DNA of 64,000 nt. Source: Desulforamulus putei DSM 12395 (GTDB lineage Bacteria > Bacillota > Desulfotomaculia > Desulfotomaculales > Desulfotomaculaceae). A model generated the notes under the pieces. That model was not told the origin of the DNA, did no database searches, and was given only the letters and a program-made list of their open reading frames with translations. Shown here piece after piece: positions 1-64,000 of this stretch (position 1 is its first letter; each line of letters starts with the position of its first letter). Both the position numbers and the translations under genes were made by a program. The DNA is taken from assembly GCF_900129195.1 (NCBI RefSeq), contig NZ_FQUY01000001.1, positions 248,001 to 312,000 on the forward strand, in the 5' to 3' direction.

Positions 1-1
1 G

Positions 2-1039
2 GGCGGCTTTACCGCAGTGGCCTGCATGCCCAATACCAACCCGGTGGCGGACAACGCGGCAGTGATTAGTTTTATAAAACAGAAGGCCCGCCATGCCGCT
101 GTCGGGGTTTACCCCATCGGGGCGCTGACCAAGGGTTCCCAGGGGAAAGAGTTGACCGAAATGGCCGATTTAAAGGCCGCCGGGGCGGTGGCCCTGTCCG
201 ATGACGGCCAGCCGGTGATGGATGCCGGCACCATGTACAGGGTCATGCAGTATGCAGCGATGCTGGGGCTGACGGTAATCTCCCACTGTGAGGATTTAAG
301 CCTGGCCGCCGGCGGCCAGATGCATGAGGGCGCTGTGTCCACCATGTTGGGTCTGAAAGGGATTCCTGCCGCTGCCGAAGAGGTGATGGTGGCCAGGGAC
401 ATCCTGCTGGCCGAGGCCACCGGTTGCCGGCTGCACCTGGCACATATCAGCACCGAGGGCAGCGTACGGCTGATCAGGGAGGCCAAGGCCCGGGGCATTA
501 AGGTTACGGCTGAGGTCACACCCCACCACTTTACACTGACAGATGAGGCGGTGCAGGGTTTTAATACCAACGCCAAAGTAAACCCGCCCCTGCGCCGGCA
601 GGCGGACGTGGAGGCAGTGAAAGAAGGGCTGAGGGACGGCACCATCGATGTCATTGCCACCGATCATGCACCCCATGCCTACTACGAAAAGGATGTGGAG
701 TTTCAATATGCGCCCAACGGGCTGGTCGGACTGGAAACCGCCGTGGGACTGGTCTTTACCCGATTGGTACAGCCAGGCATCCTCACCGTACCCCAGGCGG
801 TGGCAAAGCTGAGCTGGCATCCCAGGCAGGTGCTGGGACTCCCCGGGGGAAGACTGACGCCCGGTGCGGTGGCGGACATCACCGTCATTGACCCCAACTT
901 GAGTGAAGTAGTGGACCCGGCCAAACTGCAAAGTAAAAGCAAGAACACTCCCTTTGCCCGGTGGAAATTAACGGGGCTGCCGGTTATGACCATGGTAAAT
1001 GGCAATATCGTTATGCAGGAAAGACGGCTCCTGGTGTAG
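2..1039 (+). CDS. pyrC: Dihydroorotase, 5' end cut off by the window
   Basis: Converts N-carbamoyl-aspartate to dihydroorotate in de novo pyrimidine synthesis. The frame is open from base 2, so the true start lies upstream; about 345 residues are visible, and the family is usually about 425. The visible part starts at [14 protein letters not shown], a conserved dihydroorotase segment, and contains the metal-site motif DHAPH near residue 220. The cyclic amidohydrolase fold continues to a C-terminal beta segment ([16 protein letters not shown]). It is followed after 79 bases by carA, which fits a pyr operon. The N-terminal HxH metal motif should be just outside the window. Confidence 0.96.
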
Positions 1040-1052
1040 AAATAAACAGTAG

Positions 1053-1083
1053 ATAATTATACAGACTAATGTATAATTATACA
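1053..1083. repeat. Exact 11-base direct repeat between pyrC and carA
   Basis: ATAATTATACA occurs at 1053-1063 and again at 1073-1083, exactly 20 bases apart, about two helical turns. The second copy contains TATAAT at 1072-1077. It could be an operator pair or the -10 region of an internal promoter for carA. No good -35 element is visible, so function is open. Confidence 0.5.
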
Positions 1084-1118
1084 AAGAAGTAACAAAATGA
1101 CGGAGGTGTCTTTGCATA

Positions 1119-2198
1119 ATGCAAGCATATTTAGCGCTGGAAGATGGAACCGTTTTTACCGGCAAGGCCTTTGGCGCCACCGGCGAGCAGTGGGGAGAAG
1201 TGGTTTTTAATACCGGCATGACCGGTTATCAAGAGGTTTTAACCGACCCGTCCTATTGCGGGCAAATCGTGGTCATGACCTACCCGCTGATCGGCAATTA
1301 CGGTATCAATAAAGACGATTTTGAGGCCAGGAGTTCCTTTGTCCGGGGATTTGTGGTGAAAGAAGCATGCGACCGTCCCAGCAACTGGCGGGTCAGCAAC
1401 AAAATTGATGAATTTTTGGCCCGGGAAGGTGTCATTGGGATTTCTGGTATCGACACCCGGGCCTTAACCAGACGTATCCGCAACCACGGTACCATGCGGG
1501 GCGTCATCAGCACCGGGACGGTTGACCCCCGGGAACTGGTGGAAAAGGCCAAAACCTGCCCGTATATTTCCGGGCAGGAACTGGTGCCCACCGTAGCCAC
1601 CAAAGAAATTTACACTGTTCCCGGCAGCGGGCACCGGGTGGTGCTGATGGATTTTGGCGCCAAGGCCAATATTATACGCTGCCTGAATAATCGGGGTTGT
1701 GAAGTGATTGTGGTGCCGCCCACCACCGGTGTGGCAGAAATCCTGGCATTAAATCCTCAAGGTATTATGTTGTCCAACGGCCCCGGGGACCCCACCGATG
1801 TACCCTATGCCATTAAGACCGTAAAAGAACTCATTGGCAAGCTGCCTGTTTTCGGCATCTGCCTGGGCCACCAAATTATCGGTCTGGCCGTGGGAGGCAA
1901 AACCTACAAATTGAAGTTTGGCCACCGGGGAGCCAACCACCCGGTGAAGGACCTGGCCAGCGGCCGGGTATACATCACTTCCCAAAATCATGGTTTTGCG
2001 GTGGATAAAGAGTCGCTGCCCCAGGACATTGCAGTTTCTCATATCAATTTAAATGACAATACCGTCGAGGGGCTTTGCCATAAGCGCCTGCCTGTCTTCT
2101 CGGTGCAATATCACCCGGAGGCAGCCCCCGGTCCCATGGATTCTGAATATCTGTTTGACCGCTTCCTGGTGCACCTCAATCAATATGCAGCGCAGTGA
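1119..2198 (+). CDS. carA: Carbamoyl-phosphate synthase small (glutaminase) subunit
   Basis: Hydrolyses glutamine and passes ammonia to CarB for carbamoyl phosphate synthesis. The protein has 359 residues, normal for the family. An N-terminal CPSase_sm_chain domain occupies about residues 1-150. A class I glutamine amidotransferase domain follows, with the nucleophile Cys248 in GICLGHQ and the His-Glu pair in YHPEAAPGP near residue 333. The start is ATG with GGAGGTG upstream. It lies 13 bases before carB, so the two are surely co-transcribed. Confidence 0.98.
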   Translation: MQAYLALEDGTVFTGKAFGATGEQWGEVVFNTGMTGYQEVLTDPSYCGQIVVMTYPLIGNYGINKDDFEARSSFVRGFVVKEACDRPSNWRVSNKIDEFLAREGVIGISGIDTRALTRRIRNHGTMRGVISTGTVDPRELVEKAKTCPYISGQELVPTVATKEIYTVPGSGHRVVLMDFGAKANIIRCLNNRGCEVIVVPPTTGVAEILALNPQGIMLSNGPGDPTDVPYAIKTVKELIGKLPVFGICLGHQIIGLAVGGKTYKLKFGHRGANHPVKDLASGRVYITSQNHGFAVDKESLPQDIAVSHINLNDNTVEGLCHKRLPVFSVQYHPEAAPGPMDSEYLFDRFLVHLNQYAAQ

Positions 2199-2211
2199 AG
2201 GGAGGTAACCC

Positions 2212-5200
2212 ATGCCCAAAAAGCAGGGGATTAAAAAAGTACTGGTAATTGGTTCCGGACCCATTGTCATCGGTCAGGCGGCGGAGTTTGACTACGCCGG
2301 CACCCAGGCCTGTCGTGCTCTGAAGGAAGAGGGCCTGGAAGTGGTGCTGGTGAACTCCAACCCCGCCACCATCATGACAGATGCCAACATGGCCGATAAA
2401 GTTTATATTGAACCGCTGACGCCACAATTTGTCACCAGGGTGATCCGGCAGGAAAAGCCTGACGGCTTGCTGCCCACCCTGGGAGGGCAGGTAGGGCTTA
2501 ACATCGCCCTGCAACTGGCCGAGCAGGGGATTTTGGAAGAAGAAGGCGTCACTCTGCTGGGGACGCCTCTGGATGCCATCCGCAAGGCGGAAGACAGGGA
2601 AATGTTTAAGCTGATGATGGAACAGATCGGTGAGCCGGTTCCCGAAAGCACCATCGTTTGTTCGGTGCGGGAAGCGGTGGAGTTTGCGGATGCCATCGGC
2701 TACCCGGTCATTGTGCGACCGGCCTACACCCTGGGCGGCACCGGCGGCGGCATTGCCCAAAGCCGGGATGAACTAAAGGCAGTGGCCGTCCGCGGCCTCA
2801 AGCACAGCTTGATCGGGCAAATTCTGGTGGAACGCAGCGTGGCCGGCTGGAAAGAAATTGAGTATGAAGTCATGCGGGACAGCGCGGACAACTGCATCAC
2901 CGTTTGTAATATGGAAAACATCGACCCGGTGGGAATCCACACCGGGGACAGCATTGTGGTGGCCCCCTCGCAGACCCTCAGCGACCGGGAGTACCAGATG
3001 CTGCGCAGCGCATCTCTTAAAATCATCCGGGCTTTGGGCATTGAGGGAGGCTGCAATGTGCAGTTTGCCCTGGACCCGCATAGCTTTAAATATTATGTCA
3101 TCGAAGTGAATCCCAGGGTATCCCGTTCCTCGGCCCTGGCCTCCAAGGCCACCGGCTATCCCATCGCCAAGGTGGCGGCCAAAATTGCCATCGGCCTCAC
3201 GCTGGATGAAATACGCAACGCCGTGACCGGCAAAACCTATGCCTGCTTTGAACCAAGCCTGGATTATGTGGTGGTAAAGTTCCCTCGCTGGCCCTTTGAC
3301 AAGTTCACCGGAGCCGACCGGTCCCTGGGGACCCAGATGAAAGCCACCGGGGAAGTCATGTCCATCGACCGCACCTTTGAGTCCGCCCTGTTGAAGGCCA
3401 TCCGCTCCCTGGAGGTGGGAATTTACGGCCTGCATCTGCCGGAAATGGCCGAGTTGCCTATGGAAGAGCTGGAAAACAAACTGGCAAAGGCAGAGGATCT
3501 GCGGTTGTTTGCGGTGGCGGAGTTCTTCCGGCGGGGGGGCAAGATAAAACGGGCTAATGAACTCAGCGGCATCGACATGTTCTTTCTGGATAAAATCCGG
3601 GACATCGTTGACTTTGAAAGAAAACTTCAACAGACAGCGGCGGGGGGCTTGAGCAAGGAGATATTGCTGCGGGCTAAAAAATACGGGCTGTCGGATCAAT
3701 ACATCGGCCGGTTGACCGGCCTGTCGGAAGAGCAAATAAGGGAGGCCAGGCAGTCCTTCGGCATCGAGCCGGTTTATAAGATGGTGGATACCTGTGCCGC
3801 CGAGTTTGAAGCGGTAACTCCCTATTACTATTCCTGCCACGAGTCAGAAACCGAGGCAATCCCCACCGGCCGGCCCAAGGTGGTGGTGCTGGGTTCGGGT
3901 CCCATCCGCATCGGCCAGGGAATTGAGTTTGATTATTGCTCGGTACACTCGGTATGGGCACTCCGGGAAGAGGGAATCGAAGCCATCATCATCAACAACA
4001 ACCCGGAGACCGTCAGTACTGATTTTGATACCGCGGACCGGCTGTATTTTGAACCCCTGGTGGCGGAAGACGTCTTAAATATCCTGGAAAAGGAAAAGCC
4101 CCAGGGAGTCATTGTACAATTCGGCGGCCAGACGGCCATTAACCTGGCCAAACCCCTGGAGGCCGCCGGTTATCAAATCATCGGCACCTCGGTGGAAGCC
4201 ATCGATATGGCGGAGGACAGGAAACGGTTTGATCAATTTCTTACGGAGTTGAATATTCCCAAGCCTGCGGGACGAACTGCCTTTTCGGTGGAAGAAGCGG
4301 CCGGCATCGCCGAAGAAGTGGGTTTTCCGGTGCTGGTGCGTCCTTCCTATGTCCTGGGCGGGCGGGCCATGGAAATCGTTTATTCCCGGCAGGAACTCCT
4401 GTCTTATATGGAAAGGGCGGTAAAAGTCACGCCGGAACACCCGGTGCTGGTGGACCGCTATATGGTGGGCCGGGAATTTGAAGTAGATGCTGTTTGCGAT
4501 GGGACCGCGGTCTTAATTCCCGGCATTATGGAACACATCGAACGGGCAGGGGTCCATTCGGGAGACAGCATCGCGGTGTACCCGGCCCAGACCCTGACCC
4601 AATCTCAGACAGAGCAAATGGTGGACTACACCCGGCGTATCGCCCTGGCCCTGGGGGTCAAAGGGCTGGTTAATATCCAGTATGTGCTGCACGAGGGTCA
4701 GATATATGTCATCGAAGTCAACCCCCGTTCCAGCCGAACGGTTCCTTATTTGAGCAAAGTCACTGGCATTCCGATGGTTAACCTGGCCACCAAATGTGCC
4801 CTGGGCAAAACCCTGGCAGAAATGGGTTATCAGGGGGGTCTGGTGCCGGATGCCGGTCTGGTGGCTGTCAAGGCGCCGGTATTCTCCTTCGGCAAGCTGC
4901 TGGATGTAGATGTTTCCCTGGGGCCGGAAATGAAGTCCACCGGCGAGGTGCTGGGGGTTGACAAGGACTTCTCGGTGGCCCTGTACAAGGCCCTGCTGGC
5001 CGCCGGTACCGAGTTTCCCAAGCAGGGGACCGTGCTGGCCACCATTGCCGACCGTGACAAAGAAGAGTCTCTGCCCGTGATCCAGGGCTTGTTGGAACTG
5101 GGGTACAAGGTTTGCGCCACCCGTGGCACTGCAAAGTTTTTAAAGAAACACGGCATTGAAGTAGAGGTCGTCAACAAAGTGGGCGAGGGTGGACAAACCA

Positions 5201-5439
5201 TTGTGGACCTTATCAAAGCCGGCAAGATCAATCTTGTCATCAACACCATCAGCCGGGGCAAGGAACCCCGGCGGGACGGCTTCAAAATCCGCCGGTCGGC
5301 GGTGGAACACGGCGTCCCCTGCCTGACCTCCATGGACACCGCCTGGGCCATGGTGGAGGTGCTCTACGGTATTCAAGAAGGGGAAATACCCGATTTAATC
5401 CCCCTCCAGAACTATATCGACAAGCGGCAGCAACCCTGA
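2212..5439 (+). CDS. carB: Carbamoyl-phosphate synthase large subunit
   Basis: Makes carbamoyl phosphate from bicarbonate, ammonia and two ATP for the pyrimidine and arginine pathways. The 1075-residue protein has the expected duplicated layout: an ATP-grasp half (about 1-400), an oligomerisation linker, a second ATP-grasp half (about 555-935) and an MGS-like allosteric domain at the C-terminus. Both halves contain the paired motifs GSGPI.IGQ.EFDY and EVNPR.SRS. An SD sequence (GGGAGGT) precedes the ATG. Nothing is missing or broken. Confidence 0.98.
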
Positions 5440-5490
5440 TAATTTCATATGAAGACGGTATGTTCGGAAATTTGTACAGGCAGTTGAGGT

Positions 5491-5560
5491 GGCCTTTAGC
5501 CGTTAGCCATTGGCCATTAGCCCAAAAGGCCAAAGGCCAACAGCCAAAGACTAATGGCCA
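5491..5560. repeat. Heptanucleotide array, two inverted arms
   Basis: Five tandem 7-base units (GGCCTTT, AGCCGTT, AGCCATT, GGCCATT, AGCCCAA) at 5491-5525 are followed by five units in the opposite sense (AAGGCCA, AAGGCCA, ACAGCCA, AAGACTA, ATGGCCA) at 5526-5560. The two arms could pair into a long imperfect hairpin. It fills most of the 253-base gap between carB and pyrK and belongs to the repeat family described in the findings. Confidence 0.8.
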
Positions 5561-5567
5561 GATGAGT

Positions 5568-5600
5568 AACAAGGGACGGTCTTTGCCACGATCCCTTGTT
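5568..5600. other. Short inverted repeat before pyrK
   Basis: AACAAGGGA (5568-5576) is exactly complementary to TCCCTTGTT (5592-5600) across a 15-base loop. No T-tract follows, so it is not a typical intrinsic terminator. It may be a processing or stability hairpin in the pyr transcript. Confidence 0.4.
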
Positions 5601-5692
5601 TGGTTAGAAGTCCTTGCCAAGGCTGGCATCAAGAGGTTAAACTTAAGACATATTGTTGAGAAAGTTCAACAAAAGGTTTGGAGGGGTTGTTT

Positions 5693-6481
5693 ATGTCCAA
5701 GGTGCTGGATGCCAAGGTAATGGCGGTTTTACCGGTGGCGCCGGAAACCTACTATATGGAGTTGGAGGCTCCGGAGATTGCCCGGCTGGCTGTGCCGGGC
5801 CAATTTGTGCATGTACGCTGCAGCAATTCTCAAGACCCGCTGCTGCGCAGGCCCATTTCCATTCATATGGTCAGCCGCCCCAAAGGGATCCTGGCTCTGC
5901 TGTTCCGGGTGGTGGGCAAGGGTACCGAACTGCTAGCCCAAAAGCAAATTGGCGACGTGATCAATGTAATGGGCCCCCTAGGTCGGGGCTTCACCTTGCC
6001 GCTGCCGGGTTCCCGGGTGGCGGTGGCGGCCGGCGGCATCGGGGCGGCGCCCCTGGTATTCCTGGTGCAGGAACTGGCCAATATGAAGTGCCAGGTGACC
6101 GTGTATCTGGGGGCCAGGGACAAGAAGAACCTGCTCTGTGACGGCCAGTTTGTACAAATGGGAGCGGAAGTGGTGATTGCCACCGACGACGGTTCCCTGG
6201 GCTTTAAGGGAACAGTGCCGGAGATGATGCGTCGTCACAACGACTGGCGGCGGACGGCCATGACCTACGTGTGCGGTCCCAAAGGAATGATGAAAGAAAT
6301 CTCGGCTATGCTGGCCGAAGCCGATGTACCCGGGGAAGTGACCCTGGAAGAACATATGGGCTGCGGGGTGGGCGCCTGCCTTTCCTGCACGGTGAAAATT
6401 GCCCACCATGGGCAGATCACCAACAAGAGAGTTTGCGCCGACGGCCCGGTATTTCCATCCTGGCAGGTGGTGTGGGATTGA
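5693..6481 (+). CDS. pyrK: Dihydroorotate dehydrogenase electron-transfer subunit
   Basis: Iron-sulfur flavoprotein that couples PyrD (type 1B) to NAD+. The 262-residue protein has a ferredoxin-reductase-like FAD domain (GQFVHVRC, then RRPISIH near residue 55), an NAD-binding domain with a GGIGAAPL motif, and a C-terminal [2Fe-2S] loop CGVGACLSC followed by a fourth Cys in [11 protein letters not shown]. The ATG at 5693 is chosen because GGAGGGG sits 6 bases upstream; an upstream in-frame TTG has no ribosome site. The gene overlaps pyrD by 4 bases. Confidence 0.96.
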
Positions 6482-7392
6482 AACCGAATTTAGCGGTAAC
6501 CATCGGCGGCGTTAACATGAAGAACCCCGTCACCACGGCCTCCGGCACCTTTGGTTTTGGCCGGGAGTACGGGCCCTATATCGATATTAACAGGCTGGGC
6601 GCCATTGTGGTAAAGGGGACAACCCTGGAGCCAAGGGAAGGTAATGCCACCCCGCGGCTGGTGGAAACCCCTGCCGGCATTTTAAATTCCATCGGTTTAC
6701 AAAATCCCGGAGCGGATTATTTGGTGGAGCATTATGCTCCTTATTTTGCAACACTGCAAACCAGGGTCATCGTTAACATCTCCGGCAACACCGTAGAGGA
6801 ATATGCCCGGCTGGCGGCCAAGCTGGACGGCGTGCCTGGCATTGCCGGGCTGGAGGTCAATATCTCCTGTCCCAATGTGAAAAAGGGCGGCATGGCCTTT
6901 GGCAGCCACCCAGCCACCGCAGCCCAAGTGACAAAGGCCGTCAAACAGGCCACTGCTTTACCGGTGATTGTGAAACTGTCCCCCAATGTCACCGATATTG
7001 GGGAAATCGCCAGGGCGGTGGAAGCAGCCGGGGCGGACGGGTTATCAGTGATGAATACCCTGCTGGGCATGGCCATTGATGTGCGCAAGAGAAAACCTGT
7101 TTTAGGCAACATTATGGGCGGTCTGTCCGGCCCGGCGGTAAAACCGGTGGCAGTGAGGGCGGTCTGGCAGGTATACCGGGCTGTGAAGCTACCCATCATC
7201 GGTATGGGCGGCATTACCACCGCCGAAGATGCCCTGGAATTCATCCTGGCCGGGGCCACTGCAGTGGCGGTGGGAACTGCCAACTTTGTCAACCCCCGGG
7301 CCACCCTGGATGTGCTTGAGGGGATTGAGGCATATTTAGTGGAAAACAGTATAACAGATATTAAAGAACTGGTGGGAGCGGCTCACAGGTAA
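6478..7392 (+). CDS. pyrD: Dihydroorotate dehydrogenase, class 1B catalytic subunit
   Basis: Oxidises dihydroorotate to orotate on FMN and passes electrons to PyrK. The proposed TTG start at 6478 overlaps the pyrK stop (TTGA) and gives [18 protein letters not shown], the usual N-terminus of the family; AGGTGG lies about 8 bases upstream. The frame stays open much further upstream, but that part is only a shadow of pyrK. The length of 304 residues is normal. Landmarks are TASGTFGFG, the active-site region [11 protein letters not shown] and the FMN-phosphate segment GMGGI. Confidence 0.96.
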
Positions 7393-7394
7393 AA

Positions 7395-7417
7395 AACACC
7401 CTCTCGTTAAGGGTGTT
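7395..7417. other. Hairpin between pyrD and pyrF
   Basis: AACACCCT and AGGGTGTT form a perfect 8-base-pair stem around a 7-base loop. On the + strand no T-run follows, while on the - strand the stem is followed by TTTT. In the pyr transcript it is more likely a stability or processing hairpin than a terminator. Confidence 0.4.
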
Positions 7418-7479
7418 GAATGTATATACTCATTGTATAGCAACAAGAAAAAAATGTAGATATTTACTGGGGAGGACCT

Positions 7480-8217
7480 ATGAATAAAAAATTACATTTG
7501 GCAAAGGAAAAACTGATTGTTGCCCTTGATGTGAATACAACCGAGGCCGCCCTGGAATTAGTAAGAAAACTGTCCCCCCGGGTGGGCATGTTCAAGGTGG
7601 GTATGCAGCTCTTTTACAGCGCCGGGCCCGATGTGGTAAGGCGGATTAAGGAAGAAGGGGTCAGGGTATTTCTGGATTTAAAGCTGCACGACATCCCCAA
7701 TACCGTGGCACAGGCGGCCCGGGCCCTAGCGGGCCTGGGGGCGGATATCATCAATGTGCATGCCGCCGGCGGCACTGCCATGATGCGGGCCGCTGCCGGG
7801 GCAGTGAGGGAGAGGGCGGCAGCCCTCGGTCTGCCGGCCCCTCTTGTTATCTCCGTCACGGTGTTGACCAGCATCGACCAACCGGTCTTTCAACAGGAAT
7901 TAGGATATTCCGGCGACATTCAAGGAAAAGTTCGAGCCTGGGCCATCCTGACAAAAGAAGCGGGTTTGGACGGTGTGGTGGCATCTCCCAAAGAAATTGC
8001 TGTCATTCGGGAAGCCTGCGGTGATGATTTTAAAATTATCACCCCCGGTATTCGGCCGGCCTGGTCGGTTTCCGACGACCAAAAGCGCATTATGACGCCG
8101 GCCGAGGCCATTGACCAGGGGGCCAGTTACCTGGTGGTGGGCCGTCCTGTCACCGGCGATGCTGACCCCTCTGCGGCTGCCCAAAAAATACTTTCTGAAA
8201 TGGCCGAGGTATTGTAA
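7480..8217 (+). CDS. pyrF: Orotidine 5'-phosphate decarboxylase
   Basis: Last step to UMP. The 245-residue TIM-barrel protein has the core catalytic array FLDLKLHDIPNT near residue 65, the N-terminal LIVALDV strand, and the phosphate-binding TPGIRPAW and VGRPVT segments near the C-terminus. An SD sequence (GGGGAGG) lies 6 bases before the ATG. It is separated from lspA by one base. Confidence 0.97.
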   Translation: MNKKLHLAKEKLIVALDVNTTEAALELVRKLSPRVGMFKVGMQLFYSAGPDVVRRIKEEGVRVFLDLKLHDIPNTVAQAARALAGLGADIINVHAAGGTAMMRAAAGAVRERAAALGLPAPLVISVTVLTSIDQPVFQQELGYSGDIQGKVRAWAILTKEAGLDGVVASPKEIAVIREACGDDFKIITPGIRPAWSVSDDQKRIMTPAEAIDQGASYLVVGRPVTGDADPSAAAQKILSEMAEVL

Positions 8218-8218
8218 C

Positions 8219-8668
8219 ATGATTCGGTTTATGATTGTCCTTGTGGTCACGGTTTTTATCGACCTGTATGCAAAATTTATTGTTATGAACAAAATGGTTG
8301 AGGGAGAATCCATCCCCGTCTGGCCCAACGTGTTTCACCTGACCTACATTCAAAACCCCGGCGCTGCTTTCGGCATGCTGGCCGGTAAAACCTGGTTCTT
8401 TGTGGGCATTACCCTCCTGGTGCTGTTGGGAATGGCAGCCGGCCACCGCCGGATCCGCCAGGCCGGCCCCTTATACCAATGGGCCCTAGGGCTGGTGGCG
8501 GGAGGAGCCATCGGCAACCTAGCGGACCGCATTCGCTTTGCCAGGGTTATTGATTTCCTGGATTTTCGGGTCTGGCCGGTTTTTAACCTAGCGGATACCG
8601 CCATCTGCATCGGCGTGGGGTTGATTTTGCTGGACGCCTTCCGGGAGTTCCGCAGGCAGAAGGGTTAA
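8219..8668 (+). CDS. lspA: Lipoprotein signal peptidase (signal peptidase II)
   Basis: Membrane aspartyl protease that cleaves lipoprotein signal peptides after diacylglyceryl modification. The protein has 149 residues with four predicted membrane segments. Conserved parts are NPGAAFG, the first catalytic Asp in NLADRIRFARVIDF and the second in FNLADTAICIG. The ATG at 8219, one base after the pyrF stop, is preferred over a longer frame inside pyrF. Its position between pyrF and pyrE is unusual. Its substrates in this window include the two LivK-type lipoproteins. Confidence 0.94.
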   Translation: MIRFMIVLVVTVFIDLYAKFIVMNKMVEGESIPVWPNVFHLTYIQNPGAAFGMLAGKTWFFVGITLLVLLGMAAGHRRIRQAGPLYQWALGLVAGGAIGNLADRIRFARVIDFLDFRVWPVFNLADTAICIGVGLILLDAFREFRRQKG

Positions 8669-8812
8669 CAATAATAATAATTATGTAAACTATCAACTTC
8701 CCGGGTGGCATTGATGGTAAGGTGTTATCCTTTTGTCACAGTCTGACAACATTGTTTATTGGCAGGATCCATCCCATTGATGTAAAATCTGATTTGAATC
8801 ATGGAGGGCGAT

Positions 8813-9385
8813 ATGACCAGAGAAGAAATCCTTGATATCTTTACCAAAACCGGGGCTATGTTGACAGGACATTTCCGGTTAACTTCCGGCAAGCACAGCA
8901 ACCGCTACTTCCAGTGTGCCCAGGTGCTCCAATACCCCCATTACACAGAACGGCTTTGTCAAGAAATCGCTCAACGTTTTGCGGGTCAGGGTGTGGAGAC
9001 TGTCATTGGCCCGGCCATGGGGGGCATTCTGGTCTCTTATGAGGTGGCACGGGCACTGGGGGTTCGCAGCCTGTTTACGGAAAGAGAAAACGGTAAAATG
9101 TTGCTCAGGCGCAATTTTACCGTCGCCCCCGGTGAAAAGGTGCTGGTGGTGGAGGATGTCATTACCACCGGCGGGTCCGTGGCTGAAGTGATCGAATTGG
9201 TGCGTGGCCTTGGCGGCGAAGTTGTGGGGGTGGGGGTTTTGGTGGACCGCAGCAATGGCAAAGCGGATCTTGGTGTAAGGACCGAAGCCCTGCTGACGGT
9301 TTCAGTGGAAACTTTTGAGCCCGATCACTGCCCTCTCTGTGACCAGGGCATTCCGGCCATAAAACCCGGCAGCCGCCAGGTGTAG
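8813..9385 (+). CDS. pyrE: Orotate phosphoribosyltransferase
   Basis: Attaches ribose phosphate from PRPP to orotate. The protein has 190 residues. Motifs include TSGKHSNRYFQ near the N-terminus and the PRPP loop VLVVEDVITTGGS near residue 115. ATG 8813 is chosen because GGAGGGCG sits just upstream; the ATG at 8801 lies inside that ribosome site. It is separated from lspA by 144 bases, and a strong terminator follows, so it ends the pyr unit. A C-terminal CPLC motif is present. Confidence 0.96.
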   Translation: MTREEILDIFTKTGAMLTGHFRLTSGKHSNRYFQCAQVLQYPHYTERLCQEIAQRFAGQGVETVIGPAMGGILVSYEVARALGVRSLFTERENGKMLLRRNFTVAPGEKVLVVEDVITTGGSVAEVIELVRGLGGEVVGVGVLVDRSNGKADLGVRTEALLTVSVETFEPDHCPLCDQGIPAIKPGSRQV

Positions 9386-9401
9386 CCGAGAAACAGAAAA
9401 T

Positions 9402-9441
9402 AAAACTCCCCGTATCGGCACAAGCTATAGGGGAGTTTTTG
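9402..9441 (+). terminator. Intrinsic terminator after pyrE
   Basis: AAAACTCCCC pairs with GGGGAGTTTT across an 18-base loop, and the T-rich tail continues into GTTTTTA. The flanking A-run makes it potentially bidirectional. It closes the pyrimidine operon. Confidence 0.85.
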
Positions 9442-9465
9442 TTTTTATATTTTGGAGGGGCTGCC

Positions 9466-10944
9466 ATGCCAAAAACCAAAAGGGTTCTCTATATTATCAT
9501 TGATTCCTTTCACCCCAGGGCATTGGAATACTGTCGTCAACAAGGCAAACTTCCTGCCTTGTCCTTTCTTATAGAAAACGGTACCCTGGATCATCGTTGT
9601 GTTTCTAATTTTCCCACCATGACCCCCGCCTGTACCTGTACTCTGTCCACCGGGGCGCCGCCTTCGCTGCATACCATCCCCGGCATTGTCTGGTATCACC
9701 GGGGAGAGAGAAGAATTGTGGATTATAATGCAAAATGGTTATCCCTTTTTAAAAGGGGGCTGCGGCAGGCTGCCCAGGATTTTGTATTTAACTTGAACCT
9801 CAAGCATCTCAGTTGGGAAGTACGGACCATCTATGAGGACTTGGAAGCCAGGGGTCTCTACACCGCTGCTGTGAACCAGTTTTTTTACCGGGGGAACACG
9901 GAATATTCGGCCCACATTCCTTTTTTTCTAAAACTTCTTACCCTTTTTGAACTGGAAGACATGAGAATCTACGGGCCCAAAGGTTTTTGCCTGGGTCAGG
10001 TGTACCAGCCGCCCGGAGCATTGCGGCAAACCGTCAAGGATATACGGTACTGGCGAAAGTTTGGCCTTAATGATAAGTTTTCCGTCCGGGCGGCAGAATG
10101 GTTTTTGCATCAAAAACAGCGTCCCGATTTGTTGACAGTGTATTTTCCGGACACCGACGACGTAGCACATGCTCAAAATGCGGACTGCTGTGACCCCTGT
10201 TTAACCAGACTTGACAAAAAGATAGCCGAGATCCTCAACTGTTTCCCCAGTTGGGAAAGGGCCCTGGAAGAATACATGATTATTGTGGTAGGGGATCATG
10301 CCCAATCAACGCTGGAAAAAGGCAAAAAAGCGATCATAAAAATACCCAGACGGCTAGCCATGTACTCCCAGGCCAAAATCGGTGATGAGAACATCGAAGA
10401 GAAAGACATTGCCATTTGTTCCAATGAGCGGATGGCCTACATCTACATCCTGAGATACCGACCGGGCATGAGAAGAAATATGGTGAAGTGCCTGTTACAG
10501 GAGTCGCAGGTTGATCAGGTGATTTGGAAGGAGGAAACCTGGTACCATGTAGAAACGGGAAAGGGAACGCTATCCTTTCGTAAAGGCGGGAATATCCGGG
10601 ATGACTATGGGAACCGGTGGGATATAACCGGGGACGAGGCAGTGCTGGATATAACGGTGGAAGGGGAGCAAATTCGGTATGGCTTGTATCCCAATGCCCT
10701 GGAACGCATCAGCCATTGTCTGGACAATCCCCATGCCGGAGAACTGGTGGTGACAGCGAAACCCGGTTATGTTTTACAAGGTGAGGGGAACCTGGGGCGG
10801 CCCGGCAAGGGCAGCCACGGCTCCCTCCATCAAGAAGACTCCCTGGTGCCCCTGATTATCAGCGGTACTTCACATAAAATTGAAAAGCCCCGCATTGTCG
10901 ACGTAGTCCCCTTTATTAAATCCCTCTTACCAGCAAATAAATAG
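9466..10944 (+). CDS. Alkaline-phosphatase-superfamily hydrolase (type I phosphodiesterase/nucleotide pyrophosphatase-like)
   Basis: Predicted metal-dependent phosphoesterase of 492 residues; substrate unknown. The fold is recognised from an N-terminal metal aspartate in LYIIIDSFHP, a likely nucleophile Thr or Ser in PTMTPACTCTLSTG (about residues 49-60), and downstream metal ligands in DTDDVAHAQ and VGDHAQST. There is no signal peptide, so it is probably cytoplasmic. ATG 9466 follows TTGGAGGGG with normal spacing; the frame is open further upstream but starts inside the terminator. It is a single-gene unit between the pyr terminator and a heptad array. Confidence 0.75.
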   Translation: MPKTKRVLYIIIDSFHPRALEYCRQQGKLPALSFLIENGTLDHRCVSNFPTMTPACTCTLSTGAPPSLHTIPGIVWYHRGERRIVDYNAKWLSLFKRGLRQAAQDFVFNLNLKHLSWEVRTIYEDLEARGLYTAAVNQFFYRGNTEYSAHIPFFLKLLTLFELEDMRIYGPKGFCLGQVYQPPGALRQTVKDIRYWRKFGLNDKFSVRAAEWFLHQKQRPDLLTVYFPDTDDVAHAQNADCCDPCLTRLDKKIAEILNCFPSWERALEEYMIIVVGDHAQSTLEKGKKAIIKIPRRLAMYSQAKIGDENIEEKDIAICSNERMAYIYILRYRPGMRRNMVKCLLQESQVDQVIWKEETWYHVETGKGTLSFRKGGNIRDDYGNRWDITGDEAVLDITVEGEQIRYGLYPNALERISHCLDNPHAGELVVTAKPGYVLQGEGNLGRPGKGSHGSLHQEDSLVPLIISGTSHKIEKPRIVDVVPFIKSLLPANK

Positions 10945-10978
10945 TATGAAAAAGGTTGTTGACTAAACTGTGTTGAAA

Positions 10979-11027
10979 AGCTATTGGCCAAGGGCCATTG
11001 GCTATTGGCCATTGGCCCTTGGCTGTA
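10979..11027. repeat. Heptanucleotide array of seven units
   Basis: Seven contiguous 7-base units: AGCTATT, GGCCAAG, GGCCATT, GGCTATT, GGCCATT, GGCCCTT, GGCTGTA. The array also contains a near-perfect inverted repeat (GCCAAGGGCCATTGGC against its complement). It lies between the convergent ends of the phosphoesterase gene and rqcH, 9 bases from the rqcH stop. Confidence 0.85.
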
Positions 11028-11036
11028 AACTGCTTC

Positions 11037-12809
11037 TCACTTCTCCAGTTTTTCCACCAGTTCCTCACTGGGGGTTACATACAGGGTCCTCTGGTTGTCA
11101 TACAACACCATGCCCGGCTTGGCGCCTTTGGGCTTCCACACATGACGGCGCCGGGTGTAATCCACCGGAACCTTGCCGGACTGCCGCCCTTTGCTGAACC
11201 AGGCTGCCAGGGTAGCTGCCTCCAACAGGGTTTGGTCGGGGACATCAGGGCCCCGGTCGCACCGGATAATGACATGGGAACCGGGGATATCCTTGGTATG
11301 CAACCAGAGGTCCTCATCACCGGCCAGCCTCAGGGTAAGATAATCATTTTGCTTGTTATTCTTACCCACCAGGATGGTATACCCGTCAGAAGACATGAAG
11401 GACAGGGGCCGGGGACGGCTCTGTTCTTTTTTCGCTTTACTCCGCCCCTGTTGGACTTTGGGTTTCAGGTAGGTTTGTTCTTCCAGTTCGCCGCGTATTT
11501 CCGTTAAGTCCTCCATATCCGGCGCCTGCAGCACGGCGGTTTCCACCGCCTCCAGATAGGACAATTCGGACTCCGCCTGTTCCAACTGATTTATAACCGC
11601 ATCCCTGGTGTTTTTTGCCTTGAGATACTTTTTGAAATAAGCCTGGGCATTCTGAGCAGGGGTTAAGGACGGGTCCATGGGGATCACCGCTTCTGTGCCC
11701 TCAGGATCATAAAAATTTTGCACCTTTGCTTCGGGTCCCTGTTCGATTTGATAAAGGTACGCTGTCAAAAGTTCTCCGTAAATGCGATATTTTTCTGCCT
11801 TTTCGGCAGTAGCCAGAGATTTTTGGTATAAAGACAATTTCTTTTTCAGACGGCTGATTTCCTTGCGCACCGTTTGCAAAAGGGACTGGCGGTATCCTTC
11901 CAGCAAGCGCAAGTTATTGAGTTTTTCATAATACCGGTCTAAGACACTGCTCATACCGCCCTTTTCTCTACGGTGTGCCTTTATATGCGTAATATCCAGT
12001 GCGGCAAACTCCAGCGGCTGTCCCCGACGGTCCAGCAGCAGGGTAGGTTCAAAGGAACCTTCCTCCAGCATTGTACAGACCCATTGCACCTGCCTCCAGA
12101 GCTGGGTCAGCTCATAGTCCCCGCAGTGTTCCAGCCGGTAGTCCAGGGGCAATCCCGCACGGGCCACCATTTCCCGGCAGGTCTGGGGGCCTACCCCGGC
12201 AATCCTTTGCAGCAGGACGTCGGCCACCCGGGCTGCCAGATCACTGTCCATGATCTCAGTTCGGAACTGTTCTTCCGAGAAGGTACGGGGGTCCCGTTTG
12301 CCCTGCTCCGGAGGGGACAGGTAGGGACGGTTGGGCAAAACCTCCCGGTAGCGGGAAACCGCATGAGAGTAGCGGTGAATCCCGTCTACAATGGTATTGT
12401 TGTCCGGATCCACCAGCAAAATATTGCTGTGTTTGCCCATCACCTCACAAATGAGAAGCTTTTCTCCGGGGCGGCCCAGTTCATCCCGGGAATCGATGGA
12501 AAATTTCAAGATCCGTTCCAAGCCCACCTGTTCCAACGAGCGAATTCGTCCGCCTTCCAGATGTTTGCGGAGGACCATACAGAAAATCGGCGGGGCCAGG
12601 GGGTTGACATAGGAGCCTTCGGTTAAATGCACGCGGGCATCCCGGGCATCCGCCGAAAGCAGCAGTTTTTGCCTGCCTCTCTCACGGGTATGAATCACCA
12701 TTACGATTTCACTGGGTCCGGGTTGTTGAATCTTTTCTACCCGGCCTCCTGTCAATTTATCTGCCAGTTCCCGGGCCACGGCAGCCATCACCAAACCATC
12801 AAAGGCCAT
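11037..12809 (-). CDS. rqcH: RqcH/NFACT-family ribosome quality control factor (FbpA-like)
   Basis: Binds split 50S subunits carrying stalled peptides and recruits tRNA-Ala to add C-terminal alanine tails. The start chosen is MAFDGLVMAAVARELADKL, with GAGAGGAG 8 bases upstream, giving 590 residues. Domains are NFACT-N (about 1-200), a helix-hairpin-helix segment, a long coiled coil (about 270-440), and a C-terminal NFACT-R domain (DGYTILVGKNNKQND, then WLHTKDIPGSHVII). The family's Asp-Arg tRNA motif reads Glu98-Arg99 here. It is divergent from the downstream ATPase gene. The older annotation for this family is fibronectin-binding protein. Confidence 0.93.
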   Translation of the reverse strand: MAFDGLVMAAVARELADKLTGGRVEKIQQPGPSEIVMVIHTRERGRQKLLLSADARDARVHLTEGSYVNPLAPPIFCMVLRKHLEGGRIRSLEQVGLERILKFSIDSRDELGRPGEKLLICEVMGKHSNILLVDPDNNTIVDGIHRYSHAVSRYREVLPNRPYLSPPEQGKRDPRTFSEEQFRTEIMDSDLAARVADVLLQRIAGVGPQTCREMVARAGLPLDYRLEHCGDYELTQLWRQVQWVCTMLEEGSFEPTLLLDRRGQPLEFAALDITHIKAHRREKGGMSSVLDRYYEKLNNLRLLEGYRQSLLQTVRKEISRLKKKLSLYQKSLATAEKAEKYRIYGELLTAYLYQIEQGPEAKVQNFYDPEGTEAVIPMDPSLTPAQNAQAYFKKYLKAKNTRDAVINQLEQAESELSYLEAVETAVLQAPDMEDLTEIRGELEEQTYLKPKVQQGRSKAKKEQSRPRPLSFMSSDGYTILVGKNNKQNDYLTLRLAGDEDLWLHTKDIPGSHVIIRCDRGPDVPDQTLLEAATLAAWFSKGRQSGKVPVDYTRRRHVWKPKGAKPGMVLYDNQRTLYVTPSEELVEKLEK

Positions 12810-12910
12810 AGCATCTTCTCCTCTCACTCCTCTTATTTTAACGAACCGGACATCCTGTGTCACTCTTAATTCTCGGGGGAAAAACATTTCAGGTGCCAAT
12901 ATGACGGGGG

Positions 12911-12959
12911 AGGTACTGTCGTTATTCCCCATTCACTCCTGGGAATAACGACAGTACCT
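12911..12959. other. Perfect 19-base-pair inverted repeat in the rqcH/ATPase divergent region
   Basis: The arm at 12911-12929 (AGGTACTGTCGTTATTCCC) is exactly complementary to 12941-12959 across an 11-base loop. No T-tract follows on either strand. It sits in the 349-base region between two divergent genes, where an operator or a folded leader is plausible. The rest of that region shows an 8-base inverted pair (TACCTCTT near 13005, AAGAGGTA near 13072) and a short heptad array, but no gene. Confidence 0.7.
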
Positions 12960-13097
12960 TGCAAATTCAAAAAGATGGTACATCAAAGGAGTTATTTTCA
13001 GAAATACCTCTTACAGAATTGTTTATCTAAATCTTGGGTCTTTTTTCAGGACAGACAGAATAAATTTTTAAAGAGGTACAAGCATAATCTATTCTAC

Positions 13098-13125
13098 CTG
13101 GCTGACGGCTGACTGCTGAAGGCAG
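13098..13125. repeat. Short heptanucleotide array upstream of the ATPase
   Basis: Four contiguous units CTGGCTG, ACGGCTG, ACTGCTG, AAGGCAG. It is a short member of the family found at other gene junctions and ends 33 bases before the ATPase start codon. Confidence 0.6.
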
Positions 13126-13158
13126 CTAATACAAACTTGTTTTTGGAGGGGTGACACC

Positions 13159-15909
13159 ATGACCACGCGTTGGTTTGCAATGACAAGACGGGAGGTAACG
13201 GACAAACTGGCAACTTGTCCCGACAAGGGATTGGACGAGCAGCAGGCCAGGGAGAGGATGGAACATTTTGGTCCCAATAAATTAATCAGCGCCCGGAAAA
13301 CGCCGCCCTGGAAAATGTTTTTGGACCAGTTCAAGGATTTTATGGTCCTGGTTTTAATTGCCGCTACCCTGGTGTCCGGTTTTTTGGGTGAATGGGCCGA
13401 TGCCATTACCATTATGATTATTGTGGTGGTAAACGCCATTCTCGGGTTTATTCAGGAATTTCGAGCTGAAAAATCCATGGAGGCCCTGAAGGCGCTGACA
13501 GCCCCCGAAGCGAGGGTCGTCAGAAACGGACTGGAAAGAAAGGTGCCAGCCGCCGAGTTGGTGCCCGGGGATGTTGTCTTGCTTGACACCGGGGATAAGG
13601 TGCCAGCGGACATGCGGTTATTGGAAGTTTCCAACCTGGAAGTGGAAGAATCTGCCCTTACCGGAGAATCAAACCCGGTCAAGAAGCGGGTAGCCAATAT
13701 GGCCGGGCAAGAAGAAATCTGCCTGGGAGACACCCGGAACATGGCCTACATGGGGACCGTTGTTGTCCGGGGCAGGGGCAGGGGCGTCGTGGTGGCCACC
13801 GGCATGCACACTGAAATGGGACACATCACCAGAATGATCCAGGAAGCGGAAGATGATCAAACCCCTTTGCAGCGTCGCCTGGAACAGTTGGGCAAGGCAC
13901 TGGTGATTTTTTGTTTACTGGTGTGTGCCCTGGTGGTACTGTTGGGGGTTATGCGAGGAGAACCCCTCTACCAAATGTTTTTGGCCGGTGTCAGTTTGGC
14001 GGTGGCAGCCATACCGGAAGGACTGCCGGCCATTGTCACCATCGCTCTGGCCATCGGTGTCCAGAGAATGATCAAACGAAACGCCATTATTCGCCGCCTG
14101 CCGGCAGTGGAGACCTTGGGCTGTGCTACTATTATCTGCAGCGACAAAACCGGGACCTTAACCGAAAATCAGATGACTGTGCGCCGGGCCCTGGTGGGCA
14201 ATACACAAATCAAAGTGTCCGGGGAAGGATATGACCCCAAAGGGGATTTTCGCTTTGACGGAACGAAGGGACCGGAATTTCACCTGTTTCTGAAATGTGC
14301 CGCCCTCTGCAATAACGCTCGATTAACCAAGGGAGAAATCTCTGTGGGTGGCATTTTCCGCAACCTGAAATCCGGCAAATTAACCAGCGTATGGGGAGTG
14401 GCGGGAGATCCCACCGAAGGGGCCTTGATGGTGATGGCAGCCAAGGGAAAGATCTGGCGCAGAGATTTGGAAAGGGAAGAAAAAAGGGTTTTGGAGTTCC
14501 CCTTTGACAGTATGCGTAAAAGAATGTCCGTCGTTTATCAAAAGGAAAACGGTCAGTTAACAGCCTATGTCAAGGGCGCTCCGGATGTTATACTGGAATT
14601 ATGCACTCACATCTACCGGGACGGTCGCATGATCCCCCTCACTGAAAATACCCGGCAAGAGTTGTTGAAGAAAAATTCGGACATGGCCAGGGAGGCCCTG
14701 CGGGTACTGGCCCTGGCTTATCGTGATTTAGGCTGTTTGGATTCCATCGAAGAACTAAACGAAGATACAGTGGAGCAGCGGTTGATTTTTTTAGGTCTGG
14801 CCGGCATGATTGACCCGCCCCGACCGGCTGCCGTTCAGGCCGTGCAAGCCTGTCGCCGGGCCGGTATTCGGACGGTGATGATCACCGGTGATCACCAACT
14901 CACCGCCCAGGCCGTTGGCAAAGAACTGGGGCTGCTGTCCAAGGGCGCCAGGGTGTTGACCGGAGCCGAACTGGACCGTATGTGTGATGAAGAGTTACAG
15001 GAGGCGGCCGAAAATACGGCTGTCTATGCCCGGGTGACCCCCAGGCATAAGCTGCGGATCGTTCGGGCCCTGAAAAGGAACGGGCACGTGGTGGCCATGA
15101 CCGGAGACGGGGTTAACGATGCTCCGGCTGTAAAAGAAGCAGACATCGGGGTGGCCATGGGGAAGGCAGGGACGGACGTAACCAAAGAAGCATCGGCCAT
15201 GGTCCTGGCCGACGATAACTTCACCACCATTGTGGCAGCCATTGAGGAAGGAAGAGCCATCTACGATAACATCCGTAAATTCATTCGTTATCTGCTGTCC
15301 TGTAACGTAGGGGAAGTATTGACCATGTTCCTGGCTGTGTTGATGGGCATGCCGCTGCCCCTGCTGCCCATTCAAATACTCTGGATGAACCTGGTTACCG
15401 ACGGGCTGCCGGCCATGGCCCTGGGGGTGGATCCCGCAGAAAAGGACATTATGTACCGGCGTCCCCGGGACCCTCAGGAAAGTGTTTTTTCCCACGGTTT
15501 GGGCTGGCGCATTGTCAGCACCGGTACGGTCTTTGCCCTGGGGACCCTGGTGGCTTTTGCCATCGGGCTGATGATGGGGCAGGTGGAACTGGCCAGAACC
15601 ATGGCTTTTAACACGCTGGTGTTCTTCCAACTGTTCTTTGTCTTTTCCTGCCGCTCAGAAAGACATTCCATTTTGGAAACCGGCTTATTGGGCAATCCCC
15701 AACTGGTGCTGGCAGTGACGGTCTCCGCCTGCCTGCAGTTGGCTGTCAACTACATCAGTTTCCTGCAGCCGATTTTTCATACCGTACCCCTGGAGCTCAA
15801 ACACTGGGCGGTGGTGCTGACCATCGCCGTGGTACCCCAGCTTTTGGGAATCGCAGGCAAGGCCGTCAAGGACAGGGCAAAAGAGCGGATTATGTATATT
15901 CGTGCATAA
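13159..15909 (+). CDS. P-type calcium-transporting ATPase (P2A)
   Basis: ATP-driven cation pump of 916 residues in the membrane. It has an N-terminal cation-ATPase domain, TGES actuator loop, phosphorylation site Asp329 in [23 protein letters not shown] hinge and about ten membrane helices. Calcium specificity is inferred from ligand positions shared with SERCA pumps: IPEGLPA in helix 4, NVGEV in helix 5, and NLVTDGLPA in helix 6. The B. subtilis counterpart yloB also lies next to rqcH (yloA). ATG 13159 has GGAGGGGTG upstream. A terminator follows. Confidence 0.93.
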
Positions 15910-15911
15910 TC

Positions 15912-15946
15912 TTCGAAATTCGAAGTTCGAGGTTCAATTTCGAAAG
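15912..15946. repeat. Heptanucleotide array, TTCGAAA family
   Basis: Five contiguous 7-base units TTCGAAA, TTCGAAG, TTCGAGG, TTCAATT, TCGAAAG directly after the ATPase stop codon. The period is the same as in the GGCCATT-type arrays but the sequence is different, and the unit is nearly self-complementary. Confidence 0.75.
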
Positions 15947-15994
15947 AAAAAGACCCACTGGTTGGAAGAAACCTTTGGGTTTTTCCTTTTTTTC
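15946..15994 (+). terminator. Intrinsic terminator after the calcium ATPase
   Basis: AAAAGACCCA pairs with TGGGTTTTT, with an inner GGTT/AACC stem, followed by a long T-rich tail (TTTTCCTTTTTTTC). It closes the ATPase transcript before dapF. Confidence 0.8.
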
Positions 15995-16006
15995 TTATCA
16001 CTCCTA

Positions 16007-16027
16007 AAAGCTGACGGCTGACAGCTG
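16007..16027. repeat. Three-unit heptanucleotide array before dapF
   Basis: Units AAAGCTG, ACGGCTG, ACAGCTG, in the same sense as the right arm of the array at 26072-26099. It lies between the ATPase terminator and dapF. Confidence 0.6.
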
Positions 16028-16188
16028 ACCCAAAAGAAATGCCCCATAGCCCACAGATATACAATGTACAATAAGGGATCAGGCAGGAAATGTATACAAT
16101 AAGTAGAAATCTATCGATCACAGGACATACTACATGAAAACCGACTGTTGCGTAAAATGATATAAAGGACACTAAGGAGGTAACTTAT

Positions 16189-17037
16189 TTGTTTTTTACC
16201 AAGGTACATGGCTTAGGAAACGACTTTATACTGGTAAATGCCGGTACCGGCCAGGGATTGCCGGATGACTGCAGTACACTGGCCAAAGAAATGTGTGATC
16301 GCAGGTTTGGTATTGGCGCCGACGGCCTGGTATTGCTGCTGGACTCCGGGGTTGCCGATGTCCGGATGAAAATTATCAACTCAGACGGCAGTGAGGCGGA
16401 AATGTGCGGCAACGCCATTCGCTGTGTGGCCAAGTATTTATATGAACATGATATTGTCAGGAAAGATGAAATTAAAGTAGAAACACTGGCCGGTATCATC
16501 GTGCCGCAAATCATCCAAAACAACGGTGTGGTGGAAGCGGTAAGAGTGGATATGGGCGCTCCCAGGTTGGAACGTGCGCAGATTCCCATGGTGGGACCGG
16601 CAGGACAGGTGATTCATGAGCCCCTGGAGGTGGACGGCCAGACCTTTTATATTACCGCTGTTTCCATGGGCAATCCCCACTGTGTCATATTTGTTCCGGA
16701 TGTCTCGGCCATCCCTCTGGCGGACATCGGCCCCCGGATCGAGACTCACCCGGCTTTTCCCAGAAAAACCAATGTGGAGTTTGTCCAGGTGATAAGTCCC
16801 AGGGAAGTCCGTATGTTGGTGTGGGAGCGGGGCGCCGGTCCCACCATGGCCTGCGGTACCGGCGCCTGTGCGGTGGCTGTGGCCGGGGTGTTAAACAATT
16901 TAACCGAAAGAAACGTAACGGTACATCTGCCCGGCGGACCTTTAGCCATTGAGTGGTCGGACAACGGCAGCGTATACATGACCGGTCCGGCCAAGGAAGT
17001 CTTTACCGGTGAATATACAGTATACAACCGGCGGTAA
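16189..17037 (+). CDS. dapF: Diaminopimelate epimerase
   Basis: Converts LL-diaminopimelate to the meso form for lysine and peptidoglycan. The protein has 282 residues. It starts at TTG ([16 protein letters not shown]), with AAGGAGG 8 bases upstream. Both catalytic cysteines are present, in MCGNAIRC and MACGTGACA. It is followed 66 bases later by the LL-diaminopimelate aminotransferase, so the two last steps of the aminotransferase variant of the pathway are encoded together. Confidence 0.97.
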
Positions 17038-17103
17038 GGTTGCAAATGACCGGTTGTCATTGTTATACTTTGCACGAACCGTAGTAAAAAGGAGGAATTT
17101 ATT

Positions 17104-18282
17104 TTGCGCTTTGAAGAAGCTCAAAGGATAAAGAACCTGCCCCCCTACCTGTTTGCCCGTATTGAAAAAGTGATTGCTCAGAAAAAGGAAGAGGGCGTGG
17201 ATGTTATCAGCCTGGGCATCGGTGACCCTGATATCCCCACCCCGGAACATATTATTAAAGAAGCTCAGAAGCAGGTGGCCGTCCCGGAAAATCACCAGTA
17301 TCCATCCTCCGTGGGCATGCTGTCCTATCGCAAGGCGGTGGCAGATTTTTATGCCAGGCGTTTCGGCGTTGAGCTGGACCCCAAAACAGAAGTGGTTTCT
17401 TTAATTGGTTCCAAAGAAGGTATCGCTCATATCTCCTGGTGCTATCTCAACCCAGGTGATACCGTGCTGGTTCCCGATCCGGGCTACCCGGTATACAGCG
17501 GCGGGGCCATTTTAGCCGGCGCTGAACCCTACTATATGCCCCTGACTGCCGAAAAAGGCTTCCTGCCGGATCTGGCTGCCATTCCGGAGGATGTGGCCAG
17601 GAAGGCCAAGATGATGTTTATCAATTATCCTAACAACCCCACCGGCGCAGTGGCCGATGAAAACTTTTATAAGGAAGTCATTGATTTTGCCAAACAATAT
17701 GAAATCTTAGTATGCCATGACAATGCGTACTCCGAAGTAGCCTTTGACGGTTATAAACCGCTTTCCTTCCTGCAGATCCCCGGCGCCAAAGAAGTGGGCA
17801 TTGAGTTTAATTCCGTGTCCAAGGCCTATAACATGACCGGCTGGCGTATAGGCTGGGCCGCCGGCAACCCGGACGTTATTGAGGCCCTGGGACGTTTTAA
17901 AACCAACATTGATTCCGGCCAGTTCCAGGCTGTTCAATACGCCGCCATTGCCGGTCTCAACGGCCCCCAGGACACCGTGGCGGCCAACAACGAAATTTAC
18001 CGGGAGCGCAGGGATATTGTGGTGGAGGGTCTCAATGCCATGGGGTGGAATTTAGAGAAACCCAAGGCCACCTTCTACATCTGGGCGCCGGTGCCCAGGG
18101 GCTTCACCTCGGCTTCCTTTGCGGAATTTGTCATTGAGAAGGCCGGTGTGGTCATCACCCCCGGCAACGGCTACGGCCAGCAGGGCGAAGGATATTTCCG
18201 CATCTCTGTCACCATCCCCAAGGAGCGCATTGTGGAAGCCCTGGAGCGGATGAAGAAGAATATCGGGAAAGTGGAGTTTTAA
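17104..18282 (+). CDS. dapL: LL-diaminopimelate aminotransferase
   Basis: PLP enzyme that makes LL-diaminopimelate from tetrahydrodipicolinate and glutamate in one step, bypassing the succinylase or acetylase route. The protein has 392 residues and starts at TTG with GGAGGAA upstream. Typical segments are [24 protein letters not shown], and the PLP lysine in [15 protein letters not shown]. Next to dapF the DapL assignment is strong; alone it could be read as a generic class I aminotransferase. Confidence 0.9.
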
Positions 18283-18316
18283 TACCTAAATTTTGATTTA
18301 GTTGGGAGAGACGATG

Positions 18317-19510
18317 ATGAGATTGTCCGAACGCGCATTGGGCATCAGCCCTTCACCGACCCTGTCCATCGATGCCAAAGCCAAGCAGATGAAGGCATCC
18401 GGCATAAAAGTCATCAGCTTTGGCGTCGGGGAACCGGACTTTGATACACCCGACCATATTAAAGAGGCTGCCATTGAAGCCATTAAAGCAGGGGAGACCC
18501 GCTACACACCTGCCGGCGGCACATTAAAACTAAAGCAAGCCATCGTGGACAAATTCCGCCGGGAAAACGGCCTGGAGTACCAGACCAATCAAATTGTTGT
18601 TTCCGTGGGTGCGAAGCATTCCCTGTACAACGCCTTTCAGGTCCTCTGCCAGCCCGGCGACGAGGTCATTTTACCGGCGCCCTACTGGGTCAGTTACCTG
18701 GAGCAAATTAAACTGGCCGGCGCAGAAGCGGTCATTGTACAAACCAGGGAGGAAAACGGCTTTAAATTAACCCCCCGGGAGTTAAAGGAAGTCATTACCG
18801 CCAGGTCCCGGGTCTTCCTGTTGAACAGCCCCAGCAACCCCACCGGCGGGGTGTATACCAGAGATGAACTGGCCGCCCTAGGAGAGGTCTTGCTGGAGCA
18901 CAACATTACCATCATTTCTGATGAAATTTATGAAAAACTGCTCTATGACGGCCTGGAGCATGTCAGCATCGCCTCTGTCAGCCCGCAGTTAAAAGAAAAT
19001 ACCGTGGTGATCAACGGGGTCTCCAAGGCCTATGCCATGACCGGCTGGCGTATTGGTTATGCAGCGGCTCCCGCCCCTGTGGCTAAGGCCATGGCGGACC
19101 TGCAATCCCACTCCACCTCCAACCCCACCTCCATTGCCCAGGCTGCCAGCGTAGCGGCCCTCAACGGCCCCCAGGATGCAGTGGCGGCCATGGTGGTGGA
19201 ATTTGAGAAACGCAGAAATTACATGCTGGAGCGGATTAACGCCATTCCCGGCATCACCTGCCCGAAACCCGGCGGCGCCTTTTACCTGTACCCCAACGTC
19301 AGCGCCTACTTTGGCAAGTCCTATCAGGGCAGGCCGGTGAACAACGCCACCGACCTGGCCAACCTGCTGCTGGAAGTGGCTGAAGTGGCTGTCGTACCCG
19401 GCATCGCCTTCGGCGGCGATGACTTTATCCGCCTGTCCTACGCCACATCTATGGAGAATATTAAAGAAGGCATGGACCGGATCGAGAAGCTGCTGGGTGC
19501 GTTGGAATAA
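18317..19510 (+). CDS. Aspartate aminotransferase-type class I aminotransferase
   Basis: PLP-dependent transaminase of 397 residues, resembling the Ib subgroup of aspartate aminotransferases. Landmarks are GVGEPDFDTP, NSPSNPTGGVY, the PLP lysine in VSKAYAMTGWRIGYA, and a C-terminal arginine in FIRLSYATS. The ATG at 18317 is preferred over 18314 because of spacing from GGGAGAG. It is 34 bases after dapL and may share its transcript; aspartate is the precursor of diaminopimelate, which fits. Exact substrate preference cannot be read from sequence. Confidence 0.85.
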   Translation: MRLSERALGISPSPTLSIDAKAKQMKASGIKVISFGVGEPDFDTPDHIKEAAIEAIKAGETRYTPAGGTLKLKQAIVDKFRRENGLEYQTNQIVVSVGAKHSLYNAFQVLCQPGDEVILPAPYWVSYLEQIKLAGAEAVIVQTREENGFKLTPRELKEVITARSRVFLLNSPSNPTGGVYTRDELAALGEVLLEHNITIISDEIYEKLLYDGLEHVSIASVSPQLKENTVVINGVSKAYAMTGWRIGYAAAPAPVAKAMADLQSHSTSNPTSIAQAASVAALNGPQDAVAAMVVEFEKRRNYMLERINAIPGITCPKPGGAFYLYPNVSAYFGKSYQGRPVNNATDLANLLLEVAEVAVVPGIAFGGDDFIRLSYATSMENIKEGMDRIEKLLGALE

Positions 19511-19533
19511 AAAACAACTTCGAGTAATTTCCC

Positions 19534-19580
19534 AAGGACCTGGGCAAATTATAGTTAACTTTGCCCGGGTCTTTCTTTTT
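19534..19580 (+). terminator. Intrinsic terminator after the aspartate aminotransferase
   Basis: AAGGACCTGGGCAAA pairs with TTTGCCCGGGTCTTT with one G-T pair across an 11-base loop, then CTTTTT. It separates the dap/aminotransferase unit from the YteA-type gene. Confidence 0.9.
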
Positions 19581-19616
19581 CCCCGGGGTTTGATTTCGCG
19601 AAACGGGGGGTTTATT

Positions 19617-20360
19617 TTGTTAACACAACAACAAACCGAAGAATTTAAACAGCGCCTGCTCAATATGCGAGAACATATGCTCAACCGAATTGACAACTAC
19701 AACAACGACAACAACGACGAAAGAGGCGGCGGCCTGGGTCTTTCTATGGACGAGTCCATTGAAGAGCTTTCTTCCTATGACAACCACCCAGGAGACATCG
19801 GCACCGAAGTGTTTGAACGCAGTAAAGACCTGGCCCTTAAAGGAGATGCCATGCTGACCGTCCGGGCCATCGATGATGCCCTGGCAAAGATGGAAGCCGG
19901 CCGTTACGGAGTTTGCGAAGTATGCGGCAAGGAAATACCCGTTGAAAGGCTGGATGCCGTACCATACACCACCCAGTGCATCCACTGCAAGTCCCGGGAT
20001 GAACACCTGCCCAAGTCCCATGAGCGGACGGCAGAAGAAGACGTGCTGGAAGACCCTTTCAGCCGCTCCTGGAAGGACAATGAAGATTACAACGGTTTTG
20101 ACGGCGAAGACGCCTGGGAAACGGTGGCCCGCTGGAATGAACACGCAGACCGTGCCCAAGCGGGTTCCTATTACGGGGACGAAGAAATGATTACAGAAGA
20201 ACACCTGGAGACCTTTGAAGATCCGGACAGTATTCCCTATGAAATCGGGGATGACGGGGTTATCTACGAGTCCTTCCGAGGCTTCGACGACGAGAGCGCA
20301 CCCTTTGAGAAAATCGCTACCGGCTACCAACACGGAGAATTCGAGAAAAACAATTTTTAA
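19617..20360 (+). CDS. YteA-type TraR/DksA zinc-finger protein
   Basis: DksA/TraR-like protein of 247 residues, similar in layout to Bacillus YteA sporulation-associated proteins. The N-terminal part is a coiled coil with a stretch rich in Asn and Asp (RIDNYNNDNNDERGG). A four-cysteine zinc motif follows, CEVCGKEI then CIHC (about residues 100-123). The C-terminal third is very acidic. The start is TTG 19617 after a GGGGGG run; the frame is open upstream through the terminator, which is not coding. It is flanked by terminators, so it is monocistronic. Precise function unknown. Confidence 0.8.
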   Translation: MLTQQQTEEFKQRLLNMREHMLNRIDNYNNDNNDERGGGLGLSMDESIEELSSYDNHPGDIGTEVFERSKDLALKGDAMLTVRAIDDALAKMEAGRYGVCEVCGKEIPVERLDAVPYTTQCIHCKSRDEHLPKSHERTAEEDVLEDPFSRSWKDNEDYNGFDGEDAWETVARWNEHADRAQAGSYYGDEEMITEEHLETFEDPDSIPYEIGDDGVIYESFRGFDDESAPFEKIATGYQHGEFEKNNF

Positions 20361-20379
20361 CCTAATACGATTCTAATTC

Positions 20380-20438
20380 AGGGCCGGTCCGGGCATAACT
20401 ATGAAATAAAGAGTTATGGTTGGGAAACGGCCCTTTTG
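20380..20438 (+). terminator. Intrinsic terminator after the YteA-type gene
   Basis: AGGGCCG pairs with CGGCCCT, with an inner CATAACT/AGTTATG stem, followed by TTTTGCTTT. It isolates the YteA-type gene from the yicC operon. Confidence 0.85.
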
Positions 20439-20546
20439 CTTTAATATCTTAGTTTTTAAGCCAAATTTAGAGGATAATCTAAAATTAGGTAGAAACAATA
20501 TACTGTCGATCAAAAAATTATGTATGAAATACTAGGTGGTGGGGTT

Positions 20547-21428
20547 TTGATCAAAAGCATGACCGGTTATGGCCGGGGGGAGGCCTGCGCGGAAGGACGC
20601 AGGTTTACGGTGGAACTGAAATCTGTCAATAACCGTTTCTGCGAAGTAATCCTCCGTCAACCCAGGTCCTTAAGTCAAATCGAAGATAAAATTAAGAGAC
20701 GTATTCAAGAGCGGGTGACAAGGGGTCGTGTGGACGGTTATATCTCCATTGAGGAAACCGGGGAGATCACTCCCACGGTAAAAGTTGACAAAGCCCTGGC
20801 AGTGGCGTATCATAAGGCAATGGAAGAACTGAGGGAGTCTTTGTCTATTTCTGATACAATCTCCATCAAAGACATCATTTCTTTACCCAACGTCATTTCC
20901 TTGGAACAGCCGGAGGAAAACGTAGAAGAATGGTTGGCAGCCATTGAAGAAGCAACCGACCAGGCTTTGGACGGTCTGCTGACCATGCGACAAAATGAGG
21001 GCGAACGGCTGAAAACCGATATCCTGCAAAGGGCCGCACAGATTAAACGTCTGATTCTGGAGGAAGTTTCGGAAAGGGCGCCCCAGGTGGTCCGGGAACA
21101 CCGTGAAAAGTTATCCCAGCGGTTAGCCGAATGGCTGGAAAACGGGGTCATCGACGAAGCTCGCTTGGCGGCAGAGGTGGCCATCTTTGCGGACCGGGCA
21201 GATATCTCGGAAGAAATTGTACGCCTTAACAGTCACCTGCAACAACTGGAACAAATCTTGACAGAGGGAGGACCCGTAGGGCGTAAACTTGACTTCTTGG
21301 TTCAGGAAATGAACCGGGAAATTAATACCATAGGTTCAAAGGCCAACGATCTGGTGATAACCAATGCTGTGGTAAATGCCAAAAGCGAACTTGAAAAAAT
21401 AAGGGAACAAGTTCAAAATATAGAATAA
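20547..21428 (+). CDS. YicC/YloC-family endoribonuclease
   Basis: Member of the YicC family, reported to be endoribonucleases. The protein has 293 residues and begins at TTG (MIKSMTGYGRGE), the hallmark N-terminus, with AGGTGGTGGGG upstream. The C-terminal DUF1732 segment ends with ...GGPVGRKLDFLVQEMNREINTIGSKA. It is first in the run yicC-remA-gmk-rpoZ, the same order as yloC-remA-gmk in B. subtilis. A 108-base leader after the previous terminator should hold the promoter. Confidence 0.93.
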   Translation: MIKSMTGYGRGEACAEGRRFTVELKSVNNRFCEVILRQPRSLSQIEDKIKRRIQERVTRGRVDGYISIEETGEITPTVKVDKALAVAYHKAMEELRESLSISDTISIKDIISLPNVISLEQPEENVEEWLAAIEEATDQALDGLLTMRQNEGERLKTDILQRAAQIKRLILEEVSERAPQVVREHREKLSQRLAEWLENGVIDEARLAAEVAIFADRADISEEIVRLNSHLQQLEQILTEGGPVGRKLDFLVQEMNREINTIGSKANDLVITNAVVNAKSELEKIREQVQNIE

Positions 21429-21448
21429 TGTATTAGGGGGAACTGTAT

Positions 21449-21721
21449 ATGGATATCAAGCTTATCAATATTGGCTTTGGCAATATCGTTTCGGCGAACC
21501 GCATTATTGCCATTGTTAGCCCCGAATCTGCTCCCATTAAACGCATCATCACCGAGGCCAGGGACAGGGGTATGTTAATTGATGCCACCTATGGCCGCCG
21601 CACCCGTGCAGTGATTATTACCGACAGCGACCATGTGATTCTCTCGGCTGTGCAGCCGGAAACCGTGGCCAATCGTTTGGTAAGCAAAGAAGCCGCTCAG
21701 GTTGATGAACCTACGGACTAG
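21449..21721 (+). CDS. remA: RemA-type DNA-binding regulator (DUF370)
   Basis: Small 90-residue protein of the DUF370 family. In B. subtilis RemA activates matrix genes. The sequence [19 protein letters not shown] and the core [13 protein letters not shown] are diagnostic. The SD is GGGGGAA before ATG. It lies between yicC and gmk as in Bacillus. Whether it regulates biofilm genes here is unknown. Confidence 0.92.
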
Positions 21722-21730
21722 GTGTGTGAA

Positions 21731-22339
21731 ATGACCAGGCAAGGACTACTTATCGTTATATCAGGACCGTCAGGTGCGGGAAAAGGCACCGTCTGCCAGG
21801 GATTGCTGCAAAGAAATAAAGAACTGTGCCTGTCCGTTTCATGTACAACCCGGCCTCCCAGGCCCGGAGAGCAACATGGTGTAAATTATTTCTTCGTAGA
21901 TAAAACAACCTTTGAACAAATGATTGCCAATAACCAACTGCTGGAATATGCAAAGGTTTATGATAATTATTACGGAACCCCTCAAAAGTATGTGGAAGAG
22001 AAGCTGGCAGCCGGCAGGGATGTTATTCTGGAGATCGATATTCAGGGCGCTCTGCAAGTTAAACAAAAATACCCCCAAGGGGTATTGATTTTTCTGGTGC
22101 CGCCGTCCTTATCCCTTTTAAAGGAGAGACTTACCAACCGCGGCACTGACTCAGCAGAAAGTATTGCCAGTCGTTTGAAATGCGTGTGCGATGAACTTTC
22201 AAACACCGGACGGTATGATTATCTGGTCATTAATGATACGGTGGAAAATGCCATCGATCAGGTTGAGGCCATCATTAAGGCGGAAAAATGCCGGCCATCA
22301 CGCTTTGACTTTGATATGAAAAAGTTTTTGGAGTGCTGA
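21731..22339 (+). CDS. gmk: Guanylate kinase
   Basis: Phosphorylates GMP to GDP. The protein has 202 residues with the P-loop GPSGAGKGTVC at the N-terminus and the GMP-binding segments SCTTRPPRPGEQHGVNYFF and EYAKVYDNYYGTP. ATG 21731 is chosen; a GTG at 21722 would overlap the only ribosome site. Its C-terminus KCRPSRF is normal for clostridial Gmk. It follows remA directly. Confidence 0.96.
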   Translation: MTRQGLLIVISGPSGAGKGTVCQGLLQRNKELCLSVSCTTRPPRPGEQHGVNYFFVDKTTFEQMIANNQLLEYAKVYDNYYGTPQKYVEEKLAAGRDVILEIDIQGALQVKQKYPQGVLIFLVPPSLSLLKERLTNRGTDSAESIASRLKCVCDELSNTGRYDYLVINDTVENAIDQVEAIIKAEKCRPSRFDFDMKKFLEC

Positions 22340-22372
22340 TGAAAGATCATGACTAGTGGGGGGTAAGCGACC

Positions 22373-22582
22373 ATGATGAATAAACCTACGCTGGATGAAT
22401 TAATGACCAGGGTAGACAGCCGTTACACCCTGGTTGTTGCTGCCGCCAAAAGGGCTCGTATGCTGACCGAAGAAGAAATGAAAACAAACCAGCCCTTAAA
22501 AGCAAAACCCGTCACCCTGGCCCTAGAGGAAATTGCCAAAGGGCTGGTAACCTATCGACGCACCCGCTCGGGTCAAAAATAA
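22373..22582 (+). CDS. rpoZ: RNA polymerase omega subunit
   Basis: Assembly subunit of RNA polymerase. The protein has 69 residues and starts MMNKPTLDELM; the core SRYTLVVAAAKRAR and the helix ALEEIAKGLVTYRR are characteristic. A GGGGGTAAG site precedes the ATG. It sits between gmk and coaBC, its usual place in Firmicutes. Confidence 0.95.
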   Translation: MMNKPTLDELMTRVDSRYTLVVAAAKRARMLTEEEMKTNQPLKAKPVTLALEEIAKGLVTYRRTRSGQK

Positions 22583-22599
22583 CGGAGGTGCAACATCAT

Positions 22600-23811
22600 T
22601 TGCCGGCAGGAAAAAGCGTTACCGTTGGCATCACCGGTGGTATCGCGGTTTACAAGGCCGCGGAACTGGTCAGTTCCCTGGTAAAGGCCGGGGCGGATGT
22701 TCATGTGGCCATGACATCGTCGGCCCGGGAATTTATGACACCTCTTACTTTTGAAGTTCTCACCGGTAATCCGGTTCATACCCAACTCTTTCAGACAGGT
22801 TCTGAAGGTGGGGTTTTACACATTGATTTGGCTCAGAAAGCCGATGTTTTGGTAATAGTTCCTGCCACAGCAAACATCATCGGTAAAGCAGCCAGCGGTA
22901 TCGCCGACGATTTGGTTTCTACTTTGATCATGGCTGCCTCCTGTCCGGTTTTGTTCTGCCCGGCCATGAATGCAGTCATGTTTCATAATCCCGTTGTTCA
23001 GCAAAATATTACAAAGTTAAAGGAATTAGGCTACCATTTTGTTGAACCCGGTGAGGGCCGTCTGGCCTGCGGTACAACAGGCAAAGGCCGGTTGGCGGAT
23101 CAGGCAATCATTTTCCATAGCATTGAGAAACTCTTAACCCCCCAGGACCTGGCGGGGTTAGACGTTCTTGTCACCGCCGGCCCCACCAGGGAACCTTTGG
23201 ACCCGGTGCGCTACCTGTCTAACCGGAGTTCGGGCAAGATGGGATATGCCCTGGCCCGGGTAGCAGCCCTGCGTGGCGCTAGGGTCACACTGGTCACCGG
23301 TCCCACCAGCTTGATACCGCCCCCGGGAGTGGAAGCCATCCGGGTAGAGACAGCCAGGGAAATGTATGATGCCGTACTGCAGCATTTTGAACAGGCAGAT
23401 CTTGTCATTAAGGCTGCGGCGGTGGCGGATTACCGGCCACAGGATGTCAGTTCCCAAAAGATTAAAAAGCAGGGGCAGGATATGCAGCTTCAACTGACCC
23501 GCAATCCTGACGTCCTGGCAGAACTGGGGCGCCGCAAAAAAGATCATCAACTGCTGGTTGGTTTTGCGGCAGAAACCAATGACCTGGAACAAAATGCTCT
23601 GGCCAAACTGACCCGCAAAAATCTGGATTTACTGGTTGCCAACGATGTTACCATACCCGGGGCGGGCTTTGACTATGACACCAATGTGGTCCGCATTTTT
23701 GGACGAGACGGCGAGGTTGAGTCATTGCCTTTAATGGATAAAAACAGGGTTGCCCAAAAAATTCTGGACCGGGTAGCAAAACTACTGACCACCCGGCGGG
23801 GGGCAAAGTAG
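22600..23811 (+). CDS. coaBC: Bifunctional phosphopantothenoylcysteine decarboxylase/synthase
   Basis: Two consecutive steps of coenzyme A synthesis in one 403-residue protein. The N-terminal flavin decarboxylase (CoaC, about 1-185) shows GITGGIAVYK, the catalytic His region and FCPAMN. The C-terminal synthetase (CoaB) shows VTAGPTREPLDPVRYLSNRSSGKMGYALA. Start TTG 22600 is chosen with GGAGGT 10 bases upstream; a GTG at 22588 lies within that site. The stop abuts the priA start. Confidence 0.95.
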   Translation: MPAGKSVTVGITGGIAVYKAAELVSSLVKAGADVHVAMTSSAREFMTPLTFEVLTGNPVHTQLFQTGSEGGVLHIDLAQKADVLVIVPATANIIGKAASGIADDLVSTLIMAASCPVLFCPAMNAVMFHNPVVQQNITKLKELGYHFVEPGEGRLACGTTGKGRLADQAIIFHSIEKLLTPQDLAGLDVLVTAGPTREPLDPVRYLSNRSSGKMGYALARVAALRGARVTLVTGPTSLIPPPGVEAIRVETAREMYDAVLQHFEQADLVIKAAAVADYRPQDVSSQKIKKQGQDMQLQLTRNPDVLAELGRRKKDHQLLVGFAAETNDLEQNALAKLTRKNLDLLVANDVTIPGAGFDYDTNVVRIFGRDGEVESLPLMDKNRVAQKILDRVAKLLTTRRGAK

Positions 23812-26007
23812 ATGCAGTACGCAGAGGTGGCCGTGTCGGTTCCCGTCCGCTTAAACCAAACCTTTCATTACCGGGTACCGGAAGCCCTGAAGGGTGAACT
23901 TAAAGTGTTCAGCCGGGTTGAGGTACCCTTTTCCGGCAGGACGGTGCAGGGGTTCGTTATTGGCTTTAGCCAACCTCCTGATCTACAAAAAATAAAAGAT
24001 ATTAAAAGGGTGATTGAAAAGGAACCCTTTTTAAATGAAGACCTTTATGTTACAGCCCGCTGGATGGTCCGGCGCTACCTGTGCAGCCTGGGGGATGTGT
24101 TGCAATGTATGGCGGGTTCCCCGGTTGGCAGTACCCGGTCAAGTCAGGAAAAGGGACTGGCAGTTGTAGAAAACCATCTTGACCTTACGGGTCTGGTGAG
24201 AGCTCCCAAACAAAAATTGGCCCTGGAGGTGGCTCTGGCCAGCCCCGGTCTTAGAAAAACCGAATTGGCGGAGAAGGCAGGGGTATCTTTATCAGTCATT
24301 AACACATTGTTGGCCAAAGGGCTTCTTAAGGAAGTTGACGCCGGCTCAGGGACGGAGAATTACCCGTCCCTGGAGGAATTGCCAACTTTGACGGCTGAAC
24401 AAAGGCTGGCTGTCAGCAAGCTGCAGCAAGCCCTGAGGGAAGCGAAGCCCTCCGCTTGGCTGCTGCATGGTGTGACCGGCAGCGGCAAAACAGAAGTCTA
24501 TCTCAGGGCCATTGAAGAAACATTAAAAATGAACCGGCAGGCCATCGTGTTGGTGCCGGAAATCTCACTTACTCCTCAGATGGTTGAAAGGTTCAGGGCC
24601 CGGTTTGGCAGCCGGGTGGCTTTGTTACATAGCGCCCTGTCCCAGGGGGAAAGATATGCCGAAAAAGCACGCATTCAATCGGGCCAGGCCACTGTGGTAC
24701 TGGGGGCCCGTTCCGCCATCTTCGCCCCGGTGCCAAACCTGGGATTAATCATAATAGACGAAGAACATGAACACTCCTACAAGCAGGAAGAAAATCCTAA
24801 GTATCATGCCCGGGAGGTGGCCCTGCAAAGGGCTGCCCAGTCCAAGTCGGTGGTAATTTTAGGCAGCGCCACCCCGGCCATTGAAAGTTATTGCAGGGCC
24901 CGGCCCGGCGGTCCCTATCAATTGATTACCCTGACCAGTCGTGTGGATCAAAGGGAACTCCCCAAAGTACATATTGTTGATCTTCGTAAGGAACTGGCTG
25001 CAGGAAACACAAGCATTTTCAGTTCTGCCCTGCAAGCTGCCCTGGCCCGGCGCCTGGCGAATCATGAAAAAAGCATTTTATTTCTCAATCGCCGGGGACT
25101 TGCCACTGTGGTGGTTTGCCGGCAGTGCGGCCAGGTCATGAAATGCCCGCGTTGCGAAATCTCTCTTACCCTGCACAGCGATGGCTGGCTAAAATGTCAT
25201 TATTGCGGTTACGGCGCCCGTGCGCCCGGGGTCTGTCCCCACTGCGCCGGTAAAACCATACGAAGTTTCGGTGTGGGGACCCAGCGGGTGGAAGAGGAAA
25301 TGAAAAAGCTCTTTCCGGGCTGCCGGGTTTTACGAATGGATGCGGATACCACCACCCGGAAGGGTTCCCACCAGAAGCTGTTGGATGAGTTTATGCACGG
25401 CGAGGCCCAGGTGCTGATCGGTACGCAAATGATCGCCAAGGGTCTGGATATTCCCCAGGTAACTTTAGTGGGTGTCATCAGCGCCGATATTACTCTGCAT
25501 ATGCCGGATTTCCGTGCGGCGGAAAGAACCTTTCAACTGCTTACCCAGGTGGCCGGCCGGGCCGGTCGGGGAGAAAAAACGGGGGAAGTCATTATTCAAA
25601 CCTATGACCCCGGGCATTTTAGTATTATAACCGCTCAAAGACATGATTACCTAGGTTTTTATCATAAAGAAATGGCTGTCCGCAGGGCCTTGCAGTATCC
25701 GCCCTTCAGCCATTTAATCAGGATTTTGTTCACGGGTTTAAATGAAGGAGACGTCATTAGTGCAGCCCAGTGGTGGCAGGAACGTTTATATTCCGCCAGA
25801 GAGGAACTGGTTGACCAGAGTATGGAAATACTGGGCCCTGCCCCGGCAGGGATTCCCCGCATCAAAGACCGCTATCGCTGGCAACTGATCCTGAAGGGCT
25901 TTGTCAGCCGTGAAGTACGCAAAGTCGCCGCTGCGGTTTTAGAACAAGCGGGAACAAGATTCAAGCAGGTGTCTGTAAGTATTGATGTAGACCCGATGAG
26001 CTTATAG
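23812..26007 (+). CDS. priA: Primosomal replication restart helicase PriA
   Basis: 3'-5' helicase that reloads the replisome at stalled forks. The 731-residue protein has an N-terminal 3'-DNA-binding domain (YAEVAVSVPVRLNQTFHYRVP), Walker A GVTGSGKTE near residue 220, DEEH box near 316, two zinc sites in the stretch CRQCGQVMKCPRC to CPHCAGKT (about 440-485), and helicase motifs QMIAKGLDIP and QVAGRAGRG. ATG follows the coaBC stop without a gap. It ends before a heptad palindrome. Confidence 0.97.
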   Translation: MQYAEVAVSVPVRLNQTFHYRVPEALKGELKVFSRVEVPFSGRTVQGFVIGFSQPPDLQKIKDIKRVIEKEPFLNEDLYVTARWMVRRYLCSLGDVLQCMAGSPVGSTRSSQEKGLAVVENHLDLTGLVRAPKQKLALEVALASPGLRKTELAEKAGVSLSVINTLLAKGLLKEVDAGSGTENYPSLEELPTLTAEQRLAVSKLQQALREAKPSAWLLHGVTGSGKTEVYLRAIEETLKMNRQAIVLVPEISLTPQMVERFRARFGSRVALLHSALSQGERYAEKARIQSGQATVVLGARSAIFAPVPNLGLIIIDEEHEHSYKQEENPKYHAREVALQRAAQSKSVVILGSATPAIESYCRARPGGPYQLITLTSRVDQRELPKVHIVDLRKELAAGNTSIFSSALQAALARRLANHEKSILFLNRRGLATVVVCRQCGQVMKCPRCEISLTLHSDGWLKCHYCGYGARAPGVCPHCAGKTIRSFGVGTQRVEEEMKKLFPGCRVLRMDADTTTRKGSHQKLLDEFMHGEAQVLIGTQMIAKGLDIPQVTLVGVISADITLHMPDFRAAERTFQLLTQVAGRAGRGEKTGEVIIQTYDPGHFSIITAQRHDYLGFYHKEMAVRRALQYPPFSHLIRILFTGLNEGDVISAAQWWQERLYSAREELVDQSMEILGPAPAGIPRIKDRYRWQLILKGFVSREVRKVAAAVLEQAGTRFKQVSVSIDVDPMSL

Positions 26008-26024
26008 GTATTCCTATCGGGTCT

Positions 26025-26099
26025 GGTCATCAGCCTTCAGCCGTCAGCCATCGGCTTTTTATAGTATAATAAAAGCTGAAGGCTGATAGCTGATGGCTG
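26025..26099. repeat. Heptanucleotide array forming a long palindrome between priA and def
   Basis: Left arm units GGTCATC, AGCCTTC, AGCCGTC, AGCCATC, GGCTTTT (26025-26059); right arm units AAAGCTG, AAGGCTG, ATAGCTG, ATGGCTG (26072-26099). Outside them GGGTC (26019-26023) pairs with GACCC (26100-26104), so the whole 86-base block is an imperfect palindrome. The loop carries TATAAT at 26065-26070, which could be a -10 element for def. Confidence 0.85.
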
Positions 26100-26142
26100 G
26101 ACCCTAAAGATTTACCCCAGAGAACAGGAGGGCTATTCAAAA

Positions 26143-26598
26143 ATGGCTGTATATAAAATCGTAGAAATCGGTGATGAGGTGCTGCGGGAAAAGGCGAAGC
26201 CCGTTAAGGAAGTGACCACGAATATTCTTAAACTTCTGGATAACATGGCGGATACCATGTATGCTGCCAGGGGTGTTGGCCTAGCGGCGCCGCAAATCGG
26301 AGTTTCCAAACGGGTCATCGTGGTCGATGTGGGAGAGGGATTGGTGGAGTTGATCAACCCGGAAATTTTGGAAGCCTCCGGTTATGTGGTGGATACCGAA
26401 GGATGCCTTTCCGTACCGGGAATGATCGGTGACGTGGCCAGAGCGGACAAACTGACAGTCAAGGGATTAAACCGCAAGGGTGAAGAGGTGGTTTACCGGG
26501 TCAAAGGATACATGGCCCGAGCCTTTCAGCATGAAATCGACCACCTGGATGGCATTATTTTTGTAGACAAAGCCAGTAATCTACGCAAAGTAGAATAA
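26143..26598 (+). CDS. def: Peptide deformylase
   Basis: Removes the N-formyl group from new proteins using a metal ion. The protein has 151 residues with the three signature motifs in order: [18 protein letters not shown] and [11 protein letters not shown] 26143 is preceded by AGGAGGG. It is followed 23 bases later by fmt, its functional partner. Confidence 0.97.
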
Positions 26599-26621
26599 TC
26601 AGGGTTAGAGGAGATAGGTTC

Positions 26622-27575
26622 ATGCGCATAATTTTTATGGGAACACCGGATTTTGCGGCAGCCTCCCTCAAGGCCTTGTTGGATGCCGGAAAGCAGGTGG
26701 TGGCTGTGGTTACCCAGCCGGACAAACCCAAGGGCAGGGGGAAGCAACTGCAGCCACCGCCGGTAAAGAAGCTGGCAGAGGAATTTCATTTGCCGGTGCT
26801 CCAACCAACCAGCATCCGGACAGAGGAATTTTTCCGGACACTGCAGGGGCTCCGGCCGGACTGCATTGTGGTGGTGGCCTACGGTAAAATTCTACCCCCG
26901 GAAATCCTTGAGCTGCCCCCCAAGGGCTGCATCAACGTGCATGCTTCACTGCTGCCCTATTACAGGGGATCCGCCCCCATCCACTGGTCTGTTATCAATG
27001 GCGAAACAGAAACCGGCGTTACCACCATGTTTATGGATCAGGGGATGGATACCGGGGATATGATTTTAAAGAAACGCCTGGCCATCGGCCCCGATGATAC
27101 CGTGGGGGTGGTTCATGACAGGCTGGCTGTATTGGGAGCGGAACTGTTGATAGAAACCATCGATTTACTGGAGAAAGGTCTTGCCCCCAGGACCCCACAG
27201 GACCATACCCTGGCCACCTATGCTCCCATGCTGAAAAAAGAGCATGAAGTGATTCGCTGGGATCAATCGGCCAGAGATATACACAACCACGTCAGGGGCA
27301 TGAATCCATGGCCCGGAACCTATACCACCTGGGAGGGTAAAGTTCTTAAAATTTGGCGGACCCGGGTGCCGGAGGCCCGCCCGGTAAAGGCGGCGCCGGG
27401 TACAGTTTTAGAAGCGGCCTCTTCTGGTATACTAGTACAAACCGGACAAGGTCAGATTTTGATCACAGAATTACAACTGCAGGGCAACAAACGAATGGAG
27501 GTTGAACCCTTCCTGCGGGGAAAACAAATCTCCCCCGGTACAGTTTTTGGCAGGGAAGGAGCGGAGCAACAATGA
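26622..27575 (+). CDS. fmt: Methionyl-tRNA formyltransferase
   Basis: Formylates initiator Met-tRNA. The protein has 317 residues, with N-terminal MRIIFMGTPDFAAASL and the catalytic segment HASLLPYYRGSAPIHW near residue 108, plus a C-terminal OB-fold domain. It overlaps the next gene by 4 bases (ATGA), showing tight coupling with the DUF116 gene. Confidence 0.97.
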   Translation: MRIIFMGTPDFAAASLKALLDAGKQVVAVVTQPDKPKGRGKQLQPPPVKKLAEEFHLPVLQPTSIRTEEFFRTLQGLRPDCIVVVAYGKILPPEILELPPKGCINVHASLLPYYRGSAPIHWSVINGETETGVTTMFMDQGMDTGDMILKKRLAIGPDDTVGVVHDRLAVLGAELLIETIDLLEKGLAPRTPQDHTLATYAPMLKKEHEVIRWDQSARDIHNHVRGMNPWPGTYTTWEGKVLKIWRTRVPEARPVKAAPGTVLEAASSGILVQTGQGQILITELQLQGNKRMEVEPFLRGKQISPGTVFGREGAEQQ

Positions 27576-28381
27576 TTTCTCCCAGTCAAATACAGGTGCC
27601 CCAGGTTCGTAAAAGATTATTTTTGGGGCTGCTGACAGCCAGCCTGGTGGTCGTTGGATTGCTAATTTTCACCGTTTGGTATTTGCTTTATCATCCCACA
27701 ACCTTACTGCACCAGGTGATCTTAATCGGTTTGGTTTCTGTGGTGATCCTGGCCATCCTGGCGGTGGCCTTTGGGATTGGAGGGATTGTTTTAACCATCT
27801 GGCTGGCCCAAACCATTAAACCGCTGCAGCCCCTCATGAGAGTGGCCATGTCAGCCCTGTTTCCCTTCGCCATCGGGTTGGGTCGTATTTTTAAAATCGA
27901 CATTGATAAAATTAAAAACTCCTTTATCGAAGTGAATAACGAACTGGTGCGGACCAATCAGCAGGCGGTGCTTCCTGATCAAATACTGTTACTGGCGCCG
28001 CATTGTTTGCAGGAGAGCAACTGCCCGCACAAGGTGACCAACGATATTAACAACTGTCGTCGCTGCGGAAAATGTAAAGTGGCGGACTTGCTGGCACTGC
28101 GGGACAAGTACGGCATCCGTGTGGGGATTGCCACCGGGGGAACCTTGGCCCGTAAGTTTGTCAAAGAATACCGTCCCAAAGCCATTGTGGCCGTTGCCTG
28201 TGAAAGGGACCTGGCCAGCGGCATTCAGGACTGCAGCCCCATCCCGGTTTTGGGTGTGTTAAATGATCGACCCTTTGGTCCATGTTTCAATACTTCCGTT
28301 CACATACCCGGGGTGACCAGGGCCATTGAATTTTTCTTGGGCAACAATGGTGACCGGAAAGAGGAAGGGATGAAAAATTGA
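27572..28381 (+). CDS. DUF116-family membrane protein with a cysteine cluster
   Basis: Protein of 269 residues and unknown function. Two hydrophobic segments (about 14-36 and 48-75) anchor it in the membrane. The soluble C-terminal domain has a cysteine array from CLQESNCPHK to CRRCGKCK (about residues 148-170), suggesting a metal or iron-sulfur site, then a conserved CERDLASGIQD segment. It sits between fmt and rsmB with overlaps of 4 bases on both sides, in a place where B. subtilis has no gene. Family recognised with fair confidence; function not known to me. Confidence 0.8.
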   Translation: MISPSQIQVPQVRKRLFLGLLTASLVVVGLLIFTVWYLLYHPTTLLHQVILIGLVSVVILAILAVAFGIGGIVLTIWLAQTIKPLQPLMRVAMSALFPFAIGLGRIFKIDIDKIKNSFIEVNNELVRTNQQAVLPDQILLLAPHCLQESNCPHKVTNDINNCRRCGKCKVADLLALRDKYGIRVGIATGGTLARKFVKEYRPKAIVAVACERDLASGIQDCSPIPVLGVLNDRPFGPCFNTSVHIPGVTRAIEFFLGNNGDRKEEGMKN

Positions 28382-29739
28382 AAAGCATCACCGCCAGGGA
28401 ACTGGCGCTTCTGGTTGGTAAAGCGGTGGAAGAAGAAGGCGCTTACGCCAACCTTGCCCTCAATAAGGTACTGGAACAATATCAGCCCGGCAAATTGGAC
28501 CGGGCTTTTGCCACAGAATTGGTTTATGGCGTGCTGCGCCATTTGAATACCATTGATTGGGTGCTGGCTCATTTTCTTAAACAACCCCTGGCATCGCAAA
28601 CCATATGGATTCGTAATATCCTGCGCATGGGCACCTACCAGATTATGTTCATGCCCAGGATTCCGGATTCCGCTGCCTGCAATGAGTCTGTGAATTTGGC
28701 CAAGAAATACGGCCATGAAGGCGCAGCCAAGTTTGTCAACGGTGTGCTGCGGAATGTGGCCAGGCAACAGCATAATTTGGATTTTCCTGACCCCAAGAAA
28801 GACCCGGTTGACTTCATCGCCCTCAAATATTCCCATCCCACCTGGCTGGTGGAACGGTGGTTGAAAGAGTTCGGCTTTGATGAAACCGTTGCCCTGTGTC
28901 AGGCCAACAACCGCCCGGCCCCCAATACGGTACGCACCAATACATTAAAGACCACCCGGGAAAACCTGATTGCCTGCCTGCAGGAGGAAGGAGTAAAAGC
29001 CGTAGAGACAAAATATGCCCCCGAGGGTTTAAACCTGAGCGGCTTTTTATCCTATCGCTCCCTCAAGACCTTTCAAGCAGGTTTGTTTCAGGTTCAGGAC
29101 GAGAGTTCCATGCTGGTGGCCCATGTTTTGAACCCGGCCTCCGGGTCCAGGGTACTGGATGTAGCATCGGCTCCGGGTGGCAAGACCACCCATGTGGCTC
29201 AACTGATGGGTGATACCGGGCAAATCCTCGCCTTTGATTTATACGCCCATAAACTGGACTTAATCATGGACAACTGCAAACGCCTGGGAATTCAATCGGT
29301 GCAGACCAAAGTGGCCGATGCCAGGGACATTTATAAAGAGTACCCGGGGTGGGCTGACTATGTTTTGGTGGATGCCCCTTGCTCCGGCCTGGGCGTATTA
29401 AGAAGACGGCCGGACGCCCGCTGGCGTAAAGACCCCAGTCAACTGCCGGGCATTGTCAGGCTGCAAAGGGAGATATTGGAATCCGCCGGCAAGTGCCTGC
29501 GCCCCGGTGGTGTTCTGGTCTACAGCACCTGTACCATCACCCGGGAAGAAAACATCGGGGTGGTGGAGGACTTTTTAAGGGATCACCCGGAGTTTATTAT
29601 GGGTGACCTGAGACAATTTCTCCCTCCCGGGTTGGACCGGGAAGAAACGGCAGCGAAGGGTTATCTGCAGTTACTGCCCCATATCCACGGCATGGACGGG
29701 TTTTTCATCGCACGGCTGAGAAAAAAAGGATTTGAGTAG
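28378..29739 (+). CDS. rsmB: 16S rRNA (cytosine-967-C5)-methyltransferase
   Basis: SAM-dependent methyltransferase of 453 residues. An N-terminal NusB-like RNA-binding domain (about 1-130) is joined to a Rossmann catalytic domain with the SAM motif LDVASAPGGKTTH. The two catalytic cysteines are in VDAPCSGLG and YSTCTI. Starts at TTG overlapping the DUF116 stop (TTGA). It is followed by rlmN two bases after its stop. Confidence 0.95.
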   Translation: MKSITARELALLVGKAVEEEGAYANLALNKVLEQYQPGKLDRAFATELVYGVLRHLNTIDWVLAHFLKQPLASQTIWIRNILRMGTYQIMFMPRIPDSAACNESVNLAKKYGHEGAAKFVNGVLRNVARQQHNLDFPDPKKDPVDFIALKYSHPTWLVERWLKEFGFDETVALCQANNRPAPNTVRTNTLKTTRENLIACLQEEGVKAVETKYAPEGLNLSGFLSYRSLKTFQAGLFQVQDESSMLVAHVLNPASGSRVLDVASAPGGKTTHVAQLMGDTGQILAFDLYAHKLDLIMDNCKRLGIQSVQTKVADARDIYKEYPGWADYVLVDAPCSGLGVLRRRPDARWRKDPSQLPGIVRLQREILESAGKCLRPGGVLVYSTCTITREENIGVVEDFLRDHPEFIMGDLRQFLPPGLDREETAAKGYLQLLPHIHGMDGFFIARLRKKGFE

Positions 29740-29741
29740 AA

Positions 29742-30806
29742 ATGCGTAGAAATAGCAACCAAAAAGTGAATTTAAAAGACTTAAACCTGGCAGAGATCAA
29801 GCAGTTTCTCACGGAACTGGGGGAAAAACCTTTCCGGGCGGAACAGCTCTGCCAATGGATGTTCGCCAAAGGTGTAACCGGCTTTGACGAGATGACCAAC
29901 CTGTCCAAGGAACTGAGAACAAAACTGGCTGAGCTGGCCTGTTTAAGTTCGCCCCAAATAGTGGCCCGCCAGCAATCAGCCAGAGGAGATACCATCAAAT
30001 ATCTATTCAGCCTGGCGGACGGGCATGCGGTGGAAAGTGTCTTGATGAAACATTCTTACGGCAATGCCGCCTGCGTGTCTACCCAGGTTGGCTGTCGCAT
30101 GGGCTGCCTGTTTTGCGCCTCTACCCTGGGGGGCCTGGTGCGCAACCTCAGTCCTGCCGAAATCTATGACCAGGTGCTGGGCATCAAAAGGGACAGCGGG
30201 GAAAGGGTCAGTCACATTGTCATCATGGGCACCGGGGAGCCCCTGGACAATTTTGACAATGTGATAAAGTTTCTCGAAAATATCAACGCCGAATACGGCT
30301 TGAACATCGGCTACCGCCACATCACCCTGTCCACCTGCGGCCTGGTACCTAGGATGAAGGAGCTGGCCCTGAAAAAACTTCCCATAACCCTGGCGGTTTC
30401 TCTCCATGCGCCCAATGACCGATTACGGGATCAGCTGGTCCCCATTAACCGCCGTTACAAGCTGCCTGAGCTCATGCAGGCCTGCCGTGACTATATTGAA
30501 ATTACCGGACGACGCATCACCTTTGAATATGCTTTGCTGGCTGGAGTCAATGACAGCGAAGAACATGCCCGCCAACTGGTAACCCTTTTAACCGGGCTCA
30601 TGTGTCACATTAACCTGATCCCGGCCAACCCCGTGCAGGAACGCGGTTTTAAGCGATCCTCCCCGGAAAAAGTAGAAAAATTTCGTACTATATTAGCAAG
30701 GGGCGGACTGAATGTCACCGTCCGCCGGGAACTGGGAACGGACATTGACGCCGCCTGCGGCCAATTAAGGCGCAGGTATGAATTTGAGAAGCTCGGAGGT
30801 GATTGA
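29742..30806 (+). CDS. rlmN: 23S rRNA (adenine-2503-C2)-methyltransferase, radical SAM
   Basis: Methylates A2503 of 23S rRNA and A37 of some tRNAs. The 354-residue protein carries the radical-SAM motif in GCRMGCLFCAST near residue 120, GTGEPLDN, and a C-terminal catalytic Cys in DIDAACGQLR. The initiating ATG lies 2 bases after rsmB. Its 3' end overlaps the longest possible frame of the next gene, but the preferred start of that gene is just beyond. Confidence 0.97.
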   Translation: MRRNSNQKVNLKDLNLAEIKQFLTELGEKPFRAEQLCQWMFAKGVTGFDEMTNLSKELRTKLAELACLSSPQIVARQQSARGDTIKYLFSLADGHAVESVLMKHSYGNAACVSTQVGCRMGCLFCASTLGGLVRNLSPAEIYDQVLGIKRDSGERVSHIVIMGTGEPLDNFDNVIKFLENINAEYGLNIGYRHITLSTCGLVPRMKELALKKLPITLAVSLHAPNDRLRDQLVPINRRYKLPELMQACRDYIEITGRRITFEYALLAGVNDSEEHARQLVTLLTGLMCHINLIPANPVQERGFKRSSPEKVEKFRTILARGGLNVTVRRELGTDIDAACGQLRRRYEFEKLGGD

Positions 30807-30807
30807 C

Positions 30808-31596
30808 GTGCGCCTGTTCTCGGGACTGGAAAACGGTTTGGAAAAATACATTGAAGGTTTTTTCAAAGACAAATTTGGCTCCGGCGCCCGCATACAGCCC
30901 ACGGACATTGCCAAAAAGCTGGCCCGGACCATGCGGGACAAACGGAGGGTCAGTGTTTCCAATGTATACGTTCCCAATGAGTACACCGTCCTTTTGCACC
31001 CGGAGGACTACAAAACCATCAGCCCTATGGCCTCCCTGCTGTCAGAGGAATTGGCGGACTACCTTATGCAAAAAGCGGCCGAAAAAAAGTTCACCCTGGT
31101 GAGCCGCCCCCGCATTGCGTTTACCGAGGGGGAAGGGGTTGCACCGGGTGACATTCTGATAGAAAGCAAATTTGGCGTGGCGGAGCCCGGTGAAGGCAAA
31201 CCCGTAGTCGGCAGACAGCAACCGGACTTCCAGGAAGACAACCAGGATACCCGGGACTACCGGCCTTTATCCGACACCGCTCCTTTACCCAATTTAAAAC
31301 CCAATTACTCGGCCGTCTTGCTGGTGGAGGAGGGAAACGACGCAGGCAAGGAATTTCCCCTTGCGGATTACCGTACCAGCCTGGGCCGCCGGGATACCTG
31401 CGACATTGTTCTCTCGGACAACAGCGTGTCCAGAAGACACGCGCAAATTGAAAAGATCGGCGGTCGATTCTGGTTAACCGACCTGAACAGCACCAACGGA
31501 ACCTACGTAAACGGATTGCCCGTCGATAAGATTGAACTCACCACCGGGGATGTCATTACGGTGGGGAATACAGTCCTCATTTTTAAGGAGTTTTAA
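30808..31596 (+). CDS. FhaA-like protein (DUF3662 plus FHA domain)
   Basis: Phosphothreonine-binding scaffold of 262 residues. The N-terminal DUF3662 domain (about 1-115: RLFSGLENGLEKYIEGFF, then YVPNEYTVLLHP) is typical of actinobacterial FhaA. A linker follows, then a C-terminal FHA domain (about 180-262) with SLGRRDTCDIVLSDNSVSRRH and LNSTNGTYVNG. GTG 30808 is chosen because GGAGGT lies 7 bases upstream; an ATG at 30778 would overlap rlmN. It is a likely reader of PrkC phosphorylation in cell-wall control, as in Mycobacterium. Confidence 0.88.
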   Translation: MRLFSGLENGLEKYIEGFFKDKFGSGARIQPTDIAKKLARTMRDKRRVSVSNVYVPNEYTVLLHPEDYKTISPMASLLSEELADYLMQKAAEKKFTLVSRPRIAFTEGEGVAPGDILIESKFGVAEPGEGKPVVGRQQPDFQEDNQDTRDYRPLSDTAPLPNLKPNYSAVLLVEEGNDAGKEFPLADYRTSLGRRDTCDIVLSDNSVSRRHAQIEKIGGRFWLTDLNSTNGTYVNGLPVDKIELTTGDVITVGNTVLIFKEF

Positions 31597-31597
31597 C

Positions 31598-32089
31598 GTG
31601 CTGTCTATTGGTATAACCATTTTAAGAAGCCTGTTTCTAATCCTATTATACCTGTTCATCTTCCGGTTGACTGTCAGCATGATTGACCAGTTAAGACAAA
31701 GTGCCCGGGAAAATGAACACCCAAAGGACGACCCGGTACTGAAACCGGTATTCCCGGGAGGGGACGGCGCCGTTTTACAGGTCATTACGTCCGGGGATGA
31801 GGAGATGATACCCGGTGAGACTTACCTCCTAGGGGACGTAACCAGGCTGGGTCGGGGCCGGGGCAATCATATTGTTTTCAGCGGTAATTACGCGTCCCAG
31901 GATCATGCCCGGATCTTGTATAAACAGGGACAGTACTGGTTAGAGGATTTGGGCAGTTTAAACAACACGTACTTGAATGAAATGCCGGTGACAAAACAAA
32001 CCGTGCTGGCAAACGGAGACCGCATTCGCATTGGCGAAGTAATTTTTCGATTTGTGAGGTGGGCGTATGAAATGGAGTCAAATAACTGA
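31598..32089 (+). CDS. FhaB-like membrane-anchored FHA protein
   Basis: Protein of 163 residues with one N-terminal membrane helix (about 3-25) and a C-terminal FHA domain (RLGRGRGNHIVF, SQDHARIL, LGSLNNTYLN). Start GTG 31598, two bases after the upstream stop, preceded by AAGGAG. The second FHA loop reads LGSLNNTYLN instead of the more usual LNSTNGTYVN. It overlaps prpC by 23 bases. By analogy it recruits phosphorylated partners of the kinase to the membrane. Confidence 0.85.
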   Translation: MLSIGITILRSLFLILLYLFIFRLTVSMIDQLRQSARENEHPKDDPVLKPVFPGGDGAVLQVITSGDEEMIPGETYLLGDVTRLGRGRGNHIVFSGNYASQDHARILYKQGQYWLEDLGSLNNTYLNEMPVTKQTVLANGDRIRIGEVIFRFVRWAYEMESNN

Positions 32090-32783
32090 TGTCGGACGGG
32101 TAAGAGCCGGCAACGAAGACAGCCTGTGCGCCTGCCCCGACATTGGTCTGTTTGCTGTGGCCGACGGCATGGGAGGCCACAAAGCAGGAGAGATCGCAAG
32201 CAGCACAGCCCTCAACTACCTGGCAGAAAATTTAAGGGAGGTTCTGCCGGGAACCAGGGACATTCAATCTTCTTTATTGCGTATTCTGGAAGAAGCCAAT
32301 CTGCGGGTTTACCGGCTGTCTACCGAATTTGAACAATATCGCGGTATGGGAACAACAGTCACCGCCGGTGTATTTATGGGATATCATCTGGTGATCGCCC
32401 ACATTGGAGATTCCCGTGCTTATCTCGTAAGGGGCAATGAAATAACGCAGCTCACCGAGGACCATTCCCTGGTGGGGGAAATGCTTCGTTATGGTGGTAT
32501 TACGGAAGAGCAGGCCCTCAATCATCCCCAGCGCAATGTACTGACACGGGCCATGGGAACCGCACCGTCAGTTAAATTTGACATCTATACACAGAATTTA
32601 CTTCCCGGGGACAAAATTCTGTTTTGCAGCGACGGGCTGGTGAACCACCTGCGGCCCGAGGAAATAAAAGAAATCATTACATCTCAAAGGGATTTAGACC
32701 TGACTGTGAAGATTTTATTGGATACCGCCCTGGAACGGGGAGGCCTTGACAATATTACCATGATCCTGGTTGAAATGGAGTAA
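32067..32783 (+). CDS. prpC: PP2C-type serine/threonine phosphatase
   Basis: Metal-dependent phosphatase of 238 residues that reverses PrkC phosphorylation. PP2C motifs are in order: DVGRVRAGNEDS, VADGMGGHKAGE, HIGDSRAYL, CSDGLVNHL and GGLDNITMILV. ATG 32067 lies inside the preceding gene, with GAGGTGGG upstream. In B. subtilis prpC is directly next to prkC; here two cell-wall genes are inserted between them. Confidence 0.95.
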   Translation: MKWSQITDVGRVRAGNEDSLCACPDIGLFAVADGMGGHKAGEIASSTALNYLAENLREVLPGTRDIQSSLLRILEEANLRVYRLSTEFEQYRGMGTTVTAGVFMGYHLVIAHIGDSRAYLVRGNEITQLTEDHSLVGEMLRYGGITEEQALNHPQRNVLTRAMGTAPSVKFDIYTQNLLPGDKILFCSDGLVNHLRPEEIKEIITSQRDLDLTVKILLDTALERGGLDNITMILVEME

Positions 32784-32804
32784 CCACCGGAGGTGTGCTG
32801 CCAA

Positions 32805-34124
32805 TTGACGGCCAACCTGCGCAAGGAAGAACGAAGTTTGCTTTACTATATCTCCGCTTACCTGGCTGTAGGGGTTATCACCCTCTATCTGGGAGAACCG
32901 GAACTTAACAGGGTCTACCAACTGTCCCTCGGCGGGGGTATCAAATTACCCTTCTGGTGGTTTGTCATCATTTTAAGCATCGGTACCATGCTTGGTTTTT
33001 GGCTGATCAGTGTCTACTGGCGGTTGGCAGGATTCAGGTGTGACCCATTTTTAATGCCCATCACCGCGGGTTTGACCGCACTGGGATTAATTTTTTTATT
33101 TCGCCTGCGCCCCCAGTATGCAGAAAGGCAGTTCGCCTGGTTGTTGATAGGTTTACTGGCGCTGGTCCTTATAACAACCCTGATGAGAGAATTGGACTGG
33201 CTGGCTGATTACAAATATATTTACGTTGCTGCAGGGGCATTGCTGCTGGTATTGCCGATCTTTTTCGGCCAGGAGCAGTACGGCGCCCGCAGTTGGTTAA
33301 ACCTTGGCATATTACAAATTCAGCCTTCTGAATTTGTCAAAATATTACTGGTGTTGTTCCTGGCCAGTTTTTTAGCGGAAAATCGGAGAGTCCTGGCCAC
33401 CGGCAGTGACCAAATCCTTGGCATCAGTATTCCGGGGATTCGCGAATATGGTCCCCTGGTGGTCATGTGGGGGATCTCCCTGCTGATCCTGGTTTTTCAA
33501 AAGGACCTGGGAACCGCTCTAATTTATTTCTGTACCTTTTTGGCCATGGTCTATGCCGCTACCGCCCGTATGCTTTATGTACTGATTGGCCTGGTCTTGT
33601 TTTTCCTCGGGGGAACCGCGGCCTATCATATCTTTGACCATGTCCGGTCCCGGGTGGATATTTGGCTGAATCCCTGGCCCTTCCTGGAAGGTAAAGGGTA
33701 TCAAATCATTCAGTCCCTGTTTGCCCTGGGATCCGGTGGGATCTTTGGCAGTGGCCTCGGGCAAGGGATGCCAAACTTAATCCCCGCAGTTCATACGGAT
33801 TTTATCTTTTCCGCCATTGTTGAGGAATTGGGTCTGCTGGGAGGCTGTGCAATTCTGGTATTGTACATGTGCTTTATCTTCCGGGGATTGATGATCGCCC
33901 TGGCAGCCCGCAATGATTTCGCGGCGCTAACAGCCACCGGCTTAACGGCGCTGATGGGGTTACAGACCTTTATTATTATCGCGGGAGTGATTAAACTGCT
34001 GCCCATGACCGGCGTAACGCTGCCTTTCATCAGTTACGGCGGCAGTTCGCTGGTGGCCAACTTTGTGTTATTGGGAATGCTCCTCAACATTTCCCACGAG
34101 GTAAACGGTGGAAATGAAACATAA
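32805..34124 (+). CDS. FtsW/RodA/SpoVE-family peptidoglycan polymerase
   Basis: Multi-pass SEDS-family protein of 439 residues that polymerises glycan strands from lipid II. It has about ten to twelve hydrophobic segments and the family landmarks GARSWLNLG, QPSEFVKI, QKDLGTALI and ITGVTLPFISYGGSSL-like text (here TGVTLPFISYGGSSL). Start TTG 32805 with GGAGGTG about 8 bases upstream. It overlaps the following PBP gene, its expected transpeptidase partner. Its position matches rodA of the actinobacterial operon, but sequence alone does not separate RodA from FtsW or SpoVE. Confidence 0.92.
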   Translation: MTANLRKEERSLLYYISAYLAVGVITLYLGEPELNRVYQLSLGGGIKLPFWWFVIILSIGTMLGFWLISVYWRLAGFRCDPFLMPITAGLTALGLIFLFRLRPQYAERQFAWLLIGLLALVLITTLMRELDWLADYKYIYVAAGALLLVLPIFFGQEQYGARSWLNLGILQIQPSEFVKILLVLFLASFLAENRRVLATGSDQILGISIPGIREYGPLVVMWGISLLILVFQKDLGTALIYFCTFLAMVYAATARMLYVLIGLVLFFLGGTAAYHIFDHVRSRVDIWLNPWPFLEGKGYQIIQSLFALGSGGIFGSGLGQGMPNLIPAVHTDFIFSAIVEELGLLGGCAILVLYMCFIFRGLMIALAARNDFAALTATGLTALMGLQTFIIIAGVIKLLPMTGVTLPFISYGGSSLVANFVLLGMLLNISHEVNGGNET

Positions 34125-35538
34125 TATTAAAAAACTTGGTTACTTCTTGCTGTGTATCTTTGTTTTATTAATTTTATATTTAAGCTATCTGGTTTTGCAG
34201 CAGGGCGAGGAACTGGCCACTCACCCGCAAAACCGTCGCATGGCGGCCAGGGAAGCCGGGATTATCCGGGGGACCATCTTTGACCGAAAGGGAGTCGTAC
34301 TGGCCGAAACAAAATGGTTGGGTGAGCGGGGGAAGAGGGTCTACCTGACCGAAAACCATGTTTCTCCCTTTGCCCATGTGGTTGGGTATGTTTCTGAAAA
34401 ATACGGTTCTGCGGGTCTGGAGGCTTCCTTCAGCAAAGAATTGCTTGGCTTAACCGATGCCGATGCCCTGGAAAACCTGCTGGACAAAATATTTAACCGG
34501 ACACCCCGGGGTCATGATCTGGTACTTACCCTGGATGCCTCGCTGCAAAGAACCGCCTGGCAGGCCCTTAACGGCAGGCGCGGCGCAGTGGTGGCTCTGG
34601 ATCCCAAAACCGGCGCGGTACTGGCCATGGTCAGTTCGCCGGCCTTTGACAGCAACGCCATCGATCAGGCCGGTGTATGGAGCCGCTTAAACCGTGATGA
34701 AGAAAATGCTCCTTTACTGAACCGCTCCACCCAGGGAGCTTACCCGCCCGGTTCAGCCTTTAAAATTGTTACCGGGTCCGGCATTTTGGCCCGACAAACT
34801 GCCCGGCCCGCTGATACCATACAATGTCCCGGATATGTCGTTGTTGACGGGAACAGGATTGCCGATAACCGGGCCCACGGGAAAGTGGATTTTATAAAAG
34901 CCCTGGCCCTTTCCTGTAATACTTACTTTGCCCGGGAAGGATTAAAACTGGGCTGGGATGGTCTTGTACATACATTTAATCAATTTGGATTAAATCAAAG
35001 CCCTGCCCTTGGAATACCGGTGCGACCCGGCACATTGGCAGTAAAGGAGCGCCGTAACCGGAGCCAGTTGGCGGAGTCCTCCTTTGGTCAGGGAGACACT
35101 TTGATCAGCCCGCTGCATATGGCGCTGGCTTGTTCCGCCATTGCCAACAACGGGGTGATTATGAAACCCTTTCTGGTAAAGGAAGTTTGTAAGCCGGATG
35201 GCAAGGCTGTGCGGGTTACGGAAAGCAGTATTTGGTTGACTGCCACCAGCCCGGAGGTGGCCGCCCTGGTAAAGGAAGGAATGATCGCCGCTGTCAATTG
35301 GGGCACCGCAAGCCCTGCCGCCATCCGGGGAGTGGATGTGGCGGGCAAAACCGGCACTGCGGAAACCAAAACGGATCGGCAGCCAAATAGCTTGCCCCAT
35401 GCCTGGTTTGTGGGATTTGCACCGGCCAACGATCCCAAGGTGGTAGTGGCTGTTGTTGTGGAAAAATCCGGTTCCGGGAGCCGGGTAGCGGCCCCCATCG
35501 CCAGGGAAGTCATGGCAGCGGCCCTGTTTAGAAGATAA
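34108..35538 (+). CDS. Class B penicillin-binding protein (transpeptidase)
   Basis: Cross-links peptidoglycan outside the membrane. The protein has 476 residues: one N-terminal membrane helix (about 10-30), a short linker domain and a transpeptidase domain. Active-site motifs are Ser216-x-x-Lys in PGSAFKIV, Ser269-x-Asn in LSCNTYF, and KTG at 414 in AGKTGTAE. It is shorter than typical PBP2 or PBP3 and resembles mycobacterial PbpA. GTG 34108 has GAGGT 5 bases upstream; ATG 34114 is the alternative. It overlaps the SEDS gene by 17 bases, which supports a matched pair. Confidence 0.93.
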   Translation: MEMKHNIKKLGYFLLCIFVLLILYLSYLVLQQGEELATHPQNRRMAAREAGIIRGTIFDRKGVVLAETKWLGERGKRVYLTENHVSPFAHVVGYVSEKYGSAGLEASFSKELLGLTDADALENLLDKIFNRTPRGHDLVLTLDASLQRTAWQALNGRRGAVVALDPKTGAVLAMVSSPAFDSNAIDQAGVWSRLNRDEENAPLLNRSTQGAYPPGSAFKIVTGSGILARQTARPADTIQCPGYVVVDGNRIADNRAHGKVDFIKALALSCNTYFAREGLKLGWDGLVHTFNQFGLNQSPALGIPVRPGTLAVKERRNRSQLAESSFGQGDTLISPLHMALACSAIANNGVIMKPFLVKEVCKPDGKAVRVTESSIWLTATSPEVAALVKEGMIAAVNWGTASPAAIRGVDVAGKTGTAETKTDRQPNSLPHAWFVGFAPANDPKVVVAVVVEKSGSGSRVAAPIAREVMAAALFRR

Positions 35539-35573
35539 GAGGCCTTCAGGAGTATTAAGGAGTGAGACAGTCA

Positions 35574-37445
35574 ATGATAGGCAAACTTCTGGGTAACCGT
35601 TATGAAATATTGGAACAATTGGGCGGCGGAGGAATGGCGCTGGTTTGGAAAGGAAAGGATACCTTTCTCAACCGGCTGGTCACCATCAAAGTTCTCAGGC
35701 CGGAGTATGCCAGTGACCAGGACTTTGTGCGTCGTTTCCGCCGTGAAGCCCAGGCTGTGGCCAGCCTGTCCCACCCCAATATTGTCAGCATCTACGATGT
35801 CGGTCAGGAAAACGGTAGTCATTACCTGGTCATGGAGTATGTGGACGGAGAAAGCCTGAAGGAACTGATTCGTCGGGAAGCACCCCTTTCTCCCACCAGG
35901 GTCATCCAATTGGGGCGGCAAATTGCCGAAGCCCTGGAACACGCCCATGAAAACAACATCATTCACAGGGATGTAAAACCCCATAATATTTTAATTACCC
36001 GCAGCGGCCGGGCCAAACTGACAGACTTTGGCATTGCCCAGGCCAGCGCCTCCACCCTGACCCATACCGATACCATTGTGGGTTCAGTGCATTACATCTC
36101 CCCGGAGCAGGCCAGGGGGGAACCTGCGGGTCCGAAATCGGACATTTATGCCCTGGGTGTGGTGCTGTATGAAATGCTTACCGGCCAGGTCCCTTACCAG
36201 GGTGATGGAGCCATTGGCGTAGCCTTAAAACACATTCAGGAGCAACCCCTTTCGTTAAGGGAAATCAACCCCGGGGTACCGGAAGATTTAGAAAAGGTTG
36301 TGCTCAGGGCCATGGACAAAATACCCGAGAGACGACACAAGAGCGCCCGGGCCCTGGGGGAGGATCTGGTCTCCATCAGTGAAGAAACCAAAAATATGGC
36401 GCCTTACGATCAAGAGGACGAGCATACCCGGGTATTGCCCGGTCCCGGCCTGATCAAGGAAGAGGCCAAAGCCAGGGCCGCCGGAACCCCACATGCCCCC
36501 GCCAAACGCAAAGGGCTGAAACCTGCCGCCTGGGGTATGCTGGCCCTGCTGGTTGTGCTGTTAATCGGCGGCGCACTGTTTGCCCTGAACAGCTACCTCA
36601 ATGTGGCTGAGGCGGAAGTACCGCCGGTGGTAGGGATAAAAAGGGAAGACGCCGAGAGAATCCTCAAGGAAAGAGGTTTTAATCATATTACTGTCAATGA
36701 GCGGTTTGACGAGAAGGTGGAAAAAGGTGTCGTCATACTCCAGGATCCCAAAGCACATGAAAAGATTAAAACAACCCGCACGATACTGCTGGTGGTAAGC
36801 AAAGGTCCGGACCTGGTAGAAGTGCCGGATGTAATTGGGCGTTACTTTGACGAGGCCAAGTTGACGTTGGAAAACGAAGGCTTTCTGGTGGAAGCTCCGC
36901 AACCGGTCTACAGCAAAGACATTGAGGCAGATAAGATAGCGGCACAAGAACCCGCAGGAAAGACCAAAGCGCCCCGCGGTAGCCGCATTAAACTGTTTAT
37001 CAGTAAGGGACCTGAGCCGGCAGTGCAAAAGGTGCCCAATCTGGTGGGATTGACCCAGGAGGCGGCCCGGGCAGAACTAAACAAAGTGGGTCTGGAACTG
37101 GGTGATGTGATCAGCCAGGCAGAAAGCTTCGATTATTTAAGCGGTCAGATTATTGCTCACCAACCCGGCGCCGGTGAAGAGGTGGAACAGGGCACCAGGG
37201 TGAACATTATTCTGAGTAAGGGCCCGGGACCGGCAGCCAGGGATGTAACCGTGCGTATTACTGTTCCGGATGACGGACAAACCCATGAAGTTAAAATTGA
37301 GACCGAAGATGTCCGGGGGAAATATTACCCGTATATCAGCACGCACCAGCCGGGAGATCATGTAGCTAAAAGTATCCGTCTCTATGGCAAGGGGAAAGTA
37401 AGGGTCTATATGGACGGGAATTTGGTGGACGAAAAGGACGTATGA
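35574..37445 (+). CDS. prkC: PASTA-domain serine/threonine kinase
   Basis: Membrane kinase sensing peptidoglycan fragments or lipid II. Of 623 residues, the kinase domain spans about 10-270 (GGGGMALVWKG loop, HRDVKPHN with Asp133, DFGIAQ). A basic juxtamembrane stretch and one membrane helix (about 318-342) follow. Outside are three PASTA repeats (about 349-412, 413-481, 483-553) and an extra beta-rich segment (555-623) that is not a PASTA unit. ATG 35574 has AAGGAG 12 bases upstream. It is the likely master of the FHA and phosphatase genes upstream. Confidence 0.95.
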   Translation: MIGKLLGNRYEILEQLGGGGMALVWKGKDTFLNRLVTIKVLRPEYASDQDFVRRFRREAQAVASLSHPNIVSIYDVGQENGSHYLVMEYVDGESLKELIRREAPLSPTRVIQLGRQIAEALEHAHENNIIHRDVKPHNILITRSGRAKLTDFGIAQASASTLTHTDTIVGSVHYISPEQARGEPAGPKSDIYALGVVLYEMLTGQVPYQGDGAIGVALKHIQEQPLSLREINPGVPEDLEKVVLRAMDKIPERRHKSARALGEDLVSISEETKNMAPYDQEDEHTRVLPGPGLIKEEAKARAAGTPHAPAKRKGLKPAAWGMLALLVVLLIGGALFALNSYLNVAEAEVPPVVGIKREDAERILKERGFNHITVNERFDEKVEKGVVILQDPKAHEKIKTTRTILLVVSKGPDLVEVPDVIGRYFDEAKLTLENEGFLVEAPQPVYSKDIEADKIAAQEPAGKTKAPRGSRIKLFISKGPEPAVQKVPNLVGLTQEAARAELNKVGLELGDVISQAESFDYLSGQIIAHQPGAGEEVEQGTRVNIILSKGPGPAARDVTVRITVPDDGQTHEVKIETEDVRGKYYPYISTHQPGDHVAKSIRLYGKGKVRVYMDGNLVDEKDV

Positions 37446-37473
37446 CAACCAAAACCAAGGAGAGGGTCAATGA

Positions 37474-38352
37474 GTGTTTGAAGGGGTTTTAATACGGGCC
37501 TACGGTGGATTTTACTACGTAAAAAAAGGTGATGAAATCTGGCAATGCACCTTACGTGGCAAGTTCCGTCTGGGCAAAGGCTCTGCGGCCCTGGTGGGAG
37601 ATCGTGTCAGGGTTACGCCTGTGCGGGGCACTACCGGACGCATTGATGAGGTGCTGCCCCGCAAAACCGAACTGTTCCGCCCACCGGTGGCCAATATTGA
37701 CCAGGCGGTCATTGTCTTTGCCGTGCAAGACCCGGAGCCAAACCTGGCTCTCCTGGACCGGTTTTTGGTGTTAGCCGAAAATGCCAACGTTTCCCCGGTG
37801 GTATGTTTGAATAAAGCGGACCTGCTGAGCGGTCGCAGGGAACACGAGTGGCTCAGGTTGTATCGAAAAATTGGCTACCCCACGGTCATTACCAGTACAA
37901 AAAGCAGTGAAGGCATCGATGAACTGCGGCAACTGCTGGTTGGAAAGACCTCCGTATTTGCGGGCCCTTCCGGTGTGGGGAAATCCAGTCTTTTAAATGC
38001 GGTGCAGCCGGGTTTGGAACTGAAAACAGGGGAGATCAGCAGCAAGTTAAAAAGGGGGAAACATACCACCCGTCATGTTGAACTGCTGCCCCTGGCCGCC
38101 GGAGGGTTGGTGGTGGACAGTCCCGGCTTTTCCAGTCTGGATTTACCTGAAATGGAAAAAGAGGACCTGGGTTATTATTTTCCGGAGTTTGCCAGTTTTA
38201 CCCCTGAATGCAAATTTAAGGGCTGCCTGCATCGTCACGAACCCCAATGTGCCGTTAAAAGGGCTGTGGAACAGGGGTTGATTCATCAGGACAGGTACAA
38301 ACATTACCTGAATTTTTTAGAGGAAGTTATGCAGCAAGAGAGGAGATACTAA
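37474..38352 (+). CDS. rsgA: Ribosome small subunit-dependent GTPase A
   Basis: Circularly permuted GTPase for 30S maturation. The 292-residue protein has an N-terminal OB fold, then G motifs in permuted order: NKADLL, GPSGVGKSSLLNA, DSPGFSSLD. A C-terminal zinc knuckle follows (CKFKGCLHRHEPQCAV). GTG start with AGGAGAGGG 7 bases upstream. As in Bacillus it lies between prkC and rpe. Confidence 0.96.
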   Translation: MFEGVLIRAYGGFYYVKKGDEIWQCTLRGKFRLGKGSAALVGDRVRVTPVRGTTGRIDEVLPRKTELFRPPVANIDQAVIVFAVQDPEPNLALLDRFLVLAENANVSPVVCLNKADLLSGRREHEWLRLYRKIGYPTVITSTKSSEGIDELRQLLVGKTSVFAGPSGVGKSSLLNAVQPGLELKTGEISSKLKRGKHTTRHVELLPLAAGGLVVDSPGFSSLDLPEMEKEDLGYYFPEFASFTPECKFKGCLHRHEPQCAVKRAVEQGLIHQDRYKHYLNFLEEVMQQERRY

Positions 38353-38355
38353 AAC

Positions 38356-39039
38356 ATGGTTAAAATCGCTCCCTCCATTTTATCAGCAGACTTTGCCCAT
38401 CTTGCCCAATCCGTTCAAGCGGTTGAAAGGGCCGGGGCCGAGTACCTGCATATTGATGTGATGGACGGTCACTTTGTTCCCAACATTACCATAGGACCCC
38501 CGATTGTTCAGGCGTTAAGACCGCACAGCAAAATGCTCTTTGACGTACATTTAATGATTGAATCACCGGACCGGTATATTCCTGATTTTATAAAAGCCGG
38601 GGCAGATCTGGTATGCATCCATGCCGAGGCCTGCACCCACCTGCACCGCTGTGTCTGCCAGGTCAAGGAACTGGGGGCTAGGGTGGGGGTTTCTTTAAAT
38701 CCCCACACTCCTTTGAGCCTTATCCAATATGTTCTGCCCATGCTGGATCTGGTCCTGCTGATGACGGTAAACCCCGGTTTCGGCGGGCAAAAATTCATAC
38801 CCGAGGTGCTGCCCAAGATTGAAGCCCTGTCCCGCTTGATTAAGAGAAAGGGACTGGCCGCTGAAATCGAAGTAGACGGGGGCATCAATACCGAGACAGC
38901 TCCCCTGGTGGCCCGGGCCGGCGCCAACGTGCTGGTGGCGGGCTCCGCCGTTTTCGGAGCTGACGATCCTGCCCGGGCGGTGCAGGCAATTCGGCAAGCA
39001 GCCGAAAAGAAGATGGCCATTGGCCGTTGGCCGAGGTGA
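38356..39039 (+). CDS. rpe: Ribulose-phosphate 3-epimerase
   Basis: Interconverts ribulose 5-phosphate and xylulose 5-phosphate. The TIM-barrel protein has 227 residues with MVKIAPSILSADF, HIDVMDGHFVPNITIG, the metal ligands in these and DVHLM, and VNPGFGGQKF. The last eight residues (MAIGRWPR) are encoded by a heptad array and look like an addition to the normal C-terminus. It ends the long housekeeping run; only 3 bases separate it from rsgA. Confidence 0.96.
   Translation: MVKIAPSILSADFAHLAQSVQAVERAGAEYLHIDVMDGHFVPNITIGPPIVQALRPHSKMLFDVHLMIESPDRYIPDFIKAGADLVCIHAEACTHLHRCVCQVKELGARVGVSLNPHTPLSLIQYVLPMLDLVLLMTVNPGFGGQKFIPEVLPKIEALSRLIKRKGLAAEIEVDGGINTETAPLVARAGANVLVAGSAVFGADDPARAVQAIRQAAEKKMAIGRWPR
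39015..39035. repeat. Heptanucleotide array inside the 3' end of rpe
   Basis: Units GGCCATT, GGCCGTT, GGCCGAG, in frame with and overlapping the last codons of rpe. It is the only member of the family in this window that lies in coding sequence. Confidence 0.75.
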
Positions 39040-39104
39040 TAGCAGAAAATAGATTATTTTAATTAAATCCGAGGATCATACTAAATCAAAGGAGGTGGGT
39101 CAGA

Positions 39105-39218
39105 ATGGCGGTTTGGAAATGTCAAAAGTGCGGGGCCACCAAAGAAGGCCGCTGCCGTCCTCAGAAATGTGTTTGCGGTGGTACGAAGGAAGATTTTGTG
39201 AAGGACGAAGCAAAGTAG
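39105..39218 (+). CDS. RCKP-type rubredoxin-like small protein, 37 residues
   Basis: A short frame (MAVWKCQKCGATKEGRCRPQ...CVCGG) with a strong AAAGGAGGTGGG ribosome site 5 bases before the ATG. Cysteines fall at 6, 9, 17, 22 and 24, with CxxC, an RCRP motif and CxCGG. That pattern matches RCKP-type rubredoxin-like proteins, which probably bind one iron or zinc ion. Its function is not known; such domains also occur at the C-terminus of larger redox proteins. The stop codon lies within the first unit of the large palindrome that follows. Confidence 0.75.
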   Translation: MAVWKCQKCGATKEGRCRPQKCVCGGTKEDFVKDEAK

Positions 39219-39401
39219 CTGTTAGCCTGTGAGGTATTTCTTAAGGTTCCTGTTGTTAGACTTATGGGTATGTTTGCGGGTCCTGTTGTTAATAGTGGTT
39301 TTTTCTAAAATAACTTCAATAATAACAGGACCCGAGAGGAATGCCCTTTAGTCTCGCAGCAGGACCCAAAAGGAATACCCCATAGTCCAACAACAGGACC
39401 C
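39211..39401. repeat. 191-base palindrome with three ~34-base repeats per arm
   Basis: On the + strand repeat units begin at 39211, 39245 and 39278; on the - strand units begin at 39401, 39367 and 39333. Each pair is centred on about 39306. The best conserved part of the unit is GGGTCCTGTTGTT followed by GACTATGGGGTATTCC. Units are diverged (about 60-75 percent alike by eye). A transcript could fold into one hairpin about 85 base pairs long with a central loop near 39300-39315. No reading frame is seen. It fills most of the 39219-39422 gap. Confidence 0.8.
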
Positions 39402-39422
39402 TTTAGCTTGACCCCAACGTCA

Positions 39423-39464
39423 AAAGCCAACGGCCAACAGCCAACAGTCAACGGCTAATGGCCA
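39423..39464. repeat. Heptanucleotide array of six units
   Basis: Units AAAGCCA, ACGGCCA, ACAGCCA, ACAGTCA, ACGGCTA, ATGGCCA, in the opposite sense to the three units inside rpe at 39015-39035. Together they flank the RCKP gene and the palindrome. Confidence 0.85.
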
Positions 39465-39496
39465 AAAAAAGCCGCCAGCGATAATCACTGACGGCT
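39464..39496 (-). terminator. Intrinsic terminator for the small unknown gene
   Basis: Read on the - strand, AGCCGTCAG pairs with CTGGCGGCT (one mismatch) across a 9-base loop and is followed by TTTTTT. It begins 13 bases after the stop of the 87-residue gene, which supports that gene being real. Confidence 0.85.
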
Positions 39497-39509
39497 CTTC
39501 TTATGCAGT

Positions 39510-39773
39510 TTAATTCATCTCCTCAGCGCTCTCATTCAGCATGTCCGCCACCAGACGCAGCGTTGCCACTGTGTTTGTGAGCAATATCTCATATAGCATA
39601 ACAGGCAAAACATCTTGTATGGTGGCCCCCACTTCACCGGACTGAACCTTTTTGGCCACGATATCTCCGGCCCGGTTCAGGCTGTTGTTGACCAGGGTGA
39701 TGATTTTATCCTGGTGTTCCTGTACAAATTTGTCAACATTCACAGTCAATTTAAATACACGCCCTTCAAGCAT
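39510..39773 (-). CDS. Hypothetical protein, 87 residues
   Basis: Not recognised. The proposed protein starts MLEGRVFKLTVNVDKFVQEH and ends LNESAEEMN; it looks mainly helical, acidic at the C-terminus, with no cysteine, signal peptide or membrane helix. The frame is open further upstream, but that extension would be antisense to adk and its promoter. An AAGGAG lies 15 bases before the ATG, rather far, so the exact start is uncertain. A good terminator follows and the adk promoter region is divergent, both supporting a genuine gene. Confidence 0.65.
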   Translation of the reverse strand: MLEGRVFKLTVNVDKFVQEHQDKIITLVNNSLNRAGDIVAKKVQSGEVGATIQDVLPVMLYEILLTNTVATLRLVADMLNESAEEMN

Positions 39774-39849
39774 TTTGATTTTATTATACTCCTTGCAGCA
39801 GGCGTTTCCAATCAAAACATTTTTTGTTTTTATTGCTAATCCATATTGA

Positions 39850-40557
<708 letters not shown>

Positions 40558-40584
40558 TTAACTAAAGAACTCTCGCTAAACAAC

Positions 40585-40626
40585 AAAGAACCCTGTTGAC
40601 CGGGTCTCCCGGCAACAGGGTTCTTT
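40585..40626 (+). terminator. Strong hairpin terminator after adk
   Basis: AAAGAACCCTGTTG pairs perfectly with CAACAGGGTTCTTT, with an inner CCGGG/CCCGG stem. The T-tail is short (TTCTTT). The remaining bases up to 40859 are the livK leader. Confidence 0.8.
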
Positions 40627-40672
40627 CATTACCAAGCAGCGACAACCTGGTGTCAGCGTGCTGTACACAATA

Positions 40673-40702
40673 TTGTTGTTTAAAAATCTTATTTTTTAAA
40701 AT
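40673..40702 (+). promoter_or_regulatory. Candidate promoter in the first livK leader
   Basis: TTGTTG (40673-40678) and TAAAAT (40697-40702) with an 18-base spacer; the palindrome ACAATATTGT (40667-40676) overlaps the -35 and could be an operator. I found no convincing sigma-54 element in this 302-base gap between adk and livK. Weak prediction. Confidence 0.3.
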
Positions 40703-40859
40703 ACTTCTGAAGGAATTCATCTATGACTGTGGAATATTCTTTTCGTAGAAATTTTTAATCAACTTTGTCTTTTTTTATGGCGGGAGGTGGTTAAAGGACT
40801 GACAGGTGTAATGGTACAGGACAAATGTGTATCAACCAAAGAACCGGAGGAGGATTAAA

Positions 40860-42047
40860 ATGAAAAAGTTTCGTTTCGTTGCCTTATTGGCAGCAATGGC
40901 CATGCTGGCGGCTCTGGTAGCCGGTTGCGGCGGCGGTGGCGCCAAGGAAGAGAAAAAAGCTGCCGATGCCAATGAAATCGTAATCGGCGGCAACTTTGAA
41001 TTAAGCGGTAACGTAGCTACCTTTGGTACTGCCGCAGCAAACGGCGCCCAATTATATTTTGATGAAGTAAATGCTGCCGGCGGTGTACTCAATAAGAAAA
41101 TTAAGTTTGTTAACCTGGACAACAAATCCGACGCCACCGAGGCTGCCAACGTAGCAACCCGTTTGATCACTCAGGACAAAGTCGTAGCCATTCTCGGGGC
41201 AACCACCTCCGGTGACACCCTTGGTTTCATTCAAGTGGCCACCGACAATAAAATCCCCGTATTGACCAGTTCCGCCACCAACCCGGATGTCACCGTGGAC
41301 CCCAATACCAAACAAGTTCGTGAATATGTGTTCCGTGCTTGTTTTATCGACCCCTTCCAGGGTACCGTAATGGCCAACTTTGCCTTGAAAGACCTCAAAG
41401 CCAAGACCGCAGTTATTTATGTTGATAACAACTCCCCTTATTCCAAGGGCCTGGCTCAATTCTTCAAAGAGTCCTTCACCAAACAGGGCGGCAAAATCGT
41501 TGGTGAAGAAGCCTTTGTACCGGAAGATCAGGACTTCAAAGCCACCCTTACCAAGATTAAAGGCTTGAATCCTGACGTTGTATACTGCCCCGGCTACTAT
41601 GAGCAAGTTGGTAAAATCGTCAAGCAGGCCCGCGAAGTGGGTATCACCGTTCCCTTCCTGGGCGGCGACGGTTGGGATTCCCCCAAACTGGCGGAAATTG
41701 CCGGAGCGCAAGCTCTGAACAATACCTTTTTCAGCAACCACTACTCCTCTGAGCAGGATGATCCTAACGTAAAGGCTTTCGTAGAAAAGTACAAGGCTAA
41801 ATACGGTCAGGTTCCCGACTCCATGGCTGCTCTTGGCTACGATGCTGCCGTACTGATCGTTGACGCCATCAAGCGTTCCGGCGACGGTTCTCCTGAAAAA
41901 ATTAAAGAAGCGCTGAAGGCTACCAAGGATGTTCAGGCCGTAACCGGAAAACTGTCCTTTGACGAGAACCACAACCCTGTTAAGGGTGCCGCTATCCTTG
42001 AAATGAAAGACGGCAAACAGGTTTACAAAACATATGTAAATCCTTAA
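40860..42047 (+). CDS. ABC transporter substrate-binding lipoprotein, branched-chain amino acid (LivK) type, cluster 1
   Basis: Extracellular ligand-binding protein of the Peripla_BP_6 family, 395 residues. A lipoprotein signal (MKKFRFVALLAAMAMLAALVAGC) ends at the lipobox LVAGC, so it is anchored by Cys23-24. The mature part shows EIVIGGNFELSGNVATFG and NAAGGVLNKKI, typical of the family. ATG 40860 follows GGAGGAGGA. It heads a livKHMGF operon. Branched-chain amino acids are the family default, but members also bind amides, urea or other amino acids. Confidence 0.93.
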   Translation: MKKFRFVALLAAMAMLAALVAGCGGGGAKEEKKAADANEIVIGGNFELSGNVATFGTAAANGAQLYFDEVNAAGGVLNKKIKFVNLDNKSDATEAANVATRLITQDKVVAILGATTSGDTLGFIQVATDNKIPVLTSSATNPDVTVDPNTKQVREYVFRACFIDPFQGTVMANFALKDLKAKTAVIYVDNNSPYSKGLAQFFKESFTKQGGKIVGEEAFVPEDQDFKATLTKIKGLNPDVVYCPGYYEQVGKIVKQAREVGITVPFLGGDGWDSPKLAEIAGAQALNNTFFSNHYSSEQDDPNVKAFVEKYKAKYGQVPDSMAALGYDAAVLIVDAIKRSGDGSPEKIKEALKATKDVQAVTGKLSFDENHNPVKGAAILEMKDGKQVYKTYVNP

Positions 42048-42071
42048 TCTCCAGGTTGCACTACAACAAAT

Positions 42072-42096
42072 GGTGAGGGGGGATACCCCCCTCGCC
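42072..42096 (+). other. Hairpin between livK and livH, cluster 1
   Basis: GGTGAGGGGGG and CCCCCCTCGCC form an 11-base-pair stem around ATA. No T-tract follows. Such hairpins often stabilise the abundant binding-protein message relative to the permease genes downstream; cluster 2 has one at the same place. Confidence 0.65.
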
Positions 42097-42128
42097 TATC
42101 TTCAAAACAACGGATAGGGGTGGCATCT

Positions 42129-43010
42129 TTGGAAGTCTTTTTACAACAACTGATTAACGGTATATCCCTGGGCAGCATCTATGCGCTGATCGCCCTTGGT
42201 TATACCATGGTTTACGGCATCGTTCAATTAATTAACTTTGCCCATGGTGACGTCTATATGGTGGGCGCTTACCTGGGTTTCTTTGCCACGGCCATCCTTG
42301 GTTGGCCGTTTTTACCTGCACTGCTGTTGTCTATGGTTGTCTGTGCCATCCTCGGTATGGTGATTGAAAAACTGGCCTACACACCCTTGCGCAACGCCCC
42401 CAGGATTGCGGCGCTGATCACCGCCATTGGTGTTTCGCTGTTCCTGGAATACGGCATGATGCTGCTTGTTACGCCGCAGGTGCGGACATTTCCCCAGGTC
42501 CTGCCTGAGGTACAATATAAACTTCTTGGCAATCTGGTCATTACCAACCGCCAGATTATTATCCTGGTTGTAACCATTGCCTTGATGTTGCTGCTGCAAT
42601 ACATCGTTCACAAAACCAAAATCGGCAAGGCCATGCGTGCTGTTTCCCACGACAAACAGGCCGCTCAATTAATGGGTATCAACGTCAACAAAACCATTTC
42701 GGCCACCTTTGCCATCGGTTCCGCCTTGGCGGCGGCGGCCGGCGTGCTGGTTGGTATCTATTACAATGCCATTAACCCCTTGATGGGTATTATGCCTGGT
42801 TTAAAAGCCTTTGTAGCTGCCGTTCTGGGCGGCATTGGCATCATCCCCGGAGCGATGACCGGTGGTTTTTTACTGGGGATCGTGGAGGCCATGGTGAGCG
42901 GTTATGGAAAATCCCTGTACCGTGATCCGGTTGCCTTTGTTATCCTGATCATCATTTTGATCGTCAAGCCGGCCGGATTGTTTGGTAAGAACGTCCGGGA
43001 GAAAGTGTAG
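42129..43010 (+). CDS. livH: Branched-chain amino acid ABC transporter permease LivH, cluster 1
   Basis: Membrane permease of 293 residues with about eight hydrophobic helices. The N-terminus LQQLINGISLGSIYALIALGYTMVYGI..INFAHGD is the LivH signature. TTG 42129 is preferred because GGGGTGG lies 6 bases upstream; GTG 42120 is the alternative. It pairs with LivM to form the channel. The gene ends 9 bases before livM. Confidence 0.94.
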   Translation: MEVFLQQLINGISLGSIYALIALGYTMVYGIVQLINFAHGDVYMVGAYLGFFATAILGWPFLPALLLSMVVCAILGMVIEKLAYTPLRNAPRIAALITAIGVSLFLEYGMMLLVTPQVRTFPQVLPEVQYKLLGNLVITNRQIIILVVTIALMLLLQYIVHKTKIGKAMRAVSHDKQAAQLMGINVNKTISATFAIGSALAAAAGVLVGIYYNAINPLMGIMPGLKAFVAAVLGGIGIIPGAMTGGFLLGIVEAMVSGYGKSLYRDPVAFVILIIILIVKPAGLFGKNVREKV

Positions 43011-43019
43011 GTGATGTCA

Positions 43020-43994
43020 ATGTTTGAGCGCAAGATTGGCAGACAAATCGGTATTTTGCTGGTTCTGGCGGCAGTTTGGGGCGTCATTGATTTTATGATT
43101 AAAGGGGGCATCCTGAACCCCTACTACGAACTAAACCTTATCTTAATCGGGATTAACATTATCCTGGCAGTCAGCCTTAACCTGATTAACGGTTTTAACG
43201 GTCAATTCTCCATCGGGCATGCCGGTTTTATGGCGGTGGGAGCATACGGAGCCGCCATGATCACCATCAAAGCCCACCTGCCCTTTGTCATTGCCCTTCT
43301 GGTTGGTGCGCTGCTGGCGGCAATTTGCGGTATTCTGGTGGGCCTGCCCACCCTGCGCCTGCGTGGTGACTACCTGGCCATCGCCACCCTTGGCTTTGGC
43401 GAAATCATCCGAGGTCTCATAGTAAATATTGATTATATCGGTGGTGCCTATGGCCTTTCCGGCATCCCCAAATTAGCCAACTGGACCTGGATTTTCTGGT
43501 TAACCGTTCTGACCGTACTGGTTATCTGGAACTTTGTCAACTCCACCCACGGTAGGGCAACCATATCCATCAGAGAAAATGAAATTGCCGCCGAGGCCAT
43601 GGGCATTAATACAACCAAGTACAAGGTAATGGCCTTTACCATTGGTTCGCTGTTTGCCGGCTTGGCCGGTGGTTTGCATGCCCATTACTTTTATACTATT
43701 CAGCCCAATACCTTTAACTTCCTGAAGTCCTTTGACATTCTGGTCATGGTGGTTCTGGGGGGGCAGGGAAGTATCACCGGTTCCATTATCGCAGCCATTG
43801 CTCTCACCATTATCTCAGCTTCGTTGCAAAAATTTGCTGCTTTACGTCTGGTTATTTATGCTTTGTTGCTGATTATTATCATGCTGTTCAGGCCTCAGGG
43901 TCTCATGGGAACCAAGGAATTCAGCCTGAAAATGTTCCGCAAAAAATCGAAAGATAAGGAGGGAAAACAGCATGGCACTGCTATCGGTCAATGA
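43020..43994 (+). CDS. livM: Branched-chain amino acid ABC transporter permease LivM, cluster 1
   Basis: Second channel subunit, 324 residues with about nine or ten membrane helices. The conserved block GFNGQFSIGHAGFMAVGAYGA and LRLRGDYLAIATLGFGEIIR identifies LivM. ATG 43020 is preferred by spacing from AGGTG; ATG 43014 is also possible. The 3' end overlaps livG by 23 bases. Confidence 0.94.
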   Translation: MFERKIGRQIGILLVLAAVWGVIDFMIKGGILNPYYELNLILIGINIILAVSLNLINGFNGQFSIGHAGFMAVGAYGAAMITIKAHLPFVIALLVGALLAAICGILVGLPTLRLRGDYLAIATLGFGEIIRGLIVNIDYIGGAYGLSGIPKLANWTWIFWLTVLTVLVIWNFVNSTHGRATISIRENEIAAEAMGINTTKYKVMAFTIGSLFAGLAGGLHAHYFYTIQPNTFNFLKSFDILVMVVLGGQGSITGSIIAAIALTIISASLQKFAALRLVIYALLLIIIMLFRPQGLMGTKEFSLKMFRKKSKDKEGKQHGTAIGQ

Positions 43995-44739
43995 CCTGTC
44001 CATATCTTTCGGGGGTTTGAAGGCTGTATCAAATTTTAATATGCAGCTTCATAAAAATGATTTGGCAGGACTGATCGGACCCAACGGGGCCGGCAAAACA
44101 ACGGTATTCAACATGTTGACGGGCGTGTATTTGCCCACCTCCGGAGACATTCAATTGGACGGCAAAAGTCTGGTGGGGCTGAAACCCTACCAAATTAACC
44201 ACCGGGGAGTGGCCCGGACCTTTCAAAATATTCGTTTGTTCAATGACTTAACGGTGATTGACAACTTAAAAATCGCCTACCACAGCCACGCCAGGTACGG
44301 GTTGCTGGGGGCCATCTGCCGGCTGCCGGGATTTTATGCCGGGGAAAAAGAAATCCATGAGAAATCCATGGAGCTTTTGAAAATCTTTAAACTGGACCAT
44401 AAGTATGACGAACTGGCCAAAAACCTTCCCTATGGCGAGCAGAGACGGCTGGAAATTGCCAGGGCCATGGCCACCAAACCCCGCATCCTCCTGCTGGACG
44501 AACCGGCGGCAGGCATGAATCCGCAGGAAACCCATGAATTAATGGAACTTATACGTTGGATACGGAAAGAATTTGATTTGACCATTCTCTTGATTGAGCA
44601 TGATATGTCGCTGGTAATGGGGGTTTGTGAGATTATTTATGTTCTTGATTACGGTCAAATCATTGCTATAGGAACACCGGATGAGATTCGAAACAACCGC
44701 AGGGTGATCGAAGCCTATCTGGGAGAGGAGGCCTCCTAA
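43972..44739 (+). CDS. livG: Branched-chain amino acid ABC transporter ATPase LivG, cluster 1
   Basis: Cytoplasmic ATPase subunit of 255 residues. Walker A GPNGAGKTT, signature LPYGEQRRLEIARAM and Walker B LLLDEPAAGMNPQE are intact, and the C-terminal YLGEEA extension is typical of LivG. AAGGAGGG precedes the ATG inside livM. It abuts livF. Confidence 0.95.
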   Translation: MALLSVNDLSISFGGLKAVSNFNMQLHKNDLAGLIGPNGAGKTTVFNMLTGVYLPTSGDIQLDGKSLVGLKPYQINHRGVARTFQNIRLFNDLTVIDNLKIAYHSHARYGLLGAICRLPGFYAGEKEIHEKSMELLKIFKLDHKYDELAKNLPYGEQRRLEIARAMATKPRILLLDEPAAGMNPQETHELMELIRWIRKEFDLTILLIEHDMSLVMGVCEIIYVLDYGQIIAIGTPDEIRNNRRVIEAYLGEEAS

Positions 44740-45444
44740 ATGCTGAAAGTGGAAGATGTTCATGTATATTACGGTGCAATCCATGCCATCAAAGGCATTT
44801 CTCTGGAGGTTCCCCAGGGACAAATCGTTACACTGATCGGCGCCAACGGCGCCGGCAAAACCTCCACTCTGAATACAATCTGCGGTTTAATCAAGCCCAA
44901 GAGCGGTCGCATCACCTTTGAAGGCAAGGATATCACCGGCATGGCTACCCCGGAGATTGTTAAAATGGGGTTAACCCAAGTGCCGGAAGGACGGAGAATT
45001 TTTGCCAATATGCCGGTGTACGAGAACCTGGAATTGGGCGCCTTCCTGAATAAAAACAAAAAAGAAGTGGCGGAAGCTATGGAAAATGTCTATACCAGGT
45101 TCCCCAGGTTACGGGAGAGAAAAAACCAGCTGGCGGGCAGCCTGTCCGGCGGTGAGCAGCAAATGCTGGCCATGGGGCGGGCCCTCATGTCAAAACCCCG
45201 CCTGCTGCTGCTGGACGAACCATCCATGGGCTTGTCTCCTATTTTGGTGAAGGAGATCTTTTCCATTATCAAAGAATTAAACGAGCAGGGAACTACCATC
45301 CTGCTGGTGGAGCAAAACGCAAAAATGGCGCTGTCCATTGCCCACAGGGGTTATGTGGTTGAGACAGGGCGTATCGTACTGGCCGGGGATGCCAAAGAGC
45401 TTCTGGAGTCGCCTGAAGTCAAAAGGGCCTATTTGGGAGGCTAA
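44740..45444 (+). CDS. livF: Branched-chain amino acid ABC transporter ATPase LivF, cluster 1
   Basis: Second ATPase subunit, 234 residues. Walker A GANGAGKTS, signature LSGGEQQMLAMGRALM and Walker B LLLDEPSMGLSP are present, and it ends in AYLGG as LivF proteins do. It starts right after the livG stop and closes transporter cluster 1. A 165-base gap to the sigma-54 activator follows. Confidence 0.95.
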   Translation: MLKVEDVHVYYGAIHAIKGISLEVPQGQIVTLIGANGAGKTSTLNTICGLIKPKSGRITFEGKDITGMATPEIVKMGLTQVPEGRRIFANMPVYENLELGAFLNKNKKEVAEAMENVYTRFPRLRERKNQLAGSLSGGEQQMLAMGRALMSKPRLLLLDEPSMGLSPILVKEIFSIIKELNEQGTTILLVEQNAKMALSIAHRGYVVETGRIVLAGDAKELLESPEVKRAYLGG

Positions 45445-45489
45445 AGAAAAAACAGACGGCATCTGCCGGTTGAAGGACATGACATGTCA

Positions 45490-45511
45490 ATTAGTTGTAC
45501 ATTAGTTGACA
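45490..45511 (+). promoter_or_regulatory. Direct repeat and possible -35 element before the first sigma-54 activator
   Basis: ATTAGTTG occurs at 45490-45497 and 45501-45508, 11 bases apart, one helical turn. The second copy overlaps TTGACA (45506-45511). A matching -10 is not clear. It may be an operator for the regulator gene. Nearby TGACATGTCA is also palindromic. Confidence 0.3.
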
Positions 45512-45609
45512 CTTGTTCATAAAAAGATTCAAAAGTATGCAGGAATTTTTACTGCAGGTGTGGAATTTAATGAACTAAGGTAAAAAATATAACCTGGATG
45601 TGATGGGCT

Positions 45610-47358
45610 ATGGGGAGGTATCATAAATTTTACCCAAGAGCCTGCGATTTGCACAATCTACCTGTCCAGGAAGTTGATGAGTCAATCTCTGTAAAAGAAG
45701 GACAGAGGTTGCTGCAATCAGGTCTTTTGGGTGGATTATTATTGCGTGTCAATGAACAATATATGGTTGTTTTATCCTCTGACTTAACATATGCCGAAGA
45801 AAGCGACCTATTGAACGCTGTGGCCCGGCGACCGGCTTTATTTATCTCTGAGCAATTAGCGCCTGCTGAACTGTTTAAACAATGGATGAAAAACCCGTCT
45901 GCGGTTCCTGTTATGAAGGATGCTTCTAATAAACCGACGGGCATGCTTGAACCTTTACATGTGGCCAATGCTCTCCATGCCGAACTGGTGAAAATTCGGA
46001 GTTATTTTGAAGCGGTATTGTGCCAGGTCAATGAAAGTGTTTGCGGCATCGATAAACAGCACCGGGTGGTTGTTTGGAACCCCAAGGCAGAAGAACTTTA
46101 CGGGGTCAAGGCGGAAGAAATTCTGTCTGCACGCATTGAAGATTTTTTCTCTAACCTGAGGGTCAGCAACTGTATGCATGAAAAGAAAGAATTAAAGGGC
46201 CATTACCACCAACCCTGTGAAGGAACCCATGTACTGATTAATTCAGCGCCGGTGCAAGCAGAGGATAAAGTAATCGGCGGCCTGTCCGTAGAGAAGGATA
46301 TTACCGAGCTGGTGCAGCTGAACCAGGAACTGACCAAAGCCAGTTCCCAGGTGAAATTGTTGGAACAGGAGATTCGTAAAATATCCGGTCAGGATTGTGC
46401 TTTTCGCAAACTGATCGGTCGCAGCCAGGCCATGCAAAACCTGATTGCCTTTGGCAAAAAGATCAGTACCACGGACGCAACGGTTTTGTTAAGAGGTGAA
46501 AGCGGCACCGGCAAGGAACTTTTGGCCCGTGCCATTCACCAAAACAGTCCCCGTCACATGAACCCCTTTATCGTGGTTAACTGCGGGGCCATCCCCAACA
46601 ACCTGTTTGAGAGTGAACTTTTCGGTTATGAGGGAGGGGCCTTCACCGGGGCAGACCGTAAAGGCAAACCCGGCATGTTTGAATTGGCCAACGGAGGAAC
46701 CCTGTTCCTGGATGAAATTGGCGAAATGCCCGTGGAAATGCAGGCCAAGCTGCTGCGGGTGCTGCAAGAAGGGGTCTTTTACCGGGTCGGCGGCTCGGAA
46801 CCTGTTCAGGTGAACGTAAGGGTGCTGGCAGCAACCCACCGGGATTTGGAGGCCATGATCAATCGCCGACAGTTCAGGGAAGACCTGTATTACAGATTGA
46901 ATGTGGTGTCCCTGGAAATCCCCCCGCTGCGGGAACGGCGGGAGGATATACCGGAACTGGTTCACCTGTTTTTACAGGAATTCTGCCGGAAATATGATAA
47001 ATCTATTAAAAAGATTGAGCCTGCCGTTATGACCTCCTTTTTGGATTACACCTGGCCGGGCAATGTACGGGAGTTAAAGAATGCCGTGGAAAGGCTGGTG
47101 GTTCTTACAGACGGGGATGTCATTGACGAACAATCCTTGCCGGAGAACCTGCGGAGAAATACCTATATTTCTTTGGTGACAAGTCCCGTCTCGCAGGGTA
47201 AACTGATGAATGTGGCGGTGGAAGCAGAAAAACAGTTAATTCTGAAGACCCTGCAGCAAGTCAGGGGTAACCGGTCGGAGGCCGCCCGGGTACTGGGAAT
47301 TCCCAGAAGCACATTGTATTACAAACTGCGTCAACTGGGCATTCCTGCAAAAGGATAA
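45610..47358 (+). CDS. Sigma-54-dependent transcriptional activator (CBS-like, PAS, AAA+, Fis-type HTH), 1
   Basis: Activator of 582 residues. The N-terminal ~130 residues resemble a degenerate CBS pair, followed by a PAS domain (about 135-235: [26 protein letters not shown]). The AAA+ domain (about 270-500) has [15 protein letters not shown], the sigma-54 contact GAFTGA and [10 protein letters not shown]. The C-terminal Fis-type helix-turn-helix is [20 protein letters not shown]. The ATG at 45610 has GGATGTGAT upstream, close to a full SD. No phospho-receiver domain, so it probably senses a small ligand directly. It sits between the two liv clusters and probably controls one of them. Confidence 0.92.
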
Positions 47359-47447
47359 ATATTCTTTTATTAACAGGAGGTGAGTATGTCCCATTAGTCG
47401 AATATTTACCAGTTAGAAAAAATAGAGAATGGAGGCAGATTAGAGAG

Positions 47448-48644
47448 ATGAAAAAAGGTAAATTATGGAAATTAATATCCTTTATGGTTATCACTGCCAT
47501 GTTGCTGGCCGGCTGTGGCGGTGGCGGCCAGGAGAAAAAGGCTGCGGAAGGGGATAAAGCAGCGGCTGGTGGCGACACCATTAAGATCGGTTTCTTGGGC
47601 GCTAAGACCGGCGGTCACGCAGCCTACGGCGTGGAAACTCTCAAAGGGATGAAAATGGCTGCCAAGGACATTAACGACGCAGGCGGCATCCTCGGCAAAA
47701 AGATTGAAATTATTGAAGAAGATCATGGCAGCAAAGTTTCCGAGGGTACTAACGTTACCCAGAAACTGATTACCCGTGACAAGGTTGTAGCCATCGTTGG
47801 AGACCCCACCACCGGTATTACCAAAGCAGCTGCGCCCATCGCCCAGCAAAATAAAGTTGTGCTGCTGTCCGCCGGCGCTGTAGGTACCGGTGTGGTTGAA
47901 ATCGGCGACTACATTTTCCGTGACACCCTGCTGGATGCTGTGGCTGCTCCGGCTGTCACCAAATACCTCAATGAAAAACTGGGCTGGAAGAAAGTCGCAG
48001 TTATCACTTCCATGAACAACGACTACAGCGTGGGTCTGACCAAGCTCTTTAAAGAAGCTCTGGCCGCCAACAAGATGGAAATTGTGGCTGAACAAAGCAT
48101 CCAGGACGGCGACCAGAATTTCGCCGCCCAGGTTACCGCCATTAAAGACAAGAATCCCGACGGTATTATTTTCACCGGTTACTACACCGAGGGCGGCCTG
48201 TTCATGAAGGAAGCCCGTAAGCAGGGTATGAAAGCCGTTATGGTAGGCGGCGACGGCCTGCTGTCCGATGTGCTGATGAAGATGGGGGGCGACGCTGTAG
48301 AAGGCAGCATGGTTTACTGCGGTTTTGCTGCTGATGAAGCCAAAGCCGGCGAAAAGACCAAGAAGTTTATCGAAGCTTATAAAGCAGGCAACAACGGCGC
48401 TCTGCCCGATATGTTCTCCGCCCAGGGCTATGACGCTGTAATGCTGATTGCCGATGCCATCAAGGCTGCCGGCAGCGACAACCCCGAGAAGTTCCGTGCT
48501 GAACTGGCCAAGACCAAAGATTGGATCGGTGTGTCCGGTACCATTACTTTCCGGGAAAACCGCGAACCCATCAAGAGCCCTGTTTACCTGCTGGAAGTGA
48601 AGGGCGGCAAGTTCGTGGTAAAAGATACTGTTGACGTGAAATAA
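47448..48644 (+). CDS. ABC transporter substrate-binding lipoprotein, LivK type, cluster 2
   Basis: Peripla_BP_6 family, 398 residues. The lipoprotein signal MKKGKLWKLISFMVITAMLLAGC ends at lipobox LLAGC. The mature protein starts with IKIGFLGAKTGGHAAYG and NDAGGILGKKIEI. It is clearly a diverged relative of the cluster 1 protein, so a different ligand range is likely. ATG 47448 has AATGGAGG upstream. A tiny frame with a strong SD lies in its leader (47386-47397). Confidence 0.93.
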   Translation: MKKGKLWKLISFMVITAMLLAGCGGGGQEKKAAEGDKAAAGGDTIKIGFLGAKTGGHAAYGVETLKGMKMAAKDINDAGGILGKKIEIIEEDHGSKVSEGTNVTQKLITRDKVVAIVGDPTTGITKAAAPIAQQNKVVLLSAGAVGTGVVEIGDYIFRDTLLDAVAAPAVTKYLNEKLGWKKVAVITSMNNDYSVGLTKLFKEALAANKMEIVAEQSIQDGDQNFAAQVTAIKDKNPDGIIFTGYYTEGGLFMKEARKQGMKAVMVGGDGLLSDVLMKMGGDAVEGSMVYCGFAADEAKAGEKTKKFIEAYKAGNNGALPDMFSAQGYDAVMLIADAIKAAGSDNPEKFRAELAKTKDWIGVSGTITFRENREPIKSPVYLLEVKGGKFVVKDTVDVK

Positions 48645-48671
48645 TCGATCACAGTTAATTGAAAATAAACG

Positions 48672-48707
48672 GGTTGCAGCCATTCACGTTTCGTAATGGC
48701 TGCAACC
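48672..48707 (+). other. Hairpin between livK and livH, cluster 2
   Basis: GGTTGCAGCCATT and AATGGCTGCAACC form a perfect 13-base-pair stem with a 10-base loop. No T-tract follows. Same location as the hairpin of cluster 1 but a different sequence. Confidence 0.7.
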
Positions 48708-48742
48708 ATTGTTTAAATACCCCGCAGGAAGGAGATGATAGA

Positions 48743-49615
48743 ATGCTGTCGCAGCAGTTATTGAACGGAATAACATTGGGTGCAACCTACGCTCTCATAG
48801 CCTTGGGCTATACCATGGTATACGGTATTATTCAATTAATTAATTTTGCCCACGGAGAAATCTATATGGTAGGAGCCTTCGTCGGGGTGTTGATGGTTTC
48901 AGTGTTTCAGCAGGGACTGCTGGTTTCATTGGTTGCCGCCATGCTGGCCTGTATGATCATGGGGGTCACCATTGAGCGTATCGCTTATCGCCCGCTGCGC
49001 CGGTCCACTCGCCTGGCTCCTTTAATTTCCGCCATCGGCGTCTCGATCTTTTTGCAAACCCTGATGACGAAAATTAAGGGACCGCAGCCCGTTGCCTTTC
49101 CCCCTGTCATAAATGATGCCCTTTATAAATTGGGTCCGGTTGAGATCAGTAAGGTCCAAATTATTATTTTGATCGTTGCCAGTCTGCTTATGGCGGGACT
49201 TCACTTCATTGTCAAATATGTGAAAATCGGTAAAGCCATGCGGGCAGCATCGGAAGATTATGATACCGCTGCCTTAATGGGGATTAACGTCAACCGGGTC
49301 ATTTCATTTACCTTTGCCATTGGCTCCGCACTGGCTGCAGCGGGTGGTGTGCTGGTAGGGATCTACTTTAACTCGGTATCTCCTTTTATGGGTGTTTTAG
49401 CCGGTCTCAAGGCCTTTTGTGCCGCCGTTTTAGGAGGGATTGGCAGCATTCCCGGAGCCATGTTAGGTGGGCTTTTCTTGGGGGTCGCGGAAACCCTTGG
49501 TGTTGCCGGCGGCTTTGACCTGTATAAAGACGCCATTGCCTTCACTTTATTGATTATTGTATTGCTTTTCCGGCCCACCGGGTTGCTGGGACGACCAATC
49601 CAGAGGAAAGTGTAG
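48743..49615 (+). CDS. livH: Branched-chain amino acid ABC transporter permease LivH, cluster 2
   Basis: Permease of 290 residues starting MLSQQLLNGITLGATYALIALGYTMVYG, the LivH signature, with GGAAGGAGATG before ATG 48743. About eight membrane helices. The frame is open upstream through the hairpin but has no ribosome site there. It ends 10 bases before livM. Confidence 0.95.
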   Translation: MLSQQLLNGITLGATYALIALGYTMVYGIIQLINFAHGEIYMVGAFVGVLMVSVFQQGLLVSLVAAMLACMIMGVTIERIAYRPLRRSTRLAPLISAIGVSIFLQTLMTKIKGPQPVAFPPVINDALYKLGPVEISKVQIIILIVASLLMAGLHFIVKYVKIGKAMRAASEDYDTAALMGINVNRVISFTFAIGSALAAAGGVLVGIYFNSVSPFMGVLAGLKAFCAAVLGGIGSIPGAMLGGLFLGVAETLGVAGGFDLYKDAIAFTLLIIVLLFRPTGLLGRPIQRKV

Positions 49616-49625
49616 GTAGATATTC

Positions 49626-50525
49626 ATGGATAGCATTTTCAGCATGTTTTTAAATGACTATTATATTCAGGTACTGACAATGTTGGGTATCTATCTGATC
49701 GGCGCCTTGGGGCTAAACCTGATTACAGGTGTCACCGGACAACTCTCCTTCGGGCATGCGGCTTTTTTGAGTATTGGCGCTTACACGTCGGCTATTTTAA
49801 GTCTTAAACTTCATACGCCCTTCGGGTTGGCTATTTTAGCCGGGGGCCTGATGGCAGGTCTCTGGGGAGTATTATTGGGTTATCCTACCTTACGTTTAAC
49901 CGGAGACTATTTAGGAATTGCCACCCTGGGTTTTGGTGAAATTGTTCGGGTTGTTTTTTTAAACATGACCATTACCGGCGGCGCTTTAGGATTGGCGGGC
50001 ATACCCCGCAACACAACGCTGACCGTGGTGTTGCTTGTGGTCATTTTGAGTGTCTGGGCTATGGTTCGATTGGAAAATTCTCGCTTCGGCCGTTCCCTGG
50101 TGGCGATTCGTGAGGACGAGATCGCTGCGGAAGCCATGGGCGTTAATATTACCACCGCCAAAATCACCGCCTTTGCCATCGGCACATTTCTGGCAGGCAT
50201 CAGTGGCGGATTGTATGCTCACTTGATCCAATACCTGAATCCCTCTGATTTTGGATTTCTTAAGTCTTTTGAATTTCTGACCTTCATTGTGCTGGGTGGA
50301 TTGGGCAGTATCCCCGGTGTAATTCTCGGCACCAGCGTCCTTACCCTGGCGCCTGAATTTTTACGCTTTATCTCAGATTACCGGATGCTGGTTTATGGTT
50401 TGTTGATGGTATTTATGATGATTGTTCGTCCCAGAGGTTTGCTGGGCGGCGTGCAGTTAAGACGCCTTTTCGCCAAAAAGAATGTTCAACAGACCGGCAC
50501 CTCCGCTTCCGGCGGGGCCAACTGA
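49626..50525 (+). CDS. livM: Branched-chain amino acid ABC transporter permease LivM, cluster 2
   Basis: Permease of 299 residues with the LivM blocks GVTGQLSFGHAAFLSIGAY and LRLTGDYLGIATLGFGEIVR. It lacks the longer N-terminal segment of the cluster 1 LivM. Ribosome site TAGGTAG upstream. The next gene begins 14 bases downstream. Confidence 0.94.
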   Translation: MDSIFSMFLNDYYIQVLTMLGIYLIGALGLNLITGVTGQLSFGHAAFLSIGAYTSAILSLKLHTPFGLAILAGGLMAGLWGVLLGYPTLRLTGDYLGIATLGFGEIVRVVFLNMTITGGALGLAGIPRNTTLTVVLLVVILSVWAMVRLENSRFGRSLVAIREDEIAAEAMGVNITTAKITAFAIGTFLAGISGGLYAHLIQYLNPSDFGFLKSFEFLTFIVLGGLGSIPGVILGTSVLTLAPEFLRFISDYRMLVYGLLMVFMMIVRPRGLLGGVQLRRLFAKKNVQQTGTSASGGAN

Positions 50526-50539
50526 TGGGGGTGAAATAC

Positions 50540-51310
50540 ATGACAAAGACAATTTTGGAGTTGGACAACGTTACCATCCGTTTCGGTGGCCTCACTGCGG
50601 TGGACAGTGTGGATATGAAAATAGAAGAAGGCACCATCCGTGCCTTAATCGGTCCCAACGGGGCGGGAAAGAGTACCATCTTTAACTTGATTACCGGTAT
50701 TTATGCCCCCACTGCCGGAGAAATTCGGTTTATGGGAAATAAGATTAACGGTCTGAAACCCCATGTGATTACCAAAATGGGAATTGCCAGGACCTTTCAA
50801 AATATTCGTTTGTTCGGTGAAATGACTGTCCTGGATAATGTTAAAATCGGCATGCACTGCAGGACATGCACCGGTTTTCTAGGGGCCCTTGTGCGCAGTC
50901 CCCGGGTAAAGGCAGAGGAAAGGGCCATTACGGAAGCTTCCATGGAAGCGCTGAAATTAATGGAACTGGATCACAAGGCGGACGAGTTGGCCATGAACCT
51001 GCCCTATGGCGAACAGCGCCGCCTGGAAATTGCCAGGGCGCTGGCCAGCCGGCCCAAACTGATTTTACTGGACGAACCTGCTGCAGGAATGAACCCGCAG
51101 GAAAAGCAAACCCTTATGAGTATGATTCGAAAAATACAGGCTATGGGCCTTACCATATTTTTAGTTGAGCATGACATGAAGTTTGTCATGAGTTTGTCCG
51201 ATCGCATTGCTGTTTTAGACTACGGCAGAAAAATTGCAGCAGGTTCCCCGGCAGAGGTCCAGCGGAACCCGGCAGTGATTGCCGCCTATTTGGGAAAGGA
51301 AGTGGTTTAG
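50540..51310 (+). CDS. livG: Branched-chain amino acid ABC transporter ATPase LivG, cluster 2
   Basis: ATPase of 256 residues with GPNGAGKST, LPYGEQRRLEIARAL and LILLDEPAAGMNPQE. ATG 50540 is chosen because GGGGGTG lies 6 bases upstream; an ATG at 50525 lies at the livM stop. It is followed by livF after 3 bases. Confidence 0.95.
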   Translation: MTKTILELDNVTIRFGGLTAVDSVDMKIEEGTIRALIGPNGAGKSTIFNLITGIYAPTAGEIRFMGNKINGLKPHVITKMGIARTFQNIRLFGEMTVLDNVKIGMHCRTCTGFLGALVRSPRVKAEERAITEASMEALKLMELDHKADELAMNLPYGEQRRLEIARALASRPKLILLDEPAAGMNPQEKQTLMSMIRKIQAMGLTIFLVEHDMKFVMSLSDRIAVLDYGRKIAAGSPAEVQRNPAVIAAYLGKEVV

Positions 51311-51313
51311 CCC

Positions 51314-52021
51314 ATGCTGCTTGAAGTCAATGACCTGCATGTTTCCTATGGGGCTATTCGGGCGCTGAAAGGTATTTTCTGCCAGGTAGGAGAAGGCGAA
51401 ATTGTGGCGTTAATCGGCGCCAACGGCGCCGGAAAAACCACTACCCTGCGTACCATTTCGGGGCTTATTCGCCCCCAATCGGGTACTATTACCTACAAAG
51501 GACAACCGATCACCAAAATGCCCCCGCACCAGATTGTCAGCTTGGGAATTTGCCAGGTGCCGGAAGGCCGCCGGGTGTTTACCAGAATGACCGTTTTGGA
51601 AAACCTGGAAATGGGGGCATACACCCGTAAAGATAAAGCAAATGTAAAGGCGGATATTGAAAAGGTCTTTCAACGTTTCCCGAGGTTGGCGGAACGGAAG
51701 TCTCAGTTGGCCGGCACCCTTTCCGGCGGAGAACAACAAATGCTGGCCATGGGGCGGGCCTTAATGTCCCGACCTACGGTCTTACTGATGGACGAACCCT
51801 CCATGGGTCTAGCTCCCATGCTTGTGCAGGAAATATTTTCCATTATTAAAGAGATTAACCAGGCCGGTACCACCATTTTGCTGGTGGAGCAAAATGCTCA
51901 CATGGCCTTATCCATCGCCAACAGGGCCTATGTATTGGAAACAGGGGAAATCGTGCTGTCGGGTCCGGCCAGGGATTTGGCCAATAATCCGGAAGTACAA
52001 AAGGCCTATTTGGGTGAATAA
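51314..52021 (+). CDS. livF: Branched-chain amino acid ABC transporter ATPase LivF, cluster 2
   Basis: ATPase of 235 residues with GANGAGKTT, LSGGEQQMLAMGRALM and LLMDEPSMGLAP. It ends in AYLGE. Last gene of transporter cluster 2; a perfect hairpin follows 9 bases after its stop. Confidence 0.95.
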   Translation: MLLEVNDLHVSYGAIRALKGIFCQVGEGEIVALIGANGAGKTTTLRTISGLIRPQSGTITYKGQPITKMPPHQIVSLGICQVPEGRRVFTRMTVLENLEMGAYTRKDKANVKADIEKVFQRFPRLAERKSQLAGTLSGGEQQMLAMGRALMSRPTVLLMDEPSMGLAPMLVQEIFSIIKEINQAGTTILLVEQNAHMALSIANRAYVLETGEIVLSGPARDLANNPEVQKAYLGE

Positions 52022-52030
52022 TAAAGTAAA

Positions 52031-52063
52031 ACCTGAAAGTAGGAAAAGGTCCTACTTTCAGGT
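52031..52063 (+). other. Hairpin after livF, cluster 2
   Basis: ACCTGAAAGTAGG and CCTACTTTCAGGT form a perfect 13-base-pair stem with a 7-base loop. It lacks a T-run, so it could be a weak terminator or a 3' stabiliser of the operon message. Confidence 0.6.
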
Positions 52064-52143
52064 GTGTATACAATATAATTTATGCTTGTTGCTTTCTAAG
52101 TACAAGCTTGAGATACGTCAGGGTTAAAGGACATAATTTTTTA

Positions 52144-52192
52144 TCTAACCCTCTAACCTCTCACATCTCACTTCTCACTTCTCACTTCACAA
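52144..52192. repeat. Heptanucleotide array, TTCTCAC family
   Basis: Contiguous 7-base units TCTAACC, CTCTAAC, CTCTCAC, ATCTCAC, TTCTCAC, TTCTCAC, TTCACAA. It lies between the liv hairpin and the second activator gene, ending 16 bases before its start codon. Same period as the other arrays, different sequence. Confidence 0.8.
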
Positions 52193-52208
52193 AGACTGGG
52201 GTGATCGC

Positions 52209-53936
52209 ATGCACAAAGGATTTTTGACAGTCAAAGACATGTTGTATAAAGACCTTCTACCTGTTACTCCAGAGACTACAATTGGCGAAGTGAGGGAAAA
52301 GGGAATCCCTAACCGCCCTGTGGTGCTGGCCATGGAAGGGGACAGATTGGTGGGGGTTTTACTCTGGAAGGATGTCATAAACCGCAAGTTAGAATCAGAT
52401 GTACAAGTAAGACAGGTTATGAAAAGGGATTTTTCCTCGCTGGATGAAGAGGACATGGAGAGGGAAATACTTGCCTTCCTGCCTGAATTACGCTACCATG
52501 CCCTGGTTTGCAGAAACAGCCAGGGTAACGTTCTGGGCGTTTTATCCTATGACCAGGTCTTTCACGATCTGGCCCTGCGGGTCTGTGAAACTGAGGCGCG
52601 TATTAATGCAGTGGTAGAGACGGTAGACGAAGCCATCTGCATTGTTGACAGTTCAGACAGAGTGATTACCTGGAACAGCCGGGCGGAAGAGCTGTATGGC
52701 ATCAAAGCCCAGGACATCGTGGGAAAGCCCATTCACCAGTTTTTTTCCAACCTGGTTGTCACCAGAGTCAATAAAGAATGGGAAGAAATTCGTTCCCTGC
52801 ATCACCAGCCGGTGGAAGGCACCCATGTATTAATTAACGCCACCCCTGTCCGGTTGGGACCCAAGGTGATCGGCGGCGTTACCGCTGAAAGAGATATTAC
52901 CGAAATTGTCCAACTTAACCAAAAGCTAAACCAGGCCAGTTCCCAGGTGAAGCGTTTAGAAAATGAGATTCACAAGATTTCCACCGGCAGAAATCCCTTT
53001 GCAGCCATCAAGGGGCATCACAAACGGTTGGTGGAACTCATCAACATCGCCAGAAAAGCGGCTTCCACCAGTGCGGCAGTCCTATTAAGGGGAGAAAGCG
53101 GCACAGGAAAAGAGCTGTTTGCCAAAGCCATTCATGAGGCCAGTCCCAGGGCAGATAAGAAATTTTCTGTCATTAATTGCGCTGCCATCCCTCCGAGCCT
53201 GTTTGAGAGCGAGATGTTTGGCTATGAAGGCGGCGCCTTTACAGGGGCGGATAAAAGGGGCAAGGTGGGTGTCTTTGAGATGGCGGACGGCGGAACCCTG
53301 TTTATGGATGAAATTGGCGAGCTGCCCCTGGACATGCAGGTGAAACTTTTAAGGGTCCTGCAGGACGGAGTATTCTACCGGGTAGGCGGTTCCACACCGG
53401 TCAAGGTGGATGTAAGAATCATTGCCGCCACCAACCGGTCTTTAGAAGAAATGATGGCCAACGGCCAATTCCGGGAAGACCTTTATTACCGGCTAAATGT
53501 TGTTTCTCTGGAGATCCCGCCCCTCAGAGAACGACGGGAGGATATTCCTGAACTGGTTTACTTGTTCCTGCAGGAGTTCAGCCAGCTATATAACAAACAA
53601 ATCAGCAAACTGGAACCGGGCGTGATGGCCACCTTTTTGGCTTATTCCTGGCCCGGCAATATCCGACAACTGAAAAATGTCATCGAACGCATGGTCATCC
53701 TGACAGAAGGAGATACCGTGCCGGAAAGCGCCATTCCCGACTCTTTGAAGCTCAGTTCCCGCCAGGATCAGGTAACTACCACCGTTGGTCTGGCTTCGGT
53801 GACCGAACAAACGGAACGGGAACTGATCATCCGTACGTTAAAACAAGTGAACGGCAACCGGTCCGAAGCAGCCCGTATGCTGGGCATTCCCAGAAGCACC
53901 CTCTACTACAAAATGCACCAACTAGGGATCATGTAA
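52209..53936 (+). CDS. Sigma-54-dependent transcriptional activator (two CBS, PAS, AAA+, Fis-type HTH), 2
   Basis: Activator of 575 residues, paralogous to the one at 45610. Two recognisable CBS repeats come first (about 5-60 and 62-122: LTVKDMLYKDLLPVTP, then VRQVMKRDFSSLDEED), then a PAS domain (about 135-240). The AAA+ core has [21 protein letters not shown] and LFMDEIGELP; the HTH is [23 protein letters not shown] pairs often bind adenine nucleotides, so energy sensing is possible. GGGGTGATC precedes the ATG. It lies just upstream of the dehydrogenase genes, a probable target. Confidence 0.93.
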   Translation: MHKGFLTVKDMLYKDLLPVTPETTIGEVREKGIPNRPVVLAMEGDRLVGVLLWKDVINRKLESDVQVRQVMKRDFSSLDEEDMEREILAFLPELRYHALVCRNSQGNVLGVLSYDQVFHDLALRVCETEARINAVVETVDEAICIVDSSDRVITWNSRAEELYGIKAQDIVGKPIHQFFSNLVVTRVNKEWEEIRSLHHQPVEGTHVLINATPVRLGPKVIGGVTAERDITEIVQLNQKLNQASSQVKRLENEIHKISTGRNPFAAIKGHHKRLVELINIARKAASTSAAVLLRGESGTGKELFAKAIHEASPRADKKFSVINCAAIPPSLFESEMFGYEGGAFTGADKRGKVGVFEMADGGTLFMDEIGELPLDMQVKLLRVLQDGVFYRVGGSTPVKVDVRIIAATNRSLEEMMANGQFREDLYYRLNVVSLEIPPLRERREDIPELVYLFLQEFSQLYNKQISKLEPGVMATFLAYSWPGNIRQLKNVIERMVILTEGDTVPESAIPDSLKLSSRQDQVTTTVGLASVTEQTERELIIRTLKQVNGNRSEAARMLGIPRSTLYYKMHQLGIM

Positions 53937-54024
53937 CAGGTTTATTAAAGGACTGTTCAAACAACTGTGTCCAATGTCACCGGGTTTTGTGCAAAAACTT
54001 ATACAATTTTACTGTGGTTTTCAG

Positions 54025-54055
54025 AAAAAACACGTATGTACGTGTTTTTTCTTTT
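54025..54055 (+). terminator. Intrinsic terminator after the second activator
   Basis: AAAAAACACGTA pairs with TACGTGTTTTTT across a 2-base loop, followed by CTTTT. It separates the regulator from the dehydrogenase operon. Confidence 0.9.
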
Positions 54056-54111
54056 ATAAATTTCTTTTTTAAAAAAATTTAATCTATTCAAAGAACAAGT
54101 AAATTCAACCC

Positions 54112-54127
54112 TGGCAGCGCCTTTGTC
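54112..54127 (+). promoter_or_regulatory. Weak sigma-54 promoter candidate before the dehydrogenase operon
   Basis: TGGCAGCGCCTTTGTC has the -24 GG and a -12 element with 10 bases between, but the -12 GC is GT here. It is 86 bases upstream of the first gene start and directly downstream of a sigma-54 activator gene. Low confidence. Confidence 0.3.
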
Positions 54128-54212
54128 AGGCTGTCCTGTGCATCCCGGGAGGAATGTTGTCTTTTTAGGCATGGATTTTGCTATAAATAACTCCATGAGG
54201 AGGTATGGGCCC

Positions 54213-54518
54213 ATGCGTATAAGTCAACATCCCATATTGGAATTTAAGACCGGAACCAAAGTAAAATTTACCTTCGACGGCAGGGAATTGGAGGGTTACG
54301 AAGGCGAAACCATTGCTGCGGCACTCCATGCCGCGGGGATTCGCGTTATGCGGGAAAGCGGGCATTTGCACCGTCCCCGGGGATTGTTTTGTAATATCGG
54401 GAACTGTTCATCCTGCTTAATGGTGGTGGACGGGGAACCCAACGTAAGGGTTTGTGTGGAACGCCTGCGCGAGGGAATGGTGGTTGAAACCCAGAAGGGG
54501 AAAGGTGAGCTGAAGTGA
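54213..54518 (+). CDS. Small [2Fe-2S] subunit of a split amino-acid/amine dehydrogenase (HcnA-like)
   Basis: Protein of 101 residues with a Fer2_4-type [2Fe-2S] fold: Cys60, Cys65, Cys68 and Cys81 (FCNIGNCSSCLMVVDG then VRVC). Such a domain is the N-terminal part of sarcosine oxidase alpha or the HcnA subunit of hydrogen cyanide synthase. ATG 54213 follows GAGGAGGT with 8-base spacing; the frame extends upstream without a ribosome site. It overlaps the FAD gene by 4 bases and would shuttle electrons from the catalytic subunit. Confidence 0.88.
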   Translation: MRISQHPILEFKTGTKVKFTFDGRELEGYEGETIAAALHAAGIRVMRESGHLHRPRGLFCNIGNCSSCLMVVDGEPNVRVCVERLREGMVVETQKGKGELK

Positions 54519-55591
54519 AACATACCGAAATTGCCATTGTCGGGGGCGGCCCGGCGGGCTTGGCGGCGGCTCTCAATGCAGCCAAACTGGGAGCCAGGGT
54601 ACATTTAATTGATCGGAACGACTATTTAGGAGGTCAGTTAATTAAACAAACGCACCGTTTTTTTGGCTCCAAGGAACAACGGGCATCCGAGCGCGGCATT
54701 GATATTGCACGGGAATTGGCCAACCAGGTAACTGCCAGCAAAAATATTCAGGTGATGACAGAGGCCACCGCTCTTGGTTACTACGAGGACGGAGTTTTGC
54801 TGGTTGAGCAGCATAAAAAAATTTTTGCCATTAAACCCGAGCGACTGATCATTGCCACCGGCGGGGCGGAAAAAACCCTGCTGTTTCCCAATAATGACCT
54901 GCCCGGGGTTTACGGGGCCGGTGCAGTACAAACCCTGGTCAATGTGTTCGGCGTCAAGCCGGGAAAAAGAGTATTGATGGTGGGCGCCGGTAATATCGGC
55001 GTCATTGTGAGTTACCAGCTGCTGCAGGCCGGTGTGGAAGTGGCGGCGATTATTGAAGCAGCTCCCCGCATCGGCGCCTATTGGGTCCATGCGTCCAAGG
55101 TGGTGCGAGCCGGCGTACCCATCTATACCAGGCATACCATTCAAAGGGCCCATGGCCATAGGGAAGTGACCGGTGCCACCGTTGTCCAACTGGATGAAAA
55201 CTGGCAGCCGGTACCGGGCACCGAAAAGGAATTTGATGTCGACGTTATCTGCTTGTCTGTTGGTTTGACTCCCTTGACGGAATTGTTATGGCAGGCCGGT
55301 TGCCGGATGGTGTTTGTTCCTGAACTGGGCGGCAATGTTCCTTTGCGGAATGAGCATTTGGAAACCTCGGTGCCTGGGATCTATGTGGCCGGGGATGTGG
55401 CAGGCATTGAAGAGGCCTCGGCAGCCATGATGGAAGGTGCGTTGGCAGGCTTAAACGCCGCCGCCAGCCTGGGATACACCACTGAAAGTTTGGGTTTGGA
55501 CCGGCGCAATATCCTGGCACAACTGGAGGGCCTACGTTCCGGTCCGGTGGGAGAGAAGATTCGCAAGGGCCTGGCCCAGGCTCTTTTATAG
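54515..55591 (+). CDS. FAD/NAD(P)-binding subunit of the split dehydrogenase (HcnB-like)
   Basis: Protein of 358 residues with two dinucleotide folds: FAD site IAIVGGGPAGLAAAL at the N-terminus and NAD(P)-type site VLMVGAGNIG near residue 150. A C-terminal GD motif occurs in GIYVAGDVAG. In HcnB and the alpha subunit of dye-linked proline dehydrogenases this domain is followed by a BFD [2Fe-2S] domain; here that domain is a separate gene (56102). Starts at GTG overlapping the previous stop. Probably the electron-exit subunit. Confidence 0.85.
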   Translation: MKHTEIAIVGGGPAGLAAALNAAKLGARVHLIDRNDYLGGQLIKQTHRFFGSKEQRASERGIDIARELANQVTASKNIQVMTEATALGYYEDGVLLVEQHKKIFAIKPERLIIATGGAEKTLLFPNNDLPGVYGAGAVQTLVNVFGVKPGKRVLMVGAGNIGVIVSYQLLQAGVEVAAIIEAAPRIGAYWVHASKVVRAGVPIYTRHTIQRAHGHREVTGATVVQLDENWQPVPGTEKEFDVDVICLSVGLTPLTELLWQAGCRMVFVPELGGNVPLRNEHLETSVPGIYVAGDVAGIEEASAAMMEGALAGLNAAASLGYTTESLGLDRRNILAQLEGLRSGPVGEKIRKGLAQALL

Positions 55592-55606
55592 ATAGGAGTG
55601 ATGCAC

Positions 55607-56101
55607 ATGCTGGCACAAAACGGAATTCCCACACCGGAGGACCTGGCCGGGGTTCTTCCCCCGGAAGAACGGTTGGCTCGGGGGCCGGTGGCCATCGCCG
55701 AGTGCTTTCAAAATATTCCCTGCGACCCCTGCTACCACAGCTGTAAACAGGGGGCCATCAAAGAATTTACGGATATTAACCAGCGTCCCCAGGTGGACTT
55801 TGAAAAATGCAACGGCTGTGGTTCCTGCATGAGCCGTTGTCCCGGTCTCGCCATCTTCGTGGTGGATGCCACCTATTCCGACAGTGAAGCGTTAGTAAAA
55901 ATCCCTTACGAGTTTCTTCCCATACCGGAGGCCGGTGAAACCGTCACAGCCATTAACCGAGCCGGCCGGGAAGTGGGGGAGGCTAGGGTTATTCGGGTAC
56001 AGAATACCAGGGCCCAGGACCGTACAGCCATCGTTTGGCTGGCGGTTCCCAAAGATTTGATGATGGAAGTCCGCCACTTCAAAGTTAAGGGGGTGCGGTA
56101 A
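55607..56101 (+). CDS. Iron-sulfur (ferredoxin-like) subunit of the split dehydrogenase
   Basis: Protein of 164 residues. It has one standard [4Fe-4S] motif, CNGCGSCMSRCP, and an irregular cysteine group before it, CFQNIPCDPCYHSC, which may hold a second cluster. The C-terminal 70 residues form a beta-rich domain with no obvious match. ATG 55607 is chosen by spacing from AGGAG. It is directly followed by the BFD-like gene. Likely carries electrons between flavin centres or to a soluble ferredoxin. Confidence 0.82.
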   Translation: MLAQNGIPTPEDLAGVLPPEERLARGPVAIAECFQNIPCDPCYHSCKQGAIKEFTDINQRPQVDFEKCNGCGSCMSRCPGLAIFVVDATYSDSEALVKIPYEFLPIPEAGETVTAINRAGREVGEARVIRVQNTRAQDRTAIVWLAVPKDLMMEVRHFKVKGVR

Positions 56102-56392
56102 ATGTGTGAAGCAAACCAAAAAGACCTTACCATCATATGCCGCTGCGAAGATATTACCGTGGACGAGGTACGGGCCTACATCGAACAGGGAGTCACCGAC
56201 CTGGAACAGTTAAAGAGACTCCTCAGGGTCGGTATGGGACCCTGCCAGGGCAGGACCTGCACCCCCTTGATCGTTAACGAACTGGCCAGGGCCACCGGGC
56301 GGCCCGTCCGTGAGATTCCCCTGACGGTTTTCCGCCAACCCACCACACCGGTGAAACTGGGTGTCCTGGCAGGAGGTACCGACCATGAATAG
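56102..56392 (+). CDS. BFD-like [2Fe-2S] subunit of the split dehydrogenase
   Basis: Protein of 96 residues with the BFD pattern: Cys13-x-Cys15 (ICRCEDIT) and Cys48-x4-Cys53 (GPCQGRTC). Elsewhere this domain is the C-terminus of HcnB-like or NirB-like flavoproteins. It starts immediately after the preceding stop and overlaps the next gene by 8 bases, so subunits are made together. Confidence 0.88.
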   Translation: MCEANQKDLTIICRCEDITVDEVRAYIEQGVTDLEQLKRLLRVGMGPCQGRTCTPLIVNELARATGRPVREIPLTVFRQPTTPVKLGVLAGGTDHE

Positions 56393-57533
56393 AACGGCAG
56401 ATTATGTTATTGTGGGGGGCGGCGTCATCGGCTGCTCCATTGCCTACAATCTGGCCAAAAAAGGCGCCAAAAACATTGTCTTAATCGAGAAAAAATACCT
56501 TACCAGCGGCGCCACCGGGCGCTGCGGCGCCGGCGTCCGCATGCAGTTTGGCACCGAAACCAACTGCCTGCTGGCCAAGAACAGCATCGAAATGTTTGAA
56601 CACCTGGAAGAAGAACTGGATTATCCGGGCAGCATTGAATTTAAACAGGGCGGCTACCTGCTGCTGGCCTATACCGAGAAGATGGTGGAACAATTCCACA
56701 AAAACCTGGGTGTGCAGCACAAGCTGGGGATTCCCTCCCGCTGGGTGACGCCCGAGGAGGCCAAAGAAATCGTGCCCCATTTGAACACCCAGGGTTTGCT
56801 GGGGGCCACCTTCTGCGGCAAAGACGGCCACTGCAATCCCTTTAAGACCACCGATGCTTACGCCAGGGCTGCCCAGCACCTGGGCGTGGAAATTATGACA
56901 TACACTGAAGTCACCCGGCTGCTGGCCCGGGATGGTAAAATTACCGGCGTGGAAACCAGCAAAGGCATTATTGAAACCCCGGCGGTTGTCCTGTGTGCCG
57001 GCGCCTATTCCCGGGACCTGGCTGCCACCATCGGTATAGATTTGCCCCTGACACCGGAACGTCACCAGATCCTGGTTACGGAACCGGTGGAAATGATGCA
57101 GGGTCCCATGGTCATGAGTTTCTACCACGGTCTCTATTGCCAGCAGGTGCCCCACGGCAGCTTCATCATGGGCCTGGGGGACCCCAACGAACCCAAGGAG
57201 TACAACCAAAACAGCAGCTGGCAGTTCCTCCATGAGATGGCGGCCAAAGCAACCTTTATTCTGCCTCCCCTAGCCAACCTGCGGGTGGTCCGCCAGTGGG
57301 CCGGCCTCTACGATCTGACACCGGACCGCCAGCAAATCCTGGGCAGCGTTCCCGGCATTGAAGGCTTCCACCTGGCGGCAGGCTTCTCGGGCCACGGCTT
57401 CATGATTGCACCCATGACCGGTAAACTCATGGCCGAGCACATATTGGGAGAGGAAACCAGCTTCCCTATCAGCATGTTTGATTTCACCCGCTTCGAACGG
57501 GGAGATCTGTACGTAGAACCTTCGGTCGTGTAA
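56385..57533 (+). CDS. FAD-dependent catalytic subunit, DAO family (HcnC/proline dehydrogenase beta-like)
   Basis: D-amino acid oxidase-fold flavoenzyme of 382 residues, expected to oxidise an amino acid or secondary amine. FAD site VIVGGGVIGCSIAYNL, the segment SGATGRCGAGVRMQFG and the C-terminal GFSGHGFMIAPMTG are family marks. Relatives include sarcosine oxidase beta, HcnC and the beta subunit of archaeal dye-linked L-proline dehydrogenase. ATG 56385 follows GGAGGTACC. Substrate not deducible; proline, sarcosine, hydroxyproline or a D-amino acid are candidates. Confidence 0.87.
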   Translation: MNRTADYVIVGGGVIGCSIAYNLAKKGAKNIVLIEKKYLTSGATGRCGAGVRMQFGTETNCLLAKNSIEMFEHLEEELDYPGSIEFKQGGYLLLAYTEKMVEQFHKNLGVQHKLGIPSRWVTPEEAKEIVPHLNTQGLLGATFCGKDGHCNPFKTTDAYARAAQHLGVEIMTYTEVTRLLARDGKITGVETSKGIIETPAVVLCAGAYSRDLAATIGIDLPLTPERHQILVTEPVEMMQGPMVMSFYHGLYCQQVPHGSFIMGLGDPNEPKEYNQNSSWQFLHEMAAKATFILPPLANLRVVRQWAGLYDLTPDRQQILGSVPGIEGFHLAAGFSGHGFMIAPMTGKLMAEHILGEETSFPISMFDFTRFERGDLYVEPSVV

Positions 57534-57626
57534 CAGGAAAATTTATTAAGTTTCTCTGCAGGTCATCATCAACCAATCAAATAATTTAATAATAGAAATA
57601 CCATAGCCATAGGAGCGTGAAAATCC

Positions 57627-58025
57627 TTGAAAATTGCATTAAACGAAGCCCGCTGCTCCGGCTGCCGCACCTGCCAGGTGATCTGCAGCCTGCACAACTT
57701 CAACGAAAATAATCCGAAAAAGGCAGCGGTCAAAATTGTCGGTCATTTCCCGACCCCCGGCCACTATGAAATCAAGATTTGTGACCAGTGCGGCCTTTGC
57801 GCCGCCGTCTGTCCGGCGGAAGCCATTAAAGAAACAGACGGGGTTTACCGCATTGACAAAGAAAAATGCACCGGCTGCGGCGAATGCATTGAAGCTTGCC
57901 CCTCCGAAGCCATGGTGCAGCATCCCGCCGAAAAGGCTCCCATCAAATGCGTGGCCTGCGGCCAGTGTGTCGAGTTATGTCAGCGGGGAGCCATTTACGA
58001 TGCAGATACCAGGGAGGTGCAGTAA
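57627..58025 (+). CDS. Ferredoxin with four [4Fe-4S] motifs, AOR partner
   Basis: Protein of 132 residues with 16 cysteines in four CxxCxxCxxxC groups: Cys10-20, 52-62, 81-91 and 108-118. This matches polyferredoxin-type electron-transfer subunits found next to aldehyde:ferredoxin oxidoreductases. Start TTG 57627 with AGGAG about 11 bases upstream. The stop overlaps the AOR start by one base (TAATG). A 93-base gap with no clear promoter separates it from the dehydrogenase operon. Confidence 0.9.
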   Translation: MKIALNEARCSGCRTCQVICSLHNFNENNPKKAAVKIVGHFPTPGHYEIKICDQCGLCAAVCPAEAIKETDGVYRIDKEKCTGCGECIEACPSEAMVQHPAEKAPIKCVACGQCVELCQRGAIYDADTREVQ

Positions 58026-59872
58026 TGTACGGTTACGGCGGCAATATCCTCAGAATTAACCTGACCACCGGAGAAATGAACATACAACCCCTGTCCCAGG
58101 ACATGGCCAGAGAATGGATTGGCCAGCGCGGCTTTATTGCCAAGATCCTCTGGGATGAACTGAAACCCGGCATCGATCCACTGGGACCGGCCAACAAACT
58201 GGTCATGTCCACCGGCCCCCTGGCCGGCACCTTGGTGCCGGCGGGCGGCAAGGTAAGCTTTGGCGCCAAATCGCCGGCCACCGGCATTTACGGCGAAAGC
58301 TGCATGGGCGGCCATATTGCCGCGGAGATGAAATATGCCGGCTACGACGTCATCATTCTGGAGGGCGCATCCAGCAAACCCTGTTATATTTATATTAAAG
58401 ACGACCAGGTGGAGATCCGGGATGCCTCCCACCTCTGGGGCAAAGGCGCCATCCAGACCGAAAAGGCACTGAAAGATGAGCTGGGTGAAGAATTCCAAAT
58501 TTGTACCATTGGTCCCGCCGGCGAAAAGCTGGTCAAATACGCCTGTATTTCTCACGACTTCGGTCGCCAGGCCGGGCGTACCGGCATGGGGACCGTGATG
58601 GGCAGCAAAAAAGTCAAGGCCATCGCCATTTGCGGCCATAACAGCATTCCCCTGGCAGACCTGGAGGCCACCGTGGTCAAAGGCAAGGAAATGCTCAAGG
58701 GTTGCTTTGCCAAGGAAAACCTGGATGAGTGGCAGAATTACGGTACGGCCGGCGTACCGGTCTGGGCCAACAACATTGGCGCTTTTCCCACCAAAAACTT
58801 CCAATCCTCCTACCTGGAGGGTAATGAAAACCTGGACGGTAAGATTATGAGGGAGAAGATGGTGGTCAATGACAAAGGCTGCTTTGGCTGTCCCAGCCCC
58901 TGTGGCAAATACTGCTACGTCAAGCCTTATAACGTCTACACCGAAGGGCCGGAATACGAGACCACCGCGTTGATCGGCGGCAACTGTGTTTTCACCGACA
59001 TTGAACAAATAGGCTATTTAAATTACCTGTGCGATGAACTGGGTCTGGACACCATCTCCGCCGGTAATGTCATTGGCTTTGCCATGGAATGTTTTGAAAA
59101 AGGCATTCTGACCAGGGAACAGGTGGGAATGGAACTCAAATTTGGCGACCTGGAAAGCTTCAAGTACCTGGTGGAGAAAATTGCTGCCAGAGAAGGCATT
59201 GGCAATATCCTGGCCGAGGGTGTCAAATATGCAGCGGAACAGTTTGGCGGCGATTCCATCAAGTTTGCCATCCAGGTAAAAGGTCTGGAGTGGAGCGGAT
59301 ATGAATCCCGCAGCGCCCCGTCCAATATGCTGGCCTACATGACCTGCGACCTGGGGGCTCACCACAACCGGGCCTGGTCGGTCACCCACGATATCGCCGT
59401 GGGCAGAAAGGTGCTGGAAGGTAAGGCCCGGAAGGTCATCGAACTGCAGCACATTCGTCCCTTCTTTGATCTGATCGGTTGCTGCCGCCTGCAGTGGGTG
59501 GAAATCGGCTTTGAATTAGAACATTATCCGGAAGTCCTCCGCTATGTCACCGGGTTTGACTACAGTCAGGATGATTTAATGAAGATTTCCGAAAAGGTAT
59601 GGAACCTGACCCGCGCCTTTGCCTGGAGAGAAATTGAGGACTTTGGCAGAAAGTATGACTACCCGCCTGCCCGTTTCTATGAAGAGACCGTAACCACCGG
59701 CCCCAATGCCGGAGATGTTCTGTCCAAAGAAGAGCTGGACTTCCTGCTGGACGATTACTATAAACTGCGGGGCTGGGACCTAAACGGCCTGCCCACCCGA
59801 GAAAAGCTGGAGCAAATGGGTCTGGGGTTTGTGGTCCGCCAGTTGGAATCCTACGGCCGTAAAATAAGCTAA
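58025..59872 (+). CDS. Aldehyde:ferredoxin oxidoreductase (tungsten-pterin enzyme)
   Basis: Oxidises aldehydes to carboxylic acids with ferredoxin as acceptor. The 615-residue protein has the AOR N-terminal domain (YGGNILRINLTTGEM, STGPLAGTLVPAGGK), then [4Fe-4S] ligands Cys286, Cys289 and Cys293 (CFGCPSPC), and a fourth ligand at Cys486 or 487 (LIGCC). ATG 58025 has GGGAGGTG upstream; the longer frame overlaps the ferredoxin gene and is not coding. Tungsten is inferred from the family. Aldehydes from amino acid breakdown are plausible substrates. Confidence 0.92.
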   Translation: MYGYGGNILRINLTTGEMNIQPLSQDMAREWIGQRGFIAKILWDELKPGIDPLGPANKLVMSTGPLAGTLVPAGGKVSFGAKSPATGIYGESCMGGHIAAEMKYAGYDVIILEGASSKPCYIYIKDDQVEIRDASHLWGKGAIQTEKALKDELGEEFQICTIGPAGEKLVKYACISHDFGRQAGRTGMGTVMGSKKVKAIAICGHNSIPLADLEATVVKGKEMLKGCFAKENLDEWQNYGTAGVPVWANNIGAFPTKNFQSSYLEGNENLDGKIMREKMVVNDKGCFGCPSPCGKYCYVKPYNVYTEGPEYETTALIGGNCVFTDIEQIGYLNYLCDELGLDTISAGNVIGFAMECFEKGILTREQVGMELKFGDLESFKYLVEKIAAREGIGNILAEGVKYAAEQFGGDSIKFAIQVKGLEWSGYESRSAPSNMLAYMTCDLGAHHNRAWSVTHDIAVGRKVLEGKARKVIELQHIRPFFDLIGCCRLQWVEIGFELEHYPEVLRYVTGFDYSQDDLMKISEKVWNLTRAFAWREIEDFGRKYDYPPARFYEETVTTGPNAGDVLSKEELDFLLDDYYKLRGWDLNGLPTREKLEQMGLGFVVRQLESYGRKIS

Positions 59873-59899
59873 GCAATTAAGTTAACTACAATACAACCT

Positions 59900-59959
59900 G
59901 GCCATCAGCCATCGGCCTTCAGCTTAAAAAACTGTAGCCGGGCCGATAGCAGATGGCCA
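59900..59959. repeat. Heptanucleotide array with inverted arms after AOR
   Basis: Left units GGCCATC, AGCCATC, GGCCTTC, AGCTTAA (59900-59927); right units CGGGCCG, ATAGCAG, ATGGCCA (59939-59959). The arms can pair imperfectly, giving a hairpin close to the AOR stop that may act in place of a terminator. Confidence 0.8.
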
Positions 59960-59977
59960 GGGATTCATCAGTTCTTT

Positions 59978-60019
59978 AAGTCAATAGCTAAGGGTCAATA
60001 GCTAATGGCCAATGGCTAG
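59978..60019. repeat. Second heptanucleotide array before the MoaD-like gene
   Basis: Six contiguous units AAGTCAA, TAGCTAA, GGGTCAA, TAGCTAA, TGGCCAA, TGGCTAG. Its end falls in the open frame upstream of the MoaD-like gene, making that frame look longer than the real gene. Confidence 0.85.
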
Positions 60020-60053
60020 GAACTTACTCATAACCAACAAGGGAGTGATAACT

Positions 60054-60287
60054 TTGCAAATCAAAGTAAGAGTGACGGGACTTTTGACAGAATACTTCCC
60101 CGCCGGCAAAGGAATACTCCCGGTTTCTTTGGAAAAACCTTTAACGGTAAAAGAGATTCTACAGCAAATTAAGGTGAACCACCAACTGGTCATGACGGTG
60201 GTGGTCAATGGCCAGCGCCGGGATTTATCCTACGTGCCCGGTGATGGTGAAGAAATTGTACTGATTTCCCCGTTAGCCGGAGGCTAA
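60054..60287 (+). CDS. MoaD/ThiS-family sulfur carrier protein
   Basis: Ubiquitin-like sulfur carrier of 77 residues ending in the required Gly-Gly (SPLAGG). It starts at TTG (MQIKVRVTGLLTEYFPAG) with GGGAG 8 bases upstream. Next to an AOR gene it most likely donates sulfur for the tungsten/molybdenum pterin cofactor; no other pterin genes are in the window. Confidence 0.85.
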   Translation: MQIKVRVTGLLTEYFPAGKGILPVSLEKPLTVKEILQQIKVNHQLVMTVVVNGQRRDLSYVPGDGEEIVLISPLAGG

Positions 60288-60292
60288 GAAGG

Positions 60293-60331
60293 TGACAGCG
60301 TGACAGGGAGCCATACCCTGTCACGCTGTCA
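60293..60331 (+). terminator. Perfect 16-base-pair hairpin after the MoaD-like gene
   Basis: TGACAGCGTGACAGGG pairs exactly with CCCTGTCACGCTGTCA across a 7-base loop, starting 5 bases after the stop codon. The stem contains a doubled GTGACAG. There is no T-run, so termination is likely but not certain. Confidence 0.55.
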
Positions 60332-60667
60332 AACCTGCAGTTTACAGAACTCATAACCATGGAATGTTAACTGCTGTCGTAAATGTGGACAGTTAGCATC
60401 GGACAATACGTACATCTTCTGATTATTCTTCTAAATATACTTAATAGTATAAAATATCACCATTTTTAGGCACGTAGCATAATCACCCTCGGCGGCAAGT
60501 GCTTTGACTTATTTTAGCTCAGGCATTACTCTATTCTTAATTATCTAAATAATCAAACAGAATTATAGAAACCGTGAAGTGCTTTGCTTGGTGTGAAGAC
60601 ACATCCGGCAACTCACAGGCTCAACGATTGCCAATAGGGATCTTTTACCAGATTGGGGTGTAACATC
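60332..60667. other. Long intergenic region upstream of the Kor-type operon
   Basis: About 335 bases, rather A+T-rich, with no reading frame or RNA gene that I recognise. AAGTGCTTTG is repeated exactly at 60497-60506 and 60577-60586. The promoter of the 2-oxoacid oxidoreductase operon should lie here. I cannot place a clear -35/-10 or sigma-54 element. Confidence 0.4.
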
Positions 60668-60895
60668 GTGACAGACCTCTCATCGGTTCCCAGGCTAAGA
60701 CCCGCCGCGGTGGTCATCAACCAGGCCTGGTGTAAAAAGTGTGGTATTTGCATCGCCTTTTGCAACAAAGGGGTGCTGGCTTTTGGAGAAGGAAACAGGG
60801 TGGAGGTTGCCCAGCCGGAAAACTGCGTGGGATGCGGCCTTTGTGAAAACTTCTGCCCGGACTATGCCATAAACCTGGAGGTGGCGGACCAATGA
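60668..60895 (+). CDS. korD: 2-oxoacid:ferredoxin oxidoreductase, ferredoxin-like delta subunit
   Basis: Dicluster ferredoxin of 75 residues with CKKCGICIAFCNKG and CVGCGLCENFCPDYA. GTG 60668 has GGGGTG 7 bases upstream. In KorDABC-type enzymes this subunit carries electrons from the thiamine centre to external ferredoxin. It overlaps korA by 4 bases. Confidence 0.9.
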   Translation: MTDLSSVPRLRPAAVVINQAWCKKCGICIAFCNKGVLAFGEGNRVEVAQPENCVGCGLCENFCPDYAINLEVADQ

Positions 60896-62043
60896 GCAGT
60901 GAACCGCGTCTGGTGCAGGGGAACGAGGCCTGTGCCGAAGGGGCCATTTACGCCGGTATGAGATTTTATGCCGGCTATCCCATCACACCTTCCACCGAAA
61001 TAGCGGAAATCCTGGCCAAACGACTGCCCCAGGTGGGAGGCAAATTTATTCAAATGGAAGATGAAATCGCCAGTATGGCGGCGGTGGTGGGAGCTTCCTT
61101 AACCGGTGTAAAAAGCATGACCGCCACCAGCGGCCCGGGCTTCTCCTTGAAACAGGAGAACATCGGTTATGCCTGTATGGCGGAAATCCCTTGCGTGGTG
61201 GTAAATGTGCAGCGCCTGGGCCCCAGCACCGGCGTGGCCACTGCCCCGGCCCAGGGAGATGTGATGCAGGCGCGCTGGGGCACCCACGGTGATCACCCCA
61301 TCATTGTCCTGACCCCATCCTCTGTCAAGGAGACCTTTGAACTAACTGTCAGAGCCTTTAATCTGGCGGAAAAATTCCGGGTTCCGGTGATTCTGCTCAT
61401 GGATGAAGTGGTGGGACATATGAGGGAAAAAGTAATTCTGCCCGAACCGGGCGAACTTCCCGTTTATGACCGCCTAAAACCAAACTGCAGCCGGGAGGAT
61501 TATTATCCTTACCGGGCAGATTGGGATAAAGCTCCGCCCATGGCCTTTTTCGGGGAAGGCTATCGCTATCACGTAACTGGATTATTCCATGACGAAAGCG
61601 GCTTTGCCACCGAAAAGCCGGAAGTCATTGACTTGCAGCTGCGTCGCCTGCACAACAAAATTTACCGCCACTTGGATGAAATTATCACCTATCACAGCGA
61701 ACAAACAGAGGATGCGGAACTGGTGGTGATTTCCTACGGCGGCACCGCCCGGGCGGTCTCCCGGGCGGTAAAGTTAGCCCGGCAGGAAGGCCGCAAAGTA
61801 GGTATTTTCCGACCGCAAACCCTCTGGCCTTTCCCGGAAGAAGCAGTGGCGGAGCTGGCCGGGGCAGGGAAGAAACTGCTGGTGGCAGAAATGAATTACG
61901 GGCAGCTGCTGCTGGAAGTACAACGGGTAGCCGCCGGACGCTGTGCAGTAACCGGCTGTCTGCAAACCAACGGCGAACTGACCCAACCGGAAACAATCCT
62001 CAACAAAATCAGGGAGGTGTATGAACATGCTCCCGGAAATTGA
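60892..62043 (+). CDS. korA: 2-oxoacid:ferredoxin oxidoreductase, alpha subunit
   Basis: Large subunit of 383 residues, with the pyrimidine-binding and domain II segments: GNEACAEGAIYAGMRFYAGYPITPSTEI, then SGPGFSLKQENIGYA and RLGPSTGVATAPAQGD. Together with KorB it oxidises a 2-oxoacid and CoA to acyl-CoA and CO2. Whether the substrate is 2-oxoglutarate, a branched 2-oxoacid or an aryl-pyruvate cannot be decided; the nearby Liv transporters would fit branched-chain acids. Overlaps korB. Confidence 0.9.
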   Translation: MSSEPRLVQGNEACAEGAIYAGMRFYAGYPITPSTEIAEILAKRLPQVGGKFIQMEDEIASMAAVVGASLTGVKSMTATSGPGFSLKQENIGYACMAEIPCVVVNVQRLGPSTGVATAPAQGDVMQARWGTHGDHPIIVLTPSSVKETFELTVRAFNLAEKFRVPVILLMDEVVGHMREKVILPEPGELPVYDRLKPNCSREDYYPYRADWDKAPPMAFFGEGYRYHVTGLFHDESGFATEKPEVIDLQLRRLHNKIYRHLDEIITYHSEQTEDAELVVISYGGTARAVSRAVKLARQEGRKVGIFRPQTLWPFPEEAVAELAGAGKKLLVAEMNYGQLLLEVQRVAAGRCAVTGCLQTNGELTQPETILNKIREVYEHAPGN

Positions 62044-62842
62044 ACAGTACTTTCGCCTGGAGAAATTACCCCATATGTGGTGCCCCGGCTGCGGCAACGG
62101 CATTGTCCTGCATTGCCTGGTGAAGGCCATTGATAAATTATGCCTGGACCAGGACCGCACCGTCATGGTCTCCGGCATCGGCTGTGCTGCCAGGGCCTCC
62201 GGCTACCTGGATTTTGATACCCTGCATACCACCCACGGCCGTGCCCTGGCCTTTGCCACCGGCGTCAAATTCGCCAAACCGGAACTGAATGTTTTTGTTC
62301 TAACCGGTGACGGGGACTGCACCGCCATCGGCGGAAACCATTTTATTCATGCAGCCCGTCGCAATATTAATCTTACCACCATAGTATTTAATAACAACAT
62401 TTATGGCATGACCGGAGGGCAATACTCCCCCATGACGCCCAATGCTTGCCGGGCCACCACTTCTCCCTACGGCAACCTGGAACGCCCCTTCAACCTAGCG
62501 GAACTGGCCATCGCTGCCGGCGCAACCTTTGTGGGGAGGGCCACCACCTATCATACCAAGCAGCTGACGGACTTGATAATAGAAGGCTATAAAAATAACG
62601 GTTTTTCCCTCATCGAAGTGGTAACCCATTGCCCCACTTCCTTTGGTCGGCACAACAAAATGGGTTCACCGGCAGACATGTTAAAGTGGCAGCGGGATCA
62701 TGGCGTCACGGCCATGCGTTATGAAAATCTAAGCCCCGAAGAACGGTCCGATAAATTTATCGTGGGTGTGTTGCACAGATGCGAGGCACCCGAATATACG
62801 GCGGAATACCAGAAATTGCAGGAAAAATTCCGGGGGAGGTAG
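62027..62842 (+). CDS. korB: 2-oxoacid:ferredoxin oxidoreductase, beta (thiamine diphosphate) subunit
   Basis: Protein of 271 residues that binds thiamine diphosphate and magnesium, with WCPGCGNGI, the GDGDCTAIGGNHFIHAARRN motif and NNNIYGMTGGQYSP. ATG 62027 is chosen because GGGAGGTG lies 7 bases upstream; ATG 62021 is too close. The gamma-subunit gene follows after 5 bases. Confidence 0.93.
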   Translation: MLPEIEQYFRLEKLPHMWCPGCGNGIVLHCLVKAIDKLCLDQDRTVMVSGIGCAARASGYLDFDTLHTTHGRALAFATGVKFAKPELNVFVLTGDGDCTAIGGNHFIHAARRNINLTTIVFNNNIYGMTGGQYSPMTPNACRATTSPYGNLERPFNLAELAIAAGATFVGRATTYHTKQLTDLIIEGYKNNGFSLIEVVTHCPTSFGRHNKMGSPADMLKWQRDHGVTAMRYENLSPEERSDKFIVGVLHRCEAPEYTAEYQKLQEKFRGR

Positions 62843-62847
62843 GGATT

Positions 62848-63414
62848 ATGCCAGGAACATGGGAAGTAAGACTCAGCGGGTCCGGCGGCCAGGGACTGAT
62901 TCTAGCCGGAATCATTCTGGCCGAAGCCGCCATCATTGACGGTCAAAATGTGGTGCAGACCCAGTCCTACGGTCCGGCAGCCCGGGGTGGCGCCAGCAAG
63001 GCAGAGGTCATTATCAGCCAGGAAGAGATTGATTACCCCAAGGTTGATCGTCCGGATATCTTTCTGGGGCTAAACCAGGAGTCGGTGCTCAAATACATGG
63101 ATGGCTGCAAAGATAACGCCCTGGCCATTGTGGATGCCGGCCTGGTCAATCATATTCCCCCCAGCAAGGCCAGGGTTTACGCCCTGCCCATTACCGAGAC
63201 CGCCCGCAAACAGGTGGGCCGTGAACTGGTGGCCAACGTGGTGGCCCTGGGAGCCCTGTCGGCCCTGTCCGGCATAGTCAGCCGGGAATCCGTCACCACC
63301 GCCCTGCTGCGCCGGGTGCCCAAAGGCACCGAGGATATGAACCGCAAAGCATTGGAACTTGGCTTCAACCTAGGGGAGCAGGCCCTGGCCGGCGCCCAAG
63401 CGGGCCACAACTGA
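62848..63414 (+). CDS. korC: 2-oxoacid:ferredoxin oxidoreductase, gamma subunit
   Basis: Protein of 188 residues, with RLSGSGGQGLILAG at the N-terminus and QSYGPAARGGASKAEV, both typical of the POR/KOR gamma domain. GGGGGAGGT precedes ATG 62848. Last gene of the four-gene operon; a terminator follows. Confidence 0.93.
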   Translation: MPGTWEVRLSGSGGQGLILAGIILAEAAIIDGQNVVQTQSYGPAARGGASKAEVIISQEEIDYPKVDRPDIFLGLNQESVLKYMDGCKDNALAIVDAGLVNHIPPSKARVYALPITETARKQVGRELVANVVALGALSALSGIVSRESVTTALLRRVPKGTEDMNRKALELGFNLGEQALAGAQAGHN

Positions 63415-63435
63415 TCCTTTTAATGTATCCGTGTA

Positions 63436-63471
63436 AAATCACAGTTTGGTATGAGCTGTGGTTTTTCTTTT
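63436..63471 (+). terminator. Intrinsic terminator after the Kor-type operon
   Basis: AAATCACAG pairs with CTGTGGTTT (one T-G pair) across an 11-base loop, then TTCTTTTTC. It ends the operon 22 bases after the korC stop. Confidence 0.8.
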
Positions 63472-63486
63472 TCAAGAAAGGAAAAA

Positions 63487-63518
63487 GGCGCGCTTTTAAT
63501 CACTTCCCTTGGCGCGCC
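63487..63518. other. GGCGCGC inverted repeat before the activase gene
   Basis: GGCGCGC (63487-63493) is complementary to GCGCGCC (63512-63518), with 18 A+T-rich bases between. It is upstream of the predicted promoter and could be a binding site. It lacks a T-run. Confidence 0.4.
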
Positions 63519-63554
63519 ATCGGAATTAAATTCTTAAAAGTGTAAAAAAAGTGT

Positions 63555-63582
63555 TTGCATTCTTATAAAGACCATAGATAAT
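63555..63582 (+). promoter_or_regulatory. Sigma-A-type promoter for the glycyl-radical activase
   Basis: TTGCAT (63555-63560) and GATAAT (63577-63582) with a 16-base spacer, 45 bases before the ATG. The region is A+T-rich. Confidence 0.5.
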
Positions 63583-63627
63583 ATATACAAACAAAGAATG
63601 ACTTGGTCATAATTCCTTGAGGTGTTT

Positions 63628-64000
63628 ATGAAAAAAGCTATTGTTTTTAATATACAGAAGTTTTGCATTCACGATGGACCGGGTATAAGAACCACCGTGT
63701 TTTTTAAGGGCTGCCCCCTGCGCTGCCTGTGGTGTCACAACCCGGAGAGCCAGTCTTTTAATAAAGAAATTCTTTTTAACCCGGAGAAATGCACCGGGTG
63801 CGGGCAGTGCCGGCAAAGGTGCCCCCGGGGGGCCATACAAGCAACCCCAAGGGGCTGGATACACGATAACACTAAGTGCATCTTCTGTGAAAACTGCATT
63901 GATGTTTGCGTCAACAATGCTAGGGAAATGGCCGGCCGCGCCTACACCGTCAATGATTTAATGGAAGAAATAGAAAAGGACCGCCCCTTTTATGAACAGT
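63628..64000 (+). CDS. Glycyl-radical-enzyme activating protein (radical SAM), 3' end outside the window
   Basis: Installs the glycyl radical in a partner enzyme. The first 124 residues are visible: FCIHDGPGIRTTVFFKG, the radical-SAM cysteines 29, 33 and 36 (CPLRCLWC), then a ferredoxin insert with two [4Fe-4S] motifs (Cys55-65 and 84-94). That insert separates it from pyruvate formate-lyase activase and places it with activases of dehydratase, decarboxylase or C-C lyase type glycyl-radical enzymes. Start ATG 63628 with GAGGTG upstream. The partner enzyme is probably just beyond the window. Confidence 0.93.
   Translation, partial: MKKAIVFNIQKFCIHDGPGIRTTVFFKGCPLRCLWCHNPESQSFNKEILFNPEKCTGCGQCRQRCPRGAIQATPRGWIHDNTKCIFCENCIDVCVNNAREMAGRAYTVNDLMEEIEKDRPFYEQ

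Follow-up and report, generated by a model that had tools for sequence, protein, structure and literature searches.

A perfect 19-bp inverted repeat between the divergent rqcH and calcium ATPase genes of Desulforamulus putei: probably a recent, species-specific palindrome

The spacer between two divergently transcribed genes of D. putei was analysed within a window of 64,000 nt (the whole stretch of DNA studied, to which all plain coordinates refer). The features considered were as follows.

11037-12809, - strand: rqcH (NFACT/RqcH, YloA type), from profile matches, start likely at 12809
12835-12863, - strand: predicted sigma-A-type rqcH promoter (GTGACA, 17 nt, TAAAAT), from a promoter scan and a 9-genome comparison
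12866-13032 (edges approximate), no strand: lineage-specific spacer segment around the hairpin, unalignable to most congeners
12911-12929, + strand: left arm of the inverted repeat, AGGTACTGTCGTTATTCCC, read from the sequence
12930-12940, no strand: loop of 11 nt between the arms, read from the sequence
12941-12959, - strand: right arm, the exact reverse complement of the left arm, read from the sequence
About 13034-13064, + strand: conserved box TTGGGTCTTTTTTCAGGACAGACAGAATAAA upstream of the ATPase gene, recognisable in 9/9 genus members
13159-15909, + strand: calcium-transporting P-type ATPase (PMR1/SERCA type; YloB-like), from profile matches

The left gene matched the NCBIfam profiles for fibronectin-binding EfbA (E 9.6e-144) and RqcH_arch (E 6.5e-50), both under the curated cut-offs, and the right gene matched TIGR01522 (807.5 bits) and TIGR01116 (737.6 bits), both exceeding the cut-offs. 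Neither gene is a regulator. The mechanical rqcH ORF starts at 12932, its in-frame upstream ATG (12930-12932, - strand) lying inside the hairpin loop, and the 41 extra codons overlap the predicted promoter. The true start is likely 12809 instead, because a conserved ribosome-binding stretch lies immediately 5' of the ATG at 12807-12809 and the rqcH frames of congeners are shorter, being 597-624 aa in the seven congeners with frames free of internal stops versus 631 aa here; the congener search used a query beginning at 12809, which cannot reveal homology further upstream. Automatic annotation may thus pick the wrong rqcH start in 12810-12932 (- strand).

The first-pass annotation, made on the letters alone, had described a perfect 19-bp palindrome with arms 11 bases apart and no terminator tail, and this description was borne out: the arms pair at 19/19 positions (100% complementary), the spacer is 11 nt, and no T tail is present. 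The hairpin is the sole inverted repeat of at least 12 nt reported in 12600-13300. Perfect repeats of this size are expected by chance 8.7e-6 times per 64 kb and 4.2e-4 times per 3.116 Mb (base composition of the window, loop 3-40), and the 19-bp inverted repeat is real, not a product of chance. Folding of 12905-12965 as DNA gave -21.1 kcal/mol (z = -7.7).

In a sample of 464 kb (the window and a further 400 kb of its contig, out of the 3.116-Mb genome), perfect inverted repeats with loops of 3-40 and arms of at least 13 numbered 27, compared with none of that size class in one dinucleotide-preserving shuffle of the same sample; long hairpins with perfect pairing are thus an ordinary feature of the D. 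putei genome. The longest arms in the sample were 19 (two cases, including 12911-12959), 18, 17, 17, and 17. By rough ORF calling, 11 of the 15 hairpins with arms of at least 14 were situated no more than 39 nt behind a gene end. The hairpin at 12911-12959 sits between divergent gene starts, as do, by the same rough calling, those at L108:14407 (with a T tail) and L112:11731, and the one at L108:19778 precedes a gene start. Another perfect hairpin of the window, at 60293-60331, has 16-bp arms (TGACAGCGTGACAGGG / CCCTGTCACGCTGTCA) and a 7-nt loop without a T run; the small frame whose stop lies 5 nt before it is presumably MoaD/ThiS-like, as judged by eye.

The position of most of the longest hairpins close behind gene ends would favour an intrinsic terminator or a bidirectional transcription stop. 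Nevertheless, the terminator scan of 12780-13180 was negative for terminator-like sites with a T tail, and both neighbours are transcribed away from the hairpin and neither towards it. We regard a terminator as extremely unlikely.

Promoter-like signals were found on both sides of the hairpin. On the rqcH side, GTGACA-17-TAAAAT is the only sigma-70-type site in 12780-13180, where 0.7 such matches are expected in shuffles; its predicted -35 is at 12858-12863 and its predicted -10 at 12835-12840, with 25 nt from the -10 to the ATG. In a 9-genome comparison made with no shuffled control, the best promoter-like hexamer pair, matching at 9-10 of 12 positions, ended 24-29 nt before the rqcH ATG in all nine genus members. 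The predicted -10 was TAAAAT or TACAAT in each of the nine, and the -35 was more variable. In local alignment, this stretch scored above shuffles in 4/8 congeners (p 0.01 or less).

On the ATPase side, the box at 13036-13064 reads GGGTCTTTTTTCAGGACAGACAGAATAAA, with the layout GTCTTTTT, 13 nt, and then about AATAAATT. It aligned above shuffles in 8/8 congeners (p 0.003), and the stretch around GGGTCTTTTTT..GGACAG.C.GAATA (13034-13064, + strand) was kept in 9/9 genus members. The distance from the end of the box to the ATPase start is 40-46 nt in seven congeners, 93 nt here, and 154 nt in the remaining congener, G004. A second box was not found in the D. putei genome at up to 2 mismatches (reversed control, 1), and a shorter form gave 10 matches at 1 mismatch versus 2 for its reversed control. 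The box resembles the consensus of sporulation sigma-E-type promoters and is taken as a candidate only. In Clostridium perfringens, yloB is tabulated among genes putatively involved in sporulation (PMC4433262).

The distance from the hairpin is 47 nt to the predicted rqcH -35 and 74 nt to the ATPase box. With promoter positions that are predictions and not mapped starts, the hairpin would lie between two promoter-like signals and belong to neither of the predicted transcripts. This placement speaks against three readings: a leader of rqcH, a terminator, and a conserved operator. The first-pass annotation had suggested a folded leader of rqcH; this is not supported, given the predicted, positionally conserved promoter (12835-12863) between hairpin and gene. 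The wider version of the idea, in which the hairpin belongs to a structured 5' leader of the rqcH mRNA or to the coding part of a longer RqcH from the ATG at 12932, draws on the mechanical ORF that reaches 12932 and on the RNA fold of 12980-12800 (- strand), with z = -2.9 and 3/200 shuffles at least as good. Against it stand the ribosome-binding stretch before 12809, the shorter congener frames (from the search begun at 12809), the predicted promoter inside the supposed 41-codon extension, and, for the leader, the lack of any Rfam match in 12700-13250 at E up to 1. It is very unlikely.

The divergent rqcH/ATPase pair is kept in 8/8 congeners and also in a genome of another family (G020). At the syntenic site, a check of conservation in relatives, which had been proposed at first pass, found the hairpin in 0/8 congeners and in 0/9 genomes when G020 was included. 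The spacer of G004 has an unrelated 9-bp inverted repeat at another position, and no single-arm or imperfect version of the hairpin was found in the spacers of the congeners. The spacer is 349 nt here, 321 nt in G004, and 133-192 nt in the seven other congeners. With the ATPase box and the rqcH promoter stretch as positive controls, the arm, the whole hairpin, and the left flank aligned to congener spacers no better than shuffles (8/8 each; p 0.12-1.0 for the arm and the whole hairpin), and the right flank exceeded shuffles in 1/8 (G007, p 0.010). On these alignments, the absence of the hairpin accompanies a generally fast-changing mid-spacer. The sequence on either side of the hairpin mostly fails to align just as the hairpin does, and the nearest congener has 78% RqcH identity, which weakens the reading as a single clean insertion.

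These comparisons also bear on regulation. A species-specific operator, in which a regulator binds both arms and controls the ATPase gene, rqcH or both, would agree with the perfect symmetry of the arms and with their place between the divergent promoter-like signals. On the other hand, it is absent in all eight congeners though both flanking signals are kept there, and no second genomic site was detected at up to 2 mismatches. Nineteen perfect pairs exceed the need of an operator, which also counts against it. We consider an operator unlikely. The earlier proposal of an operator for the ATPase thus has a low probability in this species; the absence from congeners tells against it, and the well-conserved signal near the ATPase is the other box, at about 13034-13064. 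That a newly evolved species-specific cis element (an operator or a cruciform insulator) decouples or co-controls rqcH and the calcium pump is quite improbable; if true, it would link ribosome rescue (rqcH) and a sporulation-type calcium pump in this lineage.

Searches for copies were made in the genome of the strain and beyond it. In the 3.116-Mb genome, only the two arms themselves were found at up to 2 mismatches; many copies elsewhere, the outcome by which the first-pass annotation would have recognised a dispersed repeat, were not found, and this candidate was dropped. At 3 mismatches, one further site was detected on contig C47, with no partner arm, and the reversed control also gave one match. 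The exact arm had 0 matches in genome_contigs, from which the own or very near genomes are possibly left out. Across 113 genomes of the order (own included), the 161-nt segment 12870-13030 had no match but itself (E up to 0.001), and a hairpin sharing the outer or the inner half of the present one was found in none of the other 112. A phage or plasmid origin was dropped as well, since blastn of 12865-13035 (E up to 0.01) returned no phage or plasmid match. A 17-mer core of the arm occurred in viral_contigs in 8 stretches, which by eye are four distinct sequences; these were taken as chance or coding matches, the partner arm being absent within 70 nt in 8/8. The 2-mismatch match seen in congener G003 consists of one arm only and forms no hairpin. 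It sits in a gene that we take, by eye, to be birA-like.

Hairpins with the same 10-base foot were found at 16 loci in genome_contigs, and with a 9-base foot at 7 in viral_contigs. The 16 loci belong, by record titles, to Bacillota, Cyanobacteria, Bacteroidota and one candidate phylum. All of them pair past the forced 10 bases, with arms of 11-24, indicating that they are mostly real hairpins, and all diverge from the D. putei arm at the 11th or 12th base. About 14 such hairpins are expected by a rough estimate (27 per 464 kb, extrapolated to 257 Gb and multiplied by 4^-10), so a wider family of same-foot hairpins was not seen. With 3 Y1 proteins of the own genome as queries, a Y1-transposase-like match was found near 1/23 same-foot loci (L068), 4.8 kb off.

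The D. putei genome itself has 8 Y1-type transposase matches and a multi-copy REP-like family. The core AAGAACCGTCCCC occurs in 49 exact copies (reversed control, 0), 20 of which form 10 opposite-strand pairs spaced 33-45 nt start to start. These cores are mostly placed within AATTCAAGT..ACTTGAATT stems: among the 30 of 49 copies read (L120-L149), 29 had stems of the ATTCAAG type and one (L142) a stem of the GACTCA type, which was also seen near the Y1 locus L018, there with a related core. Y1-type transposase genes are close to some of the copies, such as C41:68260 and C41:83496, and another palindromic repeat, about GGGGTCAGACCCCTTTT, adjoins family copies at L125 and L136. The hairpin at 12911-12959 was rejected as a member of this family, since it has another sequence and another plan, is single-copy, and lacks a GTAG edge.

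Further tests addressed mobile elements in general. GTAG is absent on either strand of the 10-nt flanks ATGACGGGGG and TGCAAATTCA; a CGTC at 12903-12906 (- strand) is 4 nt away from the left arm on its outer side and not at the palindrome end. No hairpin with the arm of 12911 (arms at least 9) was found at the 8 Y1 loci (L015-L022, 2.7-3.4 kb each), and a single AGGTACTGTC 10-mer on contig C13, with a broken Y1 gene at a distance of about 0.5 kb, is not part of a hairpin. Judged by eye, the hairpin edges show no clear direct repeat of the kind left by target duplication. No donor sequence for the hairpin was found, nor were the features of an IS remnant that were looked for (a second copy; a phage or plasmid match), which diverged elements could escape.

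A mobile-element remnant or non-autonomous copy, either the terminal repeats of an excised IS or one imported REP/MITE unit, is rather unlikely. The species-specific segment, the Y1-type transposases and the REP-like family are in keeping with it, and some REPs are described as perfect palindromes, such as REPSm, of 16 nt interrupted by 3 nt (PMC8266576). The single copy in the genome, the lack of an exact arm match in genome_contigs (own or near genomes perhaps left out there), of a half-hairpin match in the other 112 genomes and of a phage or plasmid match, and the flanks with neither GTAG nor a clear target duplication tell against it. The first-pass suggestion of a mobile-element remnant agrees with the presence in a single species, but no relative, second copy or clear target duplication was seen.

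The explanation we favour is that the hairpin is probably a species-specific orphan palindrome, produced by one recent event and without conserved function. It rests on the uniqueness of the arm at up to 2 mismatches, the absence from 8/8 congeners and the position between two conserved signals, together with the self-match of the 161-nt segment among 113 genomes and the spacer that is longer than in congeners. On this view, a palindrome of recent origin, present once and in this species only, would occupy the unconstrained central part of the divergent spacer, upstream of both transcription starts and forming part of neither mRNA. A small palindromic fragment may have been inserted, or template switching in replication may have produced an inverted duplication, and the perfection of the arms would be due to youth and not to selection. 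Of the pair "selection or recent origin" offered at first pass, recent origin fits better, although 19/19 pairing could be explained by selection too. Any effect on rqcH or the ATPase gene would be indirect; for example, an extruded hairpin or cruciform could impede replication or keep the two promoters apart.

If the hairpin is such an orphan palindrome, it would be of little weight as a regulator, and it would illustrate how a striking perfect palindrome in a divergent spacer may turn out to be an insert that is young and not conserved. What is conserved in this spacer are the two promoter-like elements flanking the hairpin, of which the ATPase box merits attention.

Compared with known systems, the hairpin resembles operators between divergent genes in its inverted symmetry between two divergent promoter-like signals; it differs from them in its occurrence in 0/8 congeners, in having no second site, and in flanking genes that are not regulators. 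With the REP/REPIN palindromes and their RAYT transposases (TnpAREP; GTAG and CGTC families), it shares a short palindromic form, an intergenic position and a fitting size, REPs being given as 20-50 nt (PMC8266576), as well as a genome with Y1-type transposases. In contrast to these, it is single-copy, has no GTAG edge, and has no copy beside the 8 Y1 loci. Quasi-palindromes and inverted duplications made by template switching differ in that a single-arm or imperfect precursor is missing from the spacers of the congeners and the mutation itself is unseen; the hairpin is like them in being a perfect short repeat with a small spacer, specific to one species and located in spacer DNA.

Follow-up and report, generated by a model that had tools for sequence, protein, structure and literature searches.

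A nested palindrome of Desulforamulus putei, probably one copy of a dispersed intergenic hairpin repeat

What is the long palindrome with repeated units in both arms that fills an intergenic gap of Desulforamulus putei DSM 12395, and how did it grow? It lies in a 64,000-nucleotide stretch of the genome (hereafter, the window), and a preliminary description proposed a structured non-coding RNA, a mobile-element remnant or hairpin-templated copying. We consider it probable that the palindrome belongs to a family of dispersed, non-coding REP/MITE-like hairpin repeats, which lie between genes, are non-autonomous, and expand locally.

The six units reported earlier were all found in their places, and the fold centre (39304.5–39308.5) agrees with the claimed centre of dyad symmetry at 39306. 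The fold check gave a minimum free energy of −90.1 kcal/mol (z = −9.0 vs. dinucleotide shuffles) with 76 pairs running from 39208/39409 inwards, and the whole nested element is accordingly placed at 39208..39409. The mean similarity score of the six units is 3.87, whereas the identical layout placed at 1,975 other window positions scored −7.92 (sd 1.19, maximum −2.67), and none of these positions equalled the palindrome. The units are degenerate, with pairwise ungapped identities of 26–74%. Three repeats of about 34 bases had been described per arm; two of them are full units, but the innermost is only half a unit, its pair being alike over the first ~13 bases and then turning into the loop (39283..39328; arms 39277–39304 and 39307–39334). 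As described earlier, this is neither a CRISPR array, since the units are inverted about the centre and lack unique spacers, nor a simple MITE, since the arms are nested and multi-unit.

The family is defined by a core of 17 bases, GGTATTYCTTNNGGGTC, with the inverted form GACCCNNAAGRAATACC. In these terms, each arm of the palindrome contains two cores with three spacers, and on the right there is also a third, truncated core. The left outer core (39233..39249, minus strand; GGTATTTCTTAAGGTTC read on the plus strand) has one mismatch to the genome-wide pattern, and the left inner core (39266..39282, minus strand; GGGTATGTTTGCGGGTC) is degenerate and was assigned by direct repetition and alignment. 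On the plus strand, the right inner core GACCCGAGAGGAATGCC occupies 39329..39345, the right outer core GACCCAAAAGGAATACC at 39363..39379 is an exact match, and one or more truncated third cores, GACCC...GACCCC, can be noted in the sequence at 39397..39415.

The palindrome occupies a convergent gap, and a 37-aa rubredoxin-like ORF (39105..39219, plus strand), which is kept across the genus and has no Pfam match, has its stop codon TAG (39217–39219) within the outer left unit. In genome G006 (L143, ORF start near 1355) this protein is only 22 aa long owing to an in-frame deletion of the second cysteine motif (GRCRPQKCACGG). A run of 7-bp repeats, GCCAACG/GCCAACA, adjoins the palindrome at 39426..39463 and has an inverted partner at 39014–39031; the repeats there lie within the 3′ end of rpe (39014..39034, plus strand) and encode a C-terminal extension, MAIGRWPR, which is absent in the G003 orthologue. 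A hairpin with a T-run, recognised by eye at 39464..39497 on the minus strand, probably serves as terminator for the minus-strand ORF that ends at 39510; the consensus terminator scan does not list it. The window contains two more members of the family: one at 26000..26117, which immediately adjoins the upstream ORF's stop codon and has a single core in each arm flanking a 7-bp-repeat hairpin, and one at 16000..16052 (plus strand), with a single right core and the 7-bp repeats AAGCTGACGGCTGACAGCTGACCC.

A genome search with the palindrome segment revealed further copies. The core is present tens of times in the D. putei genome and in many Desulfotomaculales; its pattern has 37 exact occurrences in this genome vs. 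0 for a reversed-pattern control, which was almost nil in the relatives as well. It is carried by 31 of the 113 genomes of the class in uneven numbers (56 in G002, 40 in G036, 34 in D. putei in this survey, 23 each in G009 and G010, none in the congener G003), and by 10 of 398 genomes in a phylum-wide sample. As the unit occurs throughout the genome and in relatives, the null explanation given earlier, a neutral local duplication, is rejected. Literature searches found no description of these repeats, which constitute a previously unlabelled family scattered between genes in Desulfotomaculum-type bacteria. The G002 cores are mostly clustered in one region around glyA (G002:C1:2050000-2410000), and partial clustering there is also observed in G000, G004, and G006. 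In G004, one core pair occurs twice, 8,008 bp apart (G004:C1:203985 and 211993), which suggests a segmental duplication including an element.

The sequence accompanying the core depends on the genus. In Pelotomaculum the core is located inside GGGGACACACCTC...GAGGTATGTCCCC, it adjoins ACAGGATTA repeats in G036 and a Soudan MAG and GTGGAAA repeats in G107, and in Lutispora thermophila (L078) it flanks a ACACGGATT hairpin on both sides, right at a stop codon. Core and accompanying repeats therefore act like modules that can be separated. The 17–22 bp core might be the recognition site of putative machinery that places a hairpin just between the stop codon and the ribosome-binding site and fills it with host-local short repeats (7-bp repeats, ACAGGATTA, GGGGACACACCTC, ACACGGATT); we regard this proposal as distinctly unlikely, though if true it would mean that Clostridia-type bacteria share a class of mobile composite hairpins. 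Among GTDB contigs, 101 exact matches to the 17-mer were found, part of them unrelated: some look like coding coincidence (one frame reads TPKEY), and others are members of another hairpin-like family. The latter is a different conserved sequence, ending in ...AACGTTA followed by variable sequence, which holds the 17-mer in Alkaliphilus, Clostridium, Acetivibrio, and a Lokiarchaeota MAG (loci L064, L068, L069, L081, L082, L083, L090, L091, L099, and L105) and may represent a recombination site, integron-like or of another kind.

Placement and layout were analysed in the window, in 360 kb of G002, and in G000 stretches totalling about 420 kb; these stretches were partly selected for holding copies, and the ORF calls come from a simple greedy procedure. 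Of 98 perfect cores, just 2 fall within ORFs of at least 150 aa, which cover roughly 67–90% of the stretches. In 31 of 66 cases the core is within 10 nt of a stop codon, and the GGTATT end faces the stop in 37 of 38 stop-proximal cores; the far end of the element adjoins the ribosome-binding site of the next gene. In the 73 elements of the G002 and G000 stretches, left-orientation cores usually precede right-orientation ones; 37 elements are strictly nested (L..LR..R), 21 are one-armed, and 15 have other layouts. Their interiors are additional 32–34 bp units or runs of 7-bp repeats, and a spacing of exactly 7 dominates (248 spacings).

In a comparison of syntenic gaps, those with elements were longer. 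Orthologous gaps have a median of 110 bp without the core vs. 240 bp with it, and the gap with an element is the longer one in 39 of 50 pairs (p = 2.5e-5), several of which share a locus and are not fully independent. Some core-free orthologous gaps measure only 0–45 bp. At glyA, the distance from the stop to the next start is 5 bp in G006, vs. long, differing elements in G000 and G002; a second site measures 45 bp in G003, 93 bp in G000, and 348 bp in G002, and another is 26 bp in G006. The order at the window locus, namely rpe, 37-aa rubredoxin-like ORF, gap, reverse ORF, and adk, is seen in G000; all nine members of the genus have the reverse ORF. When this gap was compared in eight congeners, G007 had a one-unit hairpin, G002 and G004 had core-like sequence together with 7-bp repeats, G001 and G005 had hairpins of 7-bp repeats, and G003 and G006 lacked any such element.

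At the window locus the position is therefore kept while the structure varies, which is evidence against a conserved RNA. The structured RNA suggested earlier, in the form of a regulatory RNA gene of this locus, could account for the very stable fold; however, the congeners' gaps hold other hairpins or ordinary sequence, the repeat is dispersed with a variable number of units, and no Rfam 15 family reaches the gathering threshold. We consider such a gene very improbable, and the hairpin folds of repeats of this kind are a warning against annotating them as RNA genes.

A bidirectional transcription terminator or mRNA 3′-end stabiliser, elongated yet under selection as an RNA hairpin, is unlikely as well. 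It would suit elements lying directly 3′ of stop codons, the window copy in a convergent gap, and fold stability (median z of −4.6 in 53 elements vs. −1.6 in core-free gaps). However, the consensus scan for an intrinsic terminator (GC-rich stem and T-run) finds none at the palindrome, whose stem is not followed by a T-run, in agreement with the earlier rejection of a terminator. Many copies are found between genes that run in the same direction and have orthologous gaps of only 0–45 bp, probably inside operons, and several congeners have no element at orthologous sites. The sense strand folds no better than the antisense (16 vs. 17, p = 0.61), so that selection on the RNA fold is not indicated, and RNA-level selection through strand-specific G–U wobble was rejected.

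The suggestion of a mobile-element remnant came close. A true MITE, with the core as the terminal inverted repeat and moved by a putative transposase, would agree with the inverted cores at element ends, with interiors unrelated between genera (Lutispora L078, Pelotomaculum, G036), and with relatives' sites empty of the core. Against it, visual inspection of syntenic sites (e.g., the glyA end) revealed no flanking duplication, and no core-bounded transposase or other autonomous partner was found among the five L–R pairs 0.5–5 kb apart in the examined stretches; a domain search in the only exact-core pair (L118) showed that its two ORFs encode DUF1934 and arginyl-tRNA synthetase. Plasmids, phages, and viral contigs are not enriched in the core, and a phage or plasmid origin was rejected on this ground. 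A true MITE is quite improbable. REP/BIME of enterobacteria, the repeats of RAYT Y1 transposases, are short dispersed intergenic palindromes, mosaics of inverted units, found 3′ of genes near stop codons. A RAYT link was rejected here, as G010 has 23 cores and no Y1_Tnp gene, and Y1_Tnp is not associated with core copy number; most core-free relatives have a Y1_Tnp gene. Given this and the unproven MITE membership, the repeat is named REP/MITE-like only.

As for the growth of the arms, in G002 two arrays of period 34 face each other (5.4 copies at 94% and 4.1 copies at 87%), and neighbouring units of the same arm are more alike than non-mirror units of opposite arms (p = 0.0002); together, these observations establish tandem duplication. 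Strict mirror descent of units by nested insertion was dropped, since mirror-paired units are not significantly more similar than non-mirror ones (p = 0.09). Ranking whole-arm alignments of each arm against its own partner gave a modest signal (median rank 13–14 of 47) and was replaced, after this result had been seen, by repeat-class counts with within-genome permutations. By these counts, the arms of one element share the 7-bp-repeat class (G000, p = 0.0003; G002, p = 0.019), which is consistent with arm-to-arm copying. The hairpin-templated copying proposed earlier came close and is partly supported: it agrees with the shared repeat type, but a significant likeness was seen between same-arm neighbours and not between mirror-paired units.

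In the REP/MITE-like reading, the basic module would be a 17–22 bp core (TTARGGGTATTCCTTTGGGGTC) inverted at both ends of a hairpin and placed between the stop codon of one gene and the ribosome-binding site of the next. Once in place, core-plus-spacer units of 32–34 bp and 7-bp repeats would multiply within an arm by tandem duplication, and the arms would probably be kept alike in repeat type via template switching or gene conversion between them. The palindrome studied here would then be one of these hairpins, with arms that have reached two and a half units each. As an alternative to mobility, the elements may have spread slowly by vertical descent and grown repeatedly and independently. 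The palindrome probably has no sequence-specific function and is presumably neutral; if transcribed, it would form a long 3′-UTR hairpin that may stabilise or attenuate the message. The family explains a large share of the intergenic length variation in the genus. It also offers a natural system that can be counted: dozens of homologous hairpins with one to several units in each arm, together with core-free syntenic gaps, on which the origin, growth, and lasting symmetry of long palindromes in bacterial chromosomes can be studied.

The family resembles several known systems. It shares with MITEs the inverted terminal sequences, the non-coding interior, and the empty orthologous sites; it differs in its nested multi-unit arms and host-dependent interior, and in that no target duplication or autonomous partner was found. 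Like REP/BIME, it consists of dispersed extragenic palindromes of inverted units near stop codons; however, no sequence relation was seen, and its build is a 17-bp core with 32–34 bp or 7-bp tandem units. The integron attC pattern (RYYYAAC ... GTTRRRY) does not run through all members: attC-like GTCTAAC/GTTAGAC is present in the window palindrome and absent from GTCTGGGC and the 7-bp-repeat members. Quasipalindrome template-switch mutation, a known mechanism of arm-to-arm copying, makes inverted-repeat arms alike and can create hairpins (PMC7202029, PMC8794818); it explains maintenance, but not genome-wide dispersal or the common core. Many sets of intergenic direct 7-bp repeats are also found among the heptamer repeats, namely the TAACTGA sets of Beggiatoaceae (PMC4679880) and the cyanobacterial STRR. 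The Beggiatoaceae sets consist of one fixed heptamer in 2–6 direct copies upstream of ORFs (PMC4679880), whereas the heptads described here vary and form matching inverted arms bounded by the core.
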